Of a stretch of 64,000 nt of DNA, positions 1 through 64,000 are shown in pieces. The position numbers were made by a program, and so were the translations under genes. Source of the stretch: Oceanihabitans sediminis. Lineage in GTDB: Bacteria > Bacteroidota > Bacteroidia > Flavobacteriales > Flavobacteriaceae. The stretch is taken from contig NZ_QPIG01000001.1 of the NCBI RefSeq assembly GCF_003337215.1, positions 682,001-746,000 of the forward strand, given 5' to 3'. The notes under the pieces were generated by a model. The model was given only the letters and a program-made list of their open reading frames with translations, had not been told where the DNA came from and made no database searches. The number at the start of each line of letters is the position of its first letter. The first letter of the stretch is position 1.

Positions 1-75
1 GGTAAGAATTGGAAATTAGTGTATCTTGGGAAAACATTTGAAGAGGAATCTGATGCACAGAAATCGGCCTCTTAA
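1..75 (+). CDS. C-terminal fragment of an unidentified protein
   Basis: An open frame enters from the left edge and ends at TAA 73-75, giving the last 24 residues of a protein whose start lies outside the window. The tail is hydrophilic and has acidic and serine-rich stretches near the end. I cannot assign a family from this fragment. A strong hairpin with a T-run follows about 40 bases downstream, as expected for the end of a transcription unit. The reading is supported only by the clean stop and that terminator, so it could be a chance open frame. Confidence 0.45.
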   Translation, partial: GKNWKLVYLGKTFEEESDAQKSAS

Positions 76-110
76 AAAGTAAATATAGTAGTGTTAATTA
101 TGTTTATAAA

Positions 111-148
111 CGAAAAAAAGATTCCAGCAAAAGCGGAATCTTTTTTTA
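111..148. terminator. Bidirectional intrinsic terminator
   Basis: An A-run, the arm AAAGATTCC, a short AGCAAAAGC apex and the arm GGAATCTTT with a T-run form a hairpin that works in both directions. It sits between the converging left-edge gene and lepA. Confidence 0.8.
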
Positions 149-191
149 TTTAAGGACTTTGGTAATCCTCTTATTTTAATTGTTTTTTCGT

Positions 192-1988
192 TTAGTCATT
201 CAGTTTTAAAACTGCCATGAAAGCTTCTTGAGGTATTTCTACATTACCTACTTGACGCATACGTTTCTTTCCTTTCTTTTGCTTTTCAAGTAGCTTACGC
301 TTTCTAGAAATATCTCCACCATAACATTTTGCTGTTACATCTTTACGAAGTGCTTTTACCGTTTCACGAGCAATAATTTTAGCCCCAATTGCTGCCTGAA
401 TTGGAATATCGAATTGCTGGCGTGGTATTAATTCCTTCAGCTTTTCTGTCATTTTTTTACCAATATTATGCGCGTTATCAGCGTGAATTAATGCTGAAAG
501 TGCATCTACTGGTTGTCCGTTTAATAAAACGTCTACACGTACTAGTTTAGATGTCTTCATTCCGATAGGATGATAGTCAAAAGATGCATATCCTTTAGAA
601 ACTGTTTTTAAACGATCATAAAAATCGAATACAATTTCTGCTAATGGCATATCGAAACTTAATTCTACTCTTTCTGGAGTTAAATATGTTTGGTTTGTGA
701 TAATACCACGTTTTTCAATACATAAAGACATAACGTTACCAACAAAATCTGATTTGGTAATAATAGTTGCTTTTATATAAGGTTCCTCCACACGATCAAG
801 TGTAGAAGGGTCTGGTAAATCACTTGGGTTATTTACTATAATTGGAGTTTCAGGGTACTTTCTAGTATAAGCATAGTAACTTACGTTAGGTACTGTGGTA
901 ATTACCGTCATGTTGAACTCGCGTTCTAAACGTTCTTGGATAATTTCCATGTGAAGCATTCCTAAGAATCCACAACGGAAACCAAAACCTAATGCCGCCG
1001 AACTTTCTGGTAAGAAAATTAACGAAGCATCGTTAAGTTGTAGTTTTTCCATCGAGTTTCTTAACTCTTCATAATCTTCAGTATCTACTGGGTAAATTCC
1101 TGCAAAAACCATTGGTTTTACATCCTCAAAACCTGCAATAGGATTGGTTGTTGGATTTTTAGCATCAGTAATAGTATCTCCTACTTTTACTTCTTTTGCT
1201 TCTTTAATTCCTGTAATTACGTAACCAACATCTCCAGCTTTTATTTCTTTTCTAGGATATTGCTTCAGTTTTAAAGTTCCAATTTCATCTGCAAAGTAAT
1301 TTTTATCTGTTGCAATGAATTTTATGTTTTGGCCTTTTTTAATAGAACCATTTATAACTCTAAAGTACGTTTCTACTCCACGAAATGGGTTATAAACCGA
1401 GTCAAAAATTAATGCTTGAAGTGGTTCATCTACATTACCACTTGGGGCAGGAATACGCTCGATGATTGCTGTTAGAATATCTTTAATTCCTAAACCAGTT
1501 TTAGCACTAGCAGGAATTACATCTTCAGGTTTACAACCAAGAAGGTCTACTATATCATCTGTTACTTCTTCCGGATTTGCACTTGGTAAATCTACTTTAT
1601 TTAGTACCGGAATAATTTCTAAATCATTCTCTAAAGCTAAATATAAGTTAGAAATAGTTTGTGCTTGTATGCTTTGTGCAGCATCTACAATAAGTAAAGC
1701 TCCTTCACAAGCTGCAATAGAACGGGAAACTTCATAAGAGAAATCTACGTGACCAGGAGTATCAATAAGGTTTAAGACATATTCTTCTCCTTTATGAATA
1801 TATTCCATTTGTATGGCGTGCGATTTAATGGTAATACCACGTTCTCGCTCTAAGTCCATACTATCTAAAAGTTGATCTTGTTTTTCTCTATCTGTCACAG
1901 ATCCAGTAAAATCCAGCAATCTGTCTGCTAGCGTGCTTTTTCCGTGGTCAATATGTGCAATAATGCAAAAGTTTCTAATGTGCTTCAT
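192..1988 (-). CDS. lepA: Elongation factor 4 (LepA/EF4), ribosome back-translocase GTPase
   Basis: This 598-residue protein has the normal length of LepA. It is a translational GTPase that binds the ribosome and promotes back-translocation or initiation fidelity under stress. The GTPase domain shows the P-loop AHIDHGKS (residues 11-18), DTPGH (76-80) and NKVD (130-133). EF-G-like domains II, III and V follow, and the LepA-specific basic C-terminal domain contains the [24 protein letters not shown]-type region near residues 555-580. The ATG at 1988 gives the canonical N-terminus [18 protein letters not shown]. The gene is on its own and ends at the bidirectional terminator to its left. Its 5' end faces a divergent outer-membrane receptor gene. 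Confidence 0.98.
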
Positions 1989-2147
1989 AATCCAATTTAT
2001 CTTATCTGTATAAGATTTAGCAAATATAATGCAATTATTGGCCTTTTCACATTTTTATTTCAATGGAATACCGCACTTAAAATAAGATTAAAACATTCTA
2101 AAAATATTATAAACAATTGTTATATTGCATTTAAAACCCAAAACATA

Positions 2148-4547
2148 TTGAATATTAAAACCTACTTTTTTATCCTATTAATTTTTATCCCTGTAGGAAT
2201 ATTTAGTCAAGACTACTCTGTTAAAGGTAAAGTTTATGATGTAAACAACTCGCCAATTTCTTTCGCTAATATTGTTTTATTAAATACAGAAACAGATGCT
2301 GTTGTTACTGGTACAAGTAGTGATGATTCTGGAAATTTTTTTATAGATAATATTGCTTCAGAAAAGTATATTATTAAAGTTTCATTTATTGGTTTCAAAG
2401 ATTTCTCTAAAGAAATTGAAGTTGACAAAAACTTAGATTTTGCAACTATAATACTTGAAGAGGATAAGGAAGACTTAGAAGAAGTTACCATTATTACTAA
2501 AAAGCCAACTATTAAAAAAGAAGCAGACAGGTTGGTTTTCAATATTGCTAATACAGCCTTAAGCGAAGGAAATATGCTAGAGGTTTTAAAAAGTACTCCA
2601 GGAGTTTTAATTGTAGATGAATCGATTATTATTAAGCATTTTGAACCAGTGGTTTATATTAATAATAGAAAAGTTCATATTACAGGTGACGAATTAATCC
2701 AATTATTAGAAGGTACTCCGGCAAGTCATATAAAATCTATAGAAGTTATTACAAATCCTCCTGCAAATTATGATGCTTCTAGTGGTTCTGTATTGAATAT
2801 CATCATGGAAAAGAATTTAATAACAGGTTATAAAGGATCTGTTTTTGCAAATTATACGCAAGGAGATTTTCCTAGATATAATGCAGGGATAGCTAATTTT
2901 TATAAAACTGATAAATTCAACATTTCTACTAATTATAGTTTTACACGTAGTAAAATTGATAGAGAAAGTGATGAAGAAATAAACTACATAAATAATGGCG
3001 AAATTTATGAAAAATGGTTTTCTAATATTAATAGAAATAGATGGTCAGACTCCCATAATTTAAATTTAAATTTCGATTATTTTATAGATGATTCTAACAC
3101 TTTAAGCTTTAATTCTAACTTATTGTTTTTGCCGTATTACAAGTATATAGCAAAAGGTGAAGTAGATGTTACAGATAATCAAAACAACTTACTTTATAAC
3201 TTTAACTCACGAAATACATCAAGAGATAATAAGTATAATTTAGCTTTTGATTTGAACTATACACACAAATTTAAAAATGCTTCAAAATTAAGTTTTAACT
3301 CACATTATACAGCTTATGACTATGATAGAAAACAAGATGTACTAAGTAATTATTTCTTTCCTGGTAGTCCAAATGATTCAAATGCGTTTCATTCAAAATC
3401 AAACCAAGTAGCAGATATTTTCACTGTACAAGTTGATTATTCTTTACCTATAAGTGAAACAGAATCTTTTAGTGTAGGAGTTAAGACTTCATTAATTGAA
3501 AATAAAAGTGATATCAGCCATTTTGATGAAGTAGGAGGTAATCAAACATATAATCCTGCTAATTCGGATGCATTTAATTATTACGAAGATATTTTTGCTG
3601 CTTATGTAAGTTACGCAAAGAATTGGGGGAAATGGGATTTATCGGCAGGATTCCGTTTAGAACAAACTAATATTGAAGGAGATTCTCCTTTAACAAACTT
3701 AATAGATAAGCAAGACTATTTTAAGGTTTTTCCTACTTTTAACTTAAGTAGTAAACTAACAGAAAGCACTAGTTTATATGTAAATTATAATCGTTCTGTA
3801 GATAGGCCTAAATACCAGGATTTAAACTCTTTTAAATATTTTTTAAATGATAATACGGTTGTTGTGGGAAACCCAAATTTACAACCTGCATTTATAGATA
3901 AGTTTGTAATTGGTACTTCTATAAACGACACCTATACTATTGAAGCATATTACAATCATTCTATCGATAATTTTTTAGAATTACCTATTCAGGATAACAT
4001 CGATAATCAATTAGTTTATACTCCTGTTAATATAGAAAAGACAATTGAGTTTGGTTTCGATTTTAGTACTTATTTTAATGTAACAAACAGTTGGTTTGTT
4101 TATTTTGTAACTTCTTTTTACAATATTCAAGACCAAGTACATAATTCAGATGTTCAGCTAAAAAAAGATACTTGGTCTAACTATTCGGTGTTAAGTAATG
4201 ATTTTGCTTTTTTAAAAGACAGAAGTTTGACGGCAAACTTTACCATGGTTTATATTGGAAAAAACCAGCAAGGTTTTCAAGATGTTAAAACAAGACTAGC
4301 AACAGATTTAGCAATAAAAAAGACTGTTTTAAACAATAGAGGAACTATTTCTTTATCTGCTTCCGATTTGTTTAATACACAAGGATACAGTGTTACTTCT
4401 AGATACTTAAACCAAAACAACAGAAGAGATTTTAAAGAACCTAATAGGTATATAAAACTAGGGCTTAGTTATAAATTAGGTAATAGTAATCTAGAAACCA
4501 ATGAGCGTATTAAGGAGTTGAAAGAAAGAGATCGCTTAGAAAAGTAA
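2148..4547 (+). CDS. SusC-like outer-membrane beta-barrel receptor (carboxypeptidase-regulatory domain plus plug plus barrel)
   Basis: The frame is open from 1944, but that start lies inside lepA. The first plausible start giving a signal peptide is TTG 2148 (NIKTYFFILLIFIPVGIFSQ), so I use it; this yields 799 residues. After the signal peptide comes a carboxypeptidase-regulatory-like beta-sandwich (about 23-110; VKGKVYDVNNSPISFANIVL), then a plug-like region (about 130-215; GNMLEVLKSTPGV, VYINNRKV, IEVITNPPANYDASS). A long aromatic and Asn-rich barrel of the outer-membrane beta-barrel family 3 type runs to the end. The substrate is unknown. No SusD partner lies next to it, so it is not a typical polysaccharide utilization locus, and a signalling or peptide/metal uptake role is possible. 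It converges with the following lipoprotein gene, with only 16 bases between stops. Confidence 0.85.
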   Translation: MNIKTYFFILLIFIPVGIFSQDYSVKGKVYDVNNSPISFANIVLLNTETDAVVTGTSSDDSGNFFIDNIASEKYIIKVSFIGFKDFSKEIEVDKNLDFATIILEEDKEDLEEVTIITKKPTIKKEADRLVFNIANTALSEGNMLEVLKSTPGVLIVDESIIIKHFEPVVYINNRKVHITGDELIQLLEGTPASHIKSIEVITNPPANYDASSGSVLNIIMEKNLITGYKGSVFANYTQGDFPRYNAGIANFYKTDKFNISTNYSFTRSKIDRESDEEINYINNGEIYEKWFSNINRNRWSDSHNLNLNFDYFIDDSNTLSFNSNLLFLPYYKYIAKGEVDVTDNQNNLLYNFNSRNTSRDNKYNLAFDLNYTHKFKNASKLSFNSHYTAYDYDRKQDVLSNYFFPGSPNDSNAFHSKSNQVADIFTVQVDYSLPISETESFSVGVKTSLIENKSDISHFDEVGGNQTYNPANSDAFNYYEDIFAAYVSYAKNWGKWDLSAGFRLEQTNIEGDSPLTNLIDKQDYFKVFPTFNLSSKLTESTSLYVNYNRSVDRPKYQDLNSFKYFLNDNTVVVGNPNLQPAFIDKFVIGTSINDTYTIEAYYNHSIDNFLELPIQDNIDNQLVYTPVNIEKTIEFGFDFSTYFNVTNSWFVYFVTSFYNIQDQVHNSDVQLKKDTWSNYSVLSNDFAFLKDRSLTANFTMVYIGKNQQGFQDVKTRLATDLAIKKTVLNNRGTISLSASDLFNTQGYSVTSRYLNQNNRRDFKEPNRYIKLGLSYKLGNSNLETNERIKELKERDRLEK

Positions 4548-4563
4548 ACTCTTATAAATAAAA

Positions 4564-5097
4564 TTAAACTCCTAAAATTTTAGCATCTACTCTAAATTTG
4601 GTGTCTATAAGTATATCATGAGTTTCGCTAATGGTTTCATCTGTTATTGTTTTAACACGTAAGTTGAAACTATCTTTTTTAATGAATTCTTTTAGTTCTT
4701 TATCAAGAAGGTTTAATTCTATAGTATTAGAATTGGTGTTTTCTAAGTCGTAAATATTTGCAATTTCTATTTCTTCTAAACCTTCAGCATTTATAAAAAC
4801 ATGCATTTCTTTTAAGAAGTTGAAGTTTCCGTTTTCTGGAGATTCAATTGTAAGTTTTATTCTTTTCAGCTTAATACTTTCAATTAAATTTTTCTTCGTG
4901 TTATTATTTTCAAAAGTTGTCTCCGATTCTGTTGTAATATCTGGAGTATCAAAAATAATTGGGGCGTTGATTAAAGTAGAAGCAGGAACCGAATAATTGC
5001 TTCGATAATCTATATCAAATTTGGTTAAATCATCAATAACACTGCAATTAAAAAGTAGGATAAAAGAGGTAAAAAGTAAAATTAGGGGCTTTTTCAT
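4564..5097 (-). CDS. Predicted lipoprotein of unknown function
   Basis: This 177-residue protein begins with a lipoprotein signal (MKKPLILLFTSFILLFNCS; Cys18 would be lipidated). The rest is an acidic, Asn/Thr-rich, beta-strand-like domain with repeated EIEIAN/TIELNLL-type stretches and no catalytic motif I recognise. It probably resides in the periplasm or on the outer membrane. It is transcribed alone and converges with the SusC-like receptor, which does not imply shared function. Its upstream region is shared with divergent dusB. I do not recognise a named family. Confidence 0.75.
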   Translation of the reverse strand: MKKPLILLFTSFILLFNCSVIDDLTKFDIDYRSNYSVPASTLINAPIIFDTPDITTESETTFENNNTKKNLIESIKLKRIKLTIESPENGNFNFLKEMHVFINAEGLEEIEIANIYDLENTNSNTIELNLLDKELKEFIKKDSFNLRVKTITDETISETHDILIDTKFRVDAKILGV

Positions 5098-5186
5098 TTA
5101 AAATTTTAGTGCTAAAGATACGTTTTTAATAAAAACACATTATTTATATTTTAAAAAATCTAACAAGCAAAGAATAATAAAAGACT

Positions 5187-5194
5187 TATTTTTG
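5187..5194 (+). promoter_or_regulatory. Candidate -7 box upstream of dusB
   Basis: TATTTTTG matches the Bacteroidota -7 consensus TAnnTTTG and lies 17 bases before the dusB start. No good -33 TTTG is visible at the usual distance, so the call rests on the -7 match and position. Confidence 0.5.
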
Positions 5195-5211
5195 CATAAA
5201 ATATTTATTAC

Positions 5212-6207
5212 TTGGTAAAAATAGGCAACATAGAACTTCCAGATTTTCCGCTATTATTAGCGCCTATGGAAGATGTAAGTGATCCTCCTTTTCGTGCTTT
5301 ATGCAAAGAACAAGGAGCAGATGTAGTATACACAGAATTTATTTCTAGTGAAGGTTTAATTAGAGATGCTGCAAAAAGCGTCATGAAATTAGATATTTAC
5401 GAAAAAGAACGTCCTGTTGGAATTCAGATTTTTGGAGCCAACCTAGACAGTATGTTGCAGACTATTGATATAGTTGAAAAATCGAACCCAGATATTATTG
5501 ATATAAATTTTGGTTGTCCGGTTAAAAAAGTAGTAAGTAAGGGTGCAGGAGCAGGTATTTTAAAAGATATCTGTTTAATGGAAAGCCTAACTGCTGAAAT
5601 CGTAAAACGAACCAATTTACCTGTTACCGTAAAAACGCGTTTAGGCTGGGATCATGATTCTATAAAAATTGTTGAAGTTGCCGAAAGACTTCAAGATGTA
5701 GGTTGTGCTGCAATTTCTATTCATGGTAGAACCAGAGCGCAAATGTATAAAGGGGAAGCCGATTGGAAACCAATTGCCGAAGTAAAAAACAATCCTAGAA
5801 TGCATATTCCTGTTTTTGGAAACGGCGATGTGGACACTCCTGAAAAAGCTATGTTAATGCGTGATGAATACGGATTAGATGGTTGTATGATTGGAAGGGC
5901 TACTATTGGAAATCCGTGGTTTTTTAAGCAAGTAAAACACTTTTTCGAAACCGGTGAGCATCTAGCTCCAATTTCTTTAGAAGAACGCGTAGAAGCCGCT
6001 AGAAGACATTTACAAATGGCAATTGATTGGAAAGGTGAAACTCTAGGTGTTTTTGAAACTAGAAGACATTATACTAATTACTTTAAAGGAATTCCACATT
6101 TTAAAGAATTCCGTATGAAAATGGTTACTAGTGATCACTCCGAAGATGTTTTTGCAGCTTTTGATGAGGTTCTAGCGAATTTTTCTGGTTATCAATTTTC
6201 TGAATAA
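5212..6207 (+). CDS. dusB: tRNA-dihydrouridine synthase
   Basis: A 331-residue flavoprotein that reduces uridines in the tRNA D-loop using NADPH and FMN. The TIM barrel starts with the family signature LLLAPMEDVSD (residues 14-24). The catalytic cysteine is in NFGCPVKKV (Cys102), and FMN contacts are expected around SIHGRTRAQMYKG and GNGDV. The length and the C-terminal helical tRNA-binding part are normal for the DusB group. The start is TTG at 5212; no ATG occurs before the LAPME motif. It is monocistronic, divergent from the preceding lipoprotein gene and convergent with the LolC/E-type permease. Confidence 0.93.
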   Translation: MVKIGNIELPDFPLLLAPMEDVSDPPFRALCKEQGADVVYTEFISSEGLIRDAAKSVMKLDIYEKERPVGIQIFGANLDSMLQTIDIVEKSNPDIIDINFGCPVKKVVSKGAGAGILKDICLMESLTAEIVKRTNLPVTVKTRLGWDHDSIKIVEVAERLQDVGCAAISIHGRTRAQMYKGEADWKPIAEVKNNPRMHIPVFGNGDVDTPEKAMLMRDEYGLDGCMIGRATIGNPWFFKQVKHFFETGEHLAPISLEERVEAARRHLQMAIDWKGETLGVFETRRHYTNYFKGIPHFKEFRMKMVTSDHSEDVFAAFDEVLANFSGYQFSE

Positions 6208-6216
6208 TTCTAAAAA

Positions 6217-7422
6217 TTAATTTGAAACCAAGTTTTTGGTAATTCTAGTTGAAGCTATTTTTGAAGCTAAAACCCCTAAAATAGTTATCGTTGTAAATAC
6301 GATTAAAACATTTATAGCCTTTAATGAAACAGGGTAGGGAAGTGATGGTGTAATCATTACTAATGAAAAGGTTTGTTGTAGGAAAATAAGTAGCAAGCCT
6401 ATTACTAAGCCAACTATTCCCCCTATAAGTGTCATTAAAACCCCTTGATAAAAGAAAATTTTACGAATATCTTTTTGAGTAGCTCCTAGATTAAATAAGG
6501 TGTTTAGGTTTTTCTTTTTATCTAGAATCATCATGATTATTGAGCCTATAACATTAAATAGTGCAATAATTAAAACTAAGGTGAAAATTAAATATACAGC
6601 AAGATATTCGGTGTTAAGCATTTTATATAGCGCATCGTTAAGTTGAGCTCTATTTTTTAAAACTACTTTATCTCCAAGAATATTTAGAATTTCTGCTCGT
6701 ACTTTATCTTCGTTAAATCCTTCTTTTAATTTAAATTCTATCGAAGAAACTTGATTCTCTTCGTAGTCTAAAAGCTTTTGAGCAAAGGAAAAAGGAGCGT
6801 AAACATATTTATCATTATGTTCTTCGTTTATGTCGAAAATCCCAACATTAACCGCTTGAAAAGTATTATAAATTTGGTTTACAGAAGTTATTTGTCCTTT
6901 TCCAGGCTTCGGTACATATAAGCTAACACGTTTTCCGTAATCTAAAACCCCAAAAGAAAGATTGCTTGAAATTCCCCAACCAACTACAATCTGATTGGTA
7001 TTCTGTGTAAGCCAATTTCCTAAAGGAATAACAGAATCTATAGCATTTACTTTTTCGTAATTTTCGTCAACTCCTTTTATATATGCATTCGGGTAGTTTT
7101 TATCATCAAAAGCAATAAAAACACGATCTTCTATAATTTTAGAATAGGATATAATATCTTCTAGTTGGTTTAGTTTTTCTAATTCTTCATTAGAAACTAA
7201 AAAAGATTTTCCTTTAGCTGTTTCAGCTTTTAAATCAGGATCCACTATAGATGTAAACTGAAGCGTAAAATCTTTTAAGCCAGCAAAACCAGAAAGTACA
7301 ATAAAAAGAGAGGCAGAGCCAAGTATAATTCCGATAGCTGCAATTATGGTAATAAAATTTATTGCGTTGTTGCTGCTTTTAGAATGTAAATAACGTTTGG
7401 CTATGTATAGTGCGAAGTTCAC
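6217..7422 (-). CDS. ABC transporter permease of the LolC/LolE (MacB-PCD/FtsX) type
   Basis: The 401-residue inner-membrane protein has one N-terminal membrane segment (about 20-45), a large periplasmic MacB-like domain (about 50-260), and an FtsX domain with three membrane segments (about 270-300, 320-350 and 365-390). This is the layout of LolC/LolE, which extract lipoproteins from the inner membrane for transfer to LolA. The GTG start shares its G with the TAG stop of rbfA, so the two genes are translationally coupled. No LolD ATPase is adjacent. Flavobacteria usually carry that gene elsewhere, and the substrate assignment is inferred from family resemblance only. Confidence 0.85.
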   Translation of the reverse strand: MNFALYIAKRYLHSKSSNNAINFITIIAAIGIILGSASLFIVLSGFAGLKDFTLQFTSIVDPDLKAETAKGKSFLVSNEELEKLNQLEDIISYSKIIEDRVFIAFDDKNYPNAYIKGVDENYEKVNAIDSVIPLGNWLTQNTNQIVVGWGISSNLSFGVLDYGKRVSLYVPKPGKGQITSVNQIYNTFQAVNVGIFDINEEHNDKYVYAPFSFAQKLLDYEENQVSSIEFKLKEGFNEDKVRAEILNILGDKVVLKNRAQLNDALYKMLNTEYLAVYLIFTLVLIIALFNVIGSIIMMILDKKKNLNTLFNLGATQKDIRKIFFYQGVLMTLIGGIVGLVIGLLLIFLQQTFSLVMITPSLPYPVSLKAINVLIVFTTITILGVLASKIASTRITKNLVSN

Positions 7423-7817
7423 TATGTTTTTTTTCTGTTATCTAAAAGATTTGGATCTGTAATTGGGTTTTCTTTTCCTTTTAAAGACTGTTCAATCTTG
7501 TCTATATACTCTAAAGAATCGTCTATAAAAAATTCTAAATTAGGCATACGTCTTAGTTGGTGTCTGGTACGTTGCGCTAATTCATGTCTAATTAAAGGCG
7601 TGTTAGATTTAATTCCAACCAACAACTCCTTAGCTTTATCATTTGGGAAAATGCTTAAATATACTTTAGCAACAGAAAGATCAACAGTTACTTTTACTTT
7701 GCTTACAGATATGATAATTCCACGCATTCCACCTTGCGATGCAGCATTTTGCAACACATCTACTAAATCGCGTTGTAATACAGAACCTATTTTTTTTTGT
7801 CTTTGAGTTTCTTCCAC
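7422..7817 (-). CDS. rbfA: 30S ribosome-binding factor A
   Basis: A 131-residue protein with the KH-like fold of RbfA, which binds the 5' region of 16S rRNA during late 30S maturation and cold adaptation. Family features seen are the N-terminal RQKKIGSVLQRDL helix, the strand pair with VSKVKVTVDLSVAKVYLSIF (about 43-62), and TRHQLRRMPNLEFFIDDSLEY (about 84-104). The start is GTG at 7817. It is the first gene of a two-gene unit with the LolC/E-type permease, overlapping it by one base. Confidence 0.93.
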   Translation of the reverse strand: MEETQRQKKIGSVLQRDLVDVLQNAASQGGMRGIIISVSKVKVTVDLSVAKVYLSIFPNDKAKELLVGIKSNTPLIRHELAQRTRHQLRRMPNLEFFIDDSLEYIDKIEQSLKGKENPITDPNLLDNRKKT

Positions 7818-7892
7818 TTTAATAATAATTTAGATCTAAGTTATTCTTTTGATCTCCTTGCACATAAAACATTAGTATGTACTTCTTTGGTG

Positions 7893-7900
7893 CAAAAATA
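7893..7900 (-). promoter_or_regulatory. Candidate -7 box for the rbfA-permease unit
   Basis: Read on the minus strand this is TATTTTTG, a full match to TAnnTTTG, about 75 bases before the rbfA start. It sits one base away from the -33 element of the divergent epimerase promoter. Confidence 0.45.
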
Positions 7901-7901
7901 G

Positions 7902-7929
7902 TTGATATTTAAAGATTATCTTACTTTTG
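7902..7929 (+). promoter_or_regulatory. Promoter of methylmalonyl-CoA epimerase
   Basis: TTG at 7902-7904 and TACTTTTG at 7922-7929 are separated by 17 bases, a good match to the Bacteroidota TTG/TAnnTTTG promoter. The leader to the ATG at 8016 would be about 80 bases. Confidence 0.6.
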
Positions 7930-8015
7930 AAGATACAATTTTCATATCTTAAAGATAGATTTTAATTTAATAATAATGAAATTTCGGTAAAAACTGAAAT
8001 ATAAATAATTTGTCA

Positions 8016-8417
8016 ATGAATAAAATTGAACACATTGGTATTGCTGTAAAAGACCTTAAGAAGGCTAACAAATTATACGCACAACTTTTTGGTGAAGCTC
8101 ATTATAAGGTTGAAGAAGTGGCTAGCGAAGGAGTAAATACTTCGTTTTTTAAAGTAGGCGAAAATAAAATAGAATTATTAGAAGCTACAAATAAAGATAG
8201 TGCTATTGCAAAGTTTATTGAGAAAAAGGGTGAGGGAATTCATCATATTGCTTTTGATGTTGATGATATAGAAGCAGAAATAAAAAGATTAAAATCTGAA
8301 GGGTTTAAAATCATAAACGAAACACCTAAAAAAGGCGCAGACAATAAGTTAGTAGCCTTTTTGCACCCTAAATCTACAAACGGTGTACTTATAGAGCTTT
8401 GCCAAGAGATCAAGTAA
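8016..8417 (+). CDS. mce: Methylmalonyl-CoA epimerase (vicinal oxygen chelate fold)
   Basis: A 133-residue glyoxalase/VOC protein that interconverts (2R)- and (2S)-methylmalonyl-CoA in propionate metabolism. The two beta-alpha-beta-beta-beta modules are evident. Metal ligands are expected at His6 (IEHIGIAV), at a His in GEGIHHIAFDV, and at Glu in GVLIELCQE near the end. The ADNKLVAFLHPKSTNGVLIEL ending is typical of the Bacteroidota epimerase. I chose ATG 8016 over an in-frame TTG six bases upstream because MNKIEHIGIAV is the family N-terminus. It is transcribed alone from a good promoter and followed by a tRNA gene. Confidence 0.93.
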   Translation: MNKIEHIGIAVKDLKKANKLYAQLFGEAHYKVEEVASEGVNTSFFKVGENKIELLEATNKDSAIAKFIEKKGEGIHHIAFDVDDIEAEIKRLKSEGFKIINETPKKGADNKLVAFLHPKSTNGVLIELCQEIK

Positions 8418-8473
8418 TTAAAAAAAGGTTTGCAAGATTTTAAAATTAGTAGTAATATTGCAATCCGAATTCG

Positions 8474-8547
8474 GGTCCTATAACTCAGCTGGTTAGAGTA
8501 TCTGACTCATAATCAGAAAGTCCCTGGTTCGAGCCCAGGTGGGACCA
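8474..8547 (+). tRNA. tRNA with CAT anticodon (elongator Met or, more likely, Ile2 read by TilS)
   Basis: A complete 74-nt cloverleaf: acceptor GGTCCTA/TGGGACC with one G-T pair, D-stem ACTC/GAGT, anticodon stem TCTGA/TCAGA with loop CTCATAA, T-arm CCTGG/CCAGG with TTCGAGC, and discriminator A. CCA is not encoded. The first base pair is G-C, so it is not the initiator, which has an unpaired first position. The C4-G69 and C5-G68 pairs match the acceptor-stem determinants known for lysidine synthase recognition of tRNA-Ile2 in E. coli, so the gene may decode AUA rather than AUG. This identity is an inference. Confidence 0.93.
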
Positions 8548-8558
8548 CATTTAAAATC

Positions 8559-8588
8559 AAGCCTTTACAGAAATGTAGAGGCTTTTTT
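8559..8588 (+). terminator. Intrinsic terminator after the tRNA
   Basis: The 11-bp stem AAGCCTTTACA/TGTAGAGGCTT (one G-T pair) closes a GAAA tetraloop and is followed by a T-run. Confidence 0.85.
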
Positions 8589-9058
8589 AGCTTAATACTT
8601 AATTATTTTATAGTTTTTAAGTCTTATAGCACTCTCTAATATTATTTATAAATAGCAATTTTGTTTGGTTGAAAGTGACATATTAGGTGATTATTTCTGG
8701 AGCCTAATTATATCAAGATTCCCTGTTAATCATAAAATTAGCAAAGTTAAGATATAAATTATTGGCAAAAATTTGAATTATTTTCAAGTTTGATTTTGTA
8801 AAATCTTTATAGTTCCTTTTCGTTAGGTAAAAACTCATTTTAGTATATAATAATTAGCTTAAGTGTTAATTTTTTAAGAACCTAAAAACAGCCTGTGTTT
8901 TCTAATGAAAAATCCTAAACATATCTGATAATCTGATATTTAGAATCAAAGTAGTACTCTAGTAGTTATTCTAATTCTAGAAACGAAATTTTTAGATAAA
9001 TTTAAATATGCTTTTTTTTGTTTTGATAATTAACATTTTTTTATACATTTACAACACA
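8589..9058. other. AT-rich intergenic region without a recognised gene
   Basis: About 470 bases between the tRNA terminator and the PID-CTERM gene. Both strands are broken by frequent stops and I found no RNA fold, repeat or convincing promoter. A hydrophobic in-frame extension of the next gene begins at 9008 but is judged untranslated. Confidence 0.6.
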
Positions 9059-9265
9059 ATGATTAATAGAAACAAAAATATGCTCGCCTCAGTCTTATTT
9101 GTTTTGATAAGTTTTGTGTGTGTAGCACAAGACACACCACAGCCACCAGCACCAGCACCACCACCTGGTTTACCTATTGATTCAGGTGTTTATGTAATTT
9201 TAGTTATTGGTTTGATGTACGGAGCTTATAAAATATTAAGGTTTAAGGTTAATTCTAAAGCCTAG
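9059..9265 (+). CDS. PID-CTERM sorting-domain mini-protein
   Basis: A 68-residue secreted peptide. An N-terminal signal (MINRNKNMLASVLFVLISFVCVAQ) would be cut after VAQ. A proline-rich linker of P/A repeats follows, then a C-terminal GLPIDSGVYVILVIGLMYG membrane segment and a short basic tail. This PID-plus-transmembrane-plus-basic arrangement is the PID-CTERM class of flavobacterial sorting signals, in which little more than the signals exists. I use the ATG at 9059; an upstream in-frame ATG (9008) would add 17 hydrophobic residues and spoil the signal peptide. The cargo role is unknown. It converges with ribE, overlapping it by four bases. Confidence 0.75.
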   Translation: MINRNKNMLASVLFVLISFVCVAQDTPQPPAPAPPPGLPIDSGVYVILVIGLMYGAYKILRFKVNSKA

Positions 9266-9855
9266 TACTTATTCAAGTTTACAAGTCTACTTACATACTT
9301 GCCAATAACATCAAATTCTAAATTCACTTCTGTTCCAACCTTAAAATTCTTAAAGTTTGTATGTTCATAAGTATAAGGTATAATAGCTACACTGAAAGTG
9401 TCTTTTTTAGAATTAACAACGGTTAAACTCACTCCGTTAACGGTTATAGATCCTTTTTCAATAGTCACATTATTAAGTTTGCTATCGTATTCAAAGGTAA
9501 ATATCCAACTTCCCGAAGCATTTTCAATATTAGTACAAACAGCTGTTTGATCTACATGTCCTTGTACTATATGACCATCTAATCTATCGCCAAGTTTCAT
9601 AGCTCTTTCTAAATTCACTATATCGTTAACCTTTAATTGTTTTAGGTTTGTTTTTTCTAGTGTCTCTTTAATTGCTGTAACTACATACTTTTTATCGCTT
9701 ATAGAAACCACTGTTAAACACACTCCATTGTGAGCTACACTTTGGTCTATTTTTAATTCCTGAGTATATGCACATTCAATAGTAAAGTGAATATTATCTA
9801 GCTCTTTATCTATTTGTTTAACAACTCCTAATACTTCAATGATTCCTGTAAACAT
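9262..9855 (-). CDS. ribE: Riboflavin synthase alpha chain
   Basis: A 197-residue enzyme that dismutates two 6,7-dimethyl-8-ribityllumazine molecules into riboflavin and a pyrimidine. It contains two lumazine-binding barrels: residues 1-97 starting MFTGIIEVLG, with NGVCLTVV, and about 98-187 starting HIVQGHVD, with VNGVSLTVV. A short C-terminal helix for trimer formation follows. Length is normal. It is a single gene, divergent from pdxA with 62 bases between starts; no FMN riboswitch fits in that gap. Confidence 0.96.
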   Translation of the reverse strand: MFTGIIEVLGVVKQIDKELDNIHFTIECAYTQELKIDQSVAHNGVCLTVVSISDKKYVVTAIKETLEKTNLKQLKVNDIVNLERAMKLGDRLDGHIVQGHVDQTAVCTNIENASGSWIFTFEYDSKLNNVTIEKGSITVNGVSLTVVNSKKDTFSVAIIPYTYEHTNFKNFKVGTEVNLEFDVIGKYVSRLVNLNKY

Positions 9856-9873
9856 TATTGTCGATTATTTAAT

Positions 9874-9881
9874 TAAATTTG
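9874..9881 (+). promoter_or_regulatory. Candidate -7 box upstream of pdxA
   Basis: TAAATTTG matches TAnnTTTG and lies 36 bases before the pdxA start. The nearest TTG (9858-9860) is only 13 bases upstream, closer than usual. Confidence 0.4.
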
Positions 9882-9917
9882 CAGCAGTAAAATTACAAAC
9901 AAAAGTTAGTATTATTA

Positions 9918-10964
9918 ATGAAGAAAGAAGAAAATATAAAAGTTGGTATTTCTATTGGCGATTTAAACGGAATAGGAGCAGAAATAGTGCTTAAAACTTT
10001 TGAAGACCCAAGAATGCTAGAGTTTTGTACTCCAGTAATTTTTGCATCTATCAAAACCATGACCTTTTTAAAGAATCATTTTAAAATAAATGTGAATTTA
10101 AACGGAATTCAAAGTGCAGATAAAATTATTCCACAAAAAATAAATGTTTGGAATGTTTGGAATGACCATGTAAAAATTCAATTTGGCAAAGAAGATACGA
10201 AAGTAGGTGAATTTGCTATTCGCTCTTTAGAAGCAGCTACCAAAGCCTTAAAGGAAGGTAATGTAGATGTCTTAGTTACTGCACCAATAAACAAGCATAA
10301 CATACAGTCAGATACCTTTAAATTCCCAGGCCATACAGATTACTTAGCACAAGAATTAGAAGGAAATAGCTTAATGTTAATGGTAGCAGACTCTCTACGT
10401 GTTGGTTTATTAACAGATCATGTTCCTATTAAAGATATAGCTTCGCATATTACTCCGAAACTTATTAAAGAAAAAATTGAAACGATTTATCATTCGCTTC
10501 AAATGGACTTTAAAATAAGAAAACCTAAAATTGCTGTTCTAGGAATTAATCCGCATACCGGCGATAATGGTGTAATAGGTGTTGAAGACGATAAAGTGCT
10601 TAGGCCAACCTTAGAAGCTATTAAAAAAACGGGTAAATTGGTTTTCGGACCTTATGCAGCCGATAGTTTCTTTGGTTCTAATAACTATACAAATTTTGAC
10701 GCAATTATTGCATCTTATCATGATCAGGGCTTAATACCATTCAAAACGCTTTCTTTCGGACAAGGGGTAAATTATACAGCCGGACTTAATAAGGTAAGAA
10801 CTTCGCCAGATCACGGAACAGCTTTTGAAATAGCAGGAAAGAATGTAGCAGATAATAGCTCATTCAAAGAAGCTGTCTTTAAGGCTCTTGAGATTTTTAA
10901 AAACAGAATAGAGTTTGAAGAAATCACGAAAAACCCTTTAAAATTCAACCAAAAAAAGATATAA
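9918..10964 (+). CDS. pdxA: 4-hydroxythreonine-4-phosphate dehydrogenase
   Basis: A 348-residue NAD-dependent, metal-dependent dehydrogenase of the DXP-dependent pyridoxal phosphate pathway. Typical blocks are GISIGDLNGIGAEI at the N-terminus, VTAPINKHNI (about 119-128), FPGHTDYLA (about 136-144) with a metal-ligand His, GINPHTGDNG (about 212-221), and the metal-binding YHDQGLIPFKTLSFGQGVN (about 272-290). HGTAFEIAGK is near the end. It is followed 74 bases later by the DUF177-rpmF-fabH-accBC cluster, which has its own promoter-like element. Confidence 0.96.
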   Translation: MKKEENIKVGISIGDLNGIGAEIVLKTFEDPRMLEFCTPVIFASIKTMTFLKNHFKINVNLNGIQSADKIIPQKINVWNVWNDHVKIQFGKEDTKVGEFAIRSLEAATKALKEGNVDVLVTAPINKHNIQSDTFKFPGHTDYLAQELEGNSLMLMVADSLRVGLLTDHVPIKDIASHITPKLIKEKIETIYHSLQMDFKIRKPKIAVLGINPHTGDNGVIGVEDDKVLRPTLEAIKKTGKLVFGPYAADSFFGSNNYTNFDAIIASYHDQGLIPFKTLSFGQGVNYTAGLNKVRTSPDHGTAFEIAGKNVADNSSFKEAVFKALEIFKNRIEFEEITKNPLKFNQKKI

Positions 10965-11007
10965 ACAAAAAAATGTTTATAACTAGGCTTTGGTAAATAA
11001 AAATTTA

Positions 11008-11015
11008 TATCTTTG
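11008..11015 (+). promoter_or_regulatory. Candidate -7 box for the DUF177-rpmF-fabH-accBC cluster
   Basis: TATCTTTG matches TAnnTTTG and is 23 bases before the DUF177 start. A TTTG lies 15 bases upstream of it, slightly close for a -33 element. Confidence 0.5.
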
Positions 11016-11038
11016 CAGGCTCAAAATAGATGTGAATA

Positions 11039-11578
11039 ATGAAGCTGTTGAAAACATTTACAATTCCATTTGTAGGTTTAAAGGATGGAAATCACCATTT
11101 TGAGTATGATATTGAACAATCGTTCTTTGAGCATTTTGGGTATGAAGATTACAATGATTCAAACATTAAAGTAAATCTTGTTTTAACAAAAAAACCAACA
11201 TTATTAGAGTTGGATTTTGATATTAAAGGATTTGTAAATGTAAATTGTGACTTAACCAATGAGCCTTACAACCAAGAAGTTGAAACAAATTTTGATTTGG
11301 TTGTTAAGTTTGGAGATGAATACAATGATGAGAACATTGATATATTAATCATACCGCACGGTGAATATGAAATAAATGTACAACAGTATATTTACGAACT
11401 CATTGTTTTAGCAGTACCTAATAAACTAATCCATCCAGGAGTAGAAGATGGAACATTAGATTCTGAAATACTAAAAAAATTAGAAGAACTCAGCCCTAAA
11501 GAAGCTGAAGATAAAAATAAAGATGAGGACATTGATCCTCGTTGGAATACATTAAAGAAACTATTAACGGATAAATAA
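11039..11578 (+). CDS. DUF177/YceD-family protein
   Basis: A 179-residue acidic protein of the YceD family, which is found next to rpmF across bacteria and is linked to 23S rRNA accumulation. The central signature VNVNCDLTNEPYNQEVETNF (about 62-81) is where many homologues have a Cys-containing motif; one Cys is present. The conserved YIYELIVLAVPNKLIHPGVEDG segment is at about 117-138, and the highly charged tail ends in WNTLKKLL. It is the first gene of the cluster, eight bases before rpmF. Confidence 0.88.
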   Translation: MKLLKTFTIPFVGLKDGNHHFEYDIEQSFFEHFGYEDYNDSNIKVNLVLTKKPTLLELDFDIKGFVNVNCDLTNEPYNQEVETNFDLVVKFGDEYNDENIDILIIPHGEYEINVQQYIYELIVLAVPNKLIHPGVEDGTLDSEILKKLEELSPKEAEDKNKDEDIDPRWNTLKKLLTDK

Positions 11579-11586
11579 CATAAAAA

Positions 11587-11787
11587 ATGGCACATCCTAA
11601 AAGAAAAATCTCCAAAACAAGAAGAGATAAAAGAAGAACACATTACAAAGCAACTGCGCCACAGATTGCTACTTGCCCTACAACAGGTGAAGCTCACTTA
11701 TATCATAGAGCACATTGGCATGAAGGAAAATTATACTATAGAGGTCAAGTATTAATTGATAACTCTGAAGAAGAAAATGTAGCATAA
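11587..11787 (+). CDS. rpmF: 50S ribosomal protein L32
   Basis: A 66-residue basic protein beginning [20 protein letters not shown], the standard L32 N-terminus. The central [17 protein letters not shown] region is where many orthologues have a zinc ribbon. Here only one Cys (in ATCP) remains, so the protein is of the zinc-free type. The gene follows DUF177 by eight bases. An intrinsic terminator lies right after it, so fabH expression may depend on readthrough or its own promoter. Confidence 0.97.
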
Positions 11788-11807
11788 GTACTATGCGTGC
11801 ATACAAT

Positions 11808-11835
11808 AAAACGCTCCATTGTGAGCGTTTTTTTT
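11808..11835 (+). terminator. Intrinsic terminator between rpmF and fabH
   Basis: AAAACGCTC and GAGCGTTTT form a stem with a six-base loop, followed by a long T-run. It separates rpmF from fabH. Confidence 0.8.
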
Positions 11836-11906
11836 GTTTTATGTTTTTCTTTACGTTAAAAACCACTTAATTTGCATTAGAATTTACTAGAAATAGACAG
11901 ATTTTA

Positions 11907-11914
11907 TAATTTTG
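11907..11914 (+). promoter_or_regulatory. Candidate -7 box upstream of fabH
   Basis: TAATTTTG matches TAnnTTTG and lies 53 bases before the fabH start, downstream of the rpmF terminator. This suggests that fabH-accB-accC has its own promoter. Confidence 0.5.
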
Positions 11915-11967
11915 TACTCTTTTTGGTAATTTTTAATGATTTTTAGGTCAAATTAACACTCAAAAGT

Positions 11968-12963
11968 ATGAGTAAAATCACAGCAGCAATAACAGCTGTA
12001 GGAAAGTATCTGCCAGAATACGTATTAACCAACCAAATATTGGAAACAATGGTTGATACAAATGATGAATGGATAACTACGAGAACAGGTATTAAGGAAC
12101 GAAGAATACTTAAAGAAAAAGGAAAAGGAACCTCCTTTCTTGCAATCGAAGCAGCTAAAGATTTGATTCAAAAGTCAGATCTAGACCCTAAAGAAATAGA
12201 ACTAGTAATTGTTGCTACAGCTACTAGAGATATGCAAGCTTCTTCAACAGCTGTATATGTAGCATCTAAAATAGGCGCAACAAATGCTTTTGGTTTCGAT
12301 TTAGATGCAGCTTGCTCAAGCTTTTTATATGCAGTTTCAACAGCATCAAGCTTTATTGAATCTGGAAAATATAAAAAAGTATTAGTTATAGGAGCAGATA
12401 TGAATTCTTCTATGATAGACTACACAGATAGAGCAACATGTATCATATTTGGAGATGGAGCAGGAGCAGTACTTTTTGAAGCTAATTCAGAAGGCCTAGG
12501 GGTTCAGGATGAATACTTAAGAAGTGATGGTGCAGGAAGAGAATTTTTGCAAGTACCAGCAGGTGGATCTATTGAACCAGCTACGTTAGAAACCGTAAAA
12601 GCAGGAAAGCATTTTGTATATCAAGATGGTAAAACTGTTTTTAAATGGGCAGTTTCTAATATGGCAGATGTTTGTATGAAAATTTTAGATAGAAATAATC
12701 TTACAAATGATGATGTAAATTGGCTAGCAGCACATCAAGCAAATAAAAGAATCATAGATGCTACTGCTAACAGAATGAATCTAGAAGCAGATAAAGTAAT
12801 GATGAACATCCAAAATTACGGAAACACTACTTCTGCAACTATTCCTCTATTATTAAACGATTATGAATCTGAACTGAAAAAAGGAGACAATATAGTTCTT
12901 GCTGCTTTTGGAGGCGGATTTACTTGGGGGTCTATTTACTTAAAATGGGCTTATAATTCTTAA
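11968..12963 (+). CDS. fabH: 3-oxoacyl-ACP synthase III (KAS III)
   Basis: A 331-residue thiolase-fold enzyme that condenses acetyl-CoA or a branched starter CoA with malonyl-ACP to begin fatty-acid synthesis. The catalytic triad is visible as Cys116 (DLDAACSSFLYA), His256 (WLAAHQANKRI) and Asn286 (NYGNTTSA). The glycine-rich GGGFTWGSIYLKW C-terminus is typical. It is followed 34 bases later by accB, making a fatty-acid initiation cluster with the biotin carboxylase genes. Confidence 0.96.
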   Translation: MSKITAAITAVGKYLPEYVLTNQILETMVDTNDEWITTRTGIKERRILKEKGKGTSFLAIEAAKDLIQKSDLDPKEIELVIVATATRDMQASSTAVYVASKIGATNAFGFDLDAACSSFLYAVSTASSFIESGKYKKVLVIGADMNSSMIDYTDRATCIIFGDGAGAVLFEANSEGLGVQDEYLRSDGAGREFLQVPAGGSIEPATLETVKAGKHFVYQDGKTVFKWAVSNMADVCMKILDRNNLTNDDVNWLAAHQANKRIIDATANRMNLEADKVMMNIQNYGNTTSATIPLLLNDYESELKKGDNIVLAAFGGGFTWGSIYLKWAYNS

Positions 12964-12997
12964 CTAAACAAAAAAGCATAATTTAAATCTAAATATT

Positions 12998-13489
12998 ATG
13001 GATATTAAAGACATTCAAAACCTAATTAAATTTGTAGCTAAGTCTGGTGCAAGTGAAGTAAAATTAGAAACAGAAGATGTGAAAATCACTATTAAAACAG
13101 GTAGTGATGATAAGACTGAAACACAAACAATCGTTCAGCAAATTCCAATGCAAGCTCAGATGCCACAAGCTCCTGTAGCTGCTCCAGCACAACCAGCTGC
13201 TCCGGTTACACCAGCGCAACCTGTAGCTGCAGAGGATGATAACTCAAAATATATCACCGTAAAATCACCAATTATCGGAACTTTATATAGAAAACCAGCT
13301 CCAGACAAACCAGTTTTTGTGGAAGTAGGTCAAACTATTAAAGAAGGTGACGTATTATGTATTATCGAAGCAATGAAACTTTTCAACGAAATCGAATCAG
13401 AAGTATCTGGTAAAATCGTAAAAGTTCTTGTAGATGATTCATCTCCAGTTGAATTTGATCAACCACTATTTTTAGTAGACCCATCATAA
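12998..13489 (+). CDS. accB: Biotin carboxyl carrier protein of acetyl-CoA carboxylase
   Basis: A 163-residue BCCP. An N-terminal helical domain (1-35) is joined by a Pro/Ala/Gln-rich flexible linker (about 45-80) to a biotinyl/lipoyl domain (about 85-163). Biotin is attached to Lys127 within CIIEAMKLFNEIE. The protein carries carboxyl groups from AccC to the carboxyltransferase. Length is normal. accC follows after 85 bases that contain a short inverted repeat. Confidence 0.97.
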   Translation: MDIKDIQNLIKFVAKSGASEVKLETEDVKITIKTGSDDKTETQTIVQQIPMQAQMPQAPVAAPAQPAAPVTPAQPVAAEDDNSKYITVKSPIIGTLYRKPAPDKPVFVEVGQTIKEGDVLCIIEAMKLFNEIESEVSGKIVKVLVDDSSPVEFDQPLFLVDPS

Positions 13490-13516
13490 TCTAAAGTTTA
13501 AAGTTTAAAATTTAAG

Positions 13517-13536
13517 GTTCTAGTTTCCGCTAGAAC
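13517..13536. repeat. Inverted repeat between accB and accC
   Basis: GTTCTAG/CTAGAAC with a six-base loop, preceded by A/T-rich AAGTTTAAA repeats. No T-run follows, so it is more likely an mRNA processing or stability hairpin than a terminator. Confidence 0.45.
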
Positions 13537-13574
13537 AATAAAAACAAAACCTATAAACTTATAAACTCAAAATT

Positions 13575-14927
13575 ATGTTTAAAAAAATACTAATTGCCAA
13601 TAGAGGAGAAATTGCACTTCGTGTAATTAGAACCTGTAAAGAAATGGGAATCAAAACGGTTGCTGTTTATTCTACTGCAGACGCAGAAAGTTTGCACGTA
13701 AAATTTGCAGATGAAGCTGTTTGTATTGGCCCAGCAGCAAGTAGCGAATCTTATTTAAAAATGTCTAACATTATTGCTGCTGCAGAAATTACAAATGCAG
13801 ACGCAATACACCCTGGATACGGATTCCTTTCAGAAAACGCTAAATTTTCTAAAATTTGCGAAGAGCACAATATTAAATTTATTGGTGCTTCTGAAGAAAT
13901 GATCGACAGAATGGGAGACAAGGCTAATGCAAAAGCTACAATGCTTAAAGCGGGAGTACCATGTGTTCCAGGAAGTGAAGGAGTTATTACAGATTTTGAA
14001 GAATGCCAAAAAGTAGCTGAAGAAACAGGATACCCAGTAATGCTAAAAGCTTCTGCCGGTGGTGGAGGTAAAGGAATGCGTGCTGTATGGAAACCAGAAG
14101 ATCTTAAGGAAGCTTGGGAATCTGCAAGACAAGAGTCTAAAGCTGCATTTGGAAATGATGATATGTACATGGAAAAACTTATCGAAGAGCCACGTCATAT
14201 CGAAATTCAAATCGTTGGTGATTCAACAGGTCGAGCATGTCACTTATCAGAAAGAGATTGTTCTATTCAAAGACGTCATCAAAAGTTAACAGAAGAAGTT
14301 CCTTCTCCGTTTATGACAAAAGCTTTACGTAAGAAAATGGGTGAAGCAGCTGTAAAAGCAGCAGAATACATAAAATACGAAGGAGCAGGTACCATAGAGT
14401 TTCTTGTAGATAAGCATAGAAACTTCTACTTCATGGAAATGAATACACGTATTCAAGTAGAGCACCCAATTACAGAACAGGTAATTGATTTTGATCTTAT
14501 ACGTGAGCAAATCTTAGTAGCAGCAGGAGTACCAATTTCTGGTAAAGACTATACACCAAAATTACATTCTATTGAGTGTAGAATTAACGCAGAAGATCCT
14601 TATAATAACTTTAGACCTTCTCCAGGAAAAATTACCACATTACATGCTCCTGGCGGACATGGAGTTCGTTTAGATACGCATGTGTATGCAGGATATACTA
14701 TTCCGCCAAACTACGACTCAATGATTGCTAAGTTAATTACAACAGCGCAAACACGTGAAGAGGCTATCAATAAAATGAAGCGTGCTTTAGATGAGTTTGT
14801 AATTGAAGGTATAAAAACAACTATCCCTTTCCACAGACAATTAATGGATCATCCAGATTATTTAGCAGGAAATTACACTACTAAATTCATGGAAGATTTT
14901 GTAATGGAAGAACCAAAAGAAGATTAA
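13575..14927 (+). CDS. accC: Acetyl-CoA carboxylase, biotin carboxylase subunit
   Basis: A 450-residue ATP-grasp enzyme that carboxylates biotin on AccB using ATP and bicarbonate. The N-terminal domain starts [20 protein letters not shown]. The ATP-binding glycine-rich loop is [12 protein letters not shown] (158-169). The catalytic region contains [32 protein letters not shown] and the C-terminal ECRINAEDP. Length agrees with E. coli AccC (449). It is the last gene of the cluster and is followed by two hairpins, the second a clear terminator. Confidence 0.97.
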
Positions 14928-14936
14928 TTGTAAAAC

Positions 14937-14964
14937 ATACTTCTAGATATTTATCTAGAAGTAT
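14937..14964. repeat. Perfect inverted repeat downstream of accC
   Basis: ATACTTCTAGAT and ATCTAGAAGTAT form a 12-bp stem around an ATTT loop, starting nine bases after the accC stop. It has no T-run. It may protect the 3' end of the mRNA. Confidence 0.6.
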
Positions 14965-15245
14965 CAAATTAATTATTTTATTCCTATGAAATTGGGAACT
15001 TAAAAACTCCGAAATTTATTTCGGAGTTTTTTTATGCTTATTAAACTACAAAATTTACATAGTAGCATCATAATTAGCTGCTTAAATATTAATACAAACA
15101 ATTAGTTATTTGGTATTATGATAATTAAGGATATCTGCTAAGTCTTCCTAGCTCTATGTTCGCATAGTAATTTAACAATATAAAATTTGCATTCTATTTT
15201 ATGCTAAGTATATTTAGTGCTTCAAAAAAATCAACCTAACTAATT
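14965..15245. other. Intergenic region accC-protease
   Basis: Apart from the terminator at 15002-15033 I see no gene in this stretch. It is AT-rich and presumably carries the promoter of the secreted protease, but no full TAnnTTTG match was found. Confidence 0.5.
15002..15033 (+). terminator. Intrinsic terminator of the accC unit
   Basis: AAAAACTCCGAAAT pairs with ATTTCGGAGTTTTT and is followed by T residues. An almost identical hairpin ends the next gene. Confidence 0.88.
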
Positions 15246-17927
15246 ATGAGAAAAAAACTACTTAATGTTTTATCGTTAGCACTGTTTTTGCTTTGCTTTT
15301 CGGTAAATGGACAAACCAAACATTTTAAAAAGGCGGTTAATGCCAAACAGCAAAACAGCTTAACAATTCAACCTGATTACACAACGTACTCTATTAATAT
15401 TGACCAATTAATGGTGGACTTGTCTAAAGCACAAGTTAGAGGTGCTTCTAACTTAAGATCTAGTAACTTTACACTAGAAATTCCTAACCTTAAAGGAAAG
15501 TCTGAAAGTTACATAATTCAAGAATTTTCTGTAATGGCTCCAGAATTACAGGCTCAATATCCACAAATTAGATCTTATGTAGGATACGGAATTGATACCC
15601 CAAGTTCTTATTTAAGATTTACAATTTCACCTTATAAAGGTTTATCTGGAATTATTCTTTCTGGAGAAGAAGGAAAGACTATGGTTTTAGAACCTAGTAG
15701 AACAGATGTTTCAAAAGTATCTATTTTAAAGAAAGAACAATCTTACAGTTTAGCTAAAGAGTTTGAATGTACTACTCCAGATGATTTTGATATGAGTTTA
15801 GACAACTTAGGTCAAAACTCGCGTACTTCTGCAGATGGTATATTACATACTTTCGATCTTGCAATGTCTGTTACTGGTGAGTATTCTCAATTTCATGGTG
15901 GTACTCTTCCTCAAGTAAATGCTGCTATTGCAAATACGCTTACTACGGTAAATGCAGTTTTTGAAAATGACTTTAACGTAAATATGGTATTAATTGCTAA
16001 TAATGATGATGTTGTATTTTTAGATCCGGCTTCAGACCCTTATAGTGGAACATCAGATGGTGCCTATAATACGGTTTTAAGAAGTACTTTAAACAGTAAT
16101 ATTGGTGTAAGTAATTATGATATTGGTCATTTAATGGCTGGTATAGGAAATAATGGTAATGCTGGATGTATTGGTTGTATTTGTGAATGGAACAAAGGAA
16201 GTGGTTTTACAACTAGTACAAGTCCTGTTGGAGTAAACTTTGATATTGACTTTGTTGCTCATGAAATGGGACACCAATTTGGAGCAAACCATACCTTTAC
16301 TATCAGAAATGAAGGCACAAATGCTCACATGGAGCCTGGTAGTGGTTCTACTATTATGGGATATGCTGGAATTACTGGGGCTACAGACGTTCAATCAAAT
16401 TCTGACCCATATTTCCATGCATTTTCAATACAACAAGTAATTACTCATGTTTCTACTAGAGACTGTGATGTTGAAACAGATACAGGAAATAGCGTACCAA
16501 CAGCAAATGCAGGTACTAACTTAACCCTTCCAAAAGGAACACCATTTAGATTAACAGGTTCAGGATCTGATGCAGATGCTGGGGATACCTTAACATATTG
16601 TTGGGAACAATTTGATGAAAATGATGCACTAAATCCATTTCCTAGTGCTACATCAACAAATAGTAACGAGCCTTTATTTAGATCATCTATTCCAACAACT
16701 AACCCAACAAGAACTTTTCCAAAACTTTCTGATTTAGTTTCATTAGGTTTTAATGGAGGTTTATGGGAAAAAGTTCCAACTGTAGCAAGATCTGCTGACT
16801 TTAGACTTACAGTTAGAGATAATAAAGCAGGTGGAGGAGCAAATAGTTATGATGATATGACTGTTACTTGGACAGATGCTGCTGGACCTTTTATTGTGAC
16901 TTCTCAAAATGAAACAGGAATTAGCTGGAATACAGGTGAAACAAAAACGATTACTTGGGATGTTGCAAATACAACAGGAGCAGGAATAAATGTTTCTAAT
17001 GTAAATATTTTATTATCAACAGATGGAGGTGTAACTTTCGGTACTGTATTGGCATCAAACGTTCCTAATAATGGGGCTTATGATGTTTCTGTACCAGATG
17101 TGGTAGCTCCTTTTTGTCGAGTAATGGTTGAAGCAGTTGGTCATTCATTCTTTAATATTAACGAAAAACATTTCTCAATAAACGCTACTGTTGAAGAGGT
17201 ATGTAACTCATATGAATCAGGTCCAATAGCCTTAGCTATTCCTGACGGTGCTTTTGGCGGTGGTCAAGGTGCTCCTGTATTTCATTCAATAAATGTAACC
17301 GAGAATGTTACAATAGGTGATGAAACTACTATCAAATTTAATGTGGATGTATCTCATCCAGAATTAGGAGAAGTATTAGTGCAAATTCAGCACCCTGATG
17401 TTCAAACGAACAATGCTTTTGTTAACGTATGGGTAGGAAATTGCGGAGGAAATTCTAATTTTGATATTACTTTTATTGATGGTGCACCACCAATTGTATG
17501 TGGCGATAATATTACTGGAACCTTTACTCCAGATGAAACATTAGGAGTGTTCAATGGTTTATCTACTGCGGGAGATTGGTATATTGCAGCAGTTGATTTT
17601 GCTGCTGGAAATACAGGAACAATTAATGATTGGTCTATTGAAATATGCTCTACTGTTTTAAGTACAGAAGATTACACTCTAGAAAACAGTTTTGCAATCT
17701 ATCCAAACCCTAATAACGGAGAGTTTAATGTGAAATTTAACTCTACTTCAGATAATGTATCTATAGAGGTGTTTGATATTAGAGGACGTTCGGTTTACAC
17801 GAAAGGATTTAATAATGCAGGAACATTTAACGAAACTATTAACTTAGGAAATGTTCAAGCAGGAATGTACTTATTAAATGTAAATGACGGTTATAGAACT
17901 TTCACTAAAAAGATTATTGTAGAATAG
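15246..17927 (+). CDS. Secreted reprolysin-like zinc metalloprotease with P-domain and type IX sorting domain
   Basis: An 893-residue secreted protein. The signal peptide MRKKLLNVLSLALFLLCFSVNGQ is followed by a propeptide-like region (to about 190). A metzincin catalytic domain (about 195-415) carries the zinc motif HEMGHQFGANH at 339-349 and a downstream TIMGYAG Met-turn. A PKD/fibronectin-like linker follows (about 425-650). Next is a proprotein-convertase P-domain (about 655-800; GDETTIKFNVDVSHPELGE, NDWSIEIC). The C-terminal type IX secretion type A sorting domain (about 815-893) begins FAIYPNPNNGEF and ends TKKIIVE. It should be exported through the Por/T9SS system and either released or anchored on the cell surface. 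Its function is probably extracellular protein breakdown. The gene stands alone between two near-identical terminators. Confidence 0.93.
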   Translation: MRKKLLNVLSLALFLLCFSVNGQTKHFKKAVNAKQQNSLTIQPDYTTYSINIDQLMVDLSKAQVRGASNLRSSNFTLEIPNLKGKSESYIIQEFSVMAPELQAQYPQIRSYVGYGIDTPSSYLRFTISPYKGLSGIILSGEEGKTMVLEPSRTDVSKVSILKKEQSYSLAKEFECTTPDDFDMSLDNLGQNSRTSADGILHTFDLAMSVTGEYSQFHGGTLPQVNAAIANTLTTVNAVFENDFNVNMVLIANNDDVVFLDPASDPYSGTSDGAYNTVLRSTLNSNIGVSNYDIGHLMAGIGNNGNAGCIGCICEWNKGSGFTTSTSPVGVNFDIDFVAHEMGHQFGANHTFTIRNEGTNAHMEPGSGSTIMGYAGITGATDVQSNSDPYFHAFSIQQVITHVSTRDCDVETDTGNSVPTANAGTNLTLPKGTPFRLTGSGSDADAGDTLTYCWEQFDENDALNPFPSATSTNSNEPLFRSSIPTTNPTRTFPKLSDLVSLGFNGGLWEKVPTVARSADFRLTVRDNKAGGGANSYDDMTVTWTDAAGPFIVTSQNETGISWNTGETKTITWDVANTTGAGINVSNVNILLSTDGGVTFGTVLASNVPNNGAYDVSVPDVVAPFCRVMVEAVGHSFFNINEKHFSINATVEEVCNSYESGPIALAIPDGAFGGGQGAPVFHSINVTENVTIGDETTIKFNVDVSHPELGEVLVQIQHPDVQTNNAFVNVWVGNCGGNSNFDITFIDGAPPIVCGDNITGTFTPDETLGVFNGLSTAGDWYIAAVDFAAGNTGTINDWSIEICSTVLSTEDYTLENSFAIYPNPNNGEFNVKFNSTSDNVSIEVFDIRGRSVYTKGFNNAGTFNETINLGNVQAGMYLLNVNDGYRTFTKKIIVE

Positions 17928-17950
17928 TTTCTATTCCTTTTTAATACTAT

Positions 17951-17982
17951 AAAAACTCCGAAAGTAATTTCGGAGTTTTTTT
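17951..17982 (+). terminator. Intrinsic terminator after the secreted protease
   Basis: AAAAACTCCGAAA/TTTCGGAGTTTTT with a GTAA loop and T-run. It is nearly the same sequence as the hairpin at 15002-15033. Confidence 0.88.
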
Positions 17983-18021
17983 ATACCCATAAGTCATAAA
18001 TAAATACCTTAAATTAGTGCA

Positions 18022-19134
18022 ATGAATTTATCTTATTGGGAAATAAAAACTTGGTTAAGTAATATAGATTTTACTATTGTTGGTAGTGGAATTGTCGGAC
18101 TTAGCTGTGCACTTCAATTAAGAGAGAAATTCCCTAAAGCTAATATTTTAGTATTAGAAAAAGGAACCTTACCCCAAGGAGCAAGTACTAAAAACGCAGG
18201 TTTTGCTTGTTTTGGAAGTTTAAGCGAAATTTTAGACGATTTAAACAGTCATTCGGAAGATCAAGTAGTAGATTTAGTTCATAAGCGTTTAAATGGCTTA
18301 GCTCTTTTAAAAAGCAGTTTAGGAAACAAAACTATTGCCTATAAACAATTAGGCGGCTATGAACTTTTTACAGAAACAGATTCAGAACTATTTGAAGATT
18401 GTGTTTCAAAAATAAACTATGTGAACCAGTTACTGAAGCCTATTTTTAAGAAGGATGTTTTCGGTTTAAAGAAGAATGTTTTTCAGTTTAAAAAAATAAA
18501 AGAAAACTATATTTTCAACCCTTTTGAAGGGCAAATAGATACTGGAAAAATGATGGAGGCTTTGCTTCAAAAAGCACTTTCTAAAAACATCAAAATTCTC
18601 AATAATATAAAAGTAAAACACTATACTGAAGCATTGAATTCGGTTACAATAGAAACCAATCAGTTTAAGTTTTCTACTTCCAAACTATTAATAGCAACTA
18701 ATGGTTTTGCTTCACAGTTAGATATTCCTACTGTGAAACCTGCAAGAGCACAGGTTTTAATCACCAAACCAATTAAGAATTTACATATAAAAGGAACCTT
18801 TCATTTAGATAGAGGTTATTACTATTTTAGAAATATTGATAATAGAATCTTATTTGGTGGCGGAAGAAACCTAGATTTTAAAACAGAAGAAACTACCGAA
18901 TTAGGGCAAACAAGTCTTATACAAAACAAATTAGAAGAATTATTAAAAACAACAATCTTACCAGGTATAGACTTTGAAATAGATTACAAATGGTCTGGAA
19001 TAATGGGAGTAGGGACAAGTAAACAGCCTGTTGTTAAACAATTGTCTAATCATGTGTATTGTGGAGTTAGATTAGGTGGTATGGGGGTTGCAATAGGTAG
19101 TTTAGTAGGAAAAGAATTAGCAGAATTGGTGTAA
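18022..19134 (+). CDS. FAD-dependent oxidoreductase of the DAO (D-amino-acid/glycine oxidase) family
   Basis: A 370-residue flavoprotein. The dinucleotide-binding motif is IVGSGIVGLS (19-28; G21, G23, G26) followed by an Glu-ending second strand (ILVLEKG). TKNAGFACFG is the family N-terminal loop, and the C-terminal FAD contact is VYCGVRLGGMGVAIGSLVGKELAEL. It probably oxidises an amine or amino acid in the cytoplasm; the substrate cannot be told from sequence. mtgA starts one base after its stop, so they form a unit with the GreA-like gene. Confidence 0.85.
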   Translation: MNLSYWEIKTWLSNIDFTIVGSGIVGLSCALQLREKFPKANILVLEKGTLPQGASTKNAGFACFGSLSEILDDLNSHSEDQVVDLVHKRLNGLALLKSSLGNKTIAYKQLGGYELFTETDSELFEDCVSKINYVNQLLKPIFKKDVFGLKKNVFQFKKIKENYIFNPFEGQIDTGKMMEALLQKALSKNIKILNNIKVKHYTEALNSVTIETNQFKFSTSKLLIATNGFASQLDIPTVKPARAQVLITKPIKNLHIKGTFHLDRGYYYFRNIDNRILFGGGRNLDFKTEETTELGQTSLIQNKLEELLKTTILPGIDFEIDYKWSGIMGVGTSKQPVVKQLSNHVYCGVRLGGMGVAIGSLVGKELAELV

Positions 19135-19135
19135 G

Positions 19136-19840
19136 ATGATAAAACGTTTTTTCTTATTTATATTAAAAACTATTTTTTGGCTAATTGTCTTTTCTGTAGC
19201 CTGGGTTTTTCCTTATAAATGGGTTCCTGTGTATATAACGCCATTAATGATTATTAGAAGTATAGAAAATCATCAAAATGGCAAAGAAACATCCTATAAT
19301 CACCAATGGGTTTCTTTAGATGAAATATCAAAAAACATGCAGCTTGCTGTAATTTCTAGCGAAGATCAGAATTTTTTATACCACAATGGTTTCGATTTTG
19401 AAGCTATTGAAAAAGCTTTTGAAAACAACAAAAAAGGAAAAGTTATAAAAGGCGCAAGTACCATTAGCCAACAAACGGCAAAAAATGTTTTTCTGTGGCC
19501 AGAACGTAGTTGGTTACGAAAAGGTTTGGAAGTATATTTTACTTTTTTAATCGAGAAAATTTGGGGTAAAGAACGAATTATGGAAGTGTACTTAAACAGT
19601 ATTGAAATGGGGAAAAACATTTATGGTATTGAAGCTGCATCGCAATATTGGTTTAATAAATCGGCAAATAAATTAAGTATTTATGAGGCAGCAGCAATTA
19701 GTGCTATATTACCAAACCCTAGAAATTATCAGGCAAATCCGGCTTCAAATTATATACAAAAGAGAAAGCATTGGATTGTTAATCAATCTAGAAATTTTGG
19801 AGTTTTAGATTATAATTTAAATAAAGAAAAAACAGATTGA
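19136..19840 (+). CDS. mtgA: Monofunctional biosynthetic peptidoglycan transglycosylase
   Basis: A 234-residue inner-membrane enzyme that polymerises lipid II into glycan strands. One N-terminal membrane anchor (about 5-27) precedes a GT51 domain with the family blocks AVISSEDQNFLYHNGFDFEAI (catalytic Glu76), KGASTISQQTAKNVFLW and KERIMEVYLNSIEMG. No transpeptidase domain follows, which separates it from the bifunctional PbpC also present in this window. It begins one base after the DAO gene and overlaps the next gene by four bases. Confidence 0.94.
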   Translation: MIKRFFLFILKTIFWLIVFSVAWVFPYKWVPVYITPLMIIRSIENHQNGKETSYNHQWVSLDEISKNMQLAVISSEDQNFLYHNGFDFEAIEKAFENNKKGKVIKGASTISQQTAKNVFLWPERSWLRKGLEVYFTFLIEKIWGKERIMEVYLNSIEMGKNIYGIEAASQYWFNKSANKLSIYEAAAISAILPNPRNYQANPASNYIQKRKHWIVNQSRNFGVLDYNLNKEKTD

Positions 19841-20268
19841 TAGTAAAACAACAACTATATAAACAGTGTTTAGATTTTGTAGAAAACCGTTTGAAAACCA
19901 TTCAAAATGGTATTTTAGAAATTCAAGAATCTTTAACTTCTGAAACAAAAAGTAGTGCGGGAGATAAGCATGAAACGGGTCGTGCTATGTTACAATTAGA
20001 GCGTGAAAAGATTGGTCAGCAATTAGCAGAAACACAAAAATTAAAAGAAGTACTTTCCAAAATAGATGCAGCCAAAGTTTCTGAATCTGTTCTGCTAGGA
20101 GGTGTGGTCTACACTACTAAATCCAATTATTTTATTGCTATAAGTGCCGGAGAGTTACAAGTAGAAAAAGATAACTTTTATGCTATTTCTGTAAATACTC
20201 CCATTGCTCAATTATTAATGGGTAAAAAAGAGGGAGACAGTATTAACTTTAGAGGAACTAATTTTTGA
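19837..20268 (+). CDS. GreA/GreB-like C-terminal-domain protein
   Basis: A 143-residue protein with an N-terminal helical part (about 1-75; alternating charged and hydrophobic residues, likely a coiled coil). The C-terminal domain resembles the FKBP-like fold of Gre factors, ending in LLMGKKEGDSINFRGTNF, similar to the GreA MGKKVGD motif. It lacks the full GreA coiled coil with acidic tip, so a role as a transcription-cleavage factor is uncertain. The start is TTG, overlapping the mtgA stop by four bases, which suggests translational coupling. It converges with an ABC ATPase gene. Confidence 0.7.
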   Translation: MIVKQQLYKQCLDFVENRLKTIQNGILEIQESLTSETKSSAGDKHETGRAMLQLEREKIGQQLAETQKLKEVLSKIDAAKVSESVLLGGVVYTTKSNYFIAISAGELQVEKDNFYAISVNTPIAQLLMGKKEGDSINFRGTNF

Positions 20269-20298
20269 AGTTTTAAAGGTGATGTAAACAGCAGGTTA

Positions 20299-21216
20299 TT
20301 ATTTTTTGTCTACTACAGAAAGACATGTTTTAGTGTTCCTATTAATAGCTTCTCTGTGTTCGAAATAAACATTTTCGTTATTCCAAACTGCTTCTATTAG
20401 GTAATAACTTCCTTTGAAATAACTATTTTTTACTGTTACCTCTAAATCTGAATTCTCTACAACTTGTAACCTGCTAGCATAAACAATTTCATTGCTTATA
20501 ATGCTAAATTCTTCAAAAAAAGCTGCAATTAAAGGTGTTTTTGGGTTTCTGTATAAGCTTTCGGGTTTATCGTGAGCTAATAGTTTTTTGTTGTTTAAAA
20601 CAATCATACTGTCTGCAAAACCTAAAACATCTTCTTTGTCATGCGTTGCAACAATACAGGCTATATTTTTTTCTTTTAGATATCGAAATACGTTTCTGCG
20701 AAGCGATTGTTTTTTAAAATTATCTATATGACTAAAGGGTTCATCTAACAATAGGATTTCAGGTGTATTTGCCAAAGCTCTTGCTAAGGCCACTCGTTGT
20801 TTTTGTCCGCCACTTAATAATTTCACTTTTGTATTGGCGAAAGGAGTGAGTTCTACAATTTCTAGTAGTTCTTTTGTTCTTTCTTGTTTTTCTTCTGGGT
20901 AAAAATTAGAAAGGTGTTTTCCTATATTTTCTGCAACAGATGTAAATGGCATCAAATCGAATTCCTGTGCTACATATTTCATAAAATCATAGCCGACTAC
21001 TAGATTGAATTTCGGACCAAGAATTTCGGTTTCCTTCCTATAAATATTTCCTTCATTCAAATCATACTTTCCGTAAAGTACTTTTAAAAGGGTACTTTTT
21101 CCCGAACCACTTTCACCAATAATAGAAAGATGTTCTCCTGGTTTTACAGAAAAAGATATATTGTTTAAAACAGGGGTTTCCTTGTATGAAAAGGAAAGGT
21201 TTTTTACTTGAAGCAT
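20299..21216 (-). CDS. ABC transporter ATP-binding protein, orphan
   Basis: A 305-residue ABC ATPase with Walker A GESGSGKST (34-42), a Q-loop near YVAQEFDLMP, signature LSGGQKQR (134-141), Walker B ILLLDEP (154-160) and switch His in VATHDKED. About 70 residues after the ATPase core (from about 235) form a small beta-rich accessory domain, like the TOBE-type tails of importer ATPases. No permease or binding-protein gene is adjacent, so the partner must be encoded elsewhere. The organisation resembles Pot/Fbp-type importers, but the substrate is not inferable. Confidence 0.85.
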   Translation of the reverse strand: MLQVKNLSFSYKETPVLNNISFSVKPGEHLSIIGESGSGKSTLLKVLYGKYDLNEGNIYRKETEILGPKFNLVVGYDFMKYVAQEFDLMPFTSVAENIGKHLSNFYPEEKQERTKELLEIVELTPFANTKVKLLSGGQKQRVALARALANTPEILLLDEPFSHIDNFKKQSLRRNVFRYLKEKNIACIVATHDKEDVLGFADSMIVLNNKKLLAHDKPESLYRNPKTPLIAAFFEEFSIISNEIVYASRLQVVENSDLEVTVKNSYFKGSYYLIEAVWNNENVYFEHREAINRNTKTCLSVVDKK

Positions 21217-21227
21217 ATATAAAAATC

Positions 21228-21260
21228 AAAAAACCCTTCAGTTTTTATACTGAAGGGTTT
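21228..21260 (-). terminator. Intrinsic terminator of the prolyl oligopeptidase gene
   Basis: On the minus strand AAACCCTTCAG and CTGAAGGGTTT form an 11-bp stem followed by a T-run. It lies between the oligopeptidase stop and the ABC gene start. Confidence 0.85.
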
Positions 21261-21276
21261 GGTGTCATTCAAAGTT

Positions 21277-23436
21277 TTACTTTTTAATTTCTTTGTTTGG
21301 TAATTCTTCAAACCCCATATTATAAAGTGTGAAGCCAAAGGTATCAGCATGTTGCTCTAAGATTTTACTCACAGGTGTTCCTGCTCCGTGACCCGCATCT
21401 GTTTCAATGCGTATAAGCGTTGGATTGCTTCCTGTTTGCTTGTCTTGTAATTCTGCAGCAAATTTAAAACTATGTGCAGGTACAACACGGTCATCATGAT
21501 CTCCTGTTGTAACCATAGTAGCAGGGTATTGTACTCCTTCTTTTACGTTATGAACCGGAGAATAAGCTTTTAAGTATTCAAACATTTCTTTGCTATCCTC
21601 AGCAGTTCCGTAGTCATAAGCCCATCCAGCTCCAGCTGTGAATGTATGGTAACGTAACATGTCTAATACACCAACTCCTGGAAGCGCTACTTGCATTAAA
21701 TCTGGACGCTGCGTCATTGTTGCTCCAACTAATAAACCTCCGTTAGAACGACCTGAAATAGCTAAATGCTTAGAATCTGTGTATTTGTTATCGATTAGGT
21801 ATTCTGCAGCAGCAATGAAATCATCAAATACATTTTGTTTTTGCATTTGTGTTCCAGCTTTATGCCACTCTTTCCCGTATTCACCACCACCACGTAAGTT
21901 TGGTACAGCGTAAACTCCTCCTTGTTCCATCCAAACAGCATTAGCAGTGCTAAAGCTTGGGTTTAAGCTAATGTTGAATCCACCGTAACCGTAAAGGATC
22001 GTAGGGTTTTTACCGTTTAATTCTAATCCTTTTTTATGGGTAATAATCATAGGAACTTTTGTTCCGTCTTTTGAATTATAAAATACTTGATTGCTTTCGT
22101 ATGCATCTGAATTGAAATCGATACTAGGTTTCCAGTATAATTCAGAATTTCCTGTTTCTACATCGTATTTATAGATGCTTGAAGGTGTGTTGTAGTTTGT
22201 GAACGAATAATAAAGCGTTTTTTCTTCTTTCTTTCCAGCAAAACCACCAACATTTCCTAATCCAGGTAATTCAATTTCTCTAATTAATTTCCCTTCATAA
22301 TCATATTGCGAAACTTTTGAAATAGCATCAACCATATATTCTGTAAAGAAATATCCACCTCCTTTAGAAGCTGTTAATACGTATTCTGTTTCTGCAATAA
22401 ATTCCTTCCAGTTTTCTGGAGTTGGGTTTTTTGCATCTACCGTTACAATTTTTTGGTTAGGAGCATCTAAGTTTGTTACTAAGTATAGTTTGCTTCCAAT
22501 GTTATCAATCACTTGAGTGTCGCTATCTGTATGGTCAACAATAGCTACTAAAGGACTGTTTGGTTTTGTTAAGTCCTTTAGGTATAGTTTATTTCCAGAA
22601 GTTGAAACTCTTGGAGATAATAGTAAGTAATTGTCGTCTTCTGTTACATTAGCATAAATATATCTGTGCTTTTCTTCTGGAGTACCACCATAAATAAGTT
22701 TGTCTTCTTTTTGAGAAGTTCCTAGCTTGTGGTAGTAAACTTTATGTTGGTCTGTTTTTGCAGATAATTCACTTCCTTCTGGTTTATCATAACTAGAGTA
22801 GTAGAAGCCTTCGTTTTTGTACCAAGAAATTCCGCTAAATTTAATATCAACTAAAGTGTCTTCAATAATTTCTTTAGTTTCTGTGTTCATTACCATAATT
22901 TTTCTCCAGTCAGAACCACCTTCAGAAATAGAATATGCTAATGTTTTACCATCTTTAGAGAAACTTGTTTGTCCTAAAGAAATAGTTCCGTCTTCTTTAA
23001 ATTTATTAGGATCTAAGAAAACTTCCGCAGATGCAGGATCGCCACCTTTTTTATATCTATAAATTACATATTGATTTTGTAATCCGTCGTTTTTATAAAA
23101 GTATGTATAGTCTCCTTCGTTAAATGGTGCTCCAATTTTCTCGTAGTTCCATAAAACTTCTAGACGTTCTTTTAATTCTTTTCTGTATGGGATATTTTCT
23201 AAATAACCGAATGTTGTTTGGTTTTGCGCTTTTACCCAGTCACCAGTTTCTTTACTTCTGTCATCTTCAAGCCATCTGTATGGGTCTTTCACTGTTTCAC
23301 CAAAATGCGTGTATGCAGTATCTACTTTTTTGGTTTCAGGATAGTTTAATTCTATACTAGTTTCTGCTTGTTTTTTTTCTTCATTACAAGACATAATAGT
23401 TATTGCTGTAATTAAACAAAGGGTTATTTTTTTCAT
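21277..23436 (-). CDS. Prolyl oligopeptidase family S9A lipoprotein
   Basis: A 719-residue serine peptidase that cleaves short peptides after proline. An N-terminal lipoprotein signal ([17 protein letters not shown], Cys17) places it in the periplasm or outer membrane. A seven-bladed beta-propeller gate (about 80-425) is followed by an alpha/beta hydrolase domain. The catalytic Ser564 is in GRSNGG, the Asp is in the DHDDRVVP motif and His683 is in DAGHGAG. Length is normal. It is monocistronic with its own terminator. Confidence 0.94.
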
Positions 23437-23551
23437 TTTATGTTAAATTTAATTTGGTATAAAAATAAGATAAATAAAGCTCTAATAAAATTTAGCTGTA
23501 CCTTTTAGAGTGTTTTTATATTGTTTTATATGGAATTTTTGGTTTTTGGAT

Positions 23552-24541
23552 TTAAACTAGCTGGTTTTTTACTAAATACTCTGCAATTTGAACTGCGTTT
23601 GTAGCAGCTCCTTTTCGTAAATTATCTGCTACAATCCACATATTTAATGTGTTTGGCTGTGTTTCATCTCTTCTAATTCTTCCAACAAAAACTTCATCTT
23701 TACCATTAGCTAAAATAGGCATTGGGTAGGTGTTTGTGGCAGTATTATCTTGAACTATAATCCCTTCGGTATTGCTTAGTATTTCTCTAACTTCTGCTAA
23801 ATCAAAATCATTTAAAAACTCTACGTTTACAGATTCTGAATGTCCTCCGCTTGTTGGAATTCTAACGGCTGTTGCTGTAACAGAGAAGGTTCTGTCGTTA
23901 AATATTTTTTGTGGTTCTCTAGCAAGCTTCATTTCTTCTTTGGTGTATCCGTTTTCTTCAAATACATCACAATGAGGTAATGCGTTTCTGTTTATTTGGT
24001 AAGGATAAGCCATTTCGCCTTCTATTCCTTTTGTTTCGTTTTCTAATTGTTGCACCGCTTTAATTCCTGTTCCCGAAACAGATTGGTAAGTAGAAACTAC
24101 AACGCGTTTCATTTTATATTTTTCATGAAGTGGTGCAAGCGCTAAAACTAGTTGAATAGTTGAGCAATTTGGGTTTGCTATAATTTTATCTTCTTTGCTA
24201 AGTTCTTTGGCATTGATTTCAGGAACAACTAATTTTTTGGTTGGATCCATTCTCCAAGCCGAAGAGTTATCTATAACTACAATACCAGCTTCAGCAAATT
24301 TTGGAGCCCATTCTAGAGAGGTGCTTCCTCCGGCAGAAAAAATCGCTATGTTGGGCTTCATCTCTAAAGCAGTTTGTACACAAACAATTTTATAATCTTT
24401 TCCGTTAAAACGAATTTCTTTTCCAACCGATCTTTCTGAAGCTACGGGTATAAATTCTGTTATTGGAAATTTGCGTTCTACCAGTACTTGTCTCATTACT
24501 TCGCCAACCATTCCGGTAGCGCCAACTACAGCTATTTTCAT
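23552..24541 (-). CDS. asd: Aspartate-semialdehyde dehydrogenase
   Basis: A 329-residue NADPH enzyme that reduces beta-aspartyl phosphate to the semialdehyde, the branch point to diaminopimelate/lysine, threonine and methionine. It begins MKIAVVGATGMVGEVMRQVL (Rossmann GxTGxVG). The catalytic Cys126 is in IIANPNCSTIQ. The substrate-binding Arg/His region contains VRIPTSGGHSESVNVEF, and FVGRIRRD is near the C-terminus. Its divergence from mscL in sequence spacing shows it is a separate unit. It supports cell-wall precursor synthesis together with alr nearby. Confidence 0.96.
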   Translation of the reverse strand: MKIAVVGATGMVGEVMRQVLVERKFPITEFIPVASERSVGKEIRFNGKDYKIVCVQTALEMKPNIAIFSAGGSTSLEWAPKFAEAGIVVIDNSSAWRMDPTKKLVVPEINAKELSKEDKIIANPNCSTIQLVLALAPLHEKYKMKRVVVSTYQSVSGTGIKAVQQLENETKGIEGEMAYPYQINRNALPHCDVFEENGYTKEEMKLAREPQKIFNDRTFSVTATAVRIPTSGGHSESVNVEFLNDFDLAEVREILSNTEGIIVQDNTATNTYPMPILANGKDEVFVGRIRRDETQPNTLNMWIVADNLRKGAATNAVQIAEYLVKNQLV

Positions 24542-24560
24542 ATAATTTAATTTATAAACA

Positions 24561-24568
24561 CAAATGTA
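24561..24568 (-). promoter_or_regulatory. Candidate -7 box upstream of asd
   Basis: On the minus strand TACATTTG matches TAnnTTTG, 19 bases before the asd start. A TTG lies 14 bases further upstream, somewhat close. Confidence 0.45.
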
Positions 24569-24603
24569 ATTATTAAGAGTTTCAATATTCTTAAAAAGGA
24601 TAT

Positions 24604-24634
24604 AAAAAAACCACCTCGATTAGAAGTGGTTTTA
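24604..24634 (-). terminator. Intrinsic terminator of mscL
   Basis: On the minus strand AAAACCACTTC and GAGGTGGTTTT form a stem (one G-T pair) with a T-run, 22 bases after the mscL stop. Confidence 0.8.
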
Positions 24635-24655
24635 GTATAAAATGGAATTTAGAAA

Positions 24656-25063
24656 TTATTTTTTTAATAAATCTCTGATTTCAGATAATAATTCTTCTTG
24701 AGTTGGTCCAGCTGGTTTAGCAGGTTTTGGAGCTGGAGGAGTTTTTGTTTTGTTATAAGCTTTTACAATAGCAAATAAAACAGCACCAACAATAATTAAA
24801 TTAATGATAGAGTTTACCCATTTCCCGTACATGATAGCGTTTTCTGGTTTAGTAACTACACCATCTGCACCAACAGTTGCTGGAGAAAGTACGTACTTTA
24901 AGTCGGCGAAGTCTACACCTCCTGCAAAGTTACCTACTATAGGCATCATAATATCAGATACAAACCCGTTTACAACCATACCTACTGCTCCAGCAAGAAT
25001 AACGGCAACGGCTAAATCTATGACATTACCTGTCATAATAAAATCTTTAAATTCTTTTAACAT
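24656..25063 (-). CDS. mscL: Large-conductance mechanosensitive channel
   Basis: A 135-residue inner-membrane channel that opens on hypo-osmotic shock. Typical features: the N-terminal amphipathic helix and TM1 region MLKEFKDFIMTGNVIDLAVAVILAGAVGMVVNGFVSDIMMP, a short periplasmic loop (about 50-75), TM2 (about 76-100; WVNSIINLIIVGAVLFAIVKAYN), and a cytoplasmic helix after a proline-rich linker. Length is normal. Single gene with its own terminator. Confidence 0.97.
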   Translation of the reverse strand: MLKEFKDFIMTGNVIDLAVAVILAGAVGMVVNGFVSDIMMPIVGNFAGGVDFADLKYVLSPATVGADGVVTKPENAIMYGKWVNSIINLIIVGAVLFAIVKAYNKTKTPPAPKPAKPAGPTQEELLSEIRDLLKK

Positions 25064-25149
25064 GTTTTTTGTTTTATTGGTTAAATATATGTAGCAATTT
25101 AACTAAAATTTTATCAAATACTAAATATTACATTTTAACATTTAGCGTT

Positions 25150-26256
25150 TTAACGATGAAATACTCTTTTTACTCGTTGAGAGATAGCAGTAAGCAATTC
25201 GTAGGAAATGGATTTCGTAGTGTTTGCTAAAGTTTCAGCAGTTTGGTTGGTGTCAAAAACAATAACTTCATCTCCTTCTTCACAGATAATATCTGTAATA
25301 TCTACCATAATCATATCCATACAAACGTTTCCTACTATTGGAGCTTTCTTACCATTTATGCTTACATAACCAATTCCGTTTCCGTATTGTCTTCCTATTC
25401 CATCGGCGTGACCAATAGGTATTGTTGCCGTTTTGGTGGTTTTTTCGGCTTTAAAGGCTCTGTTGTAACCAATGGTTTCGCCTTTTTCTATGGTGTGAAT
25501 TTGAGAAATAATAGATTTAAGCGTAGCAATTGGCTTCAGGTTTTTGTTTTCTTTTTCAGAATTTCCATAACCATATAAGCCAATTCCAGATCTAACCATA
25601 TTGAAATGTGCTTCTGGAAAATTTAAAATTCCTGAAGTATTGCACATATGCATCATTGGTTGATATCCTAATTTTGCACTAAACGCTGAAGCAATTTTAT
25701 TGAAAGTTTCTATTTGTTTTAAAGAGAATTCTTTTTCATTAAAATCTTCACTTGCAGCTAAATGCGAAAATATGGAAGCAGGTTTTACAGAAGTGGTATT
25801 CTGAAGATTGGAAACTACAGTACCTATTTCTTCTATATTAAAACCTAATCTGTTTAATCCTGTGTTGAATTTTATATGAATAGGGTAGTTGCTTTGTTTT
25901 TCTTCGTTTGCAACTTCTATAAATTCTTTTAAAATCTTATGGCTATAAATGCTTGGTTCTAGGCATCTAGCTATAATGGTTTTAAAATATACTGGCTGCG
26001 GATGCAGAACCAAAATTGGTTTTGTAATTCCGGCATCGCGAAGCGCAACACCTTCGTTAGTAAAAGCAACAGCAAAGTAATCTACGTTTAAATTTTGTAG
26101 ATGTTTTGCAATTTCAGCAGCATCTGTACCATACGCAAAGGCTTTAACTACTGCTAAAAATTTGGTGTTTTTATCAAGTTTAGATTTAAGATGTTTGTAG
26201 TTTTGAGTTAGTGCATTTAAATCTATTTCTAATATTGTTTCTTGCGCTTTAGGCAT
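25150..26256 (-). CDS. alr: Alanine racemase
   Basis: A 368-residue PLP enzyme that makes D-alanine for peptidoglycan. The PLP lysine is Lys38 in AVVKAFAYG; the C-terminal beta domain includes TIGYNRAF (catalytic Tyr) and the [14 protein letters not shown] signature. I use the ATG at 26256, which gives the family start [16 protein letters not shown]. The in-frame start at 26292 would add 12 residues and lie deep in tdk. With this choice it overlaps the last eight bases of tdk, so alr is probably translated from the tdk-alr mRNA. Confidence 0.95.
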
Positions 26257-26896
26257 CAGAATCATTTTGTTTAGAGACAACTTCTTCAGCATCTTCCACT
26301 TGTATTGTCTTTACTTTTTCTCGCATAGTTGCTTTGTAGTATGCAGCACGACTTAAAGGTTCGTATTCTTCTGTTTCACCAAGTAAAACAAGGTTGTCGT
26401 TTGTAGATTTTCTATAGCTGTATTGTGCTAGATTTCCAGTTCTTGTACAAACAGCGTGAACTTTGGTGACGTATTCTGCAGTTGCCATTAGGTATGGCAT
26501 TGGTCCGAAAGGATTTCCTTTAAAATCCATATCTAAACCAGCTACAATTACACGTATTCCTTTATTGGCTAAATCATTGCAAATACGTACTATTTCATTA
26601 TCAAAAAACTGTGCTTCGTCAATTCCAACCACATCACAGCCATCTGCTAGAATAGGAATATTTGCAGCTGCTGGGACAGGAGTTGAGCGAATTTCATTTG
26701 CATCGTGAGAGACTACCATTTCTTCATCATAACGCACATCAACCGAAGGTTTAAATATTTCTACTCTCTGCCTAGCAAATTGCGCACGTTTGAGTCTGCG
26801 TATCAGTTCTTCGGTTTTACCAGAGAACATAGATCCGCAAATAACCTCAATCCATCCAAATTGTTCTTTTTGATTTACTGTATTTTCAAGAAACAT
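26249..26896 (-). CDS. tdk: Thymidine kinase (type II) without zinc-ribbon cysteines
   Basis: A 215-residue salvage enzyme phosphorylating thymidine. The P-loop is GSMFSGKT (21-28), Walker B is [11 protein letters not shown], and the lasso region contains [16 protein letters not shown] and [14 protein letters not shown]. In most TK1-like enzymes the lasso is a zinc ribbon with two CxxC pairs. Here only one Cys (AVCTRT) is left and the second pair is absent, as commonly seen in Bacteroidota. It is the first gene of the tdk-alr unit. Confidence 0.94.
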
Positions 26897-27140
26897 TTTG
26901 TAATTTTAACACTAAAATATAACCGTTTTCCGGTTTCTATAAAGGTGGCGTAAATTTATTAAAAACAAAAGTATAATTTAGCCTAAAACAGGAAAAGTTA
27001 TAAAATACACTAAAATAAATATTTAGTAAATTTACATTTCAATTAGTGGTATTTTTAAAGAAAAATTAAAAGGGTTTTGAAGAGAGTTTTTCAAGTTTTT
27101 AGAAATTCTTTTCAAATTAAATAATAAAAAAATTAGAAAA
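26897..27140. other. Divergent intergenic region tdk / conserved unknown gene
   Basis: 244 bases between two divergent starts. It is AT-rich with TAAATTTA and TATTTTTA near-matches to the -7 box on the plus strand, but no exact promoter. No gene or RNA fold was found. Confidence 0.5.
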
Positions 27141-27869
27141 ATGAAAAGGAAGTTAGAATCCGAATTAATAAGTATTGCGCATAGAATCTTAAAACTTAAA
27201 GGAAGAGAAGATGTAAATAGAATGCACGAAGAGGTTTCAAAGTTATACGAACAACTTACCGTTTTAAAATTTGCGCAAGAAAACTTTGAAGAAAGCTTGC
27301 CTACTATAGGTAATGATTCTTCGTTTTTCGAAATGCTAGACAGTGCTTTTAATAATAAAGTAAGTGATAATATTGAGGTTGAAGACAAGACCTATGTTAA
27401 TATGGATGATAATGAAGAGGAAGCTATCATGGAGCCTGCTATCGAAACGATAAAAGATATGGTAGCGCAAATGCCTGACGAATCTCAGAAAATAGATGAG
27501 CTTATAGAAGAAGTTATACCAAAAGCAAAATATCAAAAAGACGATTTTCATCAAATAACAGCAGACTTTTCAGAAATGCCTGTTTTTGAAAAGGTAACAA
27601 CTGCAAACGAGAAAAAATCTTTAAACGAAAAGCTTAAAGCAGGATCCTTAAGTATTGGCTTGAATGATAAAATTGCATTTACAAAACATCTTTTTGAAGG
27701 TAAAAACGAAGATTACGACAGAGTAATTTCGCAGATAAACACTGCCGATTCTTATCAAGACGCCATAAATTTTATACAAACAATGGTGAAGCCAGACTAT
27801 AATAATTGGGAGAATAAAGAAGAGATTGAAGAGCGTTTTATAGAACTTATTGCAAGCAAATTCGAGTAA
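27141..27869 (+). CDS. Conserved Bacteroidota protein of unknown function, linked to rsmI
   Basis: A 242-residue acidic cytoplasmic protein. The N-terminal 45 residues (MKRKLESELISIAHRILKLKG) form a likely coiled coil, followed by a highly acidic low-complexity middle (about 80-145). The conserved C-terminal helical domain (about 165-242) has SIGLNDKIAFTKHLFEGK and MVKPDYNNWENKEEIEERFIELI. I recall the C-terminal domain as widespread in Bacteroidota, but no function is known to me. The stop and the rsmI start overlap (TAATG), so the two are translationally coupled. Confidence 0.8.
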   Translation: MKRKLESELISIAHRILKLKGREDVNRMHEEVSKLYEQLTVLKFAQENFEESLPTIGNDSSFFEMLDSAFNNKVSDNIEVEDKTYVNMDDNEEEAIMEPAIETIKDMVAQMPDESQKIDELIEEVIPKAKYQKDDFHQITADFSEMPVFEKVTTANEKKSLNEKLKAGSLSIGLNDKIAFTKHLFEGKNEDYDRVISQINTADSYQDAINFIQTMVKPDYNNWENKEEIEERFIELIASKFE

Positions 27870-28543
27870 TGTCTAAACTATATATTGTACCAACACCAAT
27901 TGGAAACCTTAAAGATATTACGCTTAGAGCAATTGAAGTATTAAAGGATGCAGATCTTATTTTAGCTGAAGATACACGCACCTCGGGTAAACTCTTAAAG
28001 CATTATGAAATTGCAACACCAATGCAAAGTCATCATATGCATAATGAGCATAAAACGGTAGTTGCCTTGGTTGAAAAATTAAAATCAGGAATAACTATTG
28101 CATTAATTAGTGATGCAGGAACTCCAGCGATTTCAGATCCAGGATTTTTACTAACTAGAGCATGTGTTGAAAACGGAATTGAAGTAGATTGTTTACCAGG
28201 AGCAACAGCTTTTGTTCCCGCATTGGTAAATAGCGGATTGCCAAACGATAAGTTTGTTTTTGAAGGATTTCTTCCGGTAAAAAAAGGAAGGCAAACAAGA
28301 TTACTGCTTCTAGCCGAAGAAACTAGAACAATGATTTTTTATGAAAGTCCGCATAAACTAGTAAAAACACTTTCTCACTTTTCTGAATATTTTGGAGAAG
28401 ATAGACAGGTTTCCGTTTCAAGAGAACTTACCAAGTTGTACGAAGAAACACTAAGAGGAACTGCAAAAGAAGTTTTAGAACATTATACCAATAAACCTCC
28501 AAAAGGCGAAATAGTAATTGTTGTTGCAGGTAAAGGCAAATAG
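27869..28543 (+). CDS. rsmI: 16S rRNA (cytidine1402-2'-O)-methyltransferase
   Basis: A 224-residue SAM-dependent enzyme of the tetrapyrrole-methylase fold that 2'-O-methylates C1402 in the ribosomal P-site. Family blocks are LYIVPTPIGNLKDITLRAIEVL (4-25), AEDTRTSGKLLKHYEI, ISDAGTPAISDPGFLLTR and LPGATAFVPALVNSGLP. It is shorter than E. coli RsmI (286) because the C-terminal extension is missing, as usual in this phylum. It overlaps the upstream gene by one base. Confidence 0.95.
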   Translation: MSKLYIVPTPIGNLKDITLRAIEVLKDADLILAEDTRTSGKLLKHYEIATPMQSHHMHNEHKTVVALVEKLKSGITIALISDAGTPAISDPGFLLTRACVENGIEVDCLPGATAFVPALVNSGLPNDKFVFEGFLPVKKGRQTRLLLLAEETRTMIFYESPHKLVKTLSHFSEYFGEDRQVSVSRELTKLYEETLRGTAKEVLEHYTNKPPKGEIVIVVAGKGK

Positions 28544-28572
28544 CAAATTTTCGCACTGTAAAACACTAATTT

Positions 28573-29145
28573 ATGGAAGCTCTACTTCATGATATAAGAC
28601 AGTGCAGAATTTGTGAAAAAGATTTACCACATGGTCCAAGGCCGATTGTTTCAGCAAGTAAAGAATCTAAAATCATTATTATAGGTCAAGCACCAGGAAC
28701 CAAAGTGCATGCGTCTGGTATTGCATGGGATGATGCAAGCGGAAAACAATTACGTAAATGGCTACATGTTTCTTCCGAAGAATTTTATGACGAAACAAAA
28801 TTCGCCATCATGCCAATGGGCTTTTGTTATCCAGGAAAAGGAAAATCTGGAGATCTGCCTCCAAGACCAGAATGTGCACCACAATGGCATGATGCACTTT
28901 TTAAAAAAATGCCCAAAGTAGAATTAATTCTTCTTATAGGTATGTATGCACAGAAATACTATTTAGAAAAAGATGCTAAGCGAACACTAACCGAAACCGT
29001 AGCGAATTTTAAGGAATACTTACCTAAATTTCTGCCCTTACCACATCCAAGCCCAAGAAACAGGTTCTGGCTTGCAAAAAATCCATGGTTTGAAAACGAA
29101 GTAATTCCGGTGTTGCAAGATAAGGTGAGCCTTATTTTAAAATAA
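28573..29145 (+). CDS. Uracil-DNA glycosylase family protein with putative [4Fe-4S] cysteines
   Basis: A 190-residue UDG-superfamily protein. The water-activating motif 1 is GQAPG (38-42) and motif 2 is HPSPRN near residue 160. Four cysteines at 11, 14, 85 and 101 (CxxC ... Cx15C) match the spacing of the iron-sulphur cluster of family-4 glycosylases. It would remove uracil from DNA. The phylogenetic group (4, 5 or a related clade) is uncertain. It lies 29 bases downstream of rsmI and could be cotranscribed with it. Confidence 0.85.
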   Translation: MEALLHDIRQCRICEKDLPHGPRPIVSASKESKIIIIGQAPGTKVHASGIAWDDASGKQLRKWLHVSSEEFYDETKFAIMPMGFCYPGKGKSGDLPPRPECAPQWHDALFKKMPKVELILLIGMYAQKYYLEKDAKRTLTETVANFKEYLPKFLPLPHPSPRNRFWLAKNPWFENEVIPVLQDKVSLILK

Positions 29146-29245
29146 ATAAGCTTTCTTAAGTTTCTGTATAGAAGTAAAGCTCTATATTTAAAATTCTGCC
29201 GTACCGATAAAGGTTTTACAAATGGTAAAGTCTAATTTTTATTGG

Positions 29246-29253
29246 TATTTTTG
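29246..29253 (+). promoter_or_regulatory. Candidate -7 box upstream of osmC
   Basis: TATTTTTG matches TAnnTTTG and lies about 87 bases before the osmC ATG. No clear -33 element. Confidence 0.4.
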
Positions 29254-29340
29254 AATAAATTAGAAGCTGAGGTTTGTTATAGATTAAATGAAGAAGAACT
29301 TTGGCAAATTTCAATAATTATTAATTTAAAAAATATAAAA

Positions 29341-29763
29341 ATGACAAACAAAGTATCAACACACTGGAAAGGAAATATGCAATTTGAATCTGATAATCCT
29401 AACGGAAAAACAGTTTTAATGGATACAACTCCAGAAAATGGCGGACACAGTTCTGGATTAAGTCCTAAAGCAATGATGCTTTCTTCTTTAGCAGGTTGCT
29501 CTGGTTTAGATGTAGTTTCCGTTTTAGATAAAATGAAAGTGAAAATTGCTGATTTTAGAATGGATGCCTACGGTGAATTAACCGAAGAACACCCTAAGTA
29601 TTACCATACCGTTACTTTAGAATATCACTTTTATGGCGAAGATTTAGATGAAAAGAAAATTAAAAGAGCTGTAGACTTATCTATTGAAAAATACTGTGGT
29701 GTTATGGAAATGTTTCGCAAGTTTGCAAACGTGAAAACCTCCATTCACTATCACAACAAATAA
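29341..29763 (+). CDS. OsmC/Ohr-family peroxiredoxin-like protein
   Basis: A 140-residue OsmC-fold protein. The two redox cysteines of the family are Cys53 (SSLAGCSGLDVV) and Cys119 (SIEKYCGVMEMF), separated by the expected distance. OsmC/Ohr proteins reduce organic peroxides. I use the ATG at 29341; the open frame continues upstream to 29242, but that part has no family resemblance and contains a promoter-like element. It is transcribed alone. A palindromic sequence without a T-run follows it. Confidence 0.9.
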   Translation: MTNKVSTHWKGNMQFESDNPNGKTVLMDTTPENGGHSSGLSPKAMMLSSLAGCSGLDVVSVLDKMKVKIADFRMDAYGELTEEHPKYYHTVTLEYHFYGEDLDEKKIKRAVDLSIEKYCGVMEMFRKFANVKTSIHYHNK

Positions 29764-29794
29764 AATTACCCTTTAATTTATCAAAATTTCATTC

Positions 29795-29817
29795 TAGGAG
29801 CTTTTTAAAAGCTCCTA
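29795..29817. repeat. Perfect palindrome between osmC and recJ
   Basis: TAGGAGCTTTT and AAAAGCTCCTA are separated by a single base. There is no T-run beyond it. It could be a hairpin in the mRNA or a weak terminator. Confidence 0.55.
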
Positions 29818-29839
29818 AGGATAAAAATGTTGTAGACTT

Positions 29840-31531
29840 ATGCGTTGGACTATTAAGCCAAATCCAGAAAAAGCCAAATTAGAAAACCTACAAAAAGCAC
29901 TACAAGTAGATGAAGTTGTAGCTACTTTGTTGTTGCAACGTGGTATTGAAACTTTTGAAGATGCTAAATCTTTTTTCAGACCTAGTTTAGACGACTTACA
30001 CGATCCGTATTTAATGAAAGATATGGATGTTGCTGTAACTCGTATTGAGCAAGCTTTATCTAATAATGAAAATATATTAGTGTATGGTGATTATGATGTA
30101 GATGGAACCACTTCTGTGGCATTAATGTCTTCTTACTTAAGAACAAAAACAGAGCAGGTTGCTACTTATATTCCAGACAGGTATGATGAAGGTTACGGTG
30201 TTTCCTTTAAGGGAATTGACTTTGCACATGACAATGATTTTTCATTAATCATTGCACTAGACTGTGGTATTAAGGCTATTGATAAAGTTGCATATGCCAA
30301 AGAAAAAGGTATCGATTTTATTATTTGTGATCACCATAGACCAGGAGATAATATCCCAGATGCCGTTGCTGTTTTAGACCCTAAAAGAGAAGATTGTAAT
30401 TACCCTTATAAAGAACTTTGTGGTTGTGGTGTTGGCTTTAAACTCATTCAGGCATTAGCTTCTAAAGAAGGAAAGCCTGTTGAAGCATTAAGTGAGTATA
30501 TGGATTTGGTTGCAACTGCAATTGGTGCAGATATTGTTCCTATTACAGGTGAAAACAGGGTGCTTGCTTATTATGGTCTGCAAGTAATAAACAAATCACC
30601 AAGACCAGGAATTCAAGCTATTATCAGTCAAACTAATAAAAAGGAACTAACTATTACAGATGTTGTTTTTATTGTAGCTCCAAGAATTAATGCCGCTGGA
30701 AGAATGAAGCACGGTAATCATGCTGTTACTTTATTAACGGAAAAAGATTTTGAATCAGCTACAAAATATGCATCAGAAATAGAAAGCTATAACAGCGATA
30801 GAAAAGAAACAGATAAAAGAATTACCGAGGAAGCACTTCAACAAATTGAAGAAAACAAGGAGCAAGAAGGATTTACCACGGTGGTATATCATGAGTCTTG
30901 GCATAAAGGAATTATTGGGATTGTTGCCTCAAGGTTAATTGAAACGTATTATCGCCCAACCTTGGTGTTTACCAAAAGTGGTGATATGTTAGCGGCTTCT
31001 GCTCGTTCGGTTTCTGGCTTTGATGTATACAATGCTTTAGAAGCTTGTTCCGAGCATATTGAACAGTTTGGAGGTCATAAGTATGCTGCAGGATTAACAC
31101 TAAAAGAAGAAAACTACGAAGCCTTTAAACAGGCCTTTGAAGATGTTGTTTCTAAAACCATAGATAAAACCCTTTTAGTTCCTGAAGTAAAAATAGATAT
31201 GAAGATTGAATTAGCTCAGGTAAATGATAAGTTATGGCGAATTATCAAGCAGTTTGCGCCATTTGGACCTGGAAATATGACGCCAATTTTCATGACAGAA
31301 GATTTAGTTGATACCGGATATGGTAAATGTGTTGGTGATGACGATAAGCATCTGCGAATTACTGTTACTCAGCAACAAGCAGATAGAGTAGTTTGTATCG
31401 GATTTAATTTAGGAGATAAACTTCCGCTTATAAAAGACAAAAAACTATTTAAAGCGGTTTATTCTGTTGATGAAAATCATTGGCAAGGAAATGTGTCACT
31501 TCAGTTAAAATTAAGGGATATTAAAAAATAA
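29840..31531 (+). CDS. recJ: Single-stranded-DNA-specific 5'-3' exonuclease RecJ
   Basis: A 563-residue DHH-family exonuclease used in recombination, base-excision and mismatch repair. DHH motifs are VYGDYDVDGTTS (about 83-94), IIALDCGIKA, and IICDHHRPGD (about 154-163). The DHHA1 part contains HKGIIGIVASRL and FGGHKYAAG, and an OB-fold C-terminal domain follows (about 455-563). Length is normal. It lies downstream of osmC without a terminator of the T-run type. Confidence 0.96.
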   Translation: MRWTIKPNPEKAKLENLQKALQVDEVVATLLLQRGIETFEDAKSFFRPSLDDLHDPYLMKDMDVAVTRIEQALSNNENILVYGDYDVDGTTSVALMSSYLRTKTEQVATYIPDRYDEGYGVSFKGIDFAHDNDFSLIIALDCGIKAIDKVAYAKEKGIDFIICDHHRPGDNIPDAVAVLDPKREDCNYPYKELCGCGVGFKLIQALASKEGKPVEALSEYMDLVATAIGADIVPITGENRVLAYYGLQVINKSPRPGIQAIISQTNKKELTITDVVFIVAPRINAAGRMKHGNHAVTLLTEKDFESATKYASEIESYNSDRKETDKRITEEALQQIEENKEQEGFTTVVYHESWHKGIIGIVASRLIETYYRPTLVFTKSGDMLAASARSVSGFDVYNALEACSEHIEQFGGHKYAAGLTLKEENYEAFKQAFEDVVSKTIDKTLLVPEVKIDMKIELAQVNDKLWRIIKQFAPFGPGNMTPIFMTEDLVDTGYGKCVGDDDKHLRITVTQQQADRVVCIGFNLGDKLPLIKDKKLFKAVYSVDENHWQGNVSLQLKLRDIKK

Positions 31532-31612
31532 ATTTTAATGAAACAGTAGCAATTGAAGCTGTGTTCTAAGGTTTCAACCTAAACCAATAAAAGTGTGATT
31601 TAAAAGGGAGAA

Positions 31613-32365
31613 TTAATATTCTTTTAATTCCATTTTCTCCCCATCAAAAACTCCGTAGGTATAATATTGTATCCAATCACCAAGATTAATGTATTTGGAG
31701 TTTTTACTTATATCAATATTCAACGGTAAATGCCTGTGGCCAAATACATAATAGTCTCTGTGTTTTTCTTCTTGTTTTTTCTTGCAATATTGTACTAACC
31801 ACTCATTTTCTTCCCCTAAAAATTTAGCATCATCATCGCCAGAAATTAGTTTGTTTTTAACCGACATATATTGGGCTAACTTTACGCCTAAATCTGGGTG
31901 TAGCCAACGAAATAACCATTTACTAAACGGATTGGTAAACACTTTTTTCATGCGTTTATACCCTTTGTCTCCAGGACCTAATCCGTCACCATGACCAATT
32001 AAAAAAGTCTTATTGTTAAAAGTAAATTCTTTCGGGTGGAGGTATACAGGAATGTTTAGTTCTTCTTCAAAATAACCATTCATCCAAAGATCATGATTTC
32101 CAACAAAATAATGAATAGGAATTCCAGAGTCGCTAATTTCAGCTAGCTTACCAAGGGTTCTTGTAAAACCTTTTGGAACTACTGTTTTATATTCAAACCA
32201 AAAATCGAACATATCTCCCATTAAAAAAATGGCAGCAGCATCCTGTTTTACTTCATCTAACCAAGCTACAAATTTCTTTTCACGTGGAAGAGATTGTTCG
32301 TGTGTTGGTGCCCCAAGATGGTTGTCGGAAGCGAAATAGATTTTTTTTCCTTTTGGAATATTCAT
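31613..32365 (-). CDS. lpxH: UDP-2,3-diacylglucosamine diphosphatase-like metallophosphoesterase
   Basis: A 250-residue calcineurin-like phosphoesterase. The metal motifs are in order: ASDNHLGAP (13-21), GDMFDFWFEY, VGNHDLWMNG, LIGHGDGLGPGDKGYK and VFGHRHLPL. This is the LpxH arrangement, in which the enzyme cleaves UDP-diacylglucosamine to lipid X in lipid A synthesis. An LpxH-like phosphatase of other function cannot be excluded by sequence alone. It is followed on the same strand upstream by queD, but the gap suggests separate units. Confidence 0.85.
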   Translation of the reverse strand: MNIPKGKKIYFASDNHLGAPTHEQSLPREKKFVAWLDEVKQDAAAIFLMGDMFDFWFEYKTVVPKGFTRTLGKLAEISDSGIPIHYFVGNHDLWMNGYFEEELNIPVYLHPKEFTFNNKTFLIGHGDGLGPGDKGYKRMKKVFTNPFSKWLFRWLHPDLGVKLAQYMSVKNKLISGDDDAKFLGEENEWLVQYCKKKQEEKHRDYYVFGHRHLPLNIDISKNSKYINLGDWIQYYTYGVFDGEKMELKEY

Positions 32366-32446
32366 GAAGTAAATATAAATAAATTAGCCTCTATTTAACG
32401 AATGATTTATCGGAATTGCTCTATAGTAGGGGCTTCCGAATAAAAA

Positions 32447-32896
32447 CTAGTTATCAGATGCAAACCACTCGGCAAAACTGCTGTCTGTTTCCTGAAGTCT
32501 TAAAGAAAATAGAGAAATATGACTTGGTAATTGTTTTTTTATTTTTTCAGCAAAATCAATAACCATCATTTCACTTGTTGGTTGATAATCTACTAAAAGT
32601 ACGCTGTGATCTCTGTCTGCAAGCTCTTTAGCTAGTTCTATATGTGGGGTGTTTTTATTAAAAACAGTGGCGTGATCAAAAACATCTACGATTTCGTTTT
32701 TCACTATTTTTTTAAGATCACCAAAATCTATAACCATCCCGTATTTAACGTTATCTTTATCAGAAATAGGTGTTCCAATTACTGTTACAGACAATTTATA
32801 ACTGTGCCCATGTACGTTTTTACACTTTCCATCATAGCCATAAAGTGCGTGACCTGTTTCGAAAGAAAATTGCTTTGTGATTCTAATTTTACTCAT
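32447..32896 (-). CDS. queD: 6-carboxy-tetrahydropterin synthase (QueD) / PTPS family
   Basis: A 149-residue zinc enzyme. Zn ligands are expected in FSFETGHALYG and in KNVHGHSYKLSV (HxH), and the catalytic Cys of QueD lies just before (GKCKNVHGH). A conserved DHATVF block is in the middle, and Glu in the RLQETDSSFAEW end binds the pterin. It makes the queuosine precursor from dihydroneopterin triphosphate. It may instead serve as a PTPS-like biopterin enzyme, but the CxxxHGH motif favours QueD. It is divergent from the 2OG oxygenase gene. Confidence 0.9.
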   Translation of the reverse strand: MSKIRITKQFSFETGHALYGYDGKCKNVHGHSYKLSVTVIGTPISDKDNVKYGMVIDFGDLKKIVKNEIVDVFDHATVFNKNTPHIELAKELADRDHSVLLVDYQPTSEMMVIDFAEKIKKQLPSHISLFSLRLQETDSSFAEWFASDN

Positions 32897-32916
32897 TGTA
32901 AACTTTATTATGTTTG

Positions 32917-32924
32917 CAAAGATA
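32917..32924 (-). promoter_or_regulatory. Candidate -7 box upstream of queD
   Basis: On the minus strand TATCTTTG matches TAnnTTTG and lies 20 bases before the queD start. Confidence 0.5.
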
Positions 32925-32955
32925 CGTGTTTTGTCAAAGCAATTGATTTTTAGAT

Positions 32956-32963
32956 TACATTTG
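32956..32963 (+). promoter_or_regulatory. Candidate -7 box upstream of the 2OG-Fe(II) oxygenase
   Basis: TACATTTG matches TAnnTTTG and lies 28 bases before the start at 32992. Confidence 0.5.
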
Positions 32964-32991
32964 CCCGCTTTTTTTAAAAAAATACAATTAA

Positions 32992-33633
32992 ATGAGTCAG
33001 ATTTTTGAAGAAATACCTTTTGTTGAAAACCCTCAATACGAGCGAATTATTGCTGATATTCTAGAGCAAAAATACAGTATAATTGAAGACTTTTTTACAG
33101 ATGAAGAGGTGGTTATTTTAAGAGATTCTTTAATAGAAAAACAGGCAGAAGATGCATTTAAAAAGGCAGCTATTGGTAATCGAATAAACGAAGTTATTGT
33201 AAAGTCTATTCGAGGAGATGTTATTTTGTGGATAGATGAAAAAAACACCAATGACGCCGAAAAAATATTCTTTAATAAGGTAAATAACCTAGTTGACTAT
33301 TTGAATAAAACTTGTTTTCTAGGGATTCTGTACAAAGAGTTTCATTATGCTTTATACCCAGAAGGCACTTTTTATAAAAGGCATATTGACACTTTTCAAA
33401 ATGACGACAGGCGAAAACTTTCTATTGTTTGTTATCTAAATGAAGATGGTTGGTTACCAGAAAATGGCGGGGAACTAGTATTGTATTTAGATGAAAATGG
33501 AAAAGAAACCGAAAAGGTCATTTATCCGTTTCCTGGTCGTATGGTGATTTTTGAAAGTCAGATTATAGAACACGAAGTAAAACCTGTAAAAACTGAGAGG
33601 TTGAGTATTACAGGTTGGTTAAAAACGCGCTAA
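32992..33633 (+). CDS. 2-oxoglutarate-Fe(II) oxygenase (PHD/P4H-like)
   Basis: A 213-residue dioxygenase. The facial triad is visible as HxD in FYKRHIDTFQND (about 131-133) and the distal His in IIEHEVKPV (about 197), and the 2OG-binding Arg is in TERLSITGW. The fold resembles the prolyl-4-hydroxylase/SM-20 group. The substrate is not known; bacterial PHDs can hydroxylate EF-Tu or other proteins, and this is only a possibility here. It is a single gene, its stop one base from the minus-strand mini-gene. Confidence 0.85.
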   Translation: MSQIFEEIPFVENPQYERIIADILEQKYSIIEDFFTDEEVVILRDSLIEKQAEDAFKKAAIGNRINEVIVKSIRGDVILWIDEKNTNDAEKIFFNKVNNLVDYLNKTCFLGILYKEFHYALYPEGTFYKRHIDTFQNDDRRKLSIVCYLNEDGWLPENGGELVLYLDENGKETEKVIYPFPGRMVIFESQIIEHEVKPVKTERLSITGWLKTR

Positions 33634-33634
33634 A

Positions 33635-33730
33635 CTATCTTTTTCTACGATTATAAATGTAAATTATAACAAGTACGATAGCTAATACTAGAAACAGTCC
33701 GTTTCCGCTTAAAAAGTTTAAAACATCCAT
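33635..33730 (-). CDS. 31-residue single-pass membrane micro-protein
   Basis: On the minus strand an ATG at 33730 opens a 31-codon frame. It encodes a short N-terminus, one membrane helix (about residues 12-26; LFLVLAIVLVIIYIY) and a basic tail NRRKR, then TAG. Its start is one base after the stop of the 55-residue mini-gene upstream, a spacing typical of coupled genes. The positive tail predicts an N-out, C-in orientation. I do not recognise it. Tiny proteins like this often sit in membrane complexes; the context after a MATE transporter is suggestive only. It could be a chance frame, but codon use and position argue for a gene. Confidence 0.65.
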   Translation of the reverse strand: MDVLNFLSGNGLFLVLAIVLVIIYIYNRRKR

Positions 33731-33731
33731 A

Positions 33732-33899
33732 TTATTCTTTTTTGTTTTTGTTATACCTATAAATAAGATAGGCGAGTGTTACTAATATTACAAAAGGTAG
33801 CATCGAACCAATAAATACGCCAACTCCGTAAGCGGCATCTGGGGCTTTATTTAGTTTTTCATTGATGTCTACTTCTTGTAAAAGTGCTAAAAATTTCAT
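33732..33899 (-). CDS. 55-residue single-pass membrane mini-protein
   Basis: On the minus strand an ATG at 33899 opens a 55-codon frame with a polar N-terminal part (MKFLALLQEVDINEKLNKAP), a membrane helix from about 25 to 47 (GVGVFIGSMLPFVILVTLAYLIY) and a strongly basic tail KNKKE. It begins 27 bases after the MATE gene stop and ends one base before the start of the 31-residue gene. The three genes thus look like one transcription unit. I do not recognise a family. A role as a small accessory or regulatory subunit of the transporter is possible but is pure inference. Confidence 0.7.
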   Translation of the reverse strand: MKFLALLQEVDINEKLNKAPDAAYGVGVFIGSMLPFVILVTLAYLIYRYNKNKKE

Positions 33900-33926
33900 T
33901 TTATATTTTGTTAGCTTCCGTCAAAT

Positions 33927-35261
33927 TTAATCCTTTTGTGAAAGTAGTAAAAATTCTTTTCTAAATTTTACAATTAAAGGTAATCCTCTAGCAGCAATCC
34001 ATAGGGTAAAAGCTATAAAAATAGCGTATAATTTACAGTTGAAATAATCTAAAACAAGTAGTACTGGTACAAACACAATAAATGTTGAAAAGAGCAGGAT
34101 GTTTCTAAGGTATTTCATCTTACCTAGTCCTTTGAAAATTCCGTCAAATATAAATGCTAAAGCACAAAGCGGTTGCATCGCTAGTACGATCCAAAAAATG
34201 TTGTAAAATTCTTTTAAAACCTCAGGGTCTTTGGTGAAAACTGTTCCTAGCGGAAAGTATAAAAATGCGCCAATTACGGCGATAATGCTTCCGGCGATAA
34301 TTCCGTATTTAATAAGTTTATTACTTAGTCCTATTAGTAATCCGTATTCTTTTCCACCAAGAAGTTTTCCAGATAAAATATTTCCAGCACTAGCATAGCC
34401 ATCTATAATAAAAGCGCCAAGAAACCATAGATTTATGGCAATGGTATAGGCGGCAATCTGCTCATTACCATATCTTGTAGAAAAGGAACTTGCTAAATAA
34501 AGTGTGACGTTAAGCGCTAGTGTTCTAACAAATAAGTTTAATATCATAAGCACAAAACGTTTCATTTCTTTATTAAAAGGAAAGCTAAATCGTAAGGATA
34601 TTTCTGTTTTAGTTAATAGGAAATATGCAGAAACTAGTGCCATTAAAAATTGTGCAGCTACACTAGCATAGGCAGCACCTTTAATGTGCATAGCAGGAAT
34701 ATAACCTTCAATACCATACACTAAAATAAAGTCTAGAAGGATATTGGTTAATGCTCCAACAATAGCTATTAGCATCGGGTAGTAGGTGTTTTGTAAACCT
34801 CTAAAAGTTCCGAAAATAGCTATGGTAAATAAGGTAAAAGGAAATCCGAAAACCCGAATTCTATAGTAGTCTACGCTATAGCTTAGAATTACATCGGAAG
34901 CATTATAGAGTTTAAAAATACTTTCGGCAAAAGGATAGGTACTAATTATAATTAAGATGCTTAGTGAAGTAATAATAAAAATAGCTTGAGCCGGAAGATT
35001 TTTAACTGCATCTAAATTATCTGCACCAACATACTGCGAAACGATAGAAGAAATAGCACTTCTTGTTTGCCCTAATACCCAAATAAGCATTGATAAAAAT
35101 GTTCCAACAATTCCAACAGCTGCCAAAGATTCGGTTCCATTTACTTCTATATTTCCAACAATAGCAGTGTCTGTAATAGATAAAATAGGCTCTGAAATAC
35201 CAGCAATTAACGCAGGGATTGCTAGCTTATTAATATGTTTAAAGCTAATATTAGTTCGCAA
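33927..35261 (-). CDS. MATE-family efflux transporter
   Basis: A 444-residue membrane protein with twelve predicted helices in two similar halves. The N-terminal half has LAIPALIAGISEPILSITDTAIVG and GQTRSAISSIVSQYVGA, typical of MATE family transporters of the DinF/NorM kind. They export drugs or metabolites in exchange for Na+ or H+. The start is TTG at 35261, giving MRTNISFKHINKLAIPALI; no ATG precedes the first helix. It is followed closely by two mini-genes on the same strand and faces the divergent universal stress gene. Confidence 0.93.
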   Translation of the reverse strand: MRTNISFKHINKLAIPALIAGISEPILSITDTAIVGNIEVNGTESLAAVGIVGTFLSMLIWVLGQTRSAISSIVSQYVGADNLDAVKNLPAQAIFIITSLSILIIISTYPFAESIFKLYNASDVILSYSVDYYRIRVFGFPFTLFTIAIFGTFRGLQNTYYPMLIAIVGALTNILLDFILVYGIEGYIPAMHIKGAAYASVAAQFLMALVSAYFLLTKTEISLRFSFPFNKEMKRFVLMILNLFVRTLALNVTLYLASSFSTRYGNEQIAAYTIAINLWFLGAFIIDGYASAGNILSGKLLGGKEYGLLIGLSNKLIKYGIIAGSIIAVIGAFLYFPLGTVFTKDPEVLKEFYNIFWIVLAMQPLCALAFIFDGIFKGLGKMKYLRNILLFSTFIVFVPVLLVLDYFNCKLYAIFIAFTLWIAARGLPLIVKFRKEFLLLSQKD

Positions 35262-35315
35262 GGGTCTAAATTTATTTTGAAATGCTAAAGGTCGTAACTT
35301 TTATTATTAAATCTG

Positions 35316-35323
35316 TATTTTTG
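35316..35323 (+). promoter_or_regulatory. Candidate -7 box upstream of the universal stress gene
   Basis: TATTTTTG matches TAnnTTTG and lies 18 bases before the start at 35342. Confidence 0.5.
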
Positions 35324-35341
35324 TAGCCTAAAAACCAAGTA

Positions 35342-36148
35342 ATGAAGAATATTTTAGTTCCTATAGGCTCCTCTAAAGACTCCAAATTCACACTGCAATA
35401 TGCAATAGACTTTGCCCAATTCATGCAAGCAAAAGTTTATGTGTTTAAGTCTTTTAGCGTTGCTCCAAAAATAGGTACAAAGATGCATGTTGATAGTATT
35501 GTAGCTAGAGAGCAGGTGGAAGATGTTAAAGAAGTTGTTGACCAAATAGACACTAAAGGTGTTAGCTTAGAAATATTATCTGTAAAAGGAGGCGGGGTTA
35601 TTGACAGTATTGAAGAAATTAGCAAAAAAATAAATATAGATTTAATTATTGTAGGTCAAAGACCAAACGATATTTCTGAAGCGTATTACTTAGGTAGAAC
35701 TCCTGGAAATATTGTAAGGCAGTCTGATGTTCCTGTTTTAATCATTCCGGAAGCTTATGTGTATAAACCAATTGCAAAGCTTTTAACAGCAATTAAATCT
35801 GGAGTAATTAGTGAAAAGACAAATCTATTACCTCTGAAAGAAGTTTTAGAAAGATTTGAAGCTAAAATGCATTTATTGCAAGTAAAAACCCAAGATTTTT
35901 CTGCTAAAGATTCTGTAGTGAATACAGAACTTAAAGCCATGACATCTTCTTCTAATATCAGTGAAAATGCTACTTTATTTCAAGGAGTTTTAGAGCATTT
36001 AAATAGTCAGAAACCAGATGCTATATGTGTAATTAGACGAAAGAGAGGTTTCTTTAAAAAACTTTGGGAGAAAAACACCATCAATACTATTAAGAAAATA
36101 GATTTTGAAAGCCGCGTACCGCTTCTAGTCTTAAAAGAAGCAGAATAG
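35342..36148 (+). CDS. Universal stress protein (UspA) family
   Basis: A 268-residue protein with a clear N-terminal Usp domain (1-140): ILVPIGSSKDSKFTLQYAIDFA at the start and LIIVGQRPNDISEAYYLGRTPGNIVRQSDVPVLIIPE at the end. The latter contains the G2xG9xG(S/T)-like ATP motif in altered form (VGQRPN in place of GxxG). The C-terminal half (about 145-268) is a diverged second Usp-like domain. Likely a cytoplasmic stress or dormancy regulator. It is a single gene converging with the hydrolase, with one base between stops. Confidence 0.85.
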   Translation: MKNILVPIGSSKDSKFTLQYAIDFAQFMQAKVYVFKSFSVAPKIGTKMHVDSIVAREQVEDVKEVVDQIDTKGVSLEILSVKGGGVIDSIEEISKKINIDLIIVGQRPNDISEAYYLGRTPGNIVRQSDVPVLIIPEAYVYKPIAKLLTAIKSGVISEKTNLLPLKEVLERFEAKMHLLQVKTQDFSAKDSVVNTELKAMTSSSNISENATLFQGVLEHLNSQKPDAICVIRRKRGFFKKLWEKNTINTIKKIDFESRVPLLVLKEAE

Positions 36149-36149
36149 C

Positions 36150-36989
36150 TTATTTTATAAAATCAATGCTTTTAGAAACTACCTGTTGCAATGCTTCCGG
36201 TAGTTTTTTGTTTTCATAAGGATGTGAAGCTCCAAAAACATGATTACTATTTTTTATAGAAAATAAATCACTTTTTGTATTCCAAGAATGTAAGTTTTCT
36301 GCTTCCTCAAATTTCACCGAAGGATCTTCCTTTGCATGAATAATTAAAAAAGGTATGTTTAGTTTTTTTGTTGCTGATTCTATGTTAAACCTTTCTTCGT
36401 TTGCTTTATAATCTAGATAGAATTGATAGTTATGTGGCATTTGCTGCTTGGTTCTGCCATTCATTATGTACTTTACTCCAGCTTTTTTCCACTGTTCTAA
36501 GTCTCCAGTAGTTGAGGTTCTTTTTCCGAAATTACTAACACTTGCCAAAGTAATGAGTTTGGTAATTCTGTTATCTTCGGAAGCTTTTATAATGGAAATT
36601 CCACCTCCTCTAGAATGACCAATTACTGTAATATTGTTTTTGTCTATTTGATTTGAAAATGTATTTTCTTCTGAAAGTAAGTGATTTAGCATACTATCTA
36701 AATCATCAAGCTCTTTAGTATAATTATTTTCAGCAAAAGCTTCTAAGTCGGGAAAATCTATTGGTTGCTCTACTGTGCCGCCGTTATGTGAGAAGTTGAA
36801 TTTTACAAAAAACATATCTGCTTCGCGAAAAGCTTCAGCTACCAAATCCCAGCTTCCCCAGTCTTTAAAACCTTTGTATCCGTGACAAAATATTACTAGA
36901 GGCTTTTGTTTTTCGGTGTTTTTAAAAAATGCATCCCAAACAATAGGCTTCTTGTTTTCTCTATATAGAACTAGATTTTTCTGTATCAT
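36150..36989 (-). CDS. Alpha/beta hydrolase (dienelactone hydrolase-like)
   Basis: A 279-residue serine hydrolase. The oxyanion loop is LVIFCHGYKGFKDWG (31-45), the nucleophile Ser126 is in GHSRGGG, the acid is in the IIHAKEDPSVKFEEAENL region, and the His is in SNHVFGASHP. There is no signal peptide, so it is cytoplasmic. The substrate is unknown. It shares its start with the stop of the AddB-like gene (TAATG), so it is cotranscribed and coupled to it, although the functional link is unclear. Confidence 0.85.
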   Translation of the reverse strand: MIQKNLVLYRENKKPIVWDAFFKNTEKQKPLVIFCHGYKGFKDWGSWDLVAEAFREADMFFVKFNFSHNGGTVEQPIDFPDLEAFAENNYTKELDDLDSMLNHLLSEENTFSNQIDKNNITVIGHSRGGGISIIKASEDNRITKLITLASVSNFGKRTSTTGDLEQWKKAGVKYIMNGRTKQQMPHNYQFYLDYKANEERFNIESATKKLNIPFLIIHAKEDPSVKFEEAENLHSWNTKSDLFSIKNSNHVFGASHPYENKKLPEALQQVVSKSIDFIK

Positions 36990-39736
36990 TACACTTCTTT
37001 TTCAATAAAGTTAATCTCTGGATTACATATTTCAAGAATGATTTTTTTGAGCTCTATCTCAAAATTATCTAGTGTTTCTTGGGTGATAAAAGTGTTTTTC
37101 TTTTTTTCTTCTTTAGCAGCAAACTTTAAAAATCCTGCTTTTAAATTTTTAAAAGAAATGATTCCGGCTTCTAGAGGGAATTCTATTTTGTTTTCTTGGT
37201 GCATCATATAAGCATATAGTAGTACTTGAAAACTCTTACTGTACTTTTTATAGTCTGTTGTAATGGCTTCCCAATCTGCTATTTCTACTTGGTTTTTTTC
37301 TACTTTACCAGTTTTGTAATCTATAATTCTTGTGGTTCCGTTGTAGCTATCAACACGGTCTACTTTACCTGTTAATTTGATATCGAAATCCAGCTCTGGA
37401 ATTTTCAGTGTAGCTATACTTTTGTCTTCTAAAGCAATAATTTTTATTTCATTTCCTTTCTGTACATCATCGATTTCTAAATTAATGAAGTTTAAAACAT
37501 ATCGTTTTGCAATTTCATAAATGATAAGGTTTTTACCGGTAGTAATATCACCTTCTTTATATTCGTTTATAAAATGATGTGTTATCCTTTCGGTGATTTT
37601 AGATTTTTGACTTTTTAATTTCTCTACAGTTAAAACCTCACCTACAAAATCTTCGTATAAATCTTCTAAAGTATTGTGAACAACTGTTCCTAAGGTATTA
37701 AAAGCAACACTTTCCTCAACGTCTTCCTGTTCTGCAATACCTAATACTTTTTGGTAATAAAAATCTATTGGGTTACGCATATAGTTTGTTAATGAAGATG
37801 GCGAGAAGCCTCTTTCTGCAATCGCTTGAATTTTATTTAAAACGGCTACTGTTTTCTCAATTTCAATTAATTCACTAAAACAAGCTTCTACTTTAGGGGT
37901 TACAATACTGTGCTTTATTTTATGAACCCCTTCTAATTCTAATTGGGTAATAAATCTACTCTTTTCTCCTCCAGTTAGTATATCAGCTTCTGTATTATAT
38001 AAAATGTATACGTTTTTAGCACGTTGCAATAATCTGTAAAAATGATAAGTATAAACGGCATCTTTTTCCTTGTAGGTAGGGAGTTTGTTTTGCAGTTTAA
38101 CATCAAATGGAATAAAGGAATTATTTGTTTTTCCGGAAGGAAGTACCCCTTCATTAACCGAAGAAATAATAACTGTTTCAAAATCTAATACACGTGACTC
38201 TAGCATTCCCATAACCTGTAAGCCCTGTAAAGGTTCTCCCTGAAAATCTAGTGTAGCAGAACTTAGTAATTCTTTATAAATACTATGAAGTGTGTGCATG
38301 TCTTGTATATAATTATAACTAGTATTTAGTCTTGTTAGTTCATTAAAAAGTTCGTTAAAACGGAATAAATACTCTAAAGAGAGTTTATTTAAAGCTTTGT
38401 TCTTATCTAAATCTTTTTTGATGCTTAAGATTAGGTTTGAACAGTTTTTAAGCATGCTTTTAACCCTGTTTTCTTTTAAAACGAATAAGGTGTCTAATAT
38501 TTCTGAAGAAGCAGGAGCAAGCTCTTTTAGCCTATCTATAGAAATGTAAACAAGATTATTTGTTAGAATAGTATTTGTGATTTTTGAAGCTACATCGGTA
38601 TTCTCTTTTCGGAATAAGGGTCTGATAAATTGATGCGAAATAATAGCAATTACATCTTTGTAGTAAAAAGTATTATTGGCTTTTTTGTGAATTTGAAAAA
38701 TTTGCTCAAAAAGAGAGGCTAATGGAATTGACTGCAACGGGAAACCCATTGTTATATTTAACGCGTCTATAGATTCTGGTAAAGCGTTTAATGTAGGCGT
38801 AAGTAGGTTTTCATCTGCAAGTATTACGGCTGTTTGTTTTAGGTCGGTATCTTCTTTTTGCAGATCTTTTAAAAGTCCGCCAATAAATTTTGCTTGTCCT
38901 ATGTTTTTAGGTACTCCAAAAACCTTAATATTCTTTTCTTCGGAATAGTGATTTGTTTTCCAATTAAAGTCATTATCTCTAAAGAAATTCCAGTTTTTAA
39001 AATGTTGTCTTGTAAACAAACCAGCATCATGAATAGGGTTGTCAAAAAAATGTTTGTCGACATCCCAATATATTTCAGCCAATTCATTTTGAAGCAACTC
39101 TTGTATGATATTTTCTTCGGCCTTATTCAAAGCATTAAAACCTAAGAAAATGTGTTGCTTTTCTTTGTTGCTCTGGATGTAGCTTTCTATATTTTCAACA
39201 GCTTCTCTGTAAATTAATCCTTGATAAGCAGTTTTGTTTTTTAATAGTTCTTCTGTAAATTTTGTATAATAGGTATTTAGTTTATTCCAAAAAGCTAGAT
39301 ATTTTTTTACAAACTCTGTTTTAGGTTCTTCTAAAGACCAATGTTTTAAGTCTTGAATTGCGCTTAAGTAATTAAATATTTTTTCCTGCGGAATAAGATA
39401 TCTATCTACTTCATTAAAGTCTTGTAAAAGTATTTGAGCCCATTTAGAAAAGGAATCAAAGCTTTCTTGGTCTTCCTTTTTTGTAAGCTCTAGGTAAACT
39501 TTATAAAAAACAAAAAGGAGCTCTGTATTAGAAGTTTTTTTGAGTTGTGATAAATCTTCCACAAACTCCTCAATGCTTATTATTTGGGGAGCAATAATCG
39601 TGTGATTTACTACTTGTGAAATTTGATTTTTTAAAAAGATACCAGCACGTTTGCTAGGTAAAATAAAGATTAGTTCAGATAAGTTTCTGTCCTGTTTCTT
39701 TAAATCTTCAAGTACATCTAGAATAAAAGTTGTCAT
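36989..39736 (-). CDS. addB: AddB-like PD-(D/E)XK nuclease with inactivated helicase domains
   Basis: A 915-residue protein resembling the AddB subunit of AddAB/RecBCD-type complexes, which process double-strand breaks. The N-terminal three quarters are UvrD-like with LIFILPSKRAGIFLKNQI near the start instead of a usable Walker A; a UvrD C-terminal-like region is recognisable (LQVMGMLESRVLDFETVIISSVNEGVLPSG). The C-terminal PD-(D/E)XK nuclease (about 655-915) has SPSSLTNYMRNPIDFYYQK, GTVVHNTLEDLYE and the catalytic KVDRVDSYNGTTRIIDYKTG. No four-cysteine iron-sulphur cluster pattern is apparent. The AddA-like partner is about 6 kb away on the same strand, separated by ompA and kbl. Confidence 0.88.
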   Translation of the reverse strand: MTTFILDVLEDLKKQDRNLSELIFILPSKRAGIFLKNQISQVVNHTIIAPQIISIEEFVEDLSQLKKTSNTELLFVFYKVYLELTKKEDQESFDSFSKWAQILLQDFNEVDRYLIPQEKIFNYLSAIQDLKHWSLEEPKTEFVKKYLAFWNKLNTYYTKFTEELLKNKTAYQGLIYREAVENIESYIQSNKEKQHIFLGFNALNKAEENIIQELLQNELAEIYWDVDKHFFDNPIHDAGLFTRQHFKNWNFFRDNDFNWKTNHYSEEKNIKVFGVPKNIGQAKFIGGLLKDLQKEDTDLKQTAVILADENLLTPTLNALPESIDALNITMGFPLQSIPLASLFEQIFQIHKKANNTFYYKDVIAIISHQFIRPLFRKENTDVASKITNTILTNNLVYISIDRLKELAPASSEILDTLFVLKENRVKSMLKNCSNLILSIKKDLDKNKALNKLSLEYLFRFNELFNELTRLNTSYNYIQDMHTLHSIYKELLSSATLDFQGEPLQGLQVMGMLESRVLDFETVIISSVNEGVLPSGKTNNSFIPFDVKLQNKLPTYKEKDAVYTYHFYRLLQRAKNVYILYNTEADILTGGEKSRFITQLELEGVHKIKHSIVTPKVEACFSELIEIEKTVAVLNKIQAIAERGFSPSSLTNYMRNPIDFYYQKVLGIAEQEDVEESVAFNTLGTVVHNTLEDLYEDFVGEVLTVEKLKSQKSKITERITHHFINEYKEGDITTGKNLIIYEIAKRYVLNFINLEIDDVQKGNEIKIIALEDKSIATLKIPELDFDIKLTGKVDRVDSYNGTTRIIDYKTGKVEKNQVEIADWEAITTDYKKYSKSFQVLLYAYMMHQENKIEFPLEAGIISFKNLKAGFLKFAAKEEKKKNTFITQETLDNFEIELKKIILEICNPEINFIEKEV

Positions 39737-39747
39737 ATTATAAAAAT

Positions 39748-39778
39748 AAAAAACGCTTCGATATATCGAAGCGTTTTT
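39748..39778 (-). terminator. Palindromic intrinsic terminator after ompA
   Basis: AAAAACGCTTCGATATATCGAAGCGTTTTT is a complete palindrome; on the minus strand it ends in T residues just after ompA and before the AddB-like gene. Confidence 0.85.
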
Positions 39779-39807
39779 ATGAAATATTTAGATTGTTTTA
39801 GTATTCC

Positions 39808-41196
39808 TTATTTTCTAAGTTTTACTTCAACACGTCTGTTGTTTTTTCTTCCAGCAGCAGTTTTGTTATCTGCAATTGGGTAATCTTCACCAAAACCAGC
39901 AGCTACTAATCTGTCAGCGTTAATTCCGTTAGAGATTAAATAATCTCTAACAGCGTTAGCTCTTCTTTCAGATAATAACTGGTTAGTGTTTTTGCTACCA
40001 ACGCTATCTGTGTGTCCTTCAATAGTGAAGTTAGACTCTGGGTAATCTTTTAAGATAGCAGTAATTGCTTGTAATACTGGGTAAGTTTCATTCTTGAAAG
40101 AAGATTTTCCAGTAGCAAATAAGATTGTTCTAGCGTAGTTGTTTAAAGTAGTCATAACTTCTGCAGTTGGAGCAACTACTTCTGGGCATCCATTGTTAGC
40201 AACAGTACCTGCTTCGTTAGGACATTTATCGTCTTTGTCTAATACACCGTCACCATCAGTATCTGGCCATGGGCATCCGTTGTTTGCAGCTGGACCTGCT
40301 TCGTTAGGACATTTATCGTCACCATCAGCAACACCATCACCATCAGCATCTGGACATCCGTTTAAAGATTTTAAACCAGCAACTGTAGGACATTTGTCAT
40401 CTTTATCAGCAACACCGTCACCGTCAGTATCAGGACAACCGTTTAATTCAGCAGGACCTGCTTCATTTGGGCAATCATCTTTAGCATCTTCGATTCCGTC
40501 ACCGTCAGTATCAGGACATCCGTTAAATTCTGGTAAACCAGGAACTTCTGGACAAGCATCATCTTTGTCATAGATACCATCACCATCTGTATCAGTTCCT
40601 CCGAATTTTACAGTAACTCCAGCAAAATGTTGCCAGTGCTTAGATAAGTAATCTTCAAAACTGTGTTTGTAAGATGTTTGAACTGTTAGACCTACATTTT
40701 CTGTAAACCAATAGTTTAAACCTAAAGATCCGTTTAAAGTTCCAGCTCCAATTTTATCAATCCAAGTGTAACCTCCACCAACACCAATGTATGGTTCTAT
40801 AGTTTTAGAGTTTACTAATTCAGCAAAGCTATACTTAATAGTACCATCTACTGCGTAGTAAGACATTTCTTCTACTCTTAAGCTAGGTATATCTTTTCCA
40901 ATTTGACCTATTTTTTCAATTCGGTTAATAGATCCACCAACTCCGAAAGAAAATCCGTCGTTTATGTATTTAGAAACTGATATCGAAGATAAAGAAGGAA
41001 GGATATTCCAGTGGTCTCCAACGTTGAAGAACTCATCAAAATAATCTCCTTGTGGTGTGTCTTCTCCTACAGGATAAAGATCTACCGCGTTTACTCCGAA
41101 GCTCATTGCCCAAGGATTGTTTTCATCTTGCGCATGCGTGTTGCTAAAACCTAATACAAGCAACATAGCGAACAATAATCTGCTAAGATTTTTCAT
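39808..41196 (-). CDS. OmpA-family porin with five thrombospondin type 3 repeats
   Basis: A 462-residue outer-membrane protein. The signal peptide [23 protein letters not shown] precedes an N-terminal beta-barrel (about 25-205). Five acidic Ca2+-binding thrombospondin type 3 repeats of the form DTDGDGVxDxxDxCPxxxG follow (about 206-345). The C-terminal OmpA peptidoglycan-binding domain (about 350-462) has [21 protein letters not shown] and the [14 protein letters not shown] motif. It anchors the outer membrane to the wall. I use ATG 41196 rather than the in-frame TTG at 41202. Its promoter matches the full consensus (41232-41262), and it ends with its own terminator, so it is a highly expressed monocistronic gene. 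Confidence 0.95.
40190..40600 (-). repeat. Tandem imperfect repeats encoding thrombospondin type 3 motifs
   Basis: Five copies of a roughly 75-80 base unit inside ompA, each encoding DTDGDGV(A/L)D-type calcium loops and a CPNEAG or similar spacer. The copies differ at third positions, so they are old repeats, but slippage-driven copy-number change is possible. Confidence 0.7.
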
Positions 41197-41231
41197 ATTC
41201 AAATATTTAATTTTAAGTGTTAATTAATAAA

Positions 41232-41262
41232 CAAAAGTAAGTTGTTAAATAATATTAACAAA
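41232..41262 (-). promoter_or_regulatory. Strong ompA promoter, TTTG-N19-TACTTTTG
   Basis: On the minus strand TTTG (41262-41259) and TACTTTTG (41239-41232) are 19 bases apart, the exact Bacteroidota housekeeping promoter. A second -7-like TATCTTTG is at 41272-41265. Confidence 0.7.
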
Positions 41263-41320
41263 GGCAAAGATAGGAAAAATAATACTAAATTAACTTAAAT
41301 ACAGTCTGTTTGTAAGTAAT

Positions 41321-42514
41321 CTAAATTACCTTTAGTTCTTTTCCAACCTTAATGAATCCCGCTATTGCCTTGTCTAAATGTTCTTTTTCATGAGCAGCAG
41401 AAAGTTGTACTCTAATTCTTGCTTTATCTTTAGGAACAACAGGGAAAAAGAAGCCAATAACATAAATACCTTCTTCAAGAAGCATATTTGCCATAGTTTG
41501 CGATAGCTTTGCATCGTATAGCATAACTGGTACAATTGCCGAATCACCTTCAATGATATCAAATCCAGCTTCTTTCATTCCTTTTTTGAAATATTCCGTA
41601 TTCCAAGCTAATTTATCTCTTAGTGATGTATCGTTTTTAAGCATGTCAAAAACTTTGATCGATGCACCTACTATTGTTGGCGCTAAAGAGTTTGAGAATA
41701 AATATGGTCTAGAGCGTTGACGTAAGATTTCAATGATTTCTTTTTTTGCAGTAGTATAACCTCCCATTGCACCACCAAGTGCCTTACCTAGTGTACCTGT
41801 TATAATGTCAACTCTACCTAAAACACCTTTTTCTTCTAGTGTTCCAATACCTTTAGGTCCTATGAATCCTGTTGCGTGACATTCATCAATCATCACCATA
41901 GCATCATATTTTTCTGCTAAATCACAGATTTCGTCTAAAGGAGCAACTAAACCATCCATAGAGAAAACCCCATCTGTTACAATGATTTTGTTTCTAGCAC
42001 CGTTTTTATTTGCTTCTATAAGTTGTTTTTCTAAATCTGCCATATCGTTATTTGCATAACGGTAACGCGCTGCTTTACATAAACGAACTCCGTCTATAAT
42101 AGAAGCGTGGTTAAGTGAATCTGAAATAATTGCATCCTCTTTTCCTAATAAAGGTTCAAAAACTCCTCCGTTTGCATCAAAAGCAGCAGCATATAAGATA
42201 GTGTCTTCTGTGCCATAGAAGTCTGCGATTCTTTGTTCTAATTCTTTATGTATATCTTGGGTTCCACAAATAAAACGAACAGAAGACATCCCGAATCCAT
42301 GAGAATCTAAAGTGTCTTTTGCTGCTTGAATTACTTCAGGGTGTGATGATAACCCTAAATAGTTGTTTGCACAAAAATTTAAAACTTTTTCACCAGTGTT
42401 TAATGTGATTTCAGCTCCTTGTGGAGAGGTGATAATACGTTCTTCTTTATAAAGACCATTGTCTTTTATTTCTTGTATTTCTTTTTGTAGTTGTTGTTTA
42501 ATGTTTCCGTACAT
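41321..42514 (-). CDS. kbl: Glycine C-acetyltransferase (2-amino-3-ketobutyrate CoA ligase)
   Basis: A 397-residue PLP enzyme that converts 2-amino-3-ketobutyrate and CoA to glycine and acetyl-CoA in threonine breakdown. Features: [18 protein letters not shown] near the start, [19 protein letters not shown] with the PLP-contacting Asp and His, and the PLP-Lys in [16 protein letters not shown]. Length matches E. coli Kbl (398). A -7 match (TAACTTTG, 42537-42530) lies before it. No threonine dehydrogenase gene is adjacent. The product could also be a related alpha-oxoamine synthase, but motif agreement with Kbl is close. Confidence 0.94.
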
Positions 42515-42529
42515 GATTATTGTTTTTTA

Positions 42530-42537
42530 CAAAGTTA
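42530..42537 (-). promoter_or_regulatory. Candidate -7 box upstream of kbl
   Basis: On the minus strand TAACTTTG matches TAnnTTTG, 15 bases before the kbl start. Confidence 0.5.
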
Positions 42538-42592
42538 AAATGTTTTTCTACGATTAAGGTAGAAACAGAATTCTTTTTCGTTTTCTTTATTT

Positions 42593-42610
42593 AAAAGGCC
42601 TGTGCCTTTT
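42593..42610 (-). terminator. Weak hairpin after the AddA-like gene
   Basis: AAAAGGC and GCCTTTT with a four-base loop; only a short T-rich tail follows on the minus strand. Confidence 0.4.
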
Positions 42611-42614
42611 GAAA

Positions 42615-45600
42615 TTAAAAAGTTACTACCTGAATATTTTCATTAATATATACTAAAATCTTTTTAGTTACTTGGAATTGCATTTCTTCAATTATACGTT
42701 CGTAATTTTCTAATTGTAATTGGTGTTTCTTGTCTTGTGCTCCTGTTTTATAATCTATAATTGTTGCTTGGTTTTCAGCATTAATTACTAGTCTATCTGG
42801 CCTGATTATTTCTTTGTTTGAAATAATATCACGTTCATTATATATTGTATTGTTTGCAATAAAATAGTCTTTTAGTTCTTCGTGATCTATTATTTGATTT
42901 ACTATTAACTCTAATTCCTTTGCTTGTTCTGGGGATATTATAGCTGTTTCAATAAAATGTGAAAAAGTAAAGGAAACATCTTCTTTGGTTTTTATATGTG
43001 ATAGAATATTGTGAATTAGGTTTCCCTTTTCAATAGCTTCTGCTTGTGCTGTGTCCCATAAATAACCCGCGTTAGTAACAATTTTTATGTTATGACTTTC
43101 TTTGGTGGTACTAATAAATTCTTCTTGTACTAGAATGTCTTTTGCAACCTTTTCTTCTTTAGAAGTTTTGTTAGCATTTCCAAAAGTATAGCTTGTTTGA
43201 CCCTCTTGATATAGTTGTGCATTTTTTAAGAAGTTAACAAACAATCCGGCAAAGGTTTTAGGTTTTGCTAATTCGGCACCTGAAAGATTACTTTTTGATA
43301 TAATATAAAGTTGTTCTTTTGGTCGTGTTAGCGCAACATATAATAGGTTTATGTTGTCAAGCTCTAATTCTGCTTGGTGTTTTGTGTGGATTTGCTGACC
43401 TATTTCCCCATAGTTTTCGAAATCGGAATTATAACTCATTAAGGTGCTTGAAAAACCATTAAAATGTTCTTCTTGTAGCGGGAACCACTCTTTTGGCTCC
43501 ACTTCCCTTTTCATATCTAAATCGGCATAAGGGAATATAACAACTGGAAACTCTAAACCTTTAGATTTATGAATAGTCATAATTTGTACAGCGTTTTGTC
43601 CTTGTGGGGAAACAATACTTAAGCTGTCTTTTTTGTTGTTTGCGTGCTCTAAAAAGCCAGAAAGGCTCGAGCCTTGTTTTTGTGAATATTCTAAAACAAA
43701 ATCTAAATAATATTGTACGTAAGCATTGGAAGTTTCAACAAGATTGAAGTTTCTTACAACGCTTTCTGCCATTTCATATAATGGAAGTTGTAATAGTTCT
43801 TTTGGTGAAATAAATACTTGATGCTCTTCAAAATTTTTGAAAGTTTGATATAGCGATTTATTTATGTTTTTACAGAAGAAATCGTGCTTATCGCTTATTT
43901 CAAAATTATCTGAAAGATAATTAAGGGCTCTTACTTTTACTTCTTCGTTTTCAGGCTGCACTAATAGTGTTAGAATATTGTCTATAAACTGTACTTCTGG
44001 ACTATTAAAAATAAGCATGGTTTCCGAAGACATAATTGGCAGGTTTTTACCATTTAAGAATTCGGCAACTGCAACTCCTTCCATCTTCTTTCTAACTAAA
44101 ATACAGATATCCTTATATTGAAACCCATTATCTAGGCTAGTTTGAATAATTTCTAAAACTTTTTGCGGGTAAAGTTCATCTTTGTTCCCATCCTTTAAAT
44201 CTAAAAAGTCAATTTGAACATAGCCTTCGTTTTTTTTGAAGGTATTCTGCTTAGATCCTTCATGATATAGCTTGCTATAATCCTCTTTGCTAAAAGCAGT
44301 TTCGGCTATATATTTAAAAAAAGCATTATTGAAATTGATTATCTCTTGAAAGCTTCGGTAGTTGGTAGGTAAATTTTCTACTTGTTGTTCTATTTGAAAA
44401 GGCTTTGCTTTTTTAGAATATAAATCTATAAACTGATCTGCTTCCCCTCCTCGCCATCTGTAAATTGCTTGTTTAGCGTCTCCCACTAACATTACTGTTC
44501 CTTGTTGTTGTTTTATATTTTGTGCAGAAAGAGAGTTGTCTATTAACGGAATTAAATTTTGCCACTGTAATTTAGAGGTGTCTTGAAATTCATCAATAAA
44601 ATAGTGTCTGAATTTTTCCCCTAAACGCTCATAAATAAAAGGTGTTGGTTGGTCTTTTATTTCCTTTTGAATTAATCCGTTGAATTCGGAAATTAATAGC
44701 TTATTCTGTTCTTGCTTTATGGCGATTAACTCTTGGTTTATTGCACTTAAAACAGAAAGCGGAGTAATATTTTTATAAATAGCTTTTAGGAATTTGATAT
44801 GGAATATTAGCTTTTTACTAGTGTTGAAGGCTTCTATTATTTGTGGTTGAATAGCATCAATGATAGAGCCAGTTTCAGCCGAAACTCTTCCAGGGTATAG
44901 AGCCTCGTTGTTTAGTAGAGATTCTATCCATTTTGTTTCGAAATTAACACTGAAGTTATTATTTCTTAATTTATCAAAATGTTTTGGTAAGTAACTACTG
45001 TGGAAATCCTTGTGTTGTAATCCGTTTTCGCTAATTAATTGCAGAACATTTTCAGCTATTTCAATAATTTGCTTTTCTACAGCTTTAATGTCTGTTCTTA
45101 ATTGCTTTTTAAGTACGCTGAAATCCTCTAGGGTTTTATCTTTTAGTTTTTCAATATGTTCTAAATCACTTTCATTAACCAAAAGCTTTGCAATCTTGTT
45201 AAAGTCGAATGAAATATCCCAGCTTTTATCTTCATCTGCTTTTTCAATAGCAAATTCAACCAATATTTTGGTTAGTTCTTTATTTGTTCCTGCTTTTGCA
45301 ATCAAACTATCTACTGCTTCTTGTAAAAGAGAAACTTGATCTAGTTCGACTTCAAAATTTAAAGGTAATTTTAAATCGTGTGCAAAAGTTCTAATTATTT
45401 TATGGGTAAATCCGTCAATTGTCGAAACATCGAAAGCTGCATAATTATAGATAATACTATTTAGTATTTTTTCCGATTGCTTCTGCAGTTGTGCAGGAGG
45501 AATATTAAGCTCTTCAGAAAGTACTGTAAACATACTATTAGGGTTTTCTAGGTTTTCTTCCAATGAAAATTCCTTTAGCATTTCTACAATACGCTCTTTC

Positions 45601-45764
45601 ATTTCCCCTACCGCTTTATTTGTAAACGTAATAGCTAAAATATTTTTGTATGCATCTAAACTGCTTGCCTGCAATAAGATTTTTAGATATTCTTTTACTA
45701 GAGTGAAGGTTTTACCGCTTCCAGCAGATGCGTTATAAATTGTAAATGGATTTTTGTTGACCAT
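42615..45764 (-). CDS. addA: AddA-like UvrD helicase-nuclease
   Basis: A 1049-residue helicase-nuclease of the AddA type, used for RecBCD-like processing of broken DNA ends. Walker A is YNASAGSGKTFTLVKEYL near the N-terminus, motif Ia AITFTNKAVGEMKERI, Walker B FIDEFQDTSKLQW (about 395), motif III GDAKQAIYRWRGGE (about 435), and motif V/VI MTIHKSKGLEFPVV and LLYVALTRPKEQLYI (about 745-830). The C-terminal RecB-like nuclease has EKGNLIHNILSHI and RPDRLVINAENQATIIDYKTG. The AddB-like partner lies downstream on the same strand with two unrelated genes between. It appears to be its own transcription unit. Confidence 0.9.
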   Translation of the reverse strand: MVNKNPFTIYNASAGSGKTFTLVKEYLKILLQASSLDAYKNILAITFTNKAVGEMKERIVEMLKEFSLEENLENPNSMFTVLSEELNIPPAQLQKQSEKILNSIIYNYAAFDVSTIDGFTHKIIRTFAHDLKLPLNFEVELDQVSLLQEAVDSLIAKAGTNKELTKILVEFAIEKADEDKSWDISFDFNKIAKLLVNESDLEHIEKLKDKTLEDFSVLKKQLRTDIKAVEKQIIEIAENVLQLISENGLQHKDFHSSYLPKHFDKLRNNNFSVNFETKWIESLLNNEALYPGRVSAETGSIIDAIQPQIIEAFNTSKKLIFHIKFLKAIYKNITPLSVLSAINQELIAIKQEQNKLLISEFNGLIQKEIKDQPTPFIYERLGEKFRHYFIDEFQDTSKLQWQNLIPLIDNSLSAQNIKQQQGTVMLVGDAKQAIYRWRGGEADQFIDLYSKKAKPFQIEQQVENLPTNYRSFQEIINFNNAFFKYIAETAFSKEDYSKLYHEGSKQNTFKKNEGYVQIDFLDLKDGNKDELYPQKVLEIIQTSLDNGFQYKDICILVRKKMEGVAVAEFLNGKNLPIMSSETMLIFNSPEVQFIDNILTLLVQPENEEVKVRALNYLSDNFEISDKHDFFCKNINKSLYQTFKNFEEHQVFISPKELLQLPLYEMAESVVRNFNLVETSNAYVQYYLDFVLEYSQKQGSSLSGFLEHANNKKDSLSIVSPQGQNAVQIMTIHKSKGLEFPVVIFPYADLDMKREVEPKEWFPLQEEHFNGFSSTLMSYNSDFENYGEIGQQIHTKHQAELELDNINLLYVALTRPKEQLYIISKSNLSGAELAKPKTFAGLFVNFLKNAQLYQEGQTSYTFGNANKTSKEEKVAKDILVQEEFISTTKESHNIKIVTNAGYLWDTAQAEAIEKGNLIHNILSHIKTKEDVSFTFSHFIETAIISPEQAKELELIVNQIIDHEELKDYFIANNTIYNERDIISNKEIIRPDRLVINAENQATIIDYKTGAQDKKHQLQLENYERIIEEMQFQVTKKILVYINENIQVVTF

Positions 45765-45842
45765 AAGTTAAATTTTACACAAGATAAAAACTATCAATGA
45801 GTTCATAACTATATATTATTTTTAAATGATTGCTTTTATACG

Positions 45843-45850
45843 TAAATTTG
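45843..45850 (+). promoter_or_regulatory. Candidate -7 box upstream of sodA
   Basis: TAAATTTG matches TAnnTTTG and lies 35 bases before the sodA ATG. No good -33 element. Confidence 0.45.
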
Positions 45851-45885
45851 AAAGAAATTAATTATTAACACTAAATATAAAAATT

Positions 45886-46494
45886 ATGGCTTTCGAATTA
45901 CCGAAATTAAAATATGCATATGATGCTTTAGAGCCTCATGTTGATGCACGTACAATGGAAATACACCATTCAAAACACCACCAAGGTTATACAAACAACT
46001 TGAATAACGCAATTAAAGATACAGATTTAGAAGGAAAATCTATTGAAGATATTCTTACTAATTTAGATATGAAAAACGGAGCTGTTAGAAATAACGGAGG
46101 AGGTTTTTATAACCACTCATTATTCTGGGATGTAATGAATCCTGAAGGAAAAGGACGTTTGTCTGGAGAATTAAAAGATGCTATTGAAGCAGCTTACGGT
46201 TCTTTTGATGCTTTTAAAGATGCTTTTTCTAAGGCTGCAGCTACACAATTTGGTTCAGGATGGGCTTGGTTATGTGTGCACAAAGGAGGGAAAGTGGAAG
46301 TTTGTTCTACACCAAACCAAGACAACCCATTAATGCCAGGAGTTGGTTGTGGAGGAACACCAATCTTAGGATTAGATGTTTGGGAACACGCTTATTACTT
46401 AAACTACCAAAACAGAAGACCAGATTATATTGAAGCTTTCTTTAATGTAATTAACTGGAATGAAGTTGAAAGACGTTACGCAGAAGCAAAATAA
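45886..46494 (+). CDS. sodA: Superoxide dismutase, Mn-type by sequence
   Basis: A 202-residue cytoplasmic dismutase. Metal ligands are expected at His27 ([12 protein letters not shown]), the His in NHSLFWDVM, and Asp and His in [21 protein letters not shown]. The [13 protein letters not shown] and [14 protein letters not shown] blocks resemble MnSOD rather than FeSOD, although Bacteroidota enzymes are often cambialistic. There is no signal peptide. It is a single gene with its own terminator; the gap behind it contains two structured repeats. Confidence 0.95.
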
Positions 46495-46520
46495 GTCAAG
46501 AAACTTATTCATAATATTGA

Positions 46521-46550
46521 AAAGCAAATCCGTTAGGGTTTGCTTTTTTT
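46521..46550 (+). terminator. Intrinsic terminator of sodA
   Basis: AAAGCAAATCC and GGGTTTGCTTT (one G-T pair) form an 11-bp stem followed by a T-run. Confidence 0.85.
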
Positions 46551-46594
46551 GTTTTAAGATACATAGGTGATTTTTAATCTGTTTCTTAAAAATG

Positions 46595-46666
46595 AAAAAA
46601 GGTGAACGAGAGTTCACCTTTTTTGCCCCAAATCTACCATAAACTTAACCTACTTATGTTATGGTA
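46595..46666 (+). ncRNA. Structured element, copy 1
   Basis: A perfect 13-bp hairpin (six A-T pairs, then GGTGAAC/GTTCACC) with loop GAGA (46608-46611) is followed directly by GCCCCAAATC. Then comes a second potential stem TACCATAA (46635-46642) with TTATGGTA (46659-46666). The block 46625-46666 is 41/42 identical to copy 2. Because one difference turns an A-T pair into a G-U pair only on the plus strand, plus-strand RNA is favoured. I cannot say whether it is transcribed. The Flavo-1 RNA motif known from Flavobacteria is a candidate identity that I have not been able to check. Confidence 0.5.
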
Positions 46667-46795
46667 AGCCCAAATATATGTACGCTTTTTGGAATAATCT
46701 AAAAATATTAGATAAACTGCTTATTTATTAGTCTAATGGTGTTAAATAGTGTTTGTTAGCTGTTTTACTTCAGGATTTTAGTAATGTATAAAAAT

Positions 46796-46869
46796 AAGAA
46801 ATGGTGATCGAGTGATCACCATTTCTTGCCCCAAATCTACCATGAACTTAACCTACTTATGTTATGGTA
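46796..46869 (+). ncRNA. Structured element, copy 2
   Basis: A perfect 14-bp hairpin AAGAAATGGTGATC/GATCACCATTTCTT with loop GAGT (46810-46813) is followed by GCCCCAAATC. Then TACCATGA (46838-46845) can pair with TTATGGTA (46862-46869), using a G-U pair. It lies about 200 bases from copy 1 in the same orientation. The stem differs from copy 1 at paired positions on both arms while the loop GAGW and the block after the stem are conserved, a covariation pattern. Confidence 0.5.
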
Positions 46870-46972
46870 CAGCTAATTTAGGTTTATTTATTACATTAAT
46901 TTAATTTTTTAGACAAAATACATCTTTATTAGTTTAAGTGTAATTTGTTTAAAATGAACAACTTGCATTTAA

Positions 46973-48871
46973 TTAGTATGCGCGTTCTTCGTTACCTTCG
47001 AAAAAGTTGATGAATGCTCTGTTTACAACTCTATTACCACCATCTGTAGGGTAATCTCCTGTAAAATACCAATCACCAAGATTTTTCGGACAAGCCTTAT
47101 GTAAATTAGCTACCGGTTGGAAAATCACTTTTACTTCCGCATTGATACTTTCGTCACTTAGTAATTCAGAAATCTTATCTGATATTTCCTCGTCTGTAAA
47201 TAAGTCGTAAAGTTCTTTTACGTAATTTTTAACCTTTGCGTCTTCTAAGTTTACTTGCTTTTTACATTTATTGTAAACCTCTTCAACTAAATGATACTTA
47301 TTATTGTCTTCTAAAAGCGCTAGCATGGCTTTAAAAGCAACTAAACCTTCTAGTCTAGCCATATCAATACCATAGCAATCTGGGTAACGGATTTGTGGAG
47401 CAGAGGAAACTATAATGATTTTTTTAGGGTTAAGCCTATCCATCATTTTAAGGATACTCATTTTTAATGTAGTTCCCCTCACGATACTATCATCTATAAT
47501 AACCAAGTTGTCTGTTGGTTTAATAACGCCGTAAGTAACATCATAAACGTGAGCCACTAAATCGTCTCTACTACTATCTTCGGTAATAAAAGTTCTTAGT
47601 TTAACGTCTTTAATCGCAATTTTTTCAATTCTAGGTCTTTCGTCAAGAATTTCAATGACACGTTCTTTAGAAAGTTGCCCATTACCATCTATAATAGCTT
47701 GTGTTTTCTTTTGATTAAGAAAATCTTCAACCGATTCAATCATCCCGAAGAAAGAAGTTTCGGCTGTATTAGGGATGTATGAAAATACTGTGTTGGCAGT
47801 ATCGTTATTAATTGCTTCTAAAACTTTTGGCATTAATAACTTACCAAGCGTTTTTCTTTCTTGATAAATTTCTGCATCACTTCCTCGAGAGAAATAAATA
47901 CGTTCAAAAGAACAAGCTTTTCTTTCTAAAGGTTCTAATATTTTCTGAATAGATACTTCTCCAGATTTTTTAGTGATAATAGCATGACCTGGCTCTAATT
48001 CTTTTACATCATCAAAATCTACATTGAAAACTGTTTGAATAACAGGTCTTTCTGAAGCTACTACAACTACCTCGTCATCTTGGTAGTAATAAGTTGGTCT
48101 AATTCCAGCAGGGTCACGTAATACGAAAGAATCTCCGTGTCCTAAAAGTCCTGCCATTGCATAACCACCATCCCAGTTTTTTGCAGATCGCTTTAAAATC
48201 TTAGCAACATTTAATCTTTCTGCAATTAATGGAGAGCATTCGTTTTTGTTATACCCTTCTTTTTTTAGTTTTTTGTAAATCTTGTCTACAGAGTCATCTA
48301 AGAAATGACCAATTCTTTCCATTATAGTAATGGTGTCTGTATATTCTTTTGGGTGCTGACCAAGGTCTATCAGGTTTTTGAATAATTCTTTAACGTTTGT
48401 CATGTTAAAGTTACCTGCTAGAATAAGGTTTCTGTGCATCCAGTTATTTTGTCTTAAAAATGGATGAACACTTTCTACACTGTTTTTACCAAAAGTTCCG
48501 TAACGTACGTGGCCTAAAAGCACTTCGCCTATATAAGGAATGTGTTTTTTCTGTATGGCAACATTGTCTTGGTATTCTGGATGTGCATTAAGCTCTTTAT
48601 TGATTCTTTGATTTATTTGATCAAAAATATCCTGAATAGGTTGTTGTGCTATAGAGCGAACTCTACTTATGTACCTTTCACCTGGTTTGGTATCTAGTTT
48701 AATACTTGCAAACCCTGCTCCATCTTGCCCACGGTTATGCTGTTTTTCCATCATTAGGTACATTTTATTTACGCCGTAAAATGCAGTACCATATTTTTCT
48801 TTGTAAAATTCTAATGGTTTTAAAAGTCTTATGTGTGCAATTCCACATTCATGTTTTAAAGCATCGCTCAT
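46973..48871 (-). CDS. purF: Long-type amidophosphoribosyltransferase (PurF) homologue
   Basis: A 632-residue class II amidotransferase. It would transfer ammonia from glutamine to PRPP, the first step of purine synthesis. The nucleophile is Cys9 in HECGIAHIRL, so an eight-residue propeptide must be removed, as in the Bacillus enzyme. NTAETSFFGMIE and the PRPP-binding loop LVIIDDSIVRGTT identify the phosphoribosyltransferase domain. The protein is about 120 residues longer than E. coli PurF; the extra length is at the C-terminus (about 515-632) and within the glutaminase domain. Bacteroidota often have two PurF paralogues, so this one could have a specialised role. It heads a minus-strand run with a PfkB kinase, RNase H and purN. 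Confidence 0.85.
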   Translation of the reverse strand: MSDALKHECGIAHIRLLKPLEFYKEKYGTAFYGVNKMYLMMEKQHNRGQDGAGFASIKLDTKPGERYISRVRSIAQQPIQDIFDQINQRINKELNAHPEYQDNVAIQKKHIPYIGEVLLGHVRYGTFGKNSVESVHPFLRQNNWMHRNLILAGNFNMTNVKELFKNLIDLGQHPKEYTDTITIMERIGHFLDDSVDKIYKKLKKEGYNKNECSPLIAERLNVAKILKRSAKNWDGGYAMAGLLGHGDSFVLRDPAGIRPTYYYQDDEVVVVASERPVIQTVFNVDFDDVKELEPGHAIITKKSGEVSIQKILEPLERKACSFERIYFSRGSDAEIYQERKTLGKLLMPKVLEAINNDTANTVFSYIPNTAETSFFGMIESVEDFLNQKKTQAIIDGNGQLSKERVIEILDERPRIEKIAIKDVKLRTFITEDSSRDDLVAHVYDVTYGVIKPTDNLVIIDDSIVRGTTLKMSILKMMDRLNPKKIIIVSSAPQIRYPDCYGIDMARLEGLVAFKAMLALLEDNNKYHLVEEVYNKCKKQVNLEDAKVKNYVKELYDLFTDEEISDKISELLSDESINAEVKVIFQPVANLHKACPKNLGDWYFTGDYPTDGGNRVVNRAFINFFEGNEERAY

Positions 48872-48975
48872 TATTGTAGTTGTGTGTTTGTTGTTGTGTT
48901 ACTTATTTGTTTTCCGCTTTATAAATAAATTCTTTTTAAAATATATTGATATTGAATATTTTATGCTGCGGAAAT

Positions 48976-49010
48976 AAAAAAACGCGCTCTAAAATTAGAG
49001 CGCGTTTTTT
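48976..49010 (-). terminator. Intrinsic terminator of the PfkB kinase gene
   Basis: AACGCGCTCTAA and TTAGAGCGCGTT form a GC-rich 12-bp stem flanked by A- and T-runs. On the minus strand it overlaps the stop of the kinase gene by one base. Confidence 0.85.
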
Positions 49011-49936
49011 TATGTTAATTCGATATCAAATTGTGTTAAGCTTTTAAACTGCTGTAGTCGTTCATGAACTTCTCGGCTGCTTAAATCTTCCATTCGTTGT
49101 GTTCCAAATTTTTCTACACAGAAAGAAGCTAATGCAGATCCGTAGATAACAGCATTCTTCATGTTTTCAAAAGAAACATCTCCTGTTTTAGCAATATAAC
49201 CTGCAAATCCACCAGCAAAAGTATCTCCTGCTCCTGTTGGATCAAAAACTTCTTTTAAAGGTAAAGCTGGAGCGTAGAATACGTGGTCATCATGGAATAA
49301 TAATGCGCCATGCTCCCCCTTCTTGATTACTACATATTTTGGCCCCATTTCATGAATCTTCTTCGCGGCAACTACTAAGGAGTATTCTCCTGTTAATTGT
49401 CTAGCTTCTTCATCATTAATGGTAATAACGTCTATACGCTTAATTACTTTATGAAGGTCTTCAAGAGCACAATCCATCCAGAAATTCATAGTGTCAAGAA
49501 TTACTAGTTTTGGTTTGTTTTCCATTTGGTCAAGAACACTCATTTGTACCATAGGGTGTAAGTTTCCTAACATTACAACTTCGGCATCTCTATACTCGCT
49601 TGGTACAACAGGATTAAAATGTTCTAAAACATTTAACTCTGTTACTAGCGTATCTCTAGAGTTCATGTCGTTATGGTATTTACCTTTCCAGTAAAAAGTT
49701 TTCCCTTCTTTTACTATTTCTATACCAGAAACATCTATATTTTTATTAGATAATAAATCTAAATATTCTTGCGGAAAATCTCCACCTACTATAGAAACTA
49801 CGGAAGCATCTACATTAAATTGAGAAGCAGCAAGACCAATAAAGGTTGCGGCTCCACCTAATATTTTATCGGTTTTACCAAAAGGAGTTTCAATAGCGTC
49901 AAAAGCTACGGTACCTACTATGACTAATTTGCTCAT
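49010..49936 (-). CDS. PfkB-family carbohydrate/nucleoside kinase
   Basis: A 308-residue ribokinase-like kinase. The N-terminal KILGGAATFIGLAASQFNVDASVVSIVGGDFP matches PfkB signature 1, and the C-terminal DPTGAGDTFAGGFAGYIA is PfkB signature 2, with the catalytic Asp in GAGD. The substrate could be ribose, adenosine or another nucleoside. Its place next to PurF and PurN suggests a role in purine or ribose metabolism, which is only inference. A -7 match (TATATTTG) lies close to its start. Confidence 0.85.
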   Translation of the reverse strand: MSKLVIVGTVAFDAIETPFGKTDKILGGAATFIGLAASQFNVDASVVSIVGGDFPQEYLDLLSNKNIDVSGIEIVKEGKTFYWKGKYHNDMNSRDTLVTELNVLEHFNPVVPSEYRDAEVVMLGNLHPMVQMSVLDQMENKPKLVILDTMNFWMDCALEDLHKVIKRIDVITINDEEARQLTGEYSLVVAAKKIHEMGPKYVVIKKGEHGALLFHDDHVFYAPALPLKEVFDPTGAGDTFAGGFAGYIAKTGDVSFENMKNAVIYGSALASFCVEKFGTQRMEDLSSREVHERLQQFKSLTQFDIELT

Positions 49937-49957
49937 AAAGCGTTCTTAAATTTTATG

Positions 49958-49965
49958 CAAATATA
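49958..49965 (-). promoter_or_regulatory. Candidate -7 box upstream of the PfkB kinase
   Basis: On the minus strand TATATTTG matches TAnnTTTG, 21 bases before the kinase start. Confidence 0.5.
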
Positions 49966-50121
49966 GTGTTTTAACTACGAATGTTTGAATAAGGTTTTGC
50001 TAAATTTATTTATAGGTATATAGATAAATGTAATTTGAGTTAGGCGCAACGTGAGTTTTTAGACTTGGGTTAAGTGTCACGTTATTAGATTTGTAGTGTT
50101 GATTTGGGTTTTTAGGTTCAA

Positions 50122-50763
50122 TTATTTTCGACCAAAATCTGCTGGAATTTCTCCCCAGGCTTTGGTTTCCCATTTAACTATCACGGTTTTGTACTCGTTA
50201 TTTTTAAGCCAATCTACAGCCCTGTCTACCAACTCGAATAAAGTTTTGTTTTTTTCGCTTCGTTCTAATTTTGTGTTGCAGTTTTTCTTTTTCACCCAAC
50301 TCATAGCGGTTTTAGAATCGGTATATATAATACGTTCGCTATTATTTTTCTTCAAAAAAGCTAGTCCGTGAACTATAGCTAAAAACTCTCCTATATTATT
50401 GGTTCCTTCTTCAAAAGGACCTTGAATAAATAGTTGTTTTTTGCTTTTTGTATCTACACCACGATATTCCATAATACCGGGATTGCCACTAGAGGCGGCA
50501 TCTACAGAAATGGAATTGTAATTAGGAAGTCCGATTTTTTTAAGTTGCTCGCTGGAGAGCTCGCTTTTAAAAGTCTTGAATTTTCCTATATAGTCTTTAT
50601 AATTACCTTTTAATGCTTTTGTAGCGGCTTCTAAGGTAGGGAAGGATTTATATTGCGCCCCTTGATAGTCCTTTATTAGTTTCTTGCATTCATTCCAAGA
50701 ATCAAAAACTCCAACTTTATGCCCTTTCCAAATGGTGTAATATTTCTTTTTCTTTTTTGACAT
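50122..50763 (-). CDS. Ribonuclease H with N-terminal viroplasmin (hybrid-binding) domain
   Basis: A 213-residue RNase H1-type enzyme. The N-terminal 50 residues (KYYTIWKGHKVGVFDSWNECKKLIKDYQG) form the viroplasmin/hybrid-binding domain known from eukaryotic RNase H1. The catalytic domain (about 80-213) shows the D-E-D residues in SVDAASSGNPG, NNIGEFLAIVHGL and YTDSKTAMSWV. It degrades RNA in RNA-DNA hybrids. The viroplasmin-RNase H form is regularly seen in Bacteroidota. It lies 46 bases downstream of purN on the same strand. Confidence 0.93.
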   Translation of the reverse strand: MSKKKKKYYTIWKGHKVGVFDSWNECKKLIKDYQGAQYKSFPTLEAATKALKGNYKDYIGKFKTFKSELSSEQLKKIGLPNYNSISVDAASSGNPGIMEYRGVDTKSKKQLFIQGPFEEGTNNIGEFLAIVHGLAFLKKNNSERIIYTDSKTAMSWVKKKNCNTKLERSEKNKTLFELVDRAVDWLKNNEYKTVIVKWETKAWGEIPADFGRK

Positions 50764-50809
50764 TCGATTTACCTTGCGTTTTTTCTTTCAACAGAAACAT
50801 GAGCTTTTA

Positions 50810-51379
50810 TTACTGCGCCTCAAGAATACTTTCTACTACTTTAGGGAAGTGCTCCATCTCTAAAGCATGAATTTTACTCGCCACATCTTCGGCTGTGTCT
50901 GTTGCATCTACTTCGCATTTTGCTTGAAAAATAATAGCACCTTTATCATAATGTTCGTTTACATAATGAATAGTGATACCCGTTTCTTTTTCTTTATTTT
51001 CCACAATAGCATTATGAACGTGCATTCCGTACATGCCTTTTCCTCCATACTTAGGAAGTAAAGCAGGATGGATATTTATCACTTTATTAGGAAAGTGTTT
51101 TAGAATGTTTTCTGGAAACTTCCATAAAAATCCAGCAAGAACAATAAGATCTGCATTTGCGCTTTTTAAAATATTAAGCACATCATTAGTTTCTGTAAAA
51201 GCTATTTTGTTGAATGATAATGCACTAACATTTAGTTTCTTACATCGATCTAATACTTTGGCATGAGGATTGTTAGTTAAAACCTGAATGACAGAAGCAT
51301 TTTCTCTGTTGTGAAAAAACTTTATTAAATTTTCAGCATTAGTTCCACTTCCGGAAGCAAAAATTACAATTCGTTTCAT
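50810..51379 (-). CDS. purN: Phosphoribosylglycinamide formyltransferase
   Basis: A 189-residue enzyme that adds a formyl group from 10-formyl-THF to GAR in purine synthesis. The N-terminal GSGTNAENLIKFF is the GAR-binding loop. The catalytic Asn-His-Asp are in INIHPALLPKYGGKGMYG and EHYDKGAIIFQA. Length is normal. It is divergent from the acpP cluster and forms a minus-strand run with rnh, pfkB and purF. Confidence 0.96.
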   Translation of the reverse strand: MKRIVIFASGSGTNAENLIKFFHNRENASVIQVLTNNPHAKVLDRCKKLNVSALSFNKIAFTETNDVLNILKSANADLIVLAGFLWKFPENILKHFPNKVINIHPALLPKYGGKGMYGMHVHNAIVENKEKETGITIHYVNEHYDKGAIIFQAKCEVDATDTAEDVASKIHALEMEHFPKVVESILEAQ

Positions 51380-51522
51380 TTACAGATAATAATGTTTAAT
51401 TTGGTCAAACAAAAAAAAGAATAATTATTAACAATTAAAGGCTAAAAATGAAAAATTCAGCTTTATTTATTAAATTAGAACCACATTTTTAGTGTAAAGG
51501 TGTGTAATAAGATAAAGTTTAT

Positions 51523-51530
51523 TATTTTTG
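51523..51530 (+). promoter_or_regulatory. Candidate -7 box for the acpP-fabF-rnc cluster
   Basis: TATTTTTG matches TAnnTTTG, 31 bases before the acpP start. Confidence 0.55.
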
Positions 51531-51561
51531 CCACTTAATTAAAACTTAAAATTAAAAGATT

Positions 51562-51795
51562 ATGTCAGACATTGCATCAAGAGTAAAAGCGATTATCGTA
51601 GACAAACTAGGAGTTGATGAAAACGAAGTTGTAACAGAAGCAAGCTTCACTAACGACTTAGGAGCAGATTCTCTAGACACAGTAGAATTAATTATGGAGT
51701 TCGAAAAAGAATTCGATATCCAAATTCCAGATGATCAAGCTGAAAACATTGCAACAGTTGGTCAAGCTATTTCATATATAGAAGAAGCTAAATAA
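51562..51795 (+). CDS. acpP: Acyl carrier protein
   Basis: A 77-residue acidic protein. Ser37 in [16 protein letters not shown] receives the phosphopantetheine group. It carries the growing acyl chain in fatty-acid synthesis. Length and four-helix layout are normal. It lies nine bases upstream of fabF and is followed by rnc in the well-known acpP-fabF-rnc order. Confidence 0.98.
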
Positions 51796-51804
51796 GAAAA
51801 ATTT

Positions 51805-53055
51805 ATGGAACTAAAGCGAGTTGTAGTTACGGGTTTAGGAGCATTAACGCCAATTGGAAACACCAAAGATGAATATTGGGACGCTCTAGTTAGTGGAAAA
51901 AGTGGTGCTGCACCTATAACATATTTTGATACTGAAAAGTTCAAAACCAATTTCGCATGTGAAATAAAAAACTTTAACGCCACCGATTTTCTAGATAGAA
52001 AAGAGGCGCGTAAAATGGACAAGTTTGCTCAGTACGCTATGGTAGCTTCAGATGAAGCTATCATAGATGCTAAGCTTGACCTTGATGCCATTAACAAATT
52101 ACGTGTTGGTGTTATTTGGGGAGCAGGAATTGGAGGTCTAGAAACATTTCAGAACGAAGTTTTAAACTTTGCAGATGGAGATGGTACACCTAGATTTAAC
52201 CCGTTCTTTATCCCAAAAATGATTGCAGATATTGCGCCAGGAAATATATCTATCAAACATGGATTTATGGGGCCTAACTATACTACAGTTTCTGCTTGCG
52301 CTTCTTCAGCAAATGCTATGATAGATGCCTTAAACTATATACGTTTAGGTCATTGTGATGTTATAGTAACTGGAGGAAGTGAAGCAGCAGTTACCATTGC
52401 AGGTATGGGTGGCTTCAATGCTATGCATGCATTATCTACTAGAAACGAAAGTCCAGAAACAGCATCTAGACCTTTTGACGCTACCAGAGATGGTTTTGTA
52501 TTAGGAGAAGGAGCTGGGGCAATTATTCTAGAGGAGTATGAGCACGCTAAAGCTAGAGGCGCGAAAATATATGCAGAAGTATTAGGAGGCGGAATGTCTT
52601 CAGACGCATACCACATGACTGCACCACATCCTGATGGGTTAGGTGTTATTGCGGTAATGAAAAATTGTTTGGAAAATGCAGGAGTGAAGCCTGAAGAGGT
52701 AGACCACATTAATACACATGGTACTTCAACACCACTAGGGGATGTTGCAGAACTAAAAGCTATTTCTGAGGTATTTGGAGCTCACGCAAAGAACATCAAT
52801 ATTAACTCTACAAAATCTATGACTGGTCACCTGTTGGGTGCAGCTGGAGCAATTGAAGCTATTGCATCTATTCTTGCAATGGAAAATGGCATTGTACCTC
52901 CAACGATTAATCATACAACAGCAGACGAAAGAATAGATCCTGAATTAAACCTAACTTTAAATAAGGCTCAAAAGAGAGATATTAAAGTTGCAATGAGTAA
53001 TACCTTTGGTTTTGGAGGACACAATGCTTGTGTCTTATTCAAGAAATTAGACTAA
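51805..53055 (+). CDS. fabF: 3-oxoacyl-ACP synthase II (KAS II)
   Basis: A 416-residue condensing enzyme that elongates acyl-ACP with malonyl-ACP. The catalytic Cys165 is in TTVSACASSANAM and the two His are in VDHINTHGTSTPLGD and KSMTGHLLGAAGAIEA. The C-terminal NTFGFGGHNACVLFKK is the family end. Length is normal. It is between acpP and rnc, seven bases before the latter. Confidence 0.97.
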   Translation: MELKRVVVTGLGALTPIGNTKDEYWDALVSGKSGAAPITYFDTEKFKTNFACEIKNFNATDFLDRKEARKMDKFAQYAMVASDEAIIDAKLDLDAINKLRVGVIWGAGIGGLETFQNEVLNFADGDGTPRFNPFFIPKMIADIAPGNISIKHGFMGPNYTTVSACASSANAMIDALNYIRLGHCDVIVTGGSEAAVTIAGMGGFNAMHALSTRNESPETASRPFDATRDGFVLGEGAGAIILEEYEHAKARGAKIYAEVLGGGMSSDAYHMTAPHPDGLGVIAVMKNCLENAGVKPEEVDHINTHGTSTPLGDVAELKAISEVFGAHAKNININSTKSMTGHLLGAAGAIEAIASILAMENGIVPPTINHTTADERIDPELNLTLNKAQKRDIKVAMSNTFGFGGHNACVLFKKLD

Positions 53056-53062
53056 CTTTCGA

Positions 53063-53809
53063 ATGGGCTACATTCGTAACATATTAAGTTCTCGTTCCAA
53101 TAGTGACGAGAATTTTGTTGCATCTATCAAAAAGATTTTAGGCTTTAAGCCTAAGCAAATAAGGTTTTACGAAACAGCTTTCACACATCGTTCTATGAAT
53201 GTAAAAAACAGCAAAGGCCATGCTGTTAATTATGAACGATTAGAGTTTTTAGGCGACGCTATGTTGAGCGCCGTAATTGCACATCATTTATTTATAGAAG
53301 TACCAAGCGGTGACGAAGGATACCTAACTAAAATGCGCTCTAAAATTGTTAGTAGAGCGCACCTTAATGACTTAGGAAAAGAACTGGAACTTATAAAACT
53401 AGTAGATAGTAAGATTCCTAAAGGTCAGTTTGGAGATAATATATATGGTAATTTATTTGAAGCTTTAGTAGGAGCTATATTTTTAGATAGAGGCTATAAA
53501 TACTGCGAAAAATTTATTTACAAACGTGTAATTACACCACATGTAGATATTGAAACCTTAGAAGGTAAGGTAATAAGCTATAAGAGTTTGGTTATAGAGT
53601 GGTGCCAAAAAGAAAAGAAAAGCTTTGATTATGATGTTTATGAAGACACAGGAAATGATGATATTAGGCATTTTTCTGTAAAATTATCTATAGACAAAAA
53701 AGTAGTAGCCAAAGCCCGAGCAACATCTAAAAAGAAAGCAGAAGAAAAAGCTTCAAAGCGCGCTTTTTTTGCTTTTCAAAAGCAGATTTCTAGATCAGAT
53801 TCTAATTAA
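53063..53809 (+). CDS. rnc: Ribonuclease III
   Basis: A 248-residue double-strand-specific endoribonuclease for rRNA and mRNA processing. The catalytic signature is ERLEFLGDAMLSAVIAHHLF (about 57-76), with a second acidic site in IYGNLFEALVGAIFLDRGY. A dsRNA-binding domain follows (about 175-245; SYKSLVIEWCQKEKKSFDY and KKKAEEKASKRAF). Length is normal for Bacteroidota. It is cotranscribed with fabF. Confidence 0.96.
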   Translation: MGYIRNILSSRSNSDENFVASIKKILGFKPKQIRFYETAFTHRSMNVKNSKGHAVNYERLEFLGDAMLSAVIAHHLFIEVPSGDEGYLTKMRSKIVSRAHLNDLGKELELIKLVDSKIPKGQFGDNIYGNLFEALVGAIFLDRGYKYCEKFIYKRVITPHVDIETLEGKVISYKSLVIEWCQKEKKSFDYDVYEDTGNDDIRHFSVKLSIDKKVVAKARATSKKKAEEKASKRAFFAFQKQISRSDSN

Positions 53810-53928
53810 GTTTTCAAAAGAGCGAATAGTATAATTTTCTCTTTAAAACAGTGTTAAGATTACCATTAGCTTAACATATTTCTTTGTAATATATAGTATC
53901 TTTACATTAATTAAAAGGAATAATTAGA

Positions 53929-54405
53929 TTGAAAAAACTAACCCTAGATGATTTTTTAGAAGACATTGATTATACACTAATTGGTGTTTATTGTTCTTTA
54001 GAAGATTATAGATTAGCTTATTTGTTAAACAAGCATTTAGGTTTGAATCTTAGAAGAAGAAGGGATGATATTGAATATGATGATACATCAAGCTACTCTA
54101 TTTTTGAGTGGGAAGATGAAAAACAATTCACCGTTTGGAATCTAGTTTCTAATATTTGTAAAATAGAAGTGGTAAATACTTCTGAAGCTACTTCCTTATT
54201 TACAGACTTAGAGAAATTCACTAAAACAAACTACTTAGTTCCAGAATATAAAAAAGTGAATTTTATTTTAAAAATTAGCGACGAATCTTTCCGTCAAAAT
54301 GAAAAGGTTTTTGTAGATAAAATAAAAACAATTCCACAAGTTATTACAGCTTATGGTATTGATCCAAGTCAATTAAAGACTACCGATCAATTAATATTTA
54401 ATTAA
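53929..54405 (+). CDS. IPExxxVDY-family protein
   Basis: A 158-residue protein with no known function that recurs between rnc and pyk in Bacteroidota. The family motif appears here as LVPEYKKVNF (about 103-112), a variant of IPExxxVDY, within a conserved beta segment. The N-terminal half has DDFLEDIDYTLIGVYCSLEDYRLAYLLN and a basic RRRR loop (51-54). The start is TTG at 53929, the only start compatible with the family N-terminus. It is 20 bases before pyk and very likely cotranscribed with it. A role in glycolysis regulation is only a guess. Confidence 0.88.
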   Translation: MKKLTLDDFLEDIDYTLIGVYCSLEDYRLAYLLNKHLGLNLRRRRDDIEYDDTSSYSIFEWEDEKQFTVWNLVSNICKIEVVNTSEATSLFTDLEKFTKTNYLVPEYKKVNFILKISDESFRQNEKVFVDKIKTIPQVITAYGIDPSQLKTTDQLIFN

Positions 54406-54425
54406 AAGATTTCCAAAATATAAAA

Positions 54426-55880
54426 ATGAATACAGCAAAAAGAAAGAAAACCAAAATAGTAGCAACTTTAGGACCTGCAACAAGTAGTAAGAAAGTTTTA
54501 AAGGCAATGCTAGATGAAGGGGTAGATGTATTTAGAATCAACTTTTCGCATGCAGATTATGATGATGTAAAAAAACGCATCAAAATGATTCGTGAACTTA
54601 ATAAGGAGTTTGGTTACAATGCAGCTATTTTAGGAGACTTACAAGGGCCTAAGCTTCGTGTAGGAGTGATGAAAGGTGATATTATTGTAAAAAAAGGAGA
54701 AGAAATCACTTTTGCAACTGGAGAACGTTTTGTTGGAACAAAGAAACGAGTGTATATGACCTATGATCGTTTTCCGCAAGATGCAAAACCAGGAGAGCGT
54801 ATTCTTTTAGATGATGGAAAACTTATTTTTGAAGTAGTTTCAACAGATAAAAAATCAGAAGTTAAGGCAAAGGTAATTCAAGGTGGACCACTTAAGTCTA
54901 AAAAAGGAGTGAACCTTCCTAATACAAATATTTCACAGCCAGCTTTAACCGAAAAGGATATTGAAGACGCTATTTTTGCTATTGAGCAAAAAGTAGATTG
55001 GATGGCTTTATCTTTTGTGCGTCATGCAGAAGATTTAATGCAGCTAGAAGAGTTGATTAAAAAGCATAGTGATCATAAAATACCTATCATAGCAAAAATT
55101 GAAAAACCAGAAGCAGTAGAAAATATCGATAAGATTGTTGCCTATTGTGACGGATTGATGGTTGCGCGTGGTGATTTAGGAGTTGAGGTTCCTGCAGAGC
55201 AAGTTCCATTAATTCAAAAGCAACTAGTACTTCGTGCTAAAAAGGCTAGAATTCCAGTGATTATAGCAACGCAAATGATGGAGACTATGATTTCTAGTCT
55301 TACACCAACCAGAGCAGAAGTAAATGATGTAGCAAACTCCGTAATGGATGGAGCCGATGCTGTAATGCTTTCTGGAGAAACTTCTGTAGGGCAATACCCT
55401 GTTCAGGTGATTAAACAGATGTCAGATATCATTAAAAGTGTTGAGGATTCACCACTTATTCAAGTGCCACAAATGCACCCGCATATTCGTACTAAGCGTT
55501 ATATAACAAAATCTATTTGTTACCATGCAGCGCTAATGGCAAATGAAATTGATGCAAAGGGTATTTCTACTTTAACCAATAGTGGTTATACGGCGTTTCA
55601 AATTTCGGCATGGAGACCATCAGCACATATTTTAGTGTTTACTTCAAACAAGCGAATTTTAACGCAGTTAAACCTACTTTGGGGAGTAAAAGCATTCTAT
55701 TATGATAAGTTTGTTAGTACCGATGAAACAATTGAAGATGTAAATGCTATAGCTTGTGAAAAAGGGTATCTTGAAGTCGGCGATATGTTGGTAAGCTTAG
55801 CCGCAATGCCAATACAAGAAAAAGGAATGGTTAACACTTTGCGTGTTACAGAAATTACAGAATGTAGTTTTAAGAAGTAA
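54426..55880 (+). CDS. pyk: Pyruvate kinase
   Basis: A 484-residue glycolytic enzyme that makes pyruvate and ATP from PEP. The N-terminal TKIVATLGPATSS is the family start. The metal/substrate signature is IPIIAKIEKPEAVENIDKIV, with GLMVARGDLGVEVP following. The C-terminal regulatory domain (about 350-484) is present. Length is normal. A bidirectional terminator separates it from the convergent dinB gene. Confidence 0.97.
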   Translation: MNTAKRKKTKIVATLGPATSSKKVLKAMLDEGVDVFRINFSHADYDDVKKRIKMIRELNKEFGYNAAILGDLQGPKLRVGVMKGDIIVKKGEEITFATGERFVGTKKRVYMTYDRFPQDAKPGERILLDDGKLIFEVVSTDKKSEVKAKVIQGGPLKSKKGVNLPNTNISQPALTEKDIEDAIFAIEQKVDWMALSFVRHAEDLMQLEELIKKHSDHKIPIIAKIEKPEAVENIDKIVAYCDGLMVARGDLGVEVPAEQVPLIQKQLVLRAKKARIPVIIATQMMETMISSLTPTRAEVNDVANSVMDGADAVMLSGETSVGQYPVQVIKQMSDIIKSVEDSPLIQVPQMHPHIRTKRYITKSICYHAALMANEIDAKGISTLTNSGYTAFQISAWRPSAHILVFTSNKRILTQLNLLWGVKAFYYDKFVSTDETIEDVNAIACEKGYLEVGDMLVSLAAMPIQEKGMVNTLRVTEITECSFKK

Positions 55881-55888
55881 TAAAAACT

Positions 55889-55921
55889 AAAACCAGTTGC
55901 AGCAATGTAGCTGGTTTTTTT
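55889..55921. terminator. Bidirectional terminator pyk/dinB
   Basis: AAAACCAG and CTGGTTTT form a stem with flanking A- and T-runs, between the convergent pyk and dinB genes. The dinB stop overlaps its right edge. Confidence 0.7.
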
Positions 55922-57026
55922 AAAACCCAAACTGAAGCTGCACACTAACCTCATTTTCTTTTGAAGCCGTTTGTTTTATAGTTTTTTCAGTATTTAAATT
56001 AGATAACGAAATACCAAGTAATCTTACAGAATTGCTCATCTTTTCTTGATACAGCAAATCTTTAGCCGTATCCAAAATAATATCTTTATCGTTGATAAAA
56101 TATGGTAATGTTTTACTTCTAGTTTGAAGGGTGAAGTCACTATATTTAATTTTAAGCGTGACTGTTTTCCCTGCAACTTTACTTTTGTTTAATCTCCGCG
56201 ACACTTCTTCAGCAATATGTTTTAATTTTTCTAGCATAAATATTTCAGAAGAAAGATTTTCTTGAAAAGTTCGTTCTGCTGCAAGAGATTTTCTAGTTCT
56301 GTTGGGTTTTACTTCACTAGTATGAATTCCTCTAACAATGTAGTAATAGTAGCGTCCAGATTTTCCGAATTGTTCCTTTAAATATTCTAAGGATTTAGAT
56401 TTTAAATCCTTCCCTGTAAATATTCCTTTTTGGTACATTTTTTCTGCAGTAACCTTCCCCACACCATAAAATTTTCTGATGTCTAAATCTTCTAAAAATG
56501 AAAGAACATCTTCCGGGTTAACCGTTTTTTGTCCGTTAGGCTTGTTATAATCACTGGCAACTTTTGCGATAAATTTATTAATGCTAATTCCCGCAGAAGC
56601 AGTTAAACCAATTTCATTAAAAATCCGATCCCTAATTTCTTTAGCAATTAATGTAGCACTAGGGTTTCCTTTTTTGTTTTCGGTTACATCTAAATAAGCT
56701 TCGTCTAGAGAAAGAGGTTCCACTAAATCGGTATAGTCTAAAAAAATCTTTCTAATTTTCTTAGAAATTTCGGTATACCTATCAAATCGTGGTTTTACAA
56801 AAATTAAATCCGGACAATTTCGTCTAGCTTGCATCCCGCTAATGGCGCTTCTTACACCAAACTCTCTAGCCTCATAACTAGCAGCGCTAACCACACCTCT
56901 GGTACCGCCGCCGCCAACTGCGACAGGTTTCCCTCGAAGTTCCGGATTATCCATCTGTTCTACAGATGCATAAAATGCATCCATATCTATATGAATAATT
57001 TTTCTGATTGGTAAATCGCTTGACAT
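55920..57026 (-). CDS. dinB: DNA polymerase IV (Y-family translesion polymerase)
   Basis: A 368-residue error-prone polymerase. Catalytic residues lie in HIDMDAFYASVEQ (Asp14, Asp16) and PLSLDEAYLDVTEN. The helix-hairpin-helix region is around IRKFYGVGKVTAEKMYQKGIFTG and the little-finger domain covers about 235-345. It bypasses DNA lesions. The C-terminal end lacks an obvious beta-clamp-binding motif, though one with a diverged sequence may be present. Divergent to the YhhN gene. Confidence 0.94.
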   Translation of the reverse strand: MSSDLPIRKIIHIDMDAFYASVEQMDNPELRGKPVAVGGGGTRGVVSAASYEAREFGVRSAISGMQARRNCPDLIFVKPRFDRYTEISKKIRKIFLDYTDLVEPLSLDEAYLDVTENKKGNPSATLIAKEIRDRIFNEIGLTASAGISINKFIAKVASDYNKPNGQKTVNPEDVLSFLEDLDIRKFYGVGKVTAEKMYQKGIFTGKDLKSKSLEYLKEQFGKSGRYYYYIVRGIHTSEVKPNRTRKSLAAERTFQENLSSEIFMLEKLKHIAEEVSRRLNKSKVAGKTVTLKIKYSDFTLQTRSKTLPYFINDKDIILDTAKDLLYQEKMSNSVRLLGISLSNLNTEKTIKQTASKENEVSVQLQFGF

Positions 57027-57057
57027 GATGTAAATTTATAGAATAATAGAATAATCC

Positions 57058-57720
57058 ATGAAGAAAAATATACTCCTTTTTTTTATAATAGTTTCGGTAA
57101 TATTTACAATTATATCGTCATACCTTGAGAATGATATCATGCATTATTTTTTTAAACCATTATCTACCATATTGGTGATACTATTGCCGGTTTTATTCGC
57201 TAAAAATGCCTTACAGCCCTATAAAAAAATCATATTAATTGGTTTGGTGTTTTGCCTTTTCGGAGATGTTTTTTTAATGTTTGACGCATATTTTGTTTTC
57301 GGATTAGCTTCGTTTTTAATAGGACACATACTGTTTATTTATGCTTTTACAACTTTCAACGGATTTACTACAAATGTTAAGCCCTTATTGCCACTAGTAA
57401 TTATTTCTGTCTTGATGTTTTCTGTTTTAAAAGATCATTTAGGTGGTTTACTAATTCCAGTAATCTTATATATAACCTGCATTATGCTTATGGCTTGGCA
57501 GGCTATAAACCTATATCTTTGGAAAAAGGAATATGCATTTTTATTAATTGCAATTGGTGCTACTTTGTTTATATTTTCCGATGCTGTTTTGGCATATAGA
57601 AAGTTTATTTCTAATTTTACTATCGCACAATTTTTAGTTTCTAGTACGTATTGGTCGGCGATTACATTAATTTCGCTTTCCACAATTTATATAAATGGAA
57701 AATCAAAAAGAGATTTCTAA
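57058..57720 (+). CDS. YhhN/TMEM86-family lysoplasmalogenase-like membrane protein
   Basis: A 220-residue membrane protein with about eight helices. YhhN family features are LVFCLFGDVFLMFD (about 64-77) and IFSDAVLAYRKF (about 172-183), which carry the two conserved Asp residues. Eukaryotic homologues hydrolyse the vinyl-ether bond of lysoplasmalogens; in bacteria the substrate is not established. Its 3' end overlaps the CYTH gene by 26 bases, so the two are probably translated together. Confidence 0.82.
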   Translation: MKKNILLFFIIVSVIFTIISSYLENDIMHYFFKPLSTILVILLPVLFAKNALQPYKKIILIGLVFCLFGDVFLMFDAYFVFGLASFLIGHILFIYAFTTFNGFTTNVKPLLPLVIISVLMFSVLKDHLGGLLIPVILYITCIMLMAWQAINLYLWKKEYAFLLIAIGATLFIFSDAVLAYRKFISNFTIAQFLVSSTYWSAITLISLSTIYINGKSKRDF

Positions 57721-58186
57721 TTTAGAAATAGAACGAAAGTTTTTAGTAAAATCAAATGTATTTAAAGCGGAATCTTTTAAACAAACTCGAATTGTTCAAG
57801 GGTTTTTAAGCACCAATAAAAAACGAATTGTTCGTGTAAGATTAAAGGGTGAAAAAGGTTTTTTAACCATAAAAGGAGAATCGTCTAAAAATGGATTGTC
57901 TCGTTTTGAATGGGAAAAAGAAATCTCTAAAGAGGAAGCAGCAGACTTATTGAAACTTTGTAAAAAAGGAATTATCGATAAAACTCGTTACGAAGTAAAA
58001 GTAGATACTCATACTTTTGAAGTTGATGAGTTTTACGGAGACAACGAAGGACTAATTATCGCTGAAGTAGAATTACAAAGCGAAGAAGAATGTTATATCA
58101 AACCAACTTGGCTTGGAAAAGAAGTGACAGGAAACAAAAAATATTACAATTCACAATTAAGTGAAAACCCTTATAAAAACTGGTAA
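57695..58186 (+). CDS. CYTH-domain protein (triphosphate tunnel metalloenzyme)
   Basis: A 163-residue protein with the CYTH signature EIERKF at 11-16. Conserved basic and acidic residues line a tunnel (RIVRVRLKGEKGFLTIKG, FEWEKEIS, TRYEVKVDTHTFEVDEFYG, IIAEVELQSEEE). Proteins of this family hydrolyse inorganic triphosphate or make cAMP; the small single-domain bacterial form is most often a triphosphatase. The start lies inside the end of the upstream gene, which is a sign of translational coupling. Confidence 0.9.
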   Translation: MENQKEISNLEIERKFLVKSNVFKAESFKQTRIVQGFLSTNKKRIVRVRLKGEKGFLTIKGESSKNGLSRFEWEKEISKEEAADLLKLCKKGIIDKTRYEVKVDTHTFEVDEFYGDNEGLIIAEVELQSEEECYIKPTWLGKEVTGNKKYYNSQLSENPYKNW

Positions 58187-58187
58187 A

Positions 58188-58721
58188 ATGAAACAATATA
58201 TCCTATTATTTTTTGCTCTAGCACTAACAGTTTCTTGTAAAAAGACTGTTGAAAATACAACAGATGAAACGTCAAAAATTGTTAATTCGGAAGTTGCTGA
58301 TGAGGTGCAAAATGAAGTTCAGGAAGTAGAACCATCTGTTGCTTCACTGAAAGAAGAATTAACCGCTAAAGGGTTTGAAACTTTTGATTACGTAGATGCT
58401 AAAACTAAAGACACCATTTTGATGCAAAAGTATTTTATGGTTTTTCTTAAGAAAGGACCAATAAGAACACAAAATGAACAAGTAATTAAAGAATTACAAG
58501 AAGACCATTTAGAACACTTAAGTAGAATGTATGAGGAAGGCTATGCTGATTTAATCGGACCTTTTGGTGATGACGGGGATATTAGAGGAATAGCCGTTTA
58601 CAATGTTCCAACTTTAAAAATGGCAGATAGTTTAGCTAAATTAGACCCAATGGTAAAATCTGGAAACTTAGAAATAGAAGTGCATCCTTGGTGGACCGCA
58701 AAAGGACAGTCTTTACGCTAG
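58188..58721 (+). CDS. YCII-domain lipoprotein
   Basis: A 177-residue protein starting with a lipoprotein signal (MKQYILLFFALALTVSC, Cys17). A 50-residue acidic linker with many Glu/Val residues comes next. The YCII-related domain (about 60-177) has KYFMVFLKKGPIRTQNEQVIKELQEDHLEHLSRMYEEG, LIGPFGDDGDIRGIAVYN and a C-terminal DPMVKSGNLEIEVHPWW. YCII domains are usually cytoplasmic; an exported lipidated one is uncommon. I use ATG 58188 rather than the in-frame ATG at 58161, which would add residues that spoil the signal. It follows the CYTH gene by one base. Confidence 0.82.
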   Translation: MKQYILLFFALALTVSCKKTVENTTDETSKIVNSEVADEVQNEVQEVEPSVASLKEELTAKGFETFDYVDAKTKDTILMQKYFMVFLKKGPIRTQNEQVIKELQEDHLEHLSRMYEEGYADLIGPFGDDGDIRGIAVYNVPTLKMADSLAKLDPMVKSGNLEIEVHPWWTAKGQSLR

Positions 58722-61073
58722 TTACTCTGAAATAGTAATATAACGATTAGCTTCATTTCCTAGAGCGTCTACAACTGTGATGAGGTGTTTACCTATTTTA
58801 GGTATAACTCCTATGTCATGAATGTCTTTTGTTGTGCCAATAAAAGTTTCGTTTAGGTACCAATACAAAGTAGTTTCGGGCTTAGAGTGCGCTATTTTTA
58901 AAATCAACTCATTTGTGTTTCCGTCAAAATCTTTTGGCAAGAATATTTTGGTATTCTCTTTAGGGTAGATAAACTGCATAAAAATTGCATTTTCTCCCAT
59001 GCAATCCTCTCTAAATCTAGGTAAGGTTTTATAAAACGGATTTTTGGTTTTGTAGTAATACTCCATTAAAGGAGGAAGAACAAACCACGACTTGCTTTCT
59101 ATATTACTTATATCTTCACAAGAAGAATTTACTTGAAATTGTTGGTTTTTGTCTACATGTACTAAAATGTGGTACGGACAAGGCTCTGTTTTTAAGCCAC
59201 TATTTTGAATATATGTAGTTTTAGTTTCTTCGCAGTTTACCGAAGCTCTATACCCACTTTTAGAGCATATGCTAACTTCTTGCATCTCATCATAAGGTTT
59301 AGCAAACCAATCACTATTTGGTAAATAATCAAATACCTCAAATAAAATAGGTGCAGCTGTCTGCACGCCAACCAATCCAGGTCTACCTTCACCATCTGCA
59401 TTCCCAACCCAAACACCAACCACATAATCTTTAGTTGTGCCTATTGCCCAAGCATCTCGAAACCCAAAACTTGTTCCGGTTTTCCAAGCAATTTTTTTGG
59501 AGCCATCAAAAAACTCCCAGCTTTCGTTGTTTTCAGGTCTGTTTACTTCCTTTAAACTTTCGTAAGTTAAATATATAGAAGCTGCATCAAACAAGGTTTT
59601 GTCGGAAGTTTTTTTACCAAAATCTATTTCTTCTGAAGCAAGATACGTAGGTTCGCAAAATTCATTGGTAAAATACTGACTTGAGTTTTCATTGAAATGA
59701 TTCAAGGTAGAAGATAAAGACGCGTAGCTTTTACATAAATCCCAAAGATTACTTTCTGCGCCACCAAGAATTAGCGTTAATCCGTAGTGGTTTGCATTGT
59801 ATTTAAGATCTTTTAGATGTAATTCTTTTAGGTAATGATGAAATCGGTCTAATCCAAAATTTTGAAGCATGCGCACAGATGGAATATTTAAAGAACGCGA
59901 CAAAGCGCGGCTAGCGGGAACTGCACCATCATATTCTTTATTGAAGTTTTCTGGTATATAATTTCCAAACTGAGAAGGAACATCTGGAACCAAGGTATTT
60001 GGTAATAAATCTCCAGAATCTAGCATTGCAGCATATAAAAAAGGTTTTAATATACTCCCGGTGCTTCTGGGCTTATCTATAATATCTACATCTTTTTCAT
60101 GCGCTACATCTGTAGGTGAATTGCCAACGTAACTTAGAACTTTACGAGTTTTTACGTCTAAAACTAAAACGGATATATTGTAAATTTCGTTTTGTTTTAA
60201 AAGGTTGTAATGGTTTTTTACTGTTTCATTTGTTTGCTTCTGAAGTCTAGATTTTATACTAGTTTGTACTCTTTCTCCAGGATGATTTTTAGCTACCTTT
60301 TGTAGTAAATGCGGAGCAGTTTGCGGTAAAGGATAAGGTTTTTGTGGTAAACCTTCGGCAATAGATAACTTGTAAGTTAAGGTGTCTATTATTTTATTTT
60401 CTAATAATTTCTTTAGTAAATCATTTCGTTTTACAAGAAGTCGTTCTTGGTTTTTTCCGGGATAAATTAGGCTTGGAGCATTTGGTAAAACAGCTAATGT
60501 AGCACTCTCAGCCCAAGATAATTGATTAGAATTTCTGTTGAAATACCTCCACGATGCAGCATCAATTCCAATTACATTTCCTCCAAAAGGAGCATAACTA
60601 CTGTAATAAGCTAGAATTTGTTCTTTGCTTTCACGGAATTCTAATCGTGTGGCAAGGATTATTTCCTTTAATTTTTCTAAATAGGTTCTTGGTTTTCCTT
60701 TTCTAGAAAGTCGGATTACTTGTTGGGTAATGGTGCTTCCTCCACGTTTTACTTCGCCTGAAGTTATATTTTCTTTAAAAGCCTTAAAAATAGAAATAGG
60801 ATTAAAACCTGGATGTTTGTAGAAATATTCATCTTCAAATTGAATAATACAAGTTTTAAACTTCTCGGGCACCGAGTCGTTTTGTGGAAATCGCCATTGA
60901 CCATCGTTTGCAATTTGTGCTCCAAGTAATTTGTTGTTTTCACTTGTAATAACGGTTGCAGTTGGATCTTTAAAAAGCTGTTTCGGTAAACAGAAATAAT
61001 AAGCTACCAAAAGCATCAATAGTACTACTGACTTTACTTTATTTCTTTTAATGTAGCTTATTATTCTATTCAT
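58722..61073 (-). CDS. pbpC: Penicillin-binding protein 1C (bifunctional)
   Basis: A 783-residue bifunctional peptidoglycan synthase. The N-terminal membrane anchor (about 14-31) precedes a GT51 domain (about 55-235; FEDEYFYKHPGFNP, KRGGSTITQQVIRLSR). The transpeptidase domain (about 300-560) has the SxxK motif in STGSILKPFLY, an SxN in SRSLNIPS and KTGT in AWKTGTSFGFRDAW. The C-terminal BiPBP_C domain is near 690-783. It cooperates with the alpha-2-macroglobulin gene 31 bases upstream, the classical bacterial A2M-PBP1C pair, thought to protect the envelope from proteases. Confidence 0.94.
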   Translation of the reverse strand: MNRIISYIKRNKVKSVVLLMLLVAYYFCLPKQLFKDPTATVITSENNKLLGAQIANDGQWRFPQNDSVPEKFKTCIIQFEDEYFYKHPGFNPISIFKAFKENITSGEVKRGGSTITQQVIRLSRKGKPRTYLEKLKEIILATRLEFRESKEQILAYYSSYAPFGGNVIGIDAASWRYFNRNSNQLSWAESATLAVLPNAPSLIYPGKNQERLLVKRNDLLKKLLENKIIDTLTYKLSIAEGLPQKPYPLPQTAPHLLQKVAKNHPGERVQTSIKSRLQKQTNETVKNHYNLLKQNEIYNISVLVLDVKTRKVLSYVGNSPTDVAHEKDVDIIDKPRSTGSILKPFLYAAMLDSGDLLPNTLVPDVPSQFGNYIPENFNKEYDGAVPASRALSRSLNIPSVRMLQNFGLDRFHHYLKELHLKDLKYNANHYGLTLILGGAESNLWDLCKSYASLSSTLNHFNENSSQYFTNEFCEPTYLASEEIDFGKKTSDKTLFDAASIYLTYESLKEVNRPENNESWEFFDGSKKIAWKTGTSFGFRDAWAIGTTKDYVVGVWVGNADGEGRPGLVGVQTAAPILFEVFDYLPNSDWFAKPYDEMQEVSICSKSGYRASVNCEETKTTYIQNSGLKTEPCPYHILVHVDKNQQFQVNSSCEDISNIESKSWFVLPPLMEYYYKTKNPFYKTLPRFREDCMGENAIFMQFIYPKENTKIFLPKDFDGNTNELILKIAHSKPETTLYWYLNETFIGTTKDIHDIGVIPKIGKHLITVVDALGNEANRYITISE

Positions 61074-61104
61074 TATGTTTTCCGTGAAAGCGAAACCTTC
61101 TTTT

Positions 61105-64000
61105 TTATTTTACTACTTCAATCCAACGACCTTTATTTCTAACTAAAAAGTCATTGTCATACATAGCTTCTGCTTGTACTCCTGGTAAATAATAAGTTCC
61201 TAAATAAGCGGCATTAAGCATGATGTTGAACGTTTTTGTTCCATCTTTTCCTTTTTTATCTAAGTCAAAATAGAAACTAACTCTATCATCTCGAATGTCT
61301 GTAAAACGAGCTGTACTAGTTGAGTTACTTCCAAAATCGGTAAAACGAGTGTTTACAATTTCCCATCCTGATGGGAATATTTGGGTTAGGGCAATGTCGT
61401 TTATATAATCGTTTTTAAGATTACTTATAGTAACCGATGCAACAAAATCTTGACCTTGTTGTAGTTTTTCAATATCCATAGGGTTTCCGCTAGTATCTTT
61501 ATAAGAAACAGAAATGTTTAAGCCTCTTTGCTCTGTTAGCTCTTTTCCAAGCGGTAACTTTCCAGAATTTAATACACGCACAAACACAATATTATCTTTA
61601 TTGTTTTTAAAGGAAATAGCGTTGCTTCCTTCCTTAACTGTTAGTTCGCGTTGTGCTATAGCATTTTTGGTTTTTATCCTTTTCGTTTCACCGTTTAAGG
61701 TATATTCTAAATCTAGTTCTTTGCCGCCATTAGCTTTCACCATTTTTGCTATTGCAAGTAAGCTGTATGCTGTGGTTTGCGTACTCATCCAATGATCTTT
61801 AGATAAGGATTTTGCAATAGTTTCAGATAGTTCTTTTGCTCGGGAATCTTTAGTTAAAACCATAGTTTCTAAAGCCATTGCGCGGTTTCTGTCTACAGAG
61901 CCATAGGTGTAATAATTGTAGGTAGGTGAAATAAATTCGATATTTGCTGTTTTTGAAATTTGCTCACTCGCTTCTTTTTGACCTGCCAAAGCATAAGCTG
62001 CAGCCAATCGCCATTTAGCTTCGTTAGAAATTTCTGTAAACTCCTTAAGTCTGTTCATAGCAGCTAAATCTGGACTTCCAGCCAAGGCTAAAGTGTATAA
62101 TCTGTAAGCTTGTGCTAAATCTGCATTATAGGTTTTATAACTTGGTCTCCAGTCACGAGATGCTTGCTTTTGATAAGCTAACCAATTGCTCTTGAAGGAA
62201 AGCGGAAGCACATAGCCTTTCTTTTCAGCCTCTAGCATAAAATGCCCTGTATAACTAGTTGTCCAATCGTTTACAGCGTTTTCACCCATCCAATAGCTTA
62301 GTCCGCCATTTGGTCTTTGAAAATGACCAACTTTTTTAATAATACTTTCTATATTATGTTGGATTTCTTGTTTTTTATCGAAAGTCAAATCAAAAATATC
62401 TTGTAAATATAACTGCGGAAAAACGCCAGAGGTTATTTGTTCTAAGCAACCATGAGGGTATTCGATTAAATATTGTAATCGTTTTGAGAAATTCATTGGA
62501 GGCATTGTTGAAAATTCTACAGTAGCTGTATTGCTTCCCATAATTCCAAAGGTGGAGAAATCTATTTTTTCTGAATCATTTGCTTCTAAAGTTTTGTCTA
62601 ATGCAACCGAAGAAACAGGATTCGTGTTTAGTACATCTAACTCTACTTTGTAAGTGGATTTTTCACCATTTCCTGAAGCAATTACTTCAACCGTATTTAT
62701 TCCTTTCGCCTTACTAACGTCTAGCTCAAAATAAGCCATTTGTTCGTCAGGTTTGTCAAAAGTTAAAGTTTGCGTTTTGCTACCAACTACTTCTATTCCG
62801 TTGCTTAATTTTAGGCTAATATTTACGTTTTTCATTTTTGATTCCATTGCGAAAACGGTAACAGGAAGTGTTACTTTTTCTCCCGGACTTAATTTTCTAG
62901 GAAGGGTAGCTAGTACCATTAACGGCTTTTTTACCTGTACGGTTTTGTCTGTACTTCCGTAGGCTTCGCTGTTAATATCTCCGGCAACAACCATGGTTCT
63001 AACCGATCCGATATAGTTTGGGAGTTTGATTTTATGAATTTTATTGTCTCCAGGCTTTAATTCAAATGGGCCTAAAAATTTAACCACAGGTTTAAATCTA
63101 TTTGCTTTTTTGTCTTTACCAGCCAAGGCATCGGCATCACCACCTACAGCAAAAACTTGGTCTATACTTCCGGAATAAGCCCCGATAACATCATCAAAAA
63201 CATCCCAGGTTTTTACGCCTAAGGCTTCACGCTTATAAAACTCATTCCAAGCATTTGGCGTTTTAAATCTTGTTAAGTCTAGTAAACCTTCTTCTACCAT
63301 TGCAATGGTATAAGTCATAGGTTTTCTGTTTTTTTCTGATACAAAAATTTCAAACTCTTGTTCTGGTCGTAACACACTTGGCATTCTTAATTCAGGTTCT
63401 AGTTTGGTGTTAGGATTTTCGACCATAATAGGAATTACGCCATACAATCTAATTGGTAAATCGTTTGCTGTTATGGCATGTGGTTGTAAAAGGGAGATAT
63501 TTACAAATACGTTTGGAGCCATATTAGAATTAATAGGAACTTGTATTGTTGTTTCTTCTGCGGTAGTTTTTACCCATTTGTATTCTAGAACTTCGCTTCC
63601 GTTTTCAATGCTTATTAAGGCACGACCTTCTTTACCAGAAGGGAATTTAATTTTAGCGGTTTCACCAACATTATATTTCTTTTTATCTGAAGAGAATGCT
63701 AGCATTTTGGCAGCTTCCTTGTCTCCTGAAGGCGTGTACCATCCTTTATAGAAATAAGCGGTTCTTCCTGTTGCATGCCCACTTTTAGGATCTTCTACTC
63801 TAATTAAATAACGACCACGGTCTTCTTCTGGAATATTTAATTTAAAACTAGATTTTCCATTAGAATCTGTGTCTAGTTTGAAGCTTTTATATGGCTGATG
63901 AAATGTGTTTGAAGTATACGAAGCTAAATCGTCGTAGGAAGAATTCCACCACCAACGCCATTCAATCTTGTATATTTTTACCTCTACATTTTCACGCTTT
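61105..64000 (-). CDS. Bacterial alpha-2-macroglobulin, N-terminus beyond window
   Basis: The minus-strand frame is open from the right edge to the stop at 61105; the 866 residues from the internal ATG at 63705 plus 98 more to the edge are visible, and the true start lies outside. The protein is an A2M-type protease trap. The thioester motif CLEQ is in YPHGCLEQITSG (Cys codon near 62448). After it come the thioester domain helices and a receptor-type C-terminus (NPMDIEKLQQGQDF, GTYYLPGVQAEAMYDND). The MG domains lie upstream. It should be a periplasmic protein. It forms a unit with pbpC, as is usual in bacteria. Confidence 0.92.
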   Translation of the reverse strand, partial: KRENVEVKIYKIEWRWWWNSSYDDLASYTSNTFHQPYKSFKLDTDSNGKSSFKLNIPEEDRGRYLIRVEDPKSGHATGRTAYFYKGWYTPSGDKEAAKMLAFSSDKKKYNVGETAKIKFPSGKEGRALISIENGSEVLEYKWVKTTAEETTIQVPINSNMAPNVFVNISLLQPHAITANDLPIRLYGVIPIMVENPNTKLEPELRMPSVLRPEQEFEIFVSEKNRKPMTYTIAMVEEGLLDLTRFKTPNAWNEFYKREALGVKTWDVFDDVIGAYSGSIDQVFAVGGDADALAGKDKKANRFKPVVKFLGPFELKPGDNKIHKIKLPNYIGSVRTMVVAGDINSEAYGSTDKTVQVKKPLMVLATLPRKLSPGEKVTLPVTVFAMESKMKNVNISLKLSNGIEVVGSKTQTLTFDKPDEQMAYFELDVSKAKGINTVEVIASGNGEKSTYKVELDVLNTNPVSSVALDKTLEANDSEKIDFSTFGIMGSNTATVEFSTMPPMNFSKRLQYLIEYPHGCLEQITSGVFPQLYLQDIFDLTFDKKQEIQHNIESIIKKVGHFQRPNGGLSYWMGENAVNDWTTSYTGHFMLEAEKKGYVLPLSFKSNWLAYQKQASRDWRPSYKTYNADLAQAYRLYTLALAGSPDLAAMNRLKEFTEISNEAKWRLAAAYALAGQKEASEQISKTANIEFISPTYNYYTYGSVDRNRAMALETMVLTKDSRAKELSETIAKSLSKDHWMSTQTTAYSLLAIAKMVKANGGKELDLEYTLNGETKRIKTKNAIAQRELTVKEGSNAISFKNNKDNIVFVRVLNSGKLPLGKELTEQRGLNISVSYKDTSGNPMDIEKLQQGQDFVASVTISNLKNDYINDIALTQIFPSGWEIVNTRFTDFGSNSTSTARFTDIRDDRVSFYFDLDKKGKDGTKTFNIMLNAAYLGTYYLPGVQAEAMYDNDFLVRNKGRWIEVVK

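Follow-up and report, generated by a model that had tools for sequence, protein, structure and literature searches.

What is the duplicated element in the gap between sodA and purF of Oceanihabitans sediminis, and what would it do there? The window, that is, the whole stretch of DNA that was analysed, comprises 64,000 nucleotides. Two elements were found as first described, at 46595–46666 and 46796–46869, the former with a hairpin of 13 bp and a GAGA loop, the latter with one of 14 bp and a GAGT loop, and each with a 42-nt block that is identical at 41 of 42 positions between the copies. This block matched twice in the window and never in 100 shuffled sequences. The absence of a coding frame, also noted at the outset, was borne out: none of the open reading frames of at least 40 aa lies inside a copy, and one of them on the minus strand (46399–46617) overlaps the end of copy 1. 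A frame in the block (ATG GTA GAT TTG GGG) was considered by eye and rejected, its end varying between the copies with the length of the A-run.

Read on the minus strand, each element presents in order a direct-repeat operator, a −7 box of the TAnnTTTG type, a 5′ stem-loop with the invariant loop GUAGG, the invariant unpaired linker AGAUUUGGG, and a Rho-independent terminator (Table 1). The element itself reads NACCAUAACAUAAGUAGGUUAAGUU[U/C]AUGGUAGAUUUGGGGC on this strand, followed by a hairpin with a U-rich tail. A terminator scan of positions 46450–47000 returned exactly three terminators (shuffle mean 0.1), the two minus-strand hairpins and that of sodA on the plus strand; the perfect hairpin that had been placed ahead of the block is the 3′ terminator and no 5′ element. 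According to the available text of PMC9723704, the sigma-A element of Flavobacterium is TAnnTTTG at −12 to −5. In the window, the end of such a box lies 5 nt ahead of the element in copy 1 and 4 nt ahead in copy 2, and by this position rule (PMC9723704) the RNA would begin with base 1 or 2 of the element. The pattern TAnnTT[TAC]G occurred within −20 to −6 in 102 of 149 distinct upstream sequences, compared with a mean of 4.4 (maximum 9) in 200 shuffles. Thus a promoter of its own and a Rho-independent terminator, without a coding frame, by which a small RNA (sRNA) gene is recognized, are present in the sequence.

Table 1. Features of the sodA–purF gap, in window coordinates. R1 is a covariance model built from 57 distinct copies; PWM, position weight matrix.
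Feature	Position	Strand	Evidence
sRNA copy 1 (sodA-proximal): 5′ stem-loop, linker, terminator	46593..46666	−	R1 104.1 bits; this copy is in the R1 training set
sRNA copy 1, predicted ends	start ~46666, end ~46590	−	inferred from −7 box and terminator
sRNA copy 2 (purF-proximal), architecture as copy 1	46795..46869	−	R1 97.0 bits; training sequence
sRNA copy 2, predicted start	~46868	−	boundaries from −7 box and terminator
Rho-independent terminator, copy 1 (13 pairs, U-rich tail)	46595..46624	−	terminator scan
Rho-independent terminator, copy 2 (14 pairs, U-rich tail)	46796..46827	−	terminator scan
−7 promoter box TATATTTG, copy 1	46671..46678	−	box at the same place in most of 149 upstream sequences
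−7 promoter box TAAATTAG, copy 2	46873..46880	−	box at the same place in most of 149 upstream sequences
Tandem direct-repeat operator, copy 1 (two boxes, 20-nt period)	46706..46741	−	joint PWM 27.2; site in the PWM fit
Tandem direct-repeat operator, copy 2	46907..46942	−	joint PWM 29.9; site in the PWM fit
purF, same-strand upstream neighbour	46973..48871	−	scan: no terminator between purF and copy 2
sodA, convergent neighbour	45886..46494	+	own terminator at 46519-46548

The structure was assessed in alignment A3. The 89 chosen sources had supplied 173 matches; 150 of them, giving 128 distinct rows, make up the alignment, which was fitted to the covariance model. Standard pairs occupy 98.5% of cells and both-sided changes occur in 13 of 22 pairs; none of 500 shuffles, which ignore phylogeny, reached any of five covariation measures, and in slid structures the paired share dropped to 30–58%. 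The variation is carried by the terminator stem, with double changes in 11 of 12 pairs. The 5′ stem is nearly invariant (double changes in 2 of 10 pairs), so little of the covariation evidence comes from that stem itself, and the loop and linker are identical in all 128 distinct rows. When A3 is read as minus-strand RNA, its non-Watson–Crick cells comprise 88 G-U, 3 A-C, and 39 other mismatches. This asymmetry, together with the terminators, promoter boxes, and operator, places the RNA on the minus strand and not on the plus strand as initially proposed. The preliminary description was thus right in seeing a novel structured small RNA with covariation, which extends far beyond the two copies, but its strand, its order of parts, and its link to the Flavo-1 motif did not hold.

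Within its own genome the element occurs in these two copies only (BLAST, E≤0.001), and it is present in all seven genomes of the genus, the six relatives having three nearby copies each. The third copy of these relatives, which the own genome does not have, carries GGGAC instead of GGGGC ahead of the terminator. Across Flavobacteriaceae (199 genomes from 198 genera), the window sequence as query matched 169 genomes at E≤0.1 and model R1 matched 163 at E≤1e-6, the other 36 being without an R1 match at that threshold. The 163 positive genomes hold one copy (37 genomes), two (72), three (32), four (16), five (5), or six (1), and more than one copy is thus found in 126. The repeat is real, and a decayed local duplication, allowed for at the outset, does not describe it; it is a pair of predicted sRNA genes on the minus strand. 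In a class-wide draw, R1 matched 4 of 198 genomes at E≤1e-5, all of them Flavobacteriaceae. In an order-wide draw, 64 of 196 genomes matched at E≤0.01. Best scores range from 72 to 104 bits in the 26 genomes of the own family and do not exceed 41.8 bits in the 38 outside it, several of which matched on both strands; the latter weak matches are treated here as chance, without proof that they are. Viral contigs gave no exact match to one 34-nt pattern of the element.

A scan of named genomes yielded at least 116 loci, at least one contig being present twice. The genera among the matches listed include Lacinutrix, Winogradskyella, Aquimarina, Salegentibacter, and Flavobacterium, alongside broader Bacteroidota labels. 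One MAG titled Algicola, a name that NCBI taxonomy places in the Gammaproteobacteria, likewise has purF and sodA beside the element and is probably a mislabelled flavobacterium. Among the matches listed, 93 of the 102 loci that offer 700 nt of flank or more have purF upstream in the orientation of the element; it lies within 160 nt in 81 loci, and the median distance between the purF match and the core is 122 nt. Where the flank is 900 nt or longer, 81 of 97 loci have sodA downstream in convergent orientation; both genes are present in 66 of 84 loci with enough flank. In some genomes copies lie away from purF and sodA. Copies beside sodA tend to have TAnnTTTG and U at one core position, and copies beside purF tend to have TAnnTTAG and C at that position, with exceptions to both; the U-type, sodA-side and C-type, purF-side copies are two paralogue types kept in many genera. 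A regulator related to sodA or to PurF, as had been suggested, finds no support in these data, in which only the location beside both genes is conserved. In the window, the RNAs have no gene ahead of them in their own direction up to the convergent sodA, which makes a cis-acting leader unlikely at this place.

Upstream of the promoter, the proximal operator box has the consensus ~GCnkTTyRTCTAAAA. When the boxes were fitted separately, two boxes stood 20 nt apart in 124 of 148 upstream sequences, and the proximal box found its best upstream match exactly 20 nt off in 116 of 148, compared with 3.8 (maximum 8) in 30 shuffles. LytTR repeats are described in the available text of PMC6193735 as 9-letter units just upstream of the promoter, with spacers mostly of 12 and sometimes of 11 or 13 bp. 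Two direct repeats with a spacer in the range of 11–13 bp, upstream of a promoter, are what we observe here. As in the LytTR operators of PMC6193735 and PMC4227749, so far as their available text goes, the repeats are direct and precede the promoter, and the 20-nt period corresponds to the 11-bp spacer class; the differences are that this is the minority class and that the operator here has an extra invariant C. Because the repeat geometry matches that of LytTR repeats (PMC6193735), it is reasonable to suppose a LytTR-like activator. The loci of about 3.3 kb around the LytTR genes of the own genome contained no operator in seven of seven cases (best score 11.1), so that a LytTR-like regulator is something we infer. 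In one of the seven LytTR matches (L322, G000:C15:4351-4617), the open frame contains an in-frame TAG.

The reach of the operator was examined with the pattern CNNTTNRNC-N10-GYNNTTNRTCTA, the reversed pattern serving as control. It gave 33 sites in the seven genus genomes compared with 1 for the reversed pattern, and 64 sites in 60 family genomes compared with 12; 28 of these 60 genomes have no site under this strict pattern. In own and relative sequence totalling 1.26 Mb, 13 sites reached or exceeded a PWM score of 16, four of them sRNA promoters; reversed sequence had none. The genus sites other than sRNA promoters precede genes for LRR, dodecin, DUF3078, and secreted proteins, and all four long genus operator proteins that were scanned (L302, L381, L382, and L383) carry a T9SS sorting domain. 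In a wider draw, the 44 sites in fetched loci comprised 15 sRNA promoters and 29 others, of which 18 led to proteins scanned whole (unselected plus selected genes), 5 to proteins cut by the end of the locus, and 6 to no ORF of 60 aa. A T9SS sorting domain scored over the cut-off in 8 of the 18 (seven of type B and one of type A, from seven genera); the remaining ten are two ECF-type sigma factors, an acyl carrier protein, ATP synthase subunit A, and six unassigned proteins. In the own genome, which has 11 T9SS type B matches, the operator was found at 1 of 10 checked, with gene starts estimated. A sizeable minority of the sites belong to T9SS genes, which is much more than these genes make up of a genome; the regulon is not confined to them. 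Collectively, we regard this as moderate evidence, from sequence, that the operator is common to the sRNA and to surface-protein genes.

Several individual sites may be recorded here. The operator pattern precedes an acyl-carrier-protein gene at position 1500 of L353, with a leader judged by eye to be alike at position 1500 of L346, and ECF-type sigma factor genes in two genera (L331 and L348). Strong sites are followed by no ORF of 60 aa at position 1198 of L358 and 1289 of L359 and by a short one only at position 1500 of L349; at position 1500 of L239, L242, and L258, what follows the site looks by eye like a promoter box and a terminator hairpin. These orphan sites may drive other small RNAs.

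As for partners, neither Hfq (PF17209) nor RRM_1 (PF00076) was matched in any of the seven genus genomes; the control matches were in 5 of 14 and 2 of 14 genomes, respectively. Targets were sought by scoring how well the linker or the loop pairs with the translation-start regions of 675 genes, drawn from about 30% of the own genome. Pairing at these 675 gene starts was not enriched over coding windows relative to shuffled seeds. The TIR/CDS ratio of the linker was equalled by 9 of 40 shuffles at −14 kcal/mol, 15 of 40 at −12, and 27 of 40 at −10; its TIR counts alone were equalled by 4, 6, and 3 of 40 shuffles, the coding windows having risen too. Shuffles did as well as the loop in pairing with the start regions of the 675 genes. 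Pairing of the loop with the 16S anti-Shine-Dalgarno tail was dismissed, since 29% of shuffled loops equalled it. Genes with TTTGCCCC ahead of the start (a TonB-like gene and DUF3078) were likewise set aside: by eye these sites are −7 boxes followed by C-runs, and they are therefore probably outside the mRNA. In an LRR gene, the leaders CCCAAATC (L233) and TTCCAAATC (L260), immediately ahead of the start codon, are complementary to the linker of the sRNA; this gene also has the operator, and its leader lies at or near the predicted mRNA start. We take this complementarity as a lead only. With no target test positive, the base-pairing model rests on anatomy and analogy.

Comparison with known RNAs gave no family to which the element could be assigned. 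A cmscan of the window against Rfam returned only a tRNA at the gathering threshold, no Rfam 15 family reached its gathering score in the region, and Flavo-1, named earlier as a family to compare with, is absent from the 19 Rfam matches of the region at E≤5. The best of these is STnc50 on the plus strand (25.7 bits; cut-off 55), and the best on the minus strand are STnc320 (22.0; cut-off 50) and FuFi-1 (21.9; cut-off 59.6). The literature searched contained no description of the RNA; the supplementary sRNA lists of PMC9723704 and PMC5395568 were outside the comparison, and the RNA may be listed among the flavobacterial sRNAs there. We conclude that this is a small-RNA gene family absent from Rfam 15 and from the literature searched, although Rfp18 or another of the Rfp sRNAs may be the same RNA. 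As far as the available text of PMC9723704 goes, Rfp18 of Flavobacterium psychrophilum is, like the RNA here, a flavobacterial sRNA with strong predicted structure and conservation beyond the species, and its deletion lowers the mRNA of two secreted metalloproteases; in the literature searched, to the extent of its available text, it is the only flavobacterial sRNA tested by deletion. Its predicted pairing region is the third stem-loop, and the available text (PMC9723704) does not mention tandem copies, sodA, or purF, the two RNAs being likened by description only.

By analogy, the RNA would come closest in mode of action to FopS of Bacteroides, a group of multicopy sRNAs, as presented in the available text of PMC11697453, yet we do not class it as a member. 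Like the RNA here, FopS/GibS are multicopy Bacteroidota sRNAs with sigma-A-type promoters; FopS gives bands of ~65-70 nt, has a shared seed, and represses translation of the outer-membrane protein SusC. FopS lies within Bacteroidaceae at 12–15 copies per genome, with the RRM protein RbpB as its binding partner (same available text), whereas the present RNA belongs to another family, stands in tandem at one locus under a direct-repeat operator, and comes from a genus in which no RRM_1 was found. Regarding the range of FopS, the class-wide R1 matches were all in Flavobacteriaceae (4 of 198), on the assumption that Bacteroidaceae were in the draw and with the FopS letters outside the comparison. 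In other phyla and under other regulators, Qrr, LhrC, and the Cia-dependent csRNAs are encoded by several near-identical sRNA genes with a common regulator. They are likened here by this multicopy arrangement under a common regulator, not by homology. All three are named as multicopy sRNAs in the available text of PMC11697453.

Taken together, the element is probably a multicopy, Hfq-independent, trans-acting base-pairing sRNA that is co-activated with surface-protein genes by a direct-repeat (LytTR-like) regulator. The sequence evidence for its gene anatomy, strand, and breadth is strong; we infer its expression, regulator, targets, and mechanism. Each element would be a separate minus-strand gene for a regulatory RNA of ~75 nt. 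An activator that binds direct repeats, judged LytTR-like from the geometry of its site, would occupy the boxes ~50 and ~70 nt upstream and turn on the sigma-A-type promoter, giving an RNA predicted to run from the base of the 5′ stem-loop to the Rho-independent terminator. The unpaired loop and linker would serve as seeds for pairing with mRNAs in trans without Hfq, and the tandem copies would raise the dosage. The RNA would be both part and tuner of a cell-surface/secretion regulon, a membership suggested by the operator that it has in common with T9SS surface-protein genes.

The deep sequence invariance could equally mean protein binding, and a minus-strand RNA that acts in this way, as a sponge or as part of a ribonucleoprotein rather than by pairing with mRNA, is unlikely but to be reckoned with. 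It would suit a 5′ domain that is nearly wholly invariant, paired positions included, the negative seed-target enrichment, and the several copies in most positive genomes, but the unpaired loop and linker are among the most invariant letters, as expected of seeds, no candidate protein was found, and Hfq and RRM_1 were not found in the genus genomes. Processing of the sRNA from the 3′ UTR of the purF mRNA, with the promoters of the copies secondary, appears improbable: the shared strand, the short distance from purF, and the terminator-free interval between purF and copy 2 in the window agree with it, and against it the second and third copies mostly have their own operator and −7 box.

Still less is to be said for an element acting as DNA, in the form of terminators or of protein or recombination sites for the convergent purF–sodA pair, which we hold to be very improbable. 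The location is conserved, and the terminator of copy 2 may end the purF mRNA too, because the scan found no other; sodA, on the other hand, has its own terminator, a mere terminator would require neither an invariant block nor a promoter nor an operator, and in some genomes copies lie away from both genes. The protein-binding or recombination site offered in the preliminary description is in addition disfavoured by the promoter, terminator, and G-U pattern. An RNA read from the plus strand, with a 5′ hairpin followed by the block, is scarcely credible. Both stretches fold better than shuffles on either strand. With z-scores of −4.9 and −6.0 for the plus strand and the less extreme −3.5 and −5.3 for the minus, folding alone would not pick the minus strand. 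In the two copies alone, a G-U at one position is kept on the plus strand, which had been the original argument for it, but this position is an unpaired bulge in the family consensus (A3 column 27, with C in 67 and T in 59 of 128 rows), and the terminators, promoter boxes, operator, and wobble asymmetry all favour the minus strand.

Returning to the trans-acting, base-pairing sRNA, we tentatively extend it to a broader possibility, which we think has less than an even chance: that a family-wide sRNA free of Hfq and RRM proteins, an absence seen at the level of the genus only, is the RNA arm of a direct-repeat (LytTR-like) regulon for T9SS surface display, in which one activator would drive the tandem sRNAs as well as the surface genes, and expression of the surface mRNAs would then be restrained or sharpened by the sRNAs. 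Annotation pipelines would gain a new RNA family, and the RNA would bear on how sRNAs act without Hfq in flavobacteria. Kept nearly letter for letter in most of the sampled genera, and having a clear operator and a regulon made up in part of surface-protein genes, the sRNA would offer a tractable handle on how secretion and surface display are controlled after transcription.
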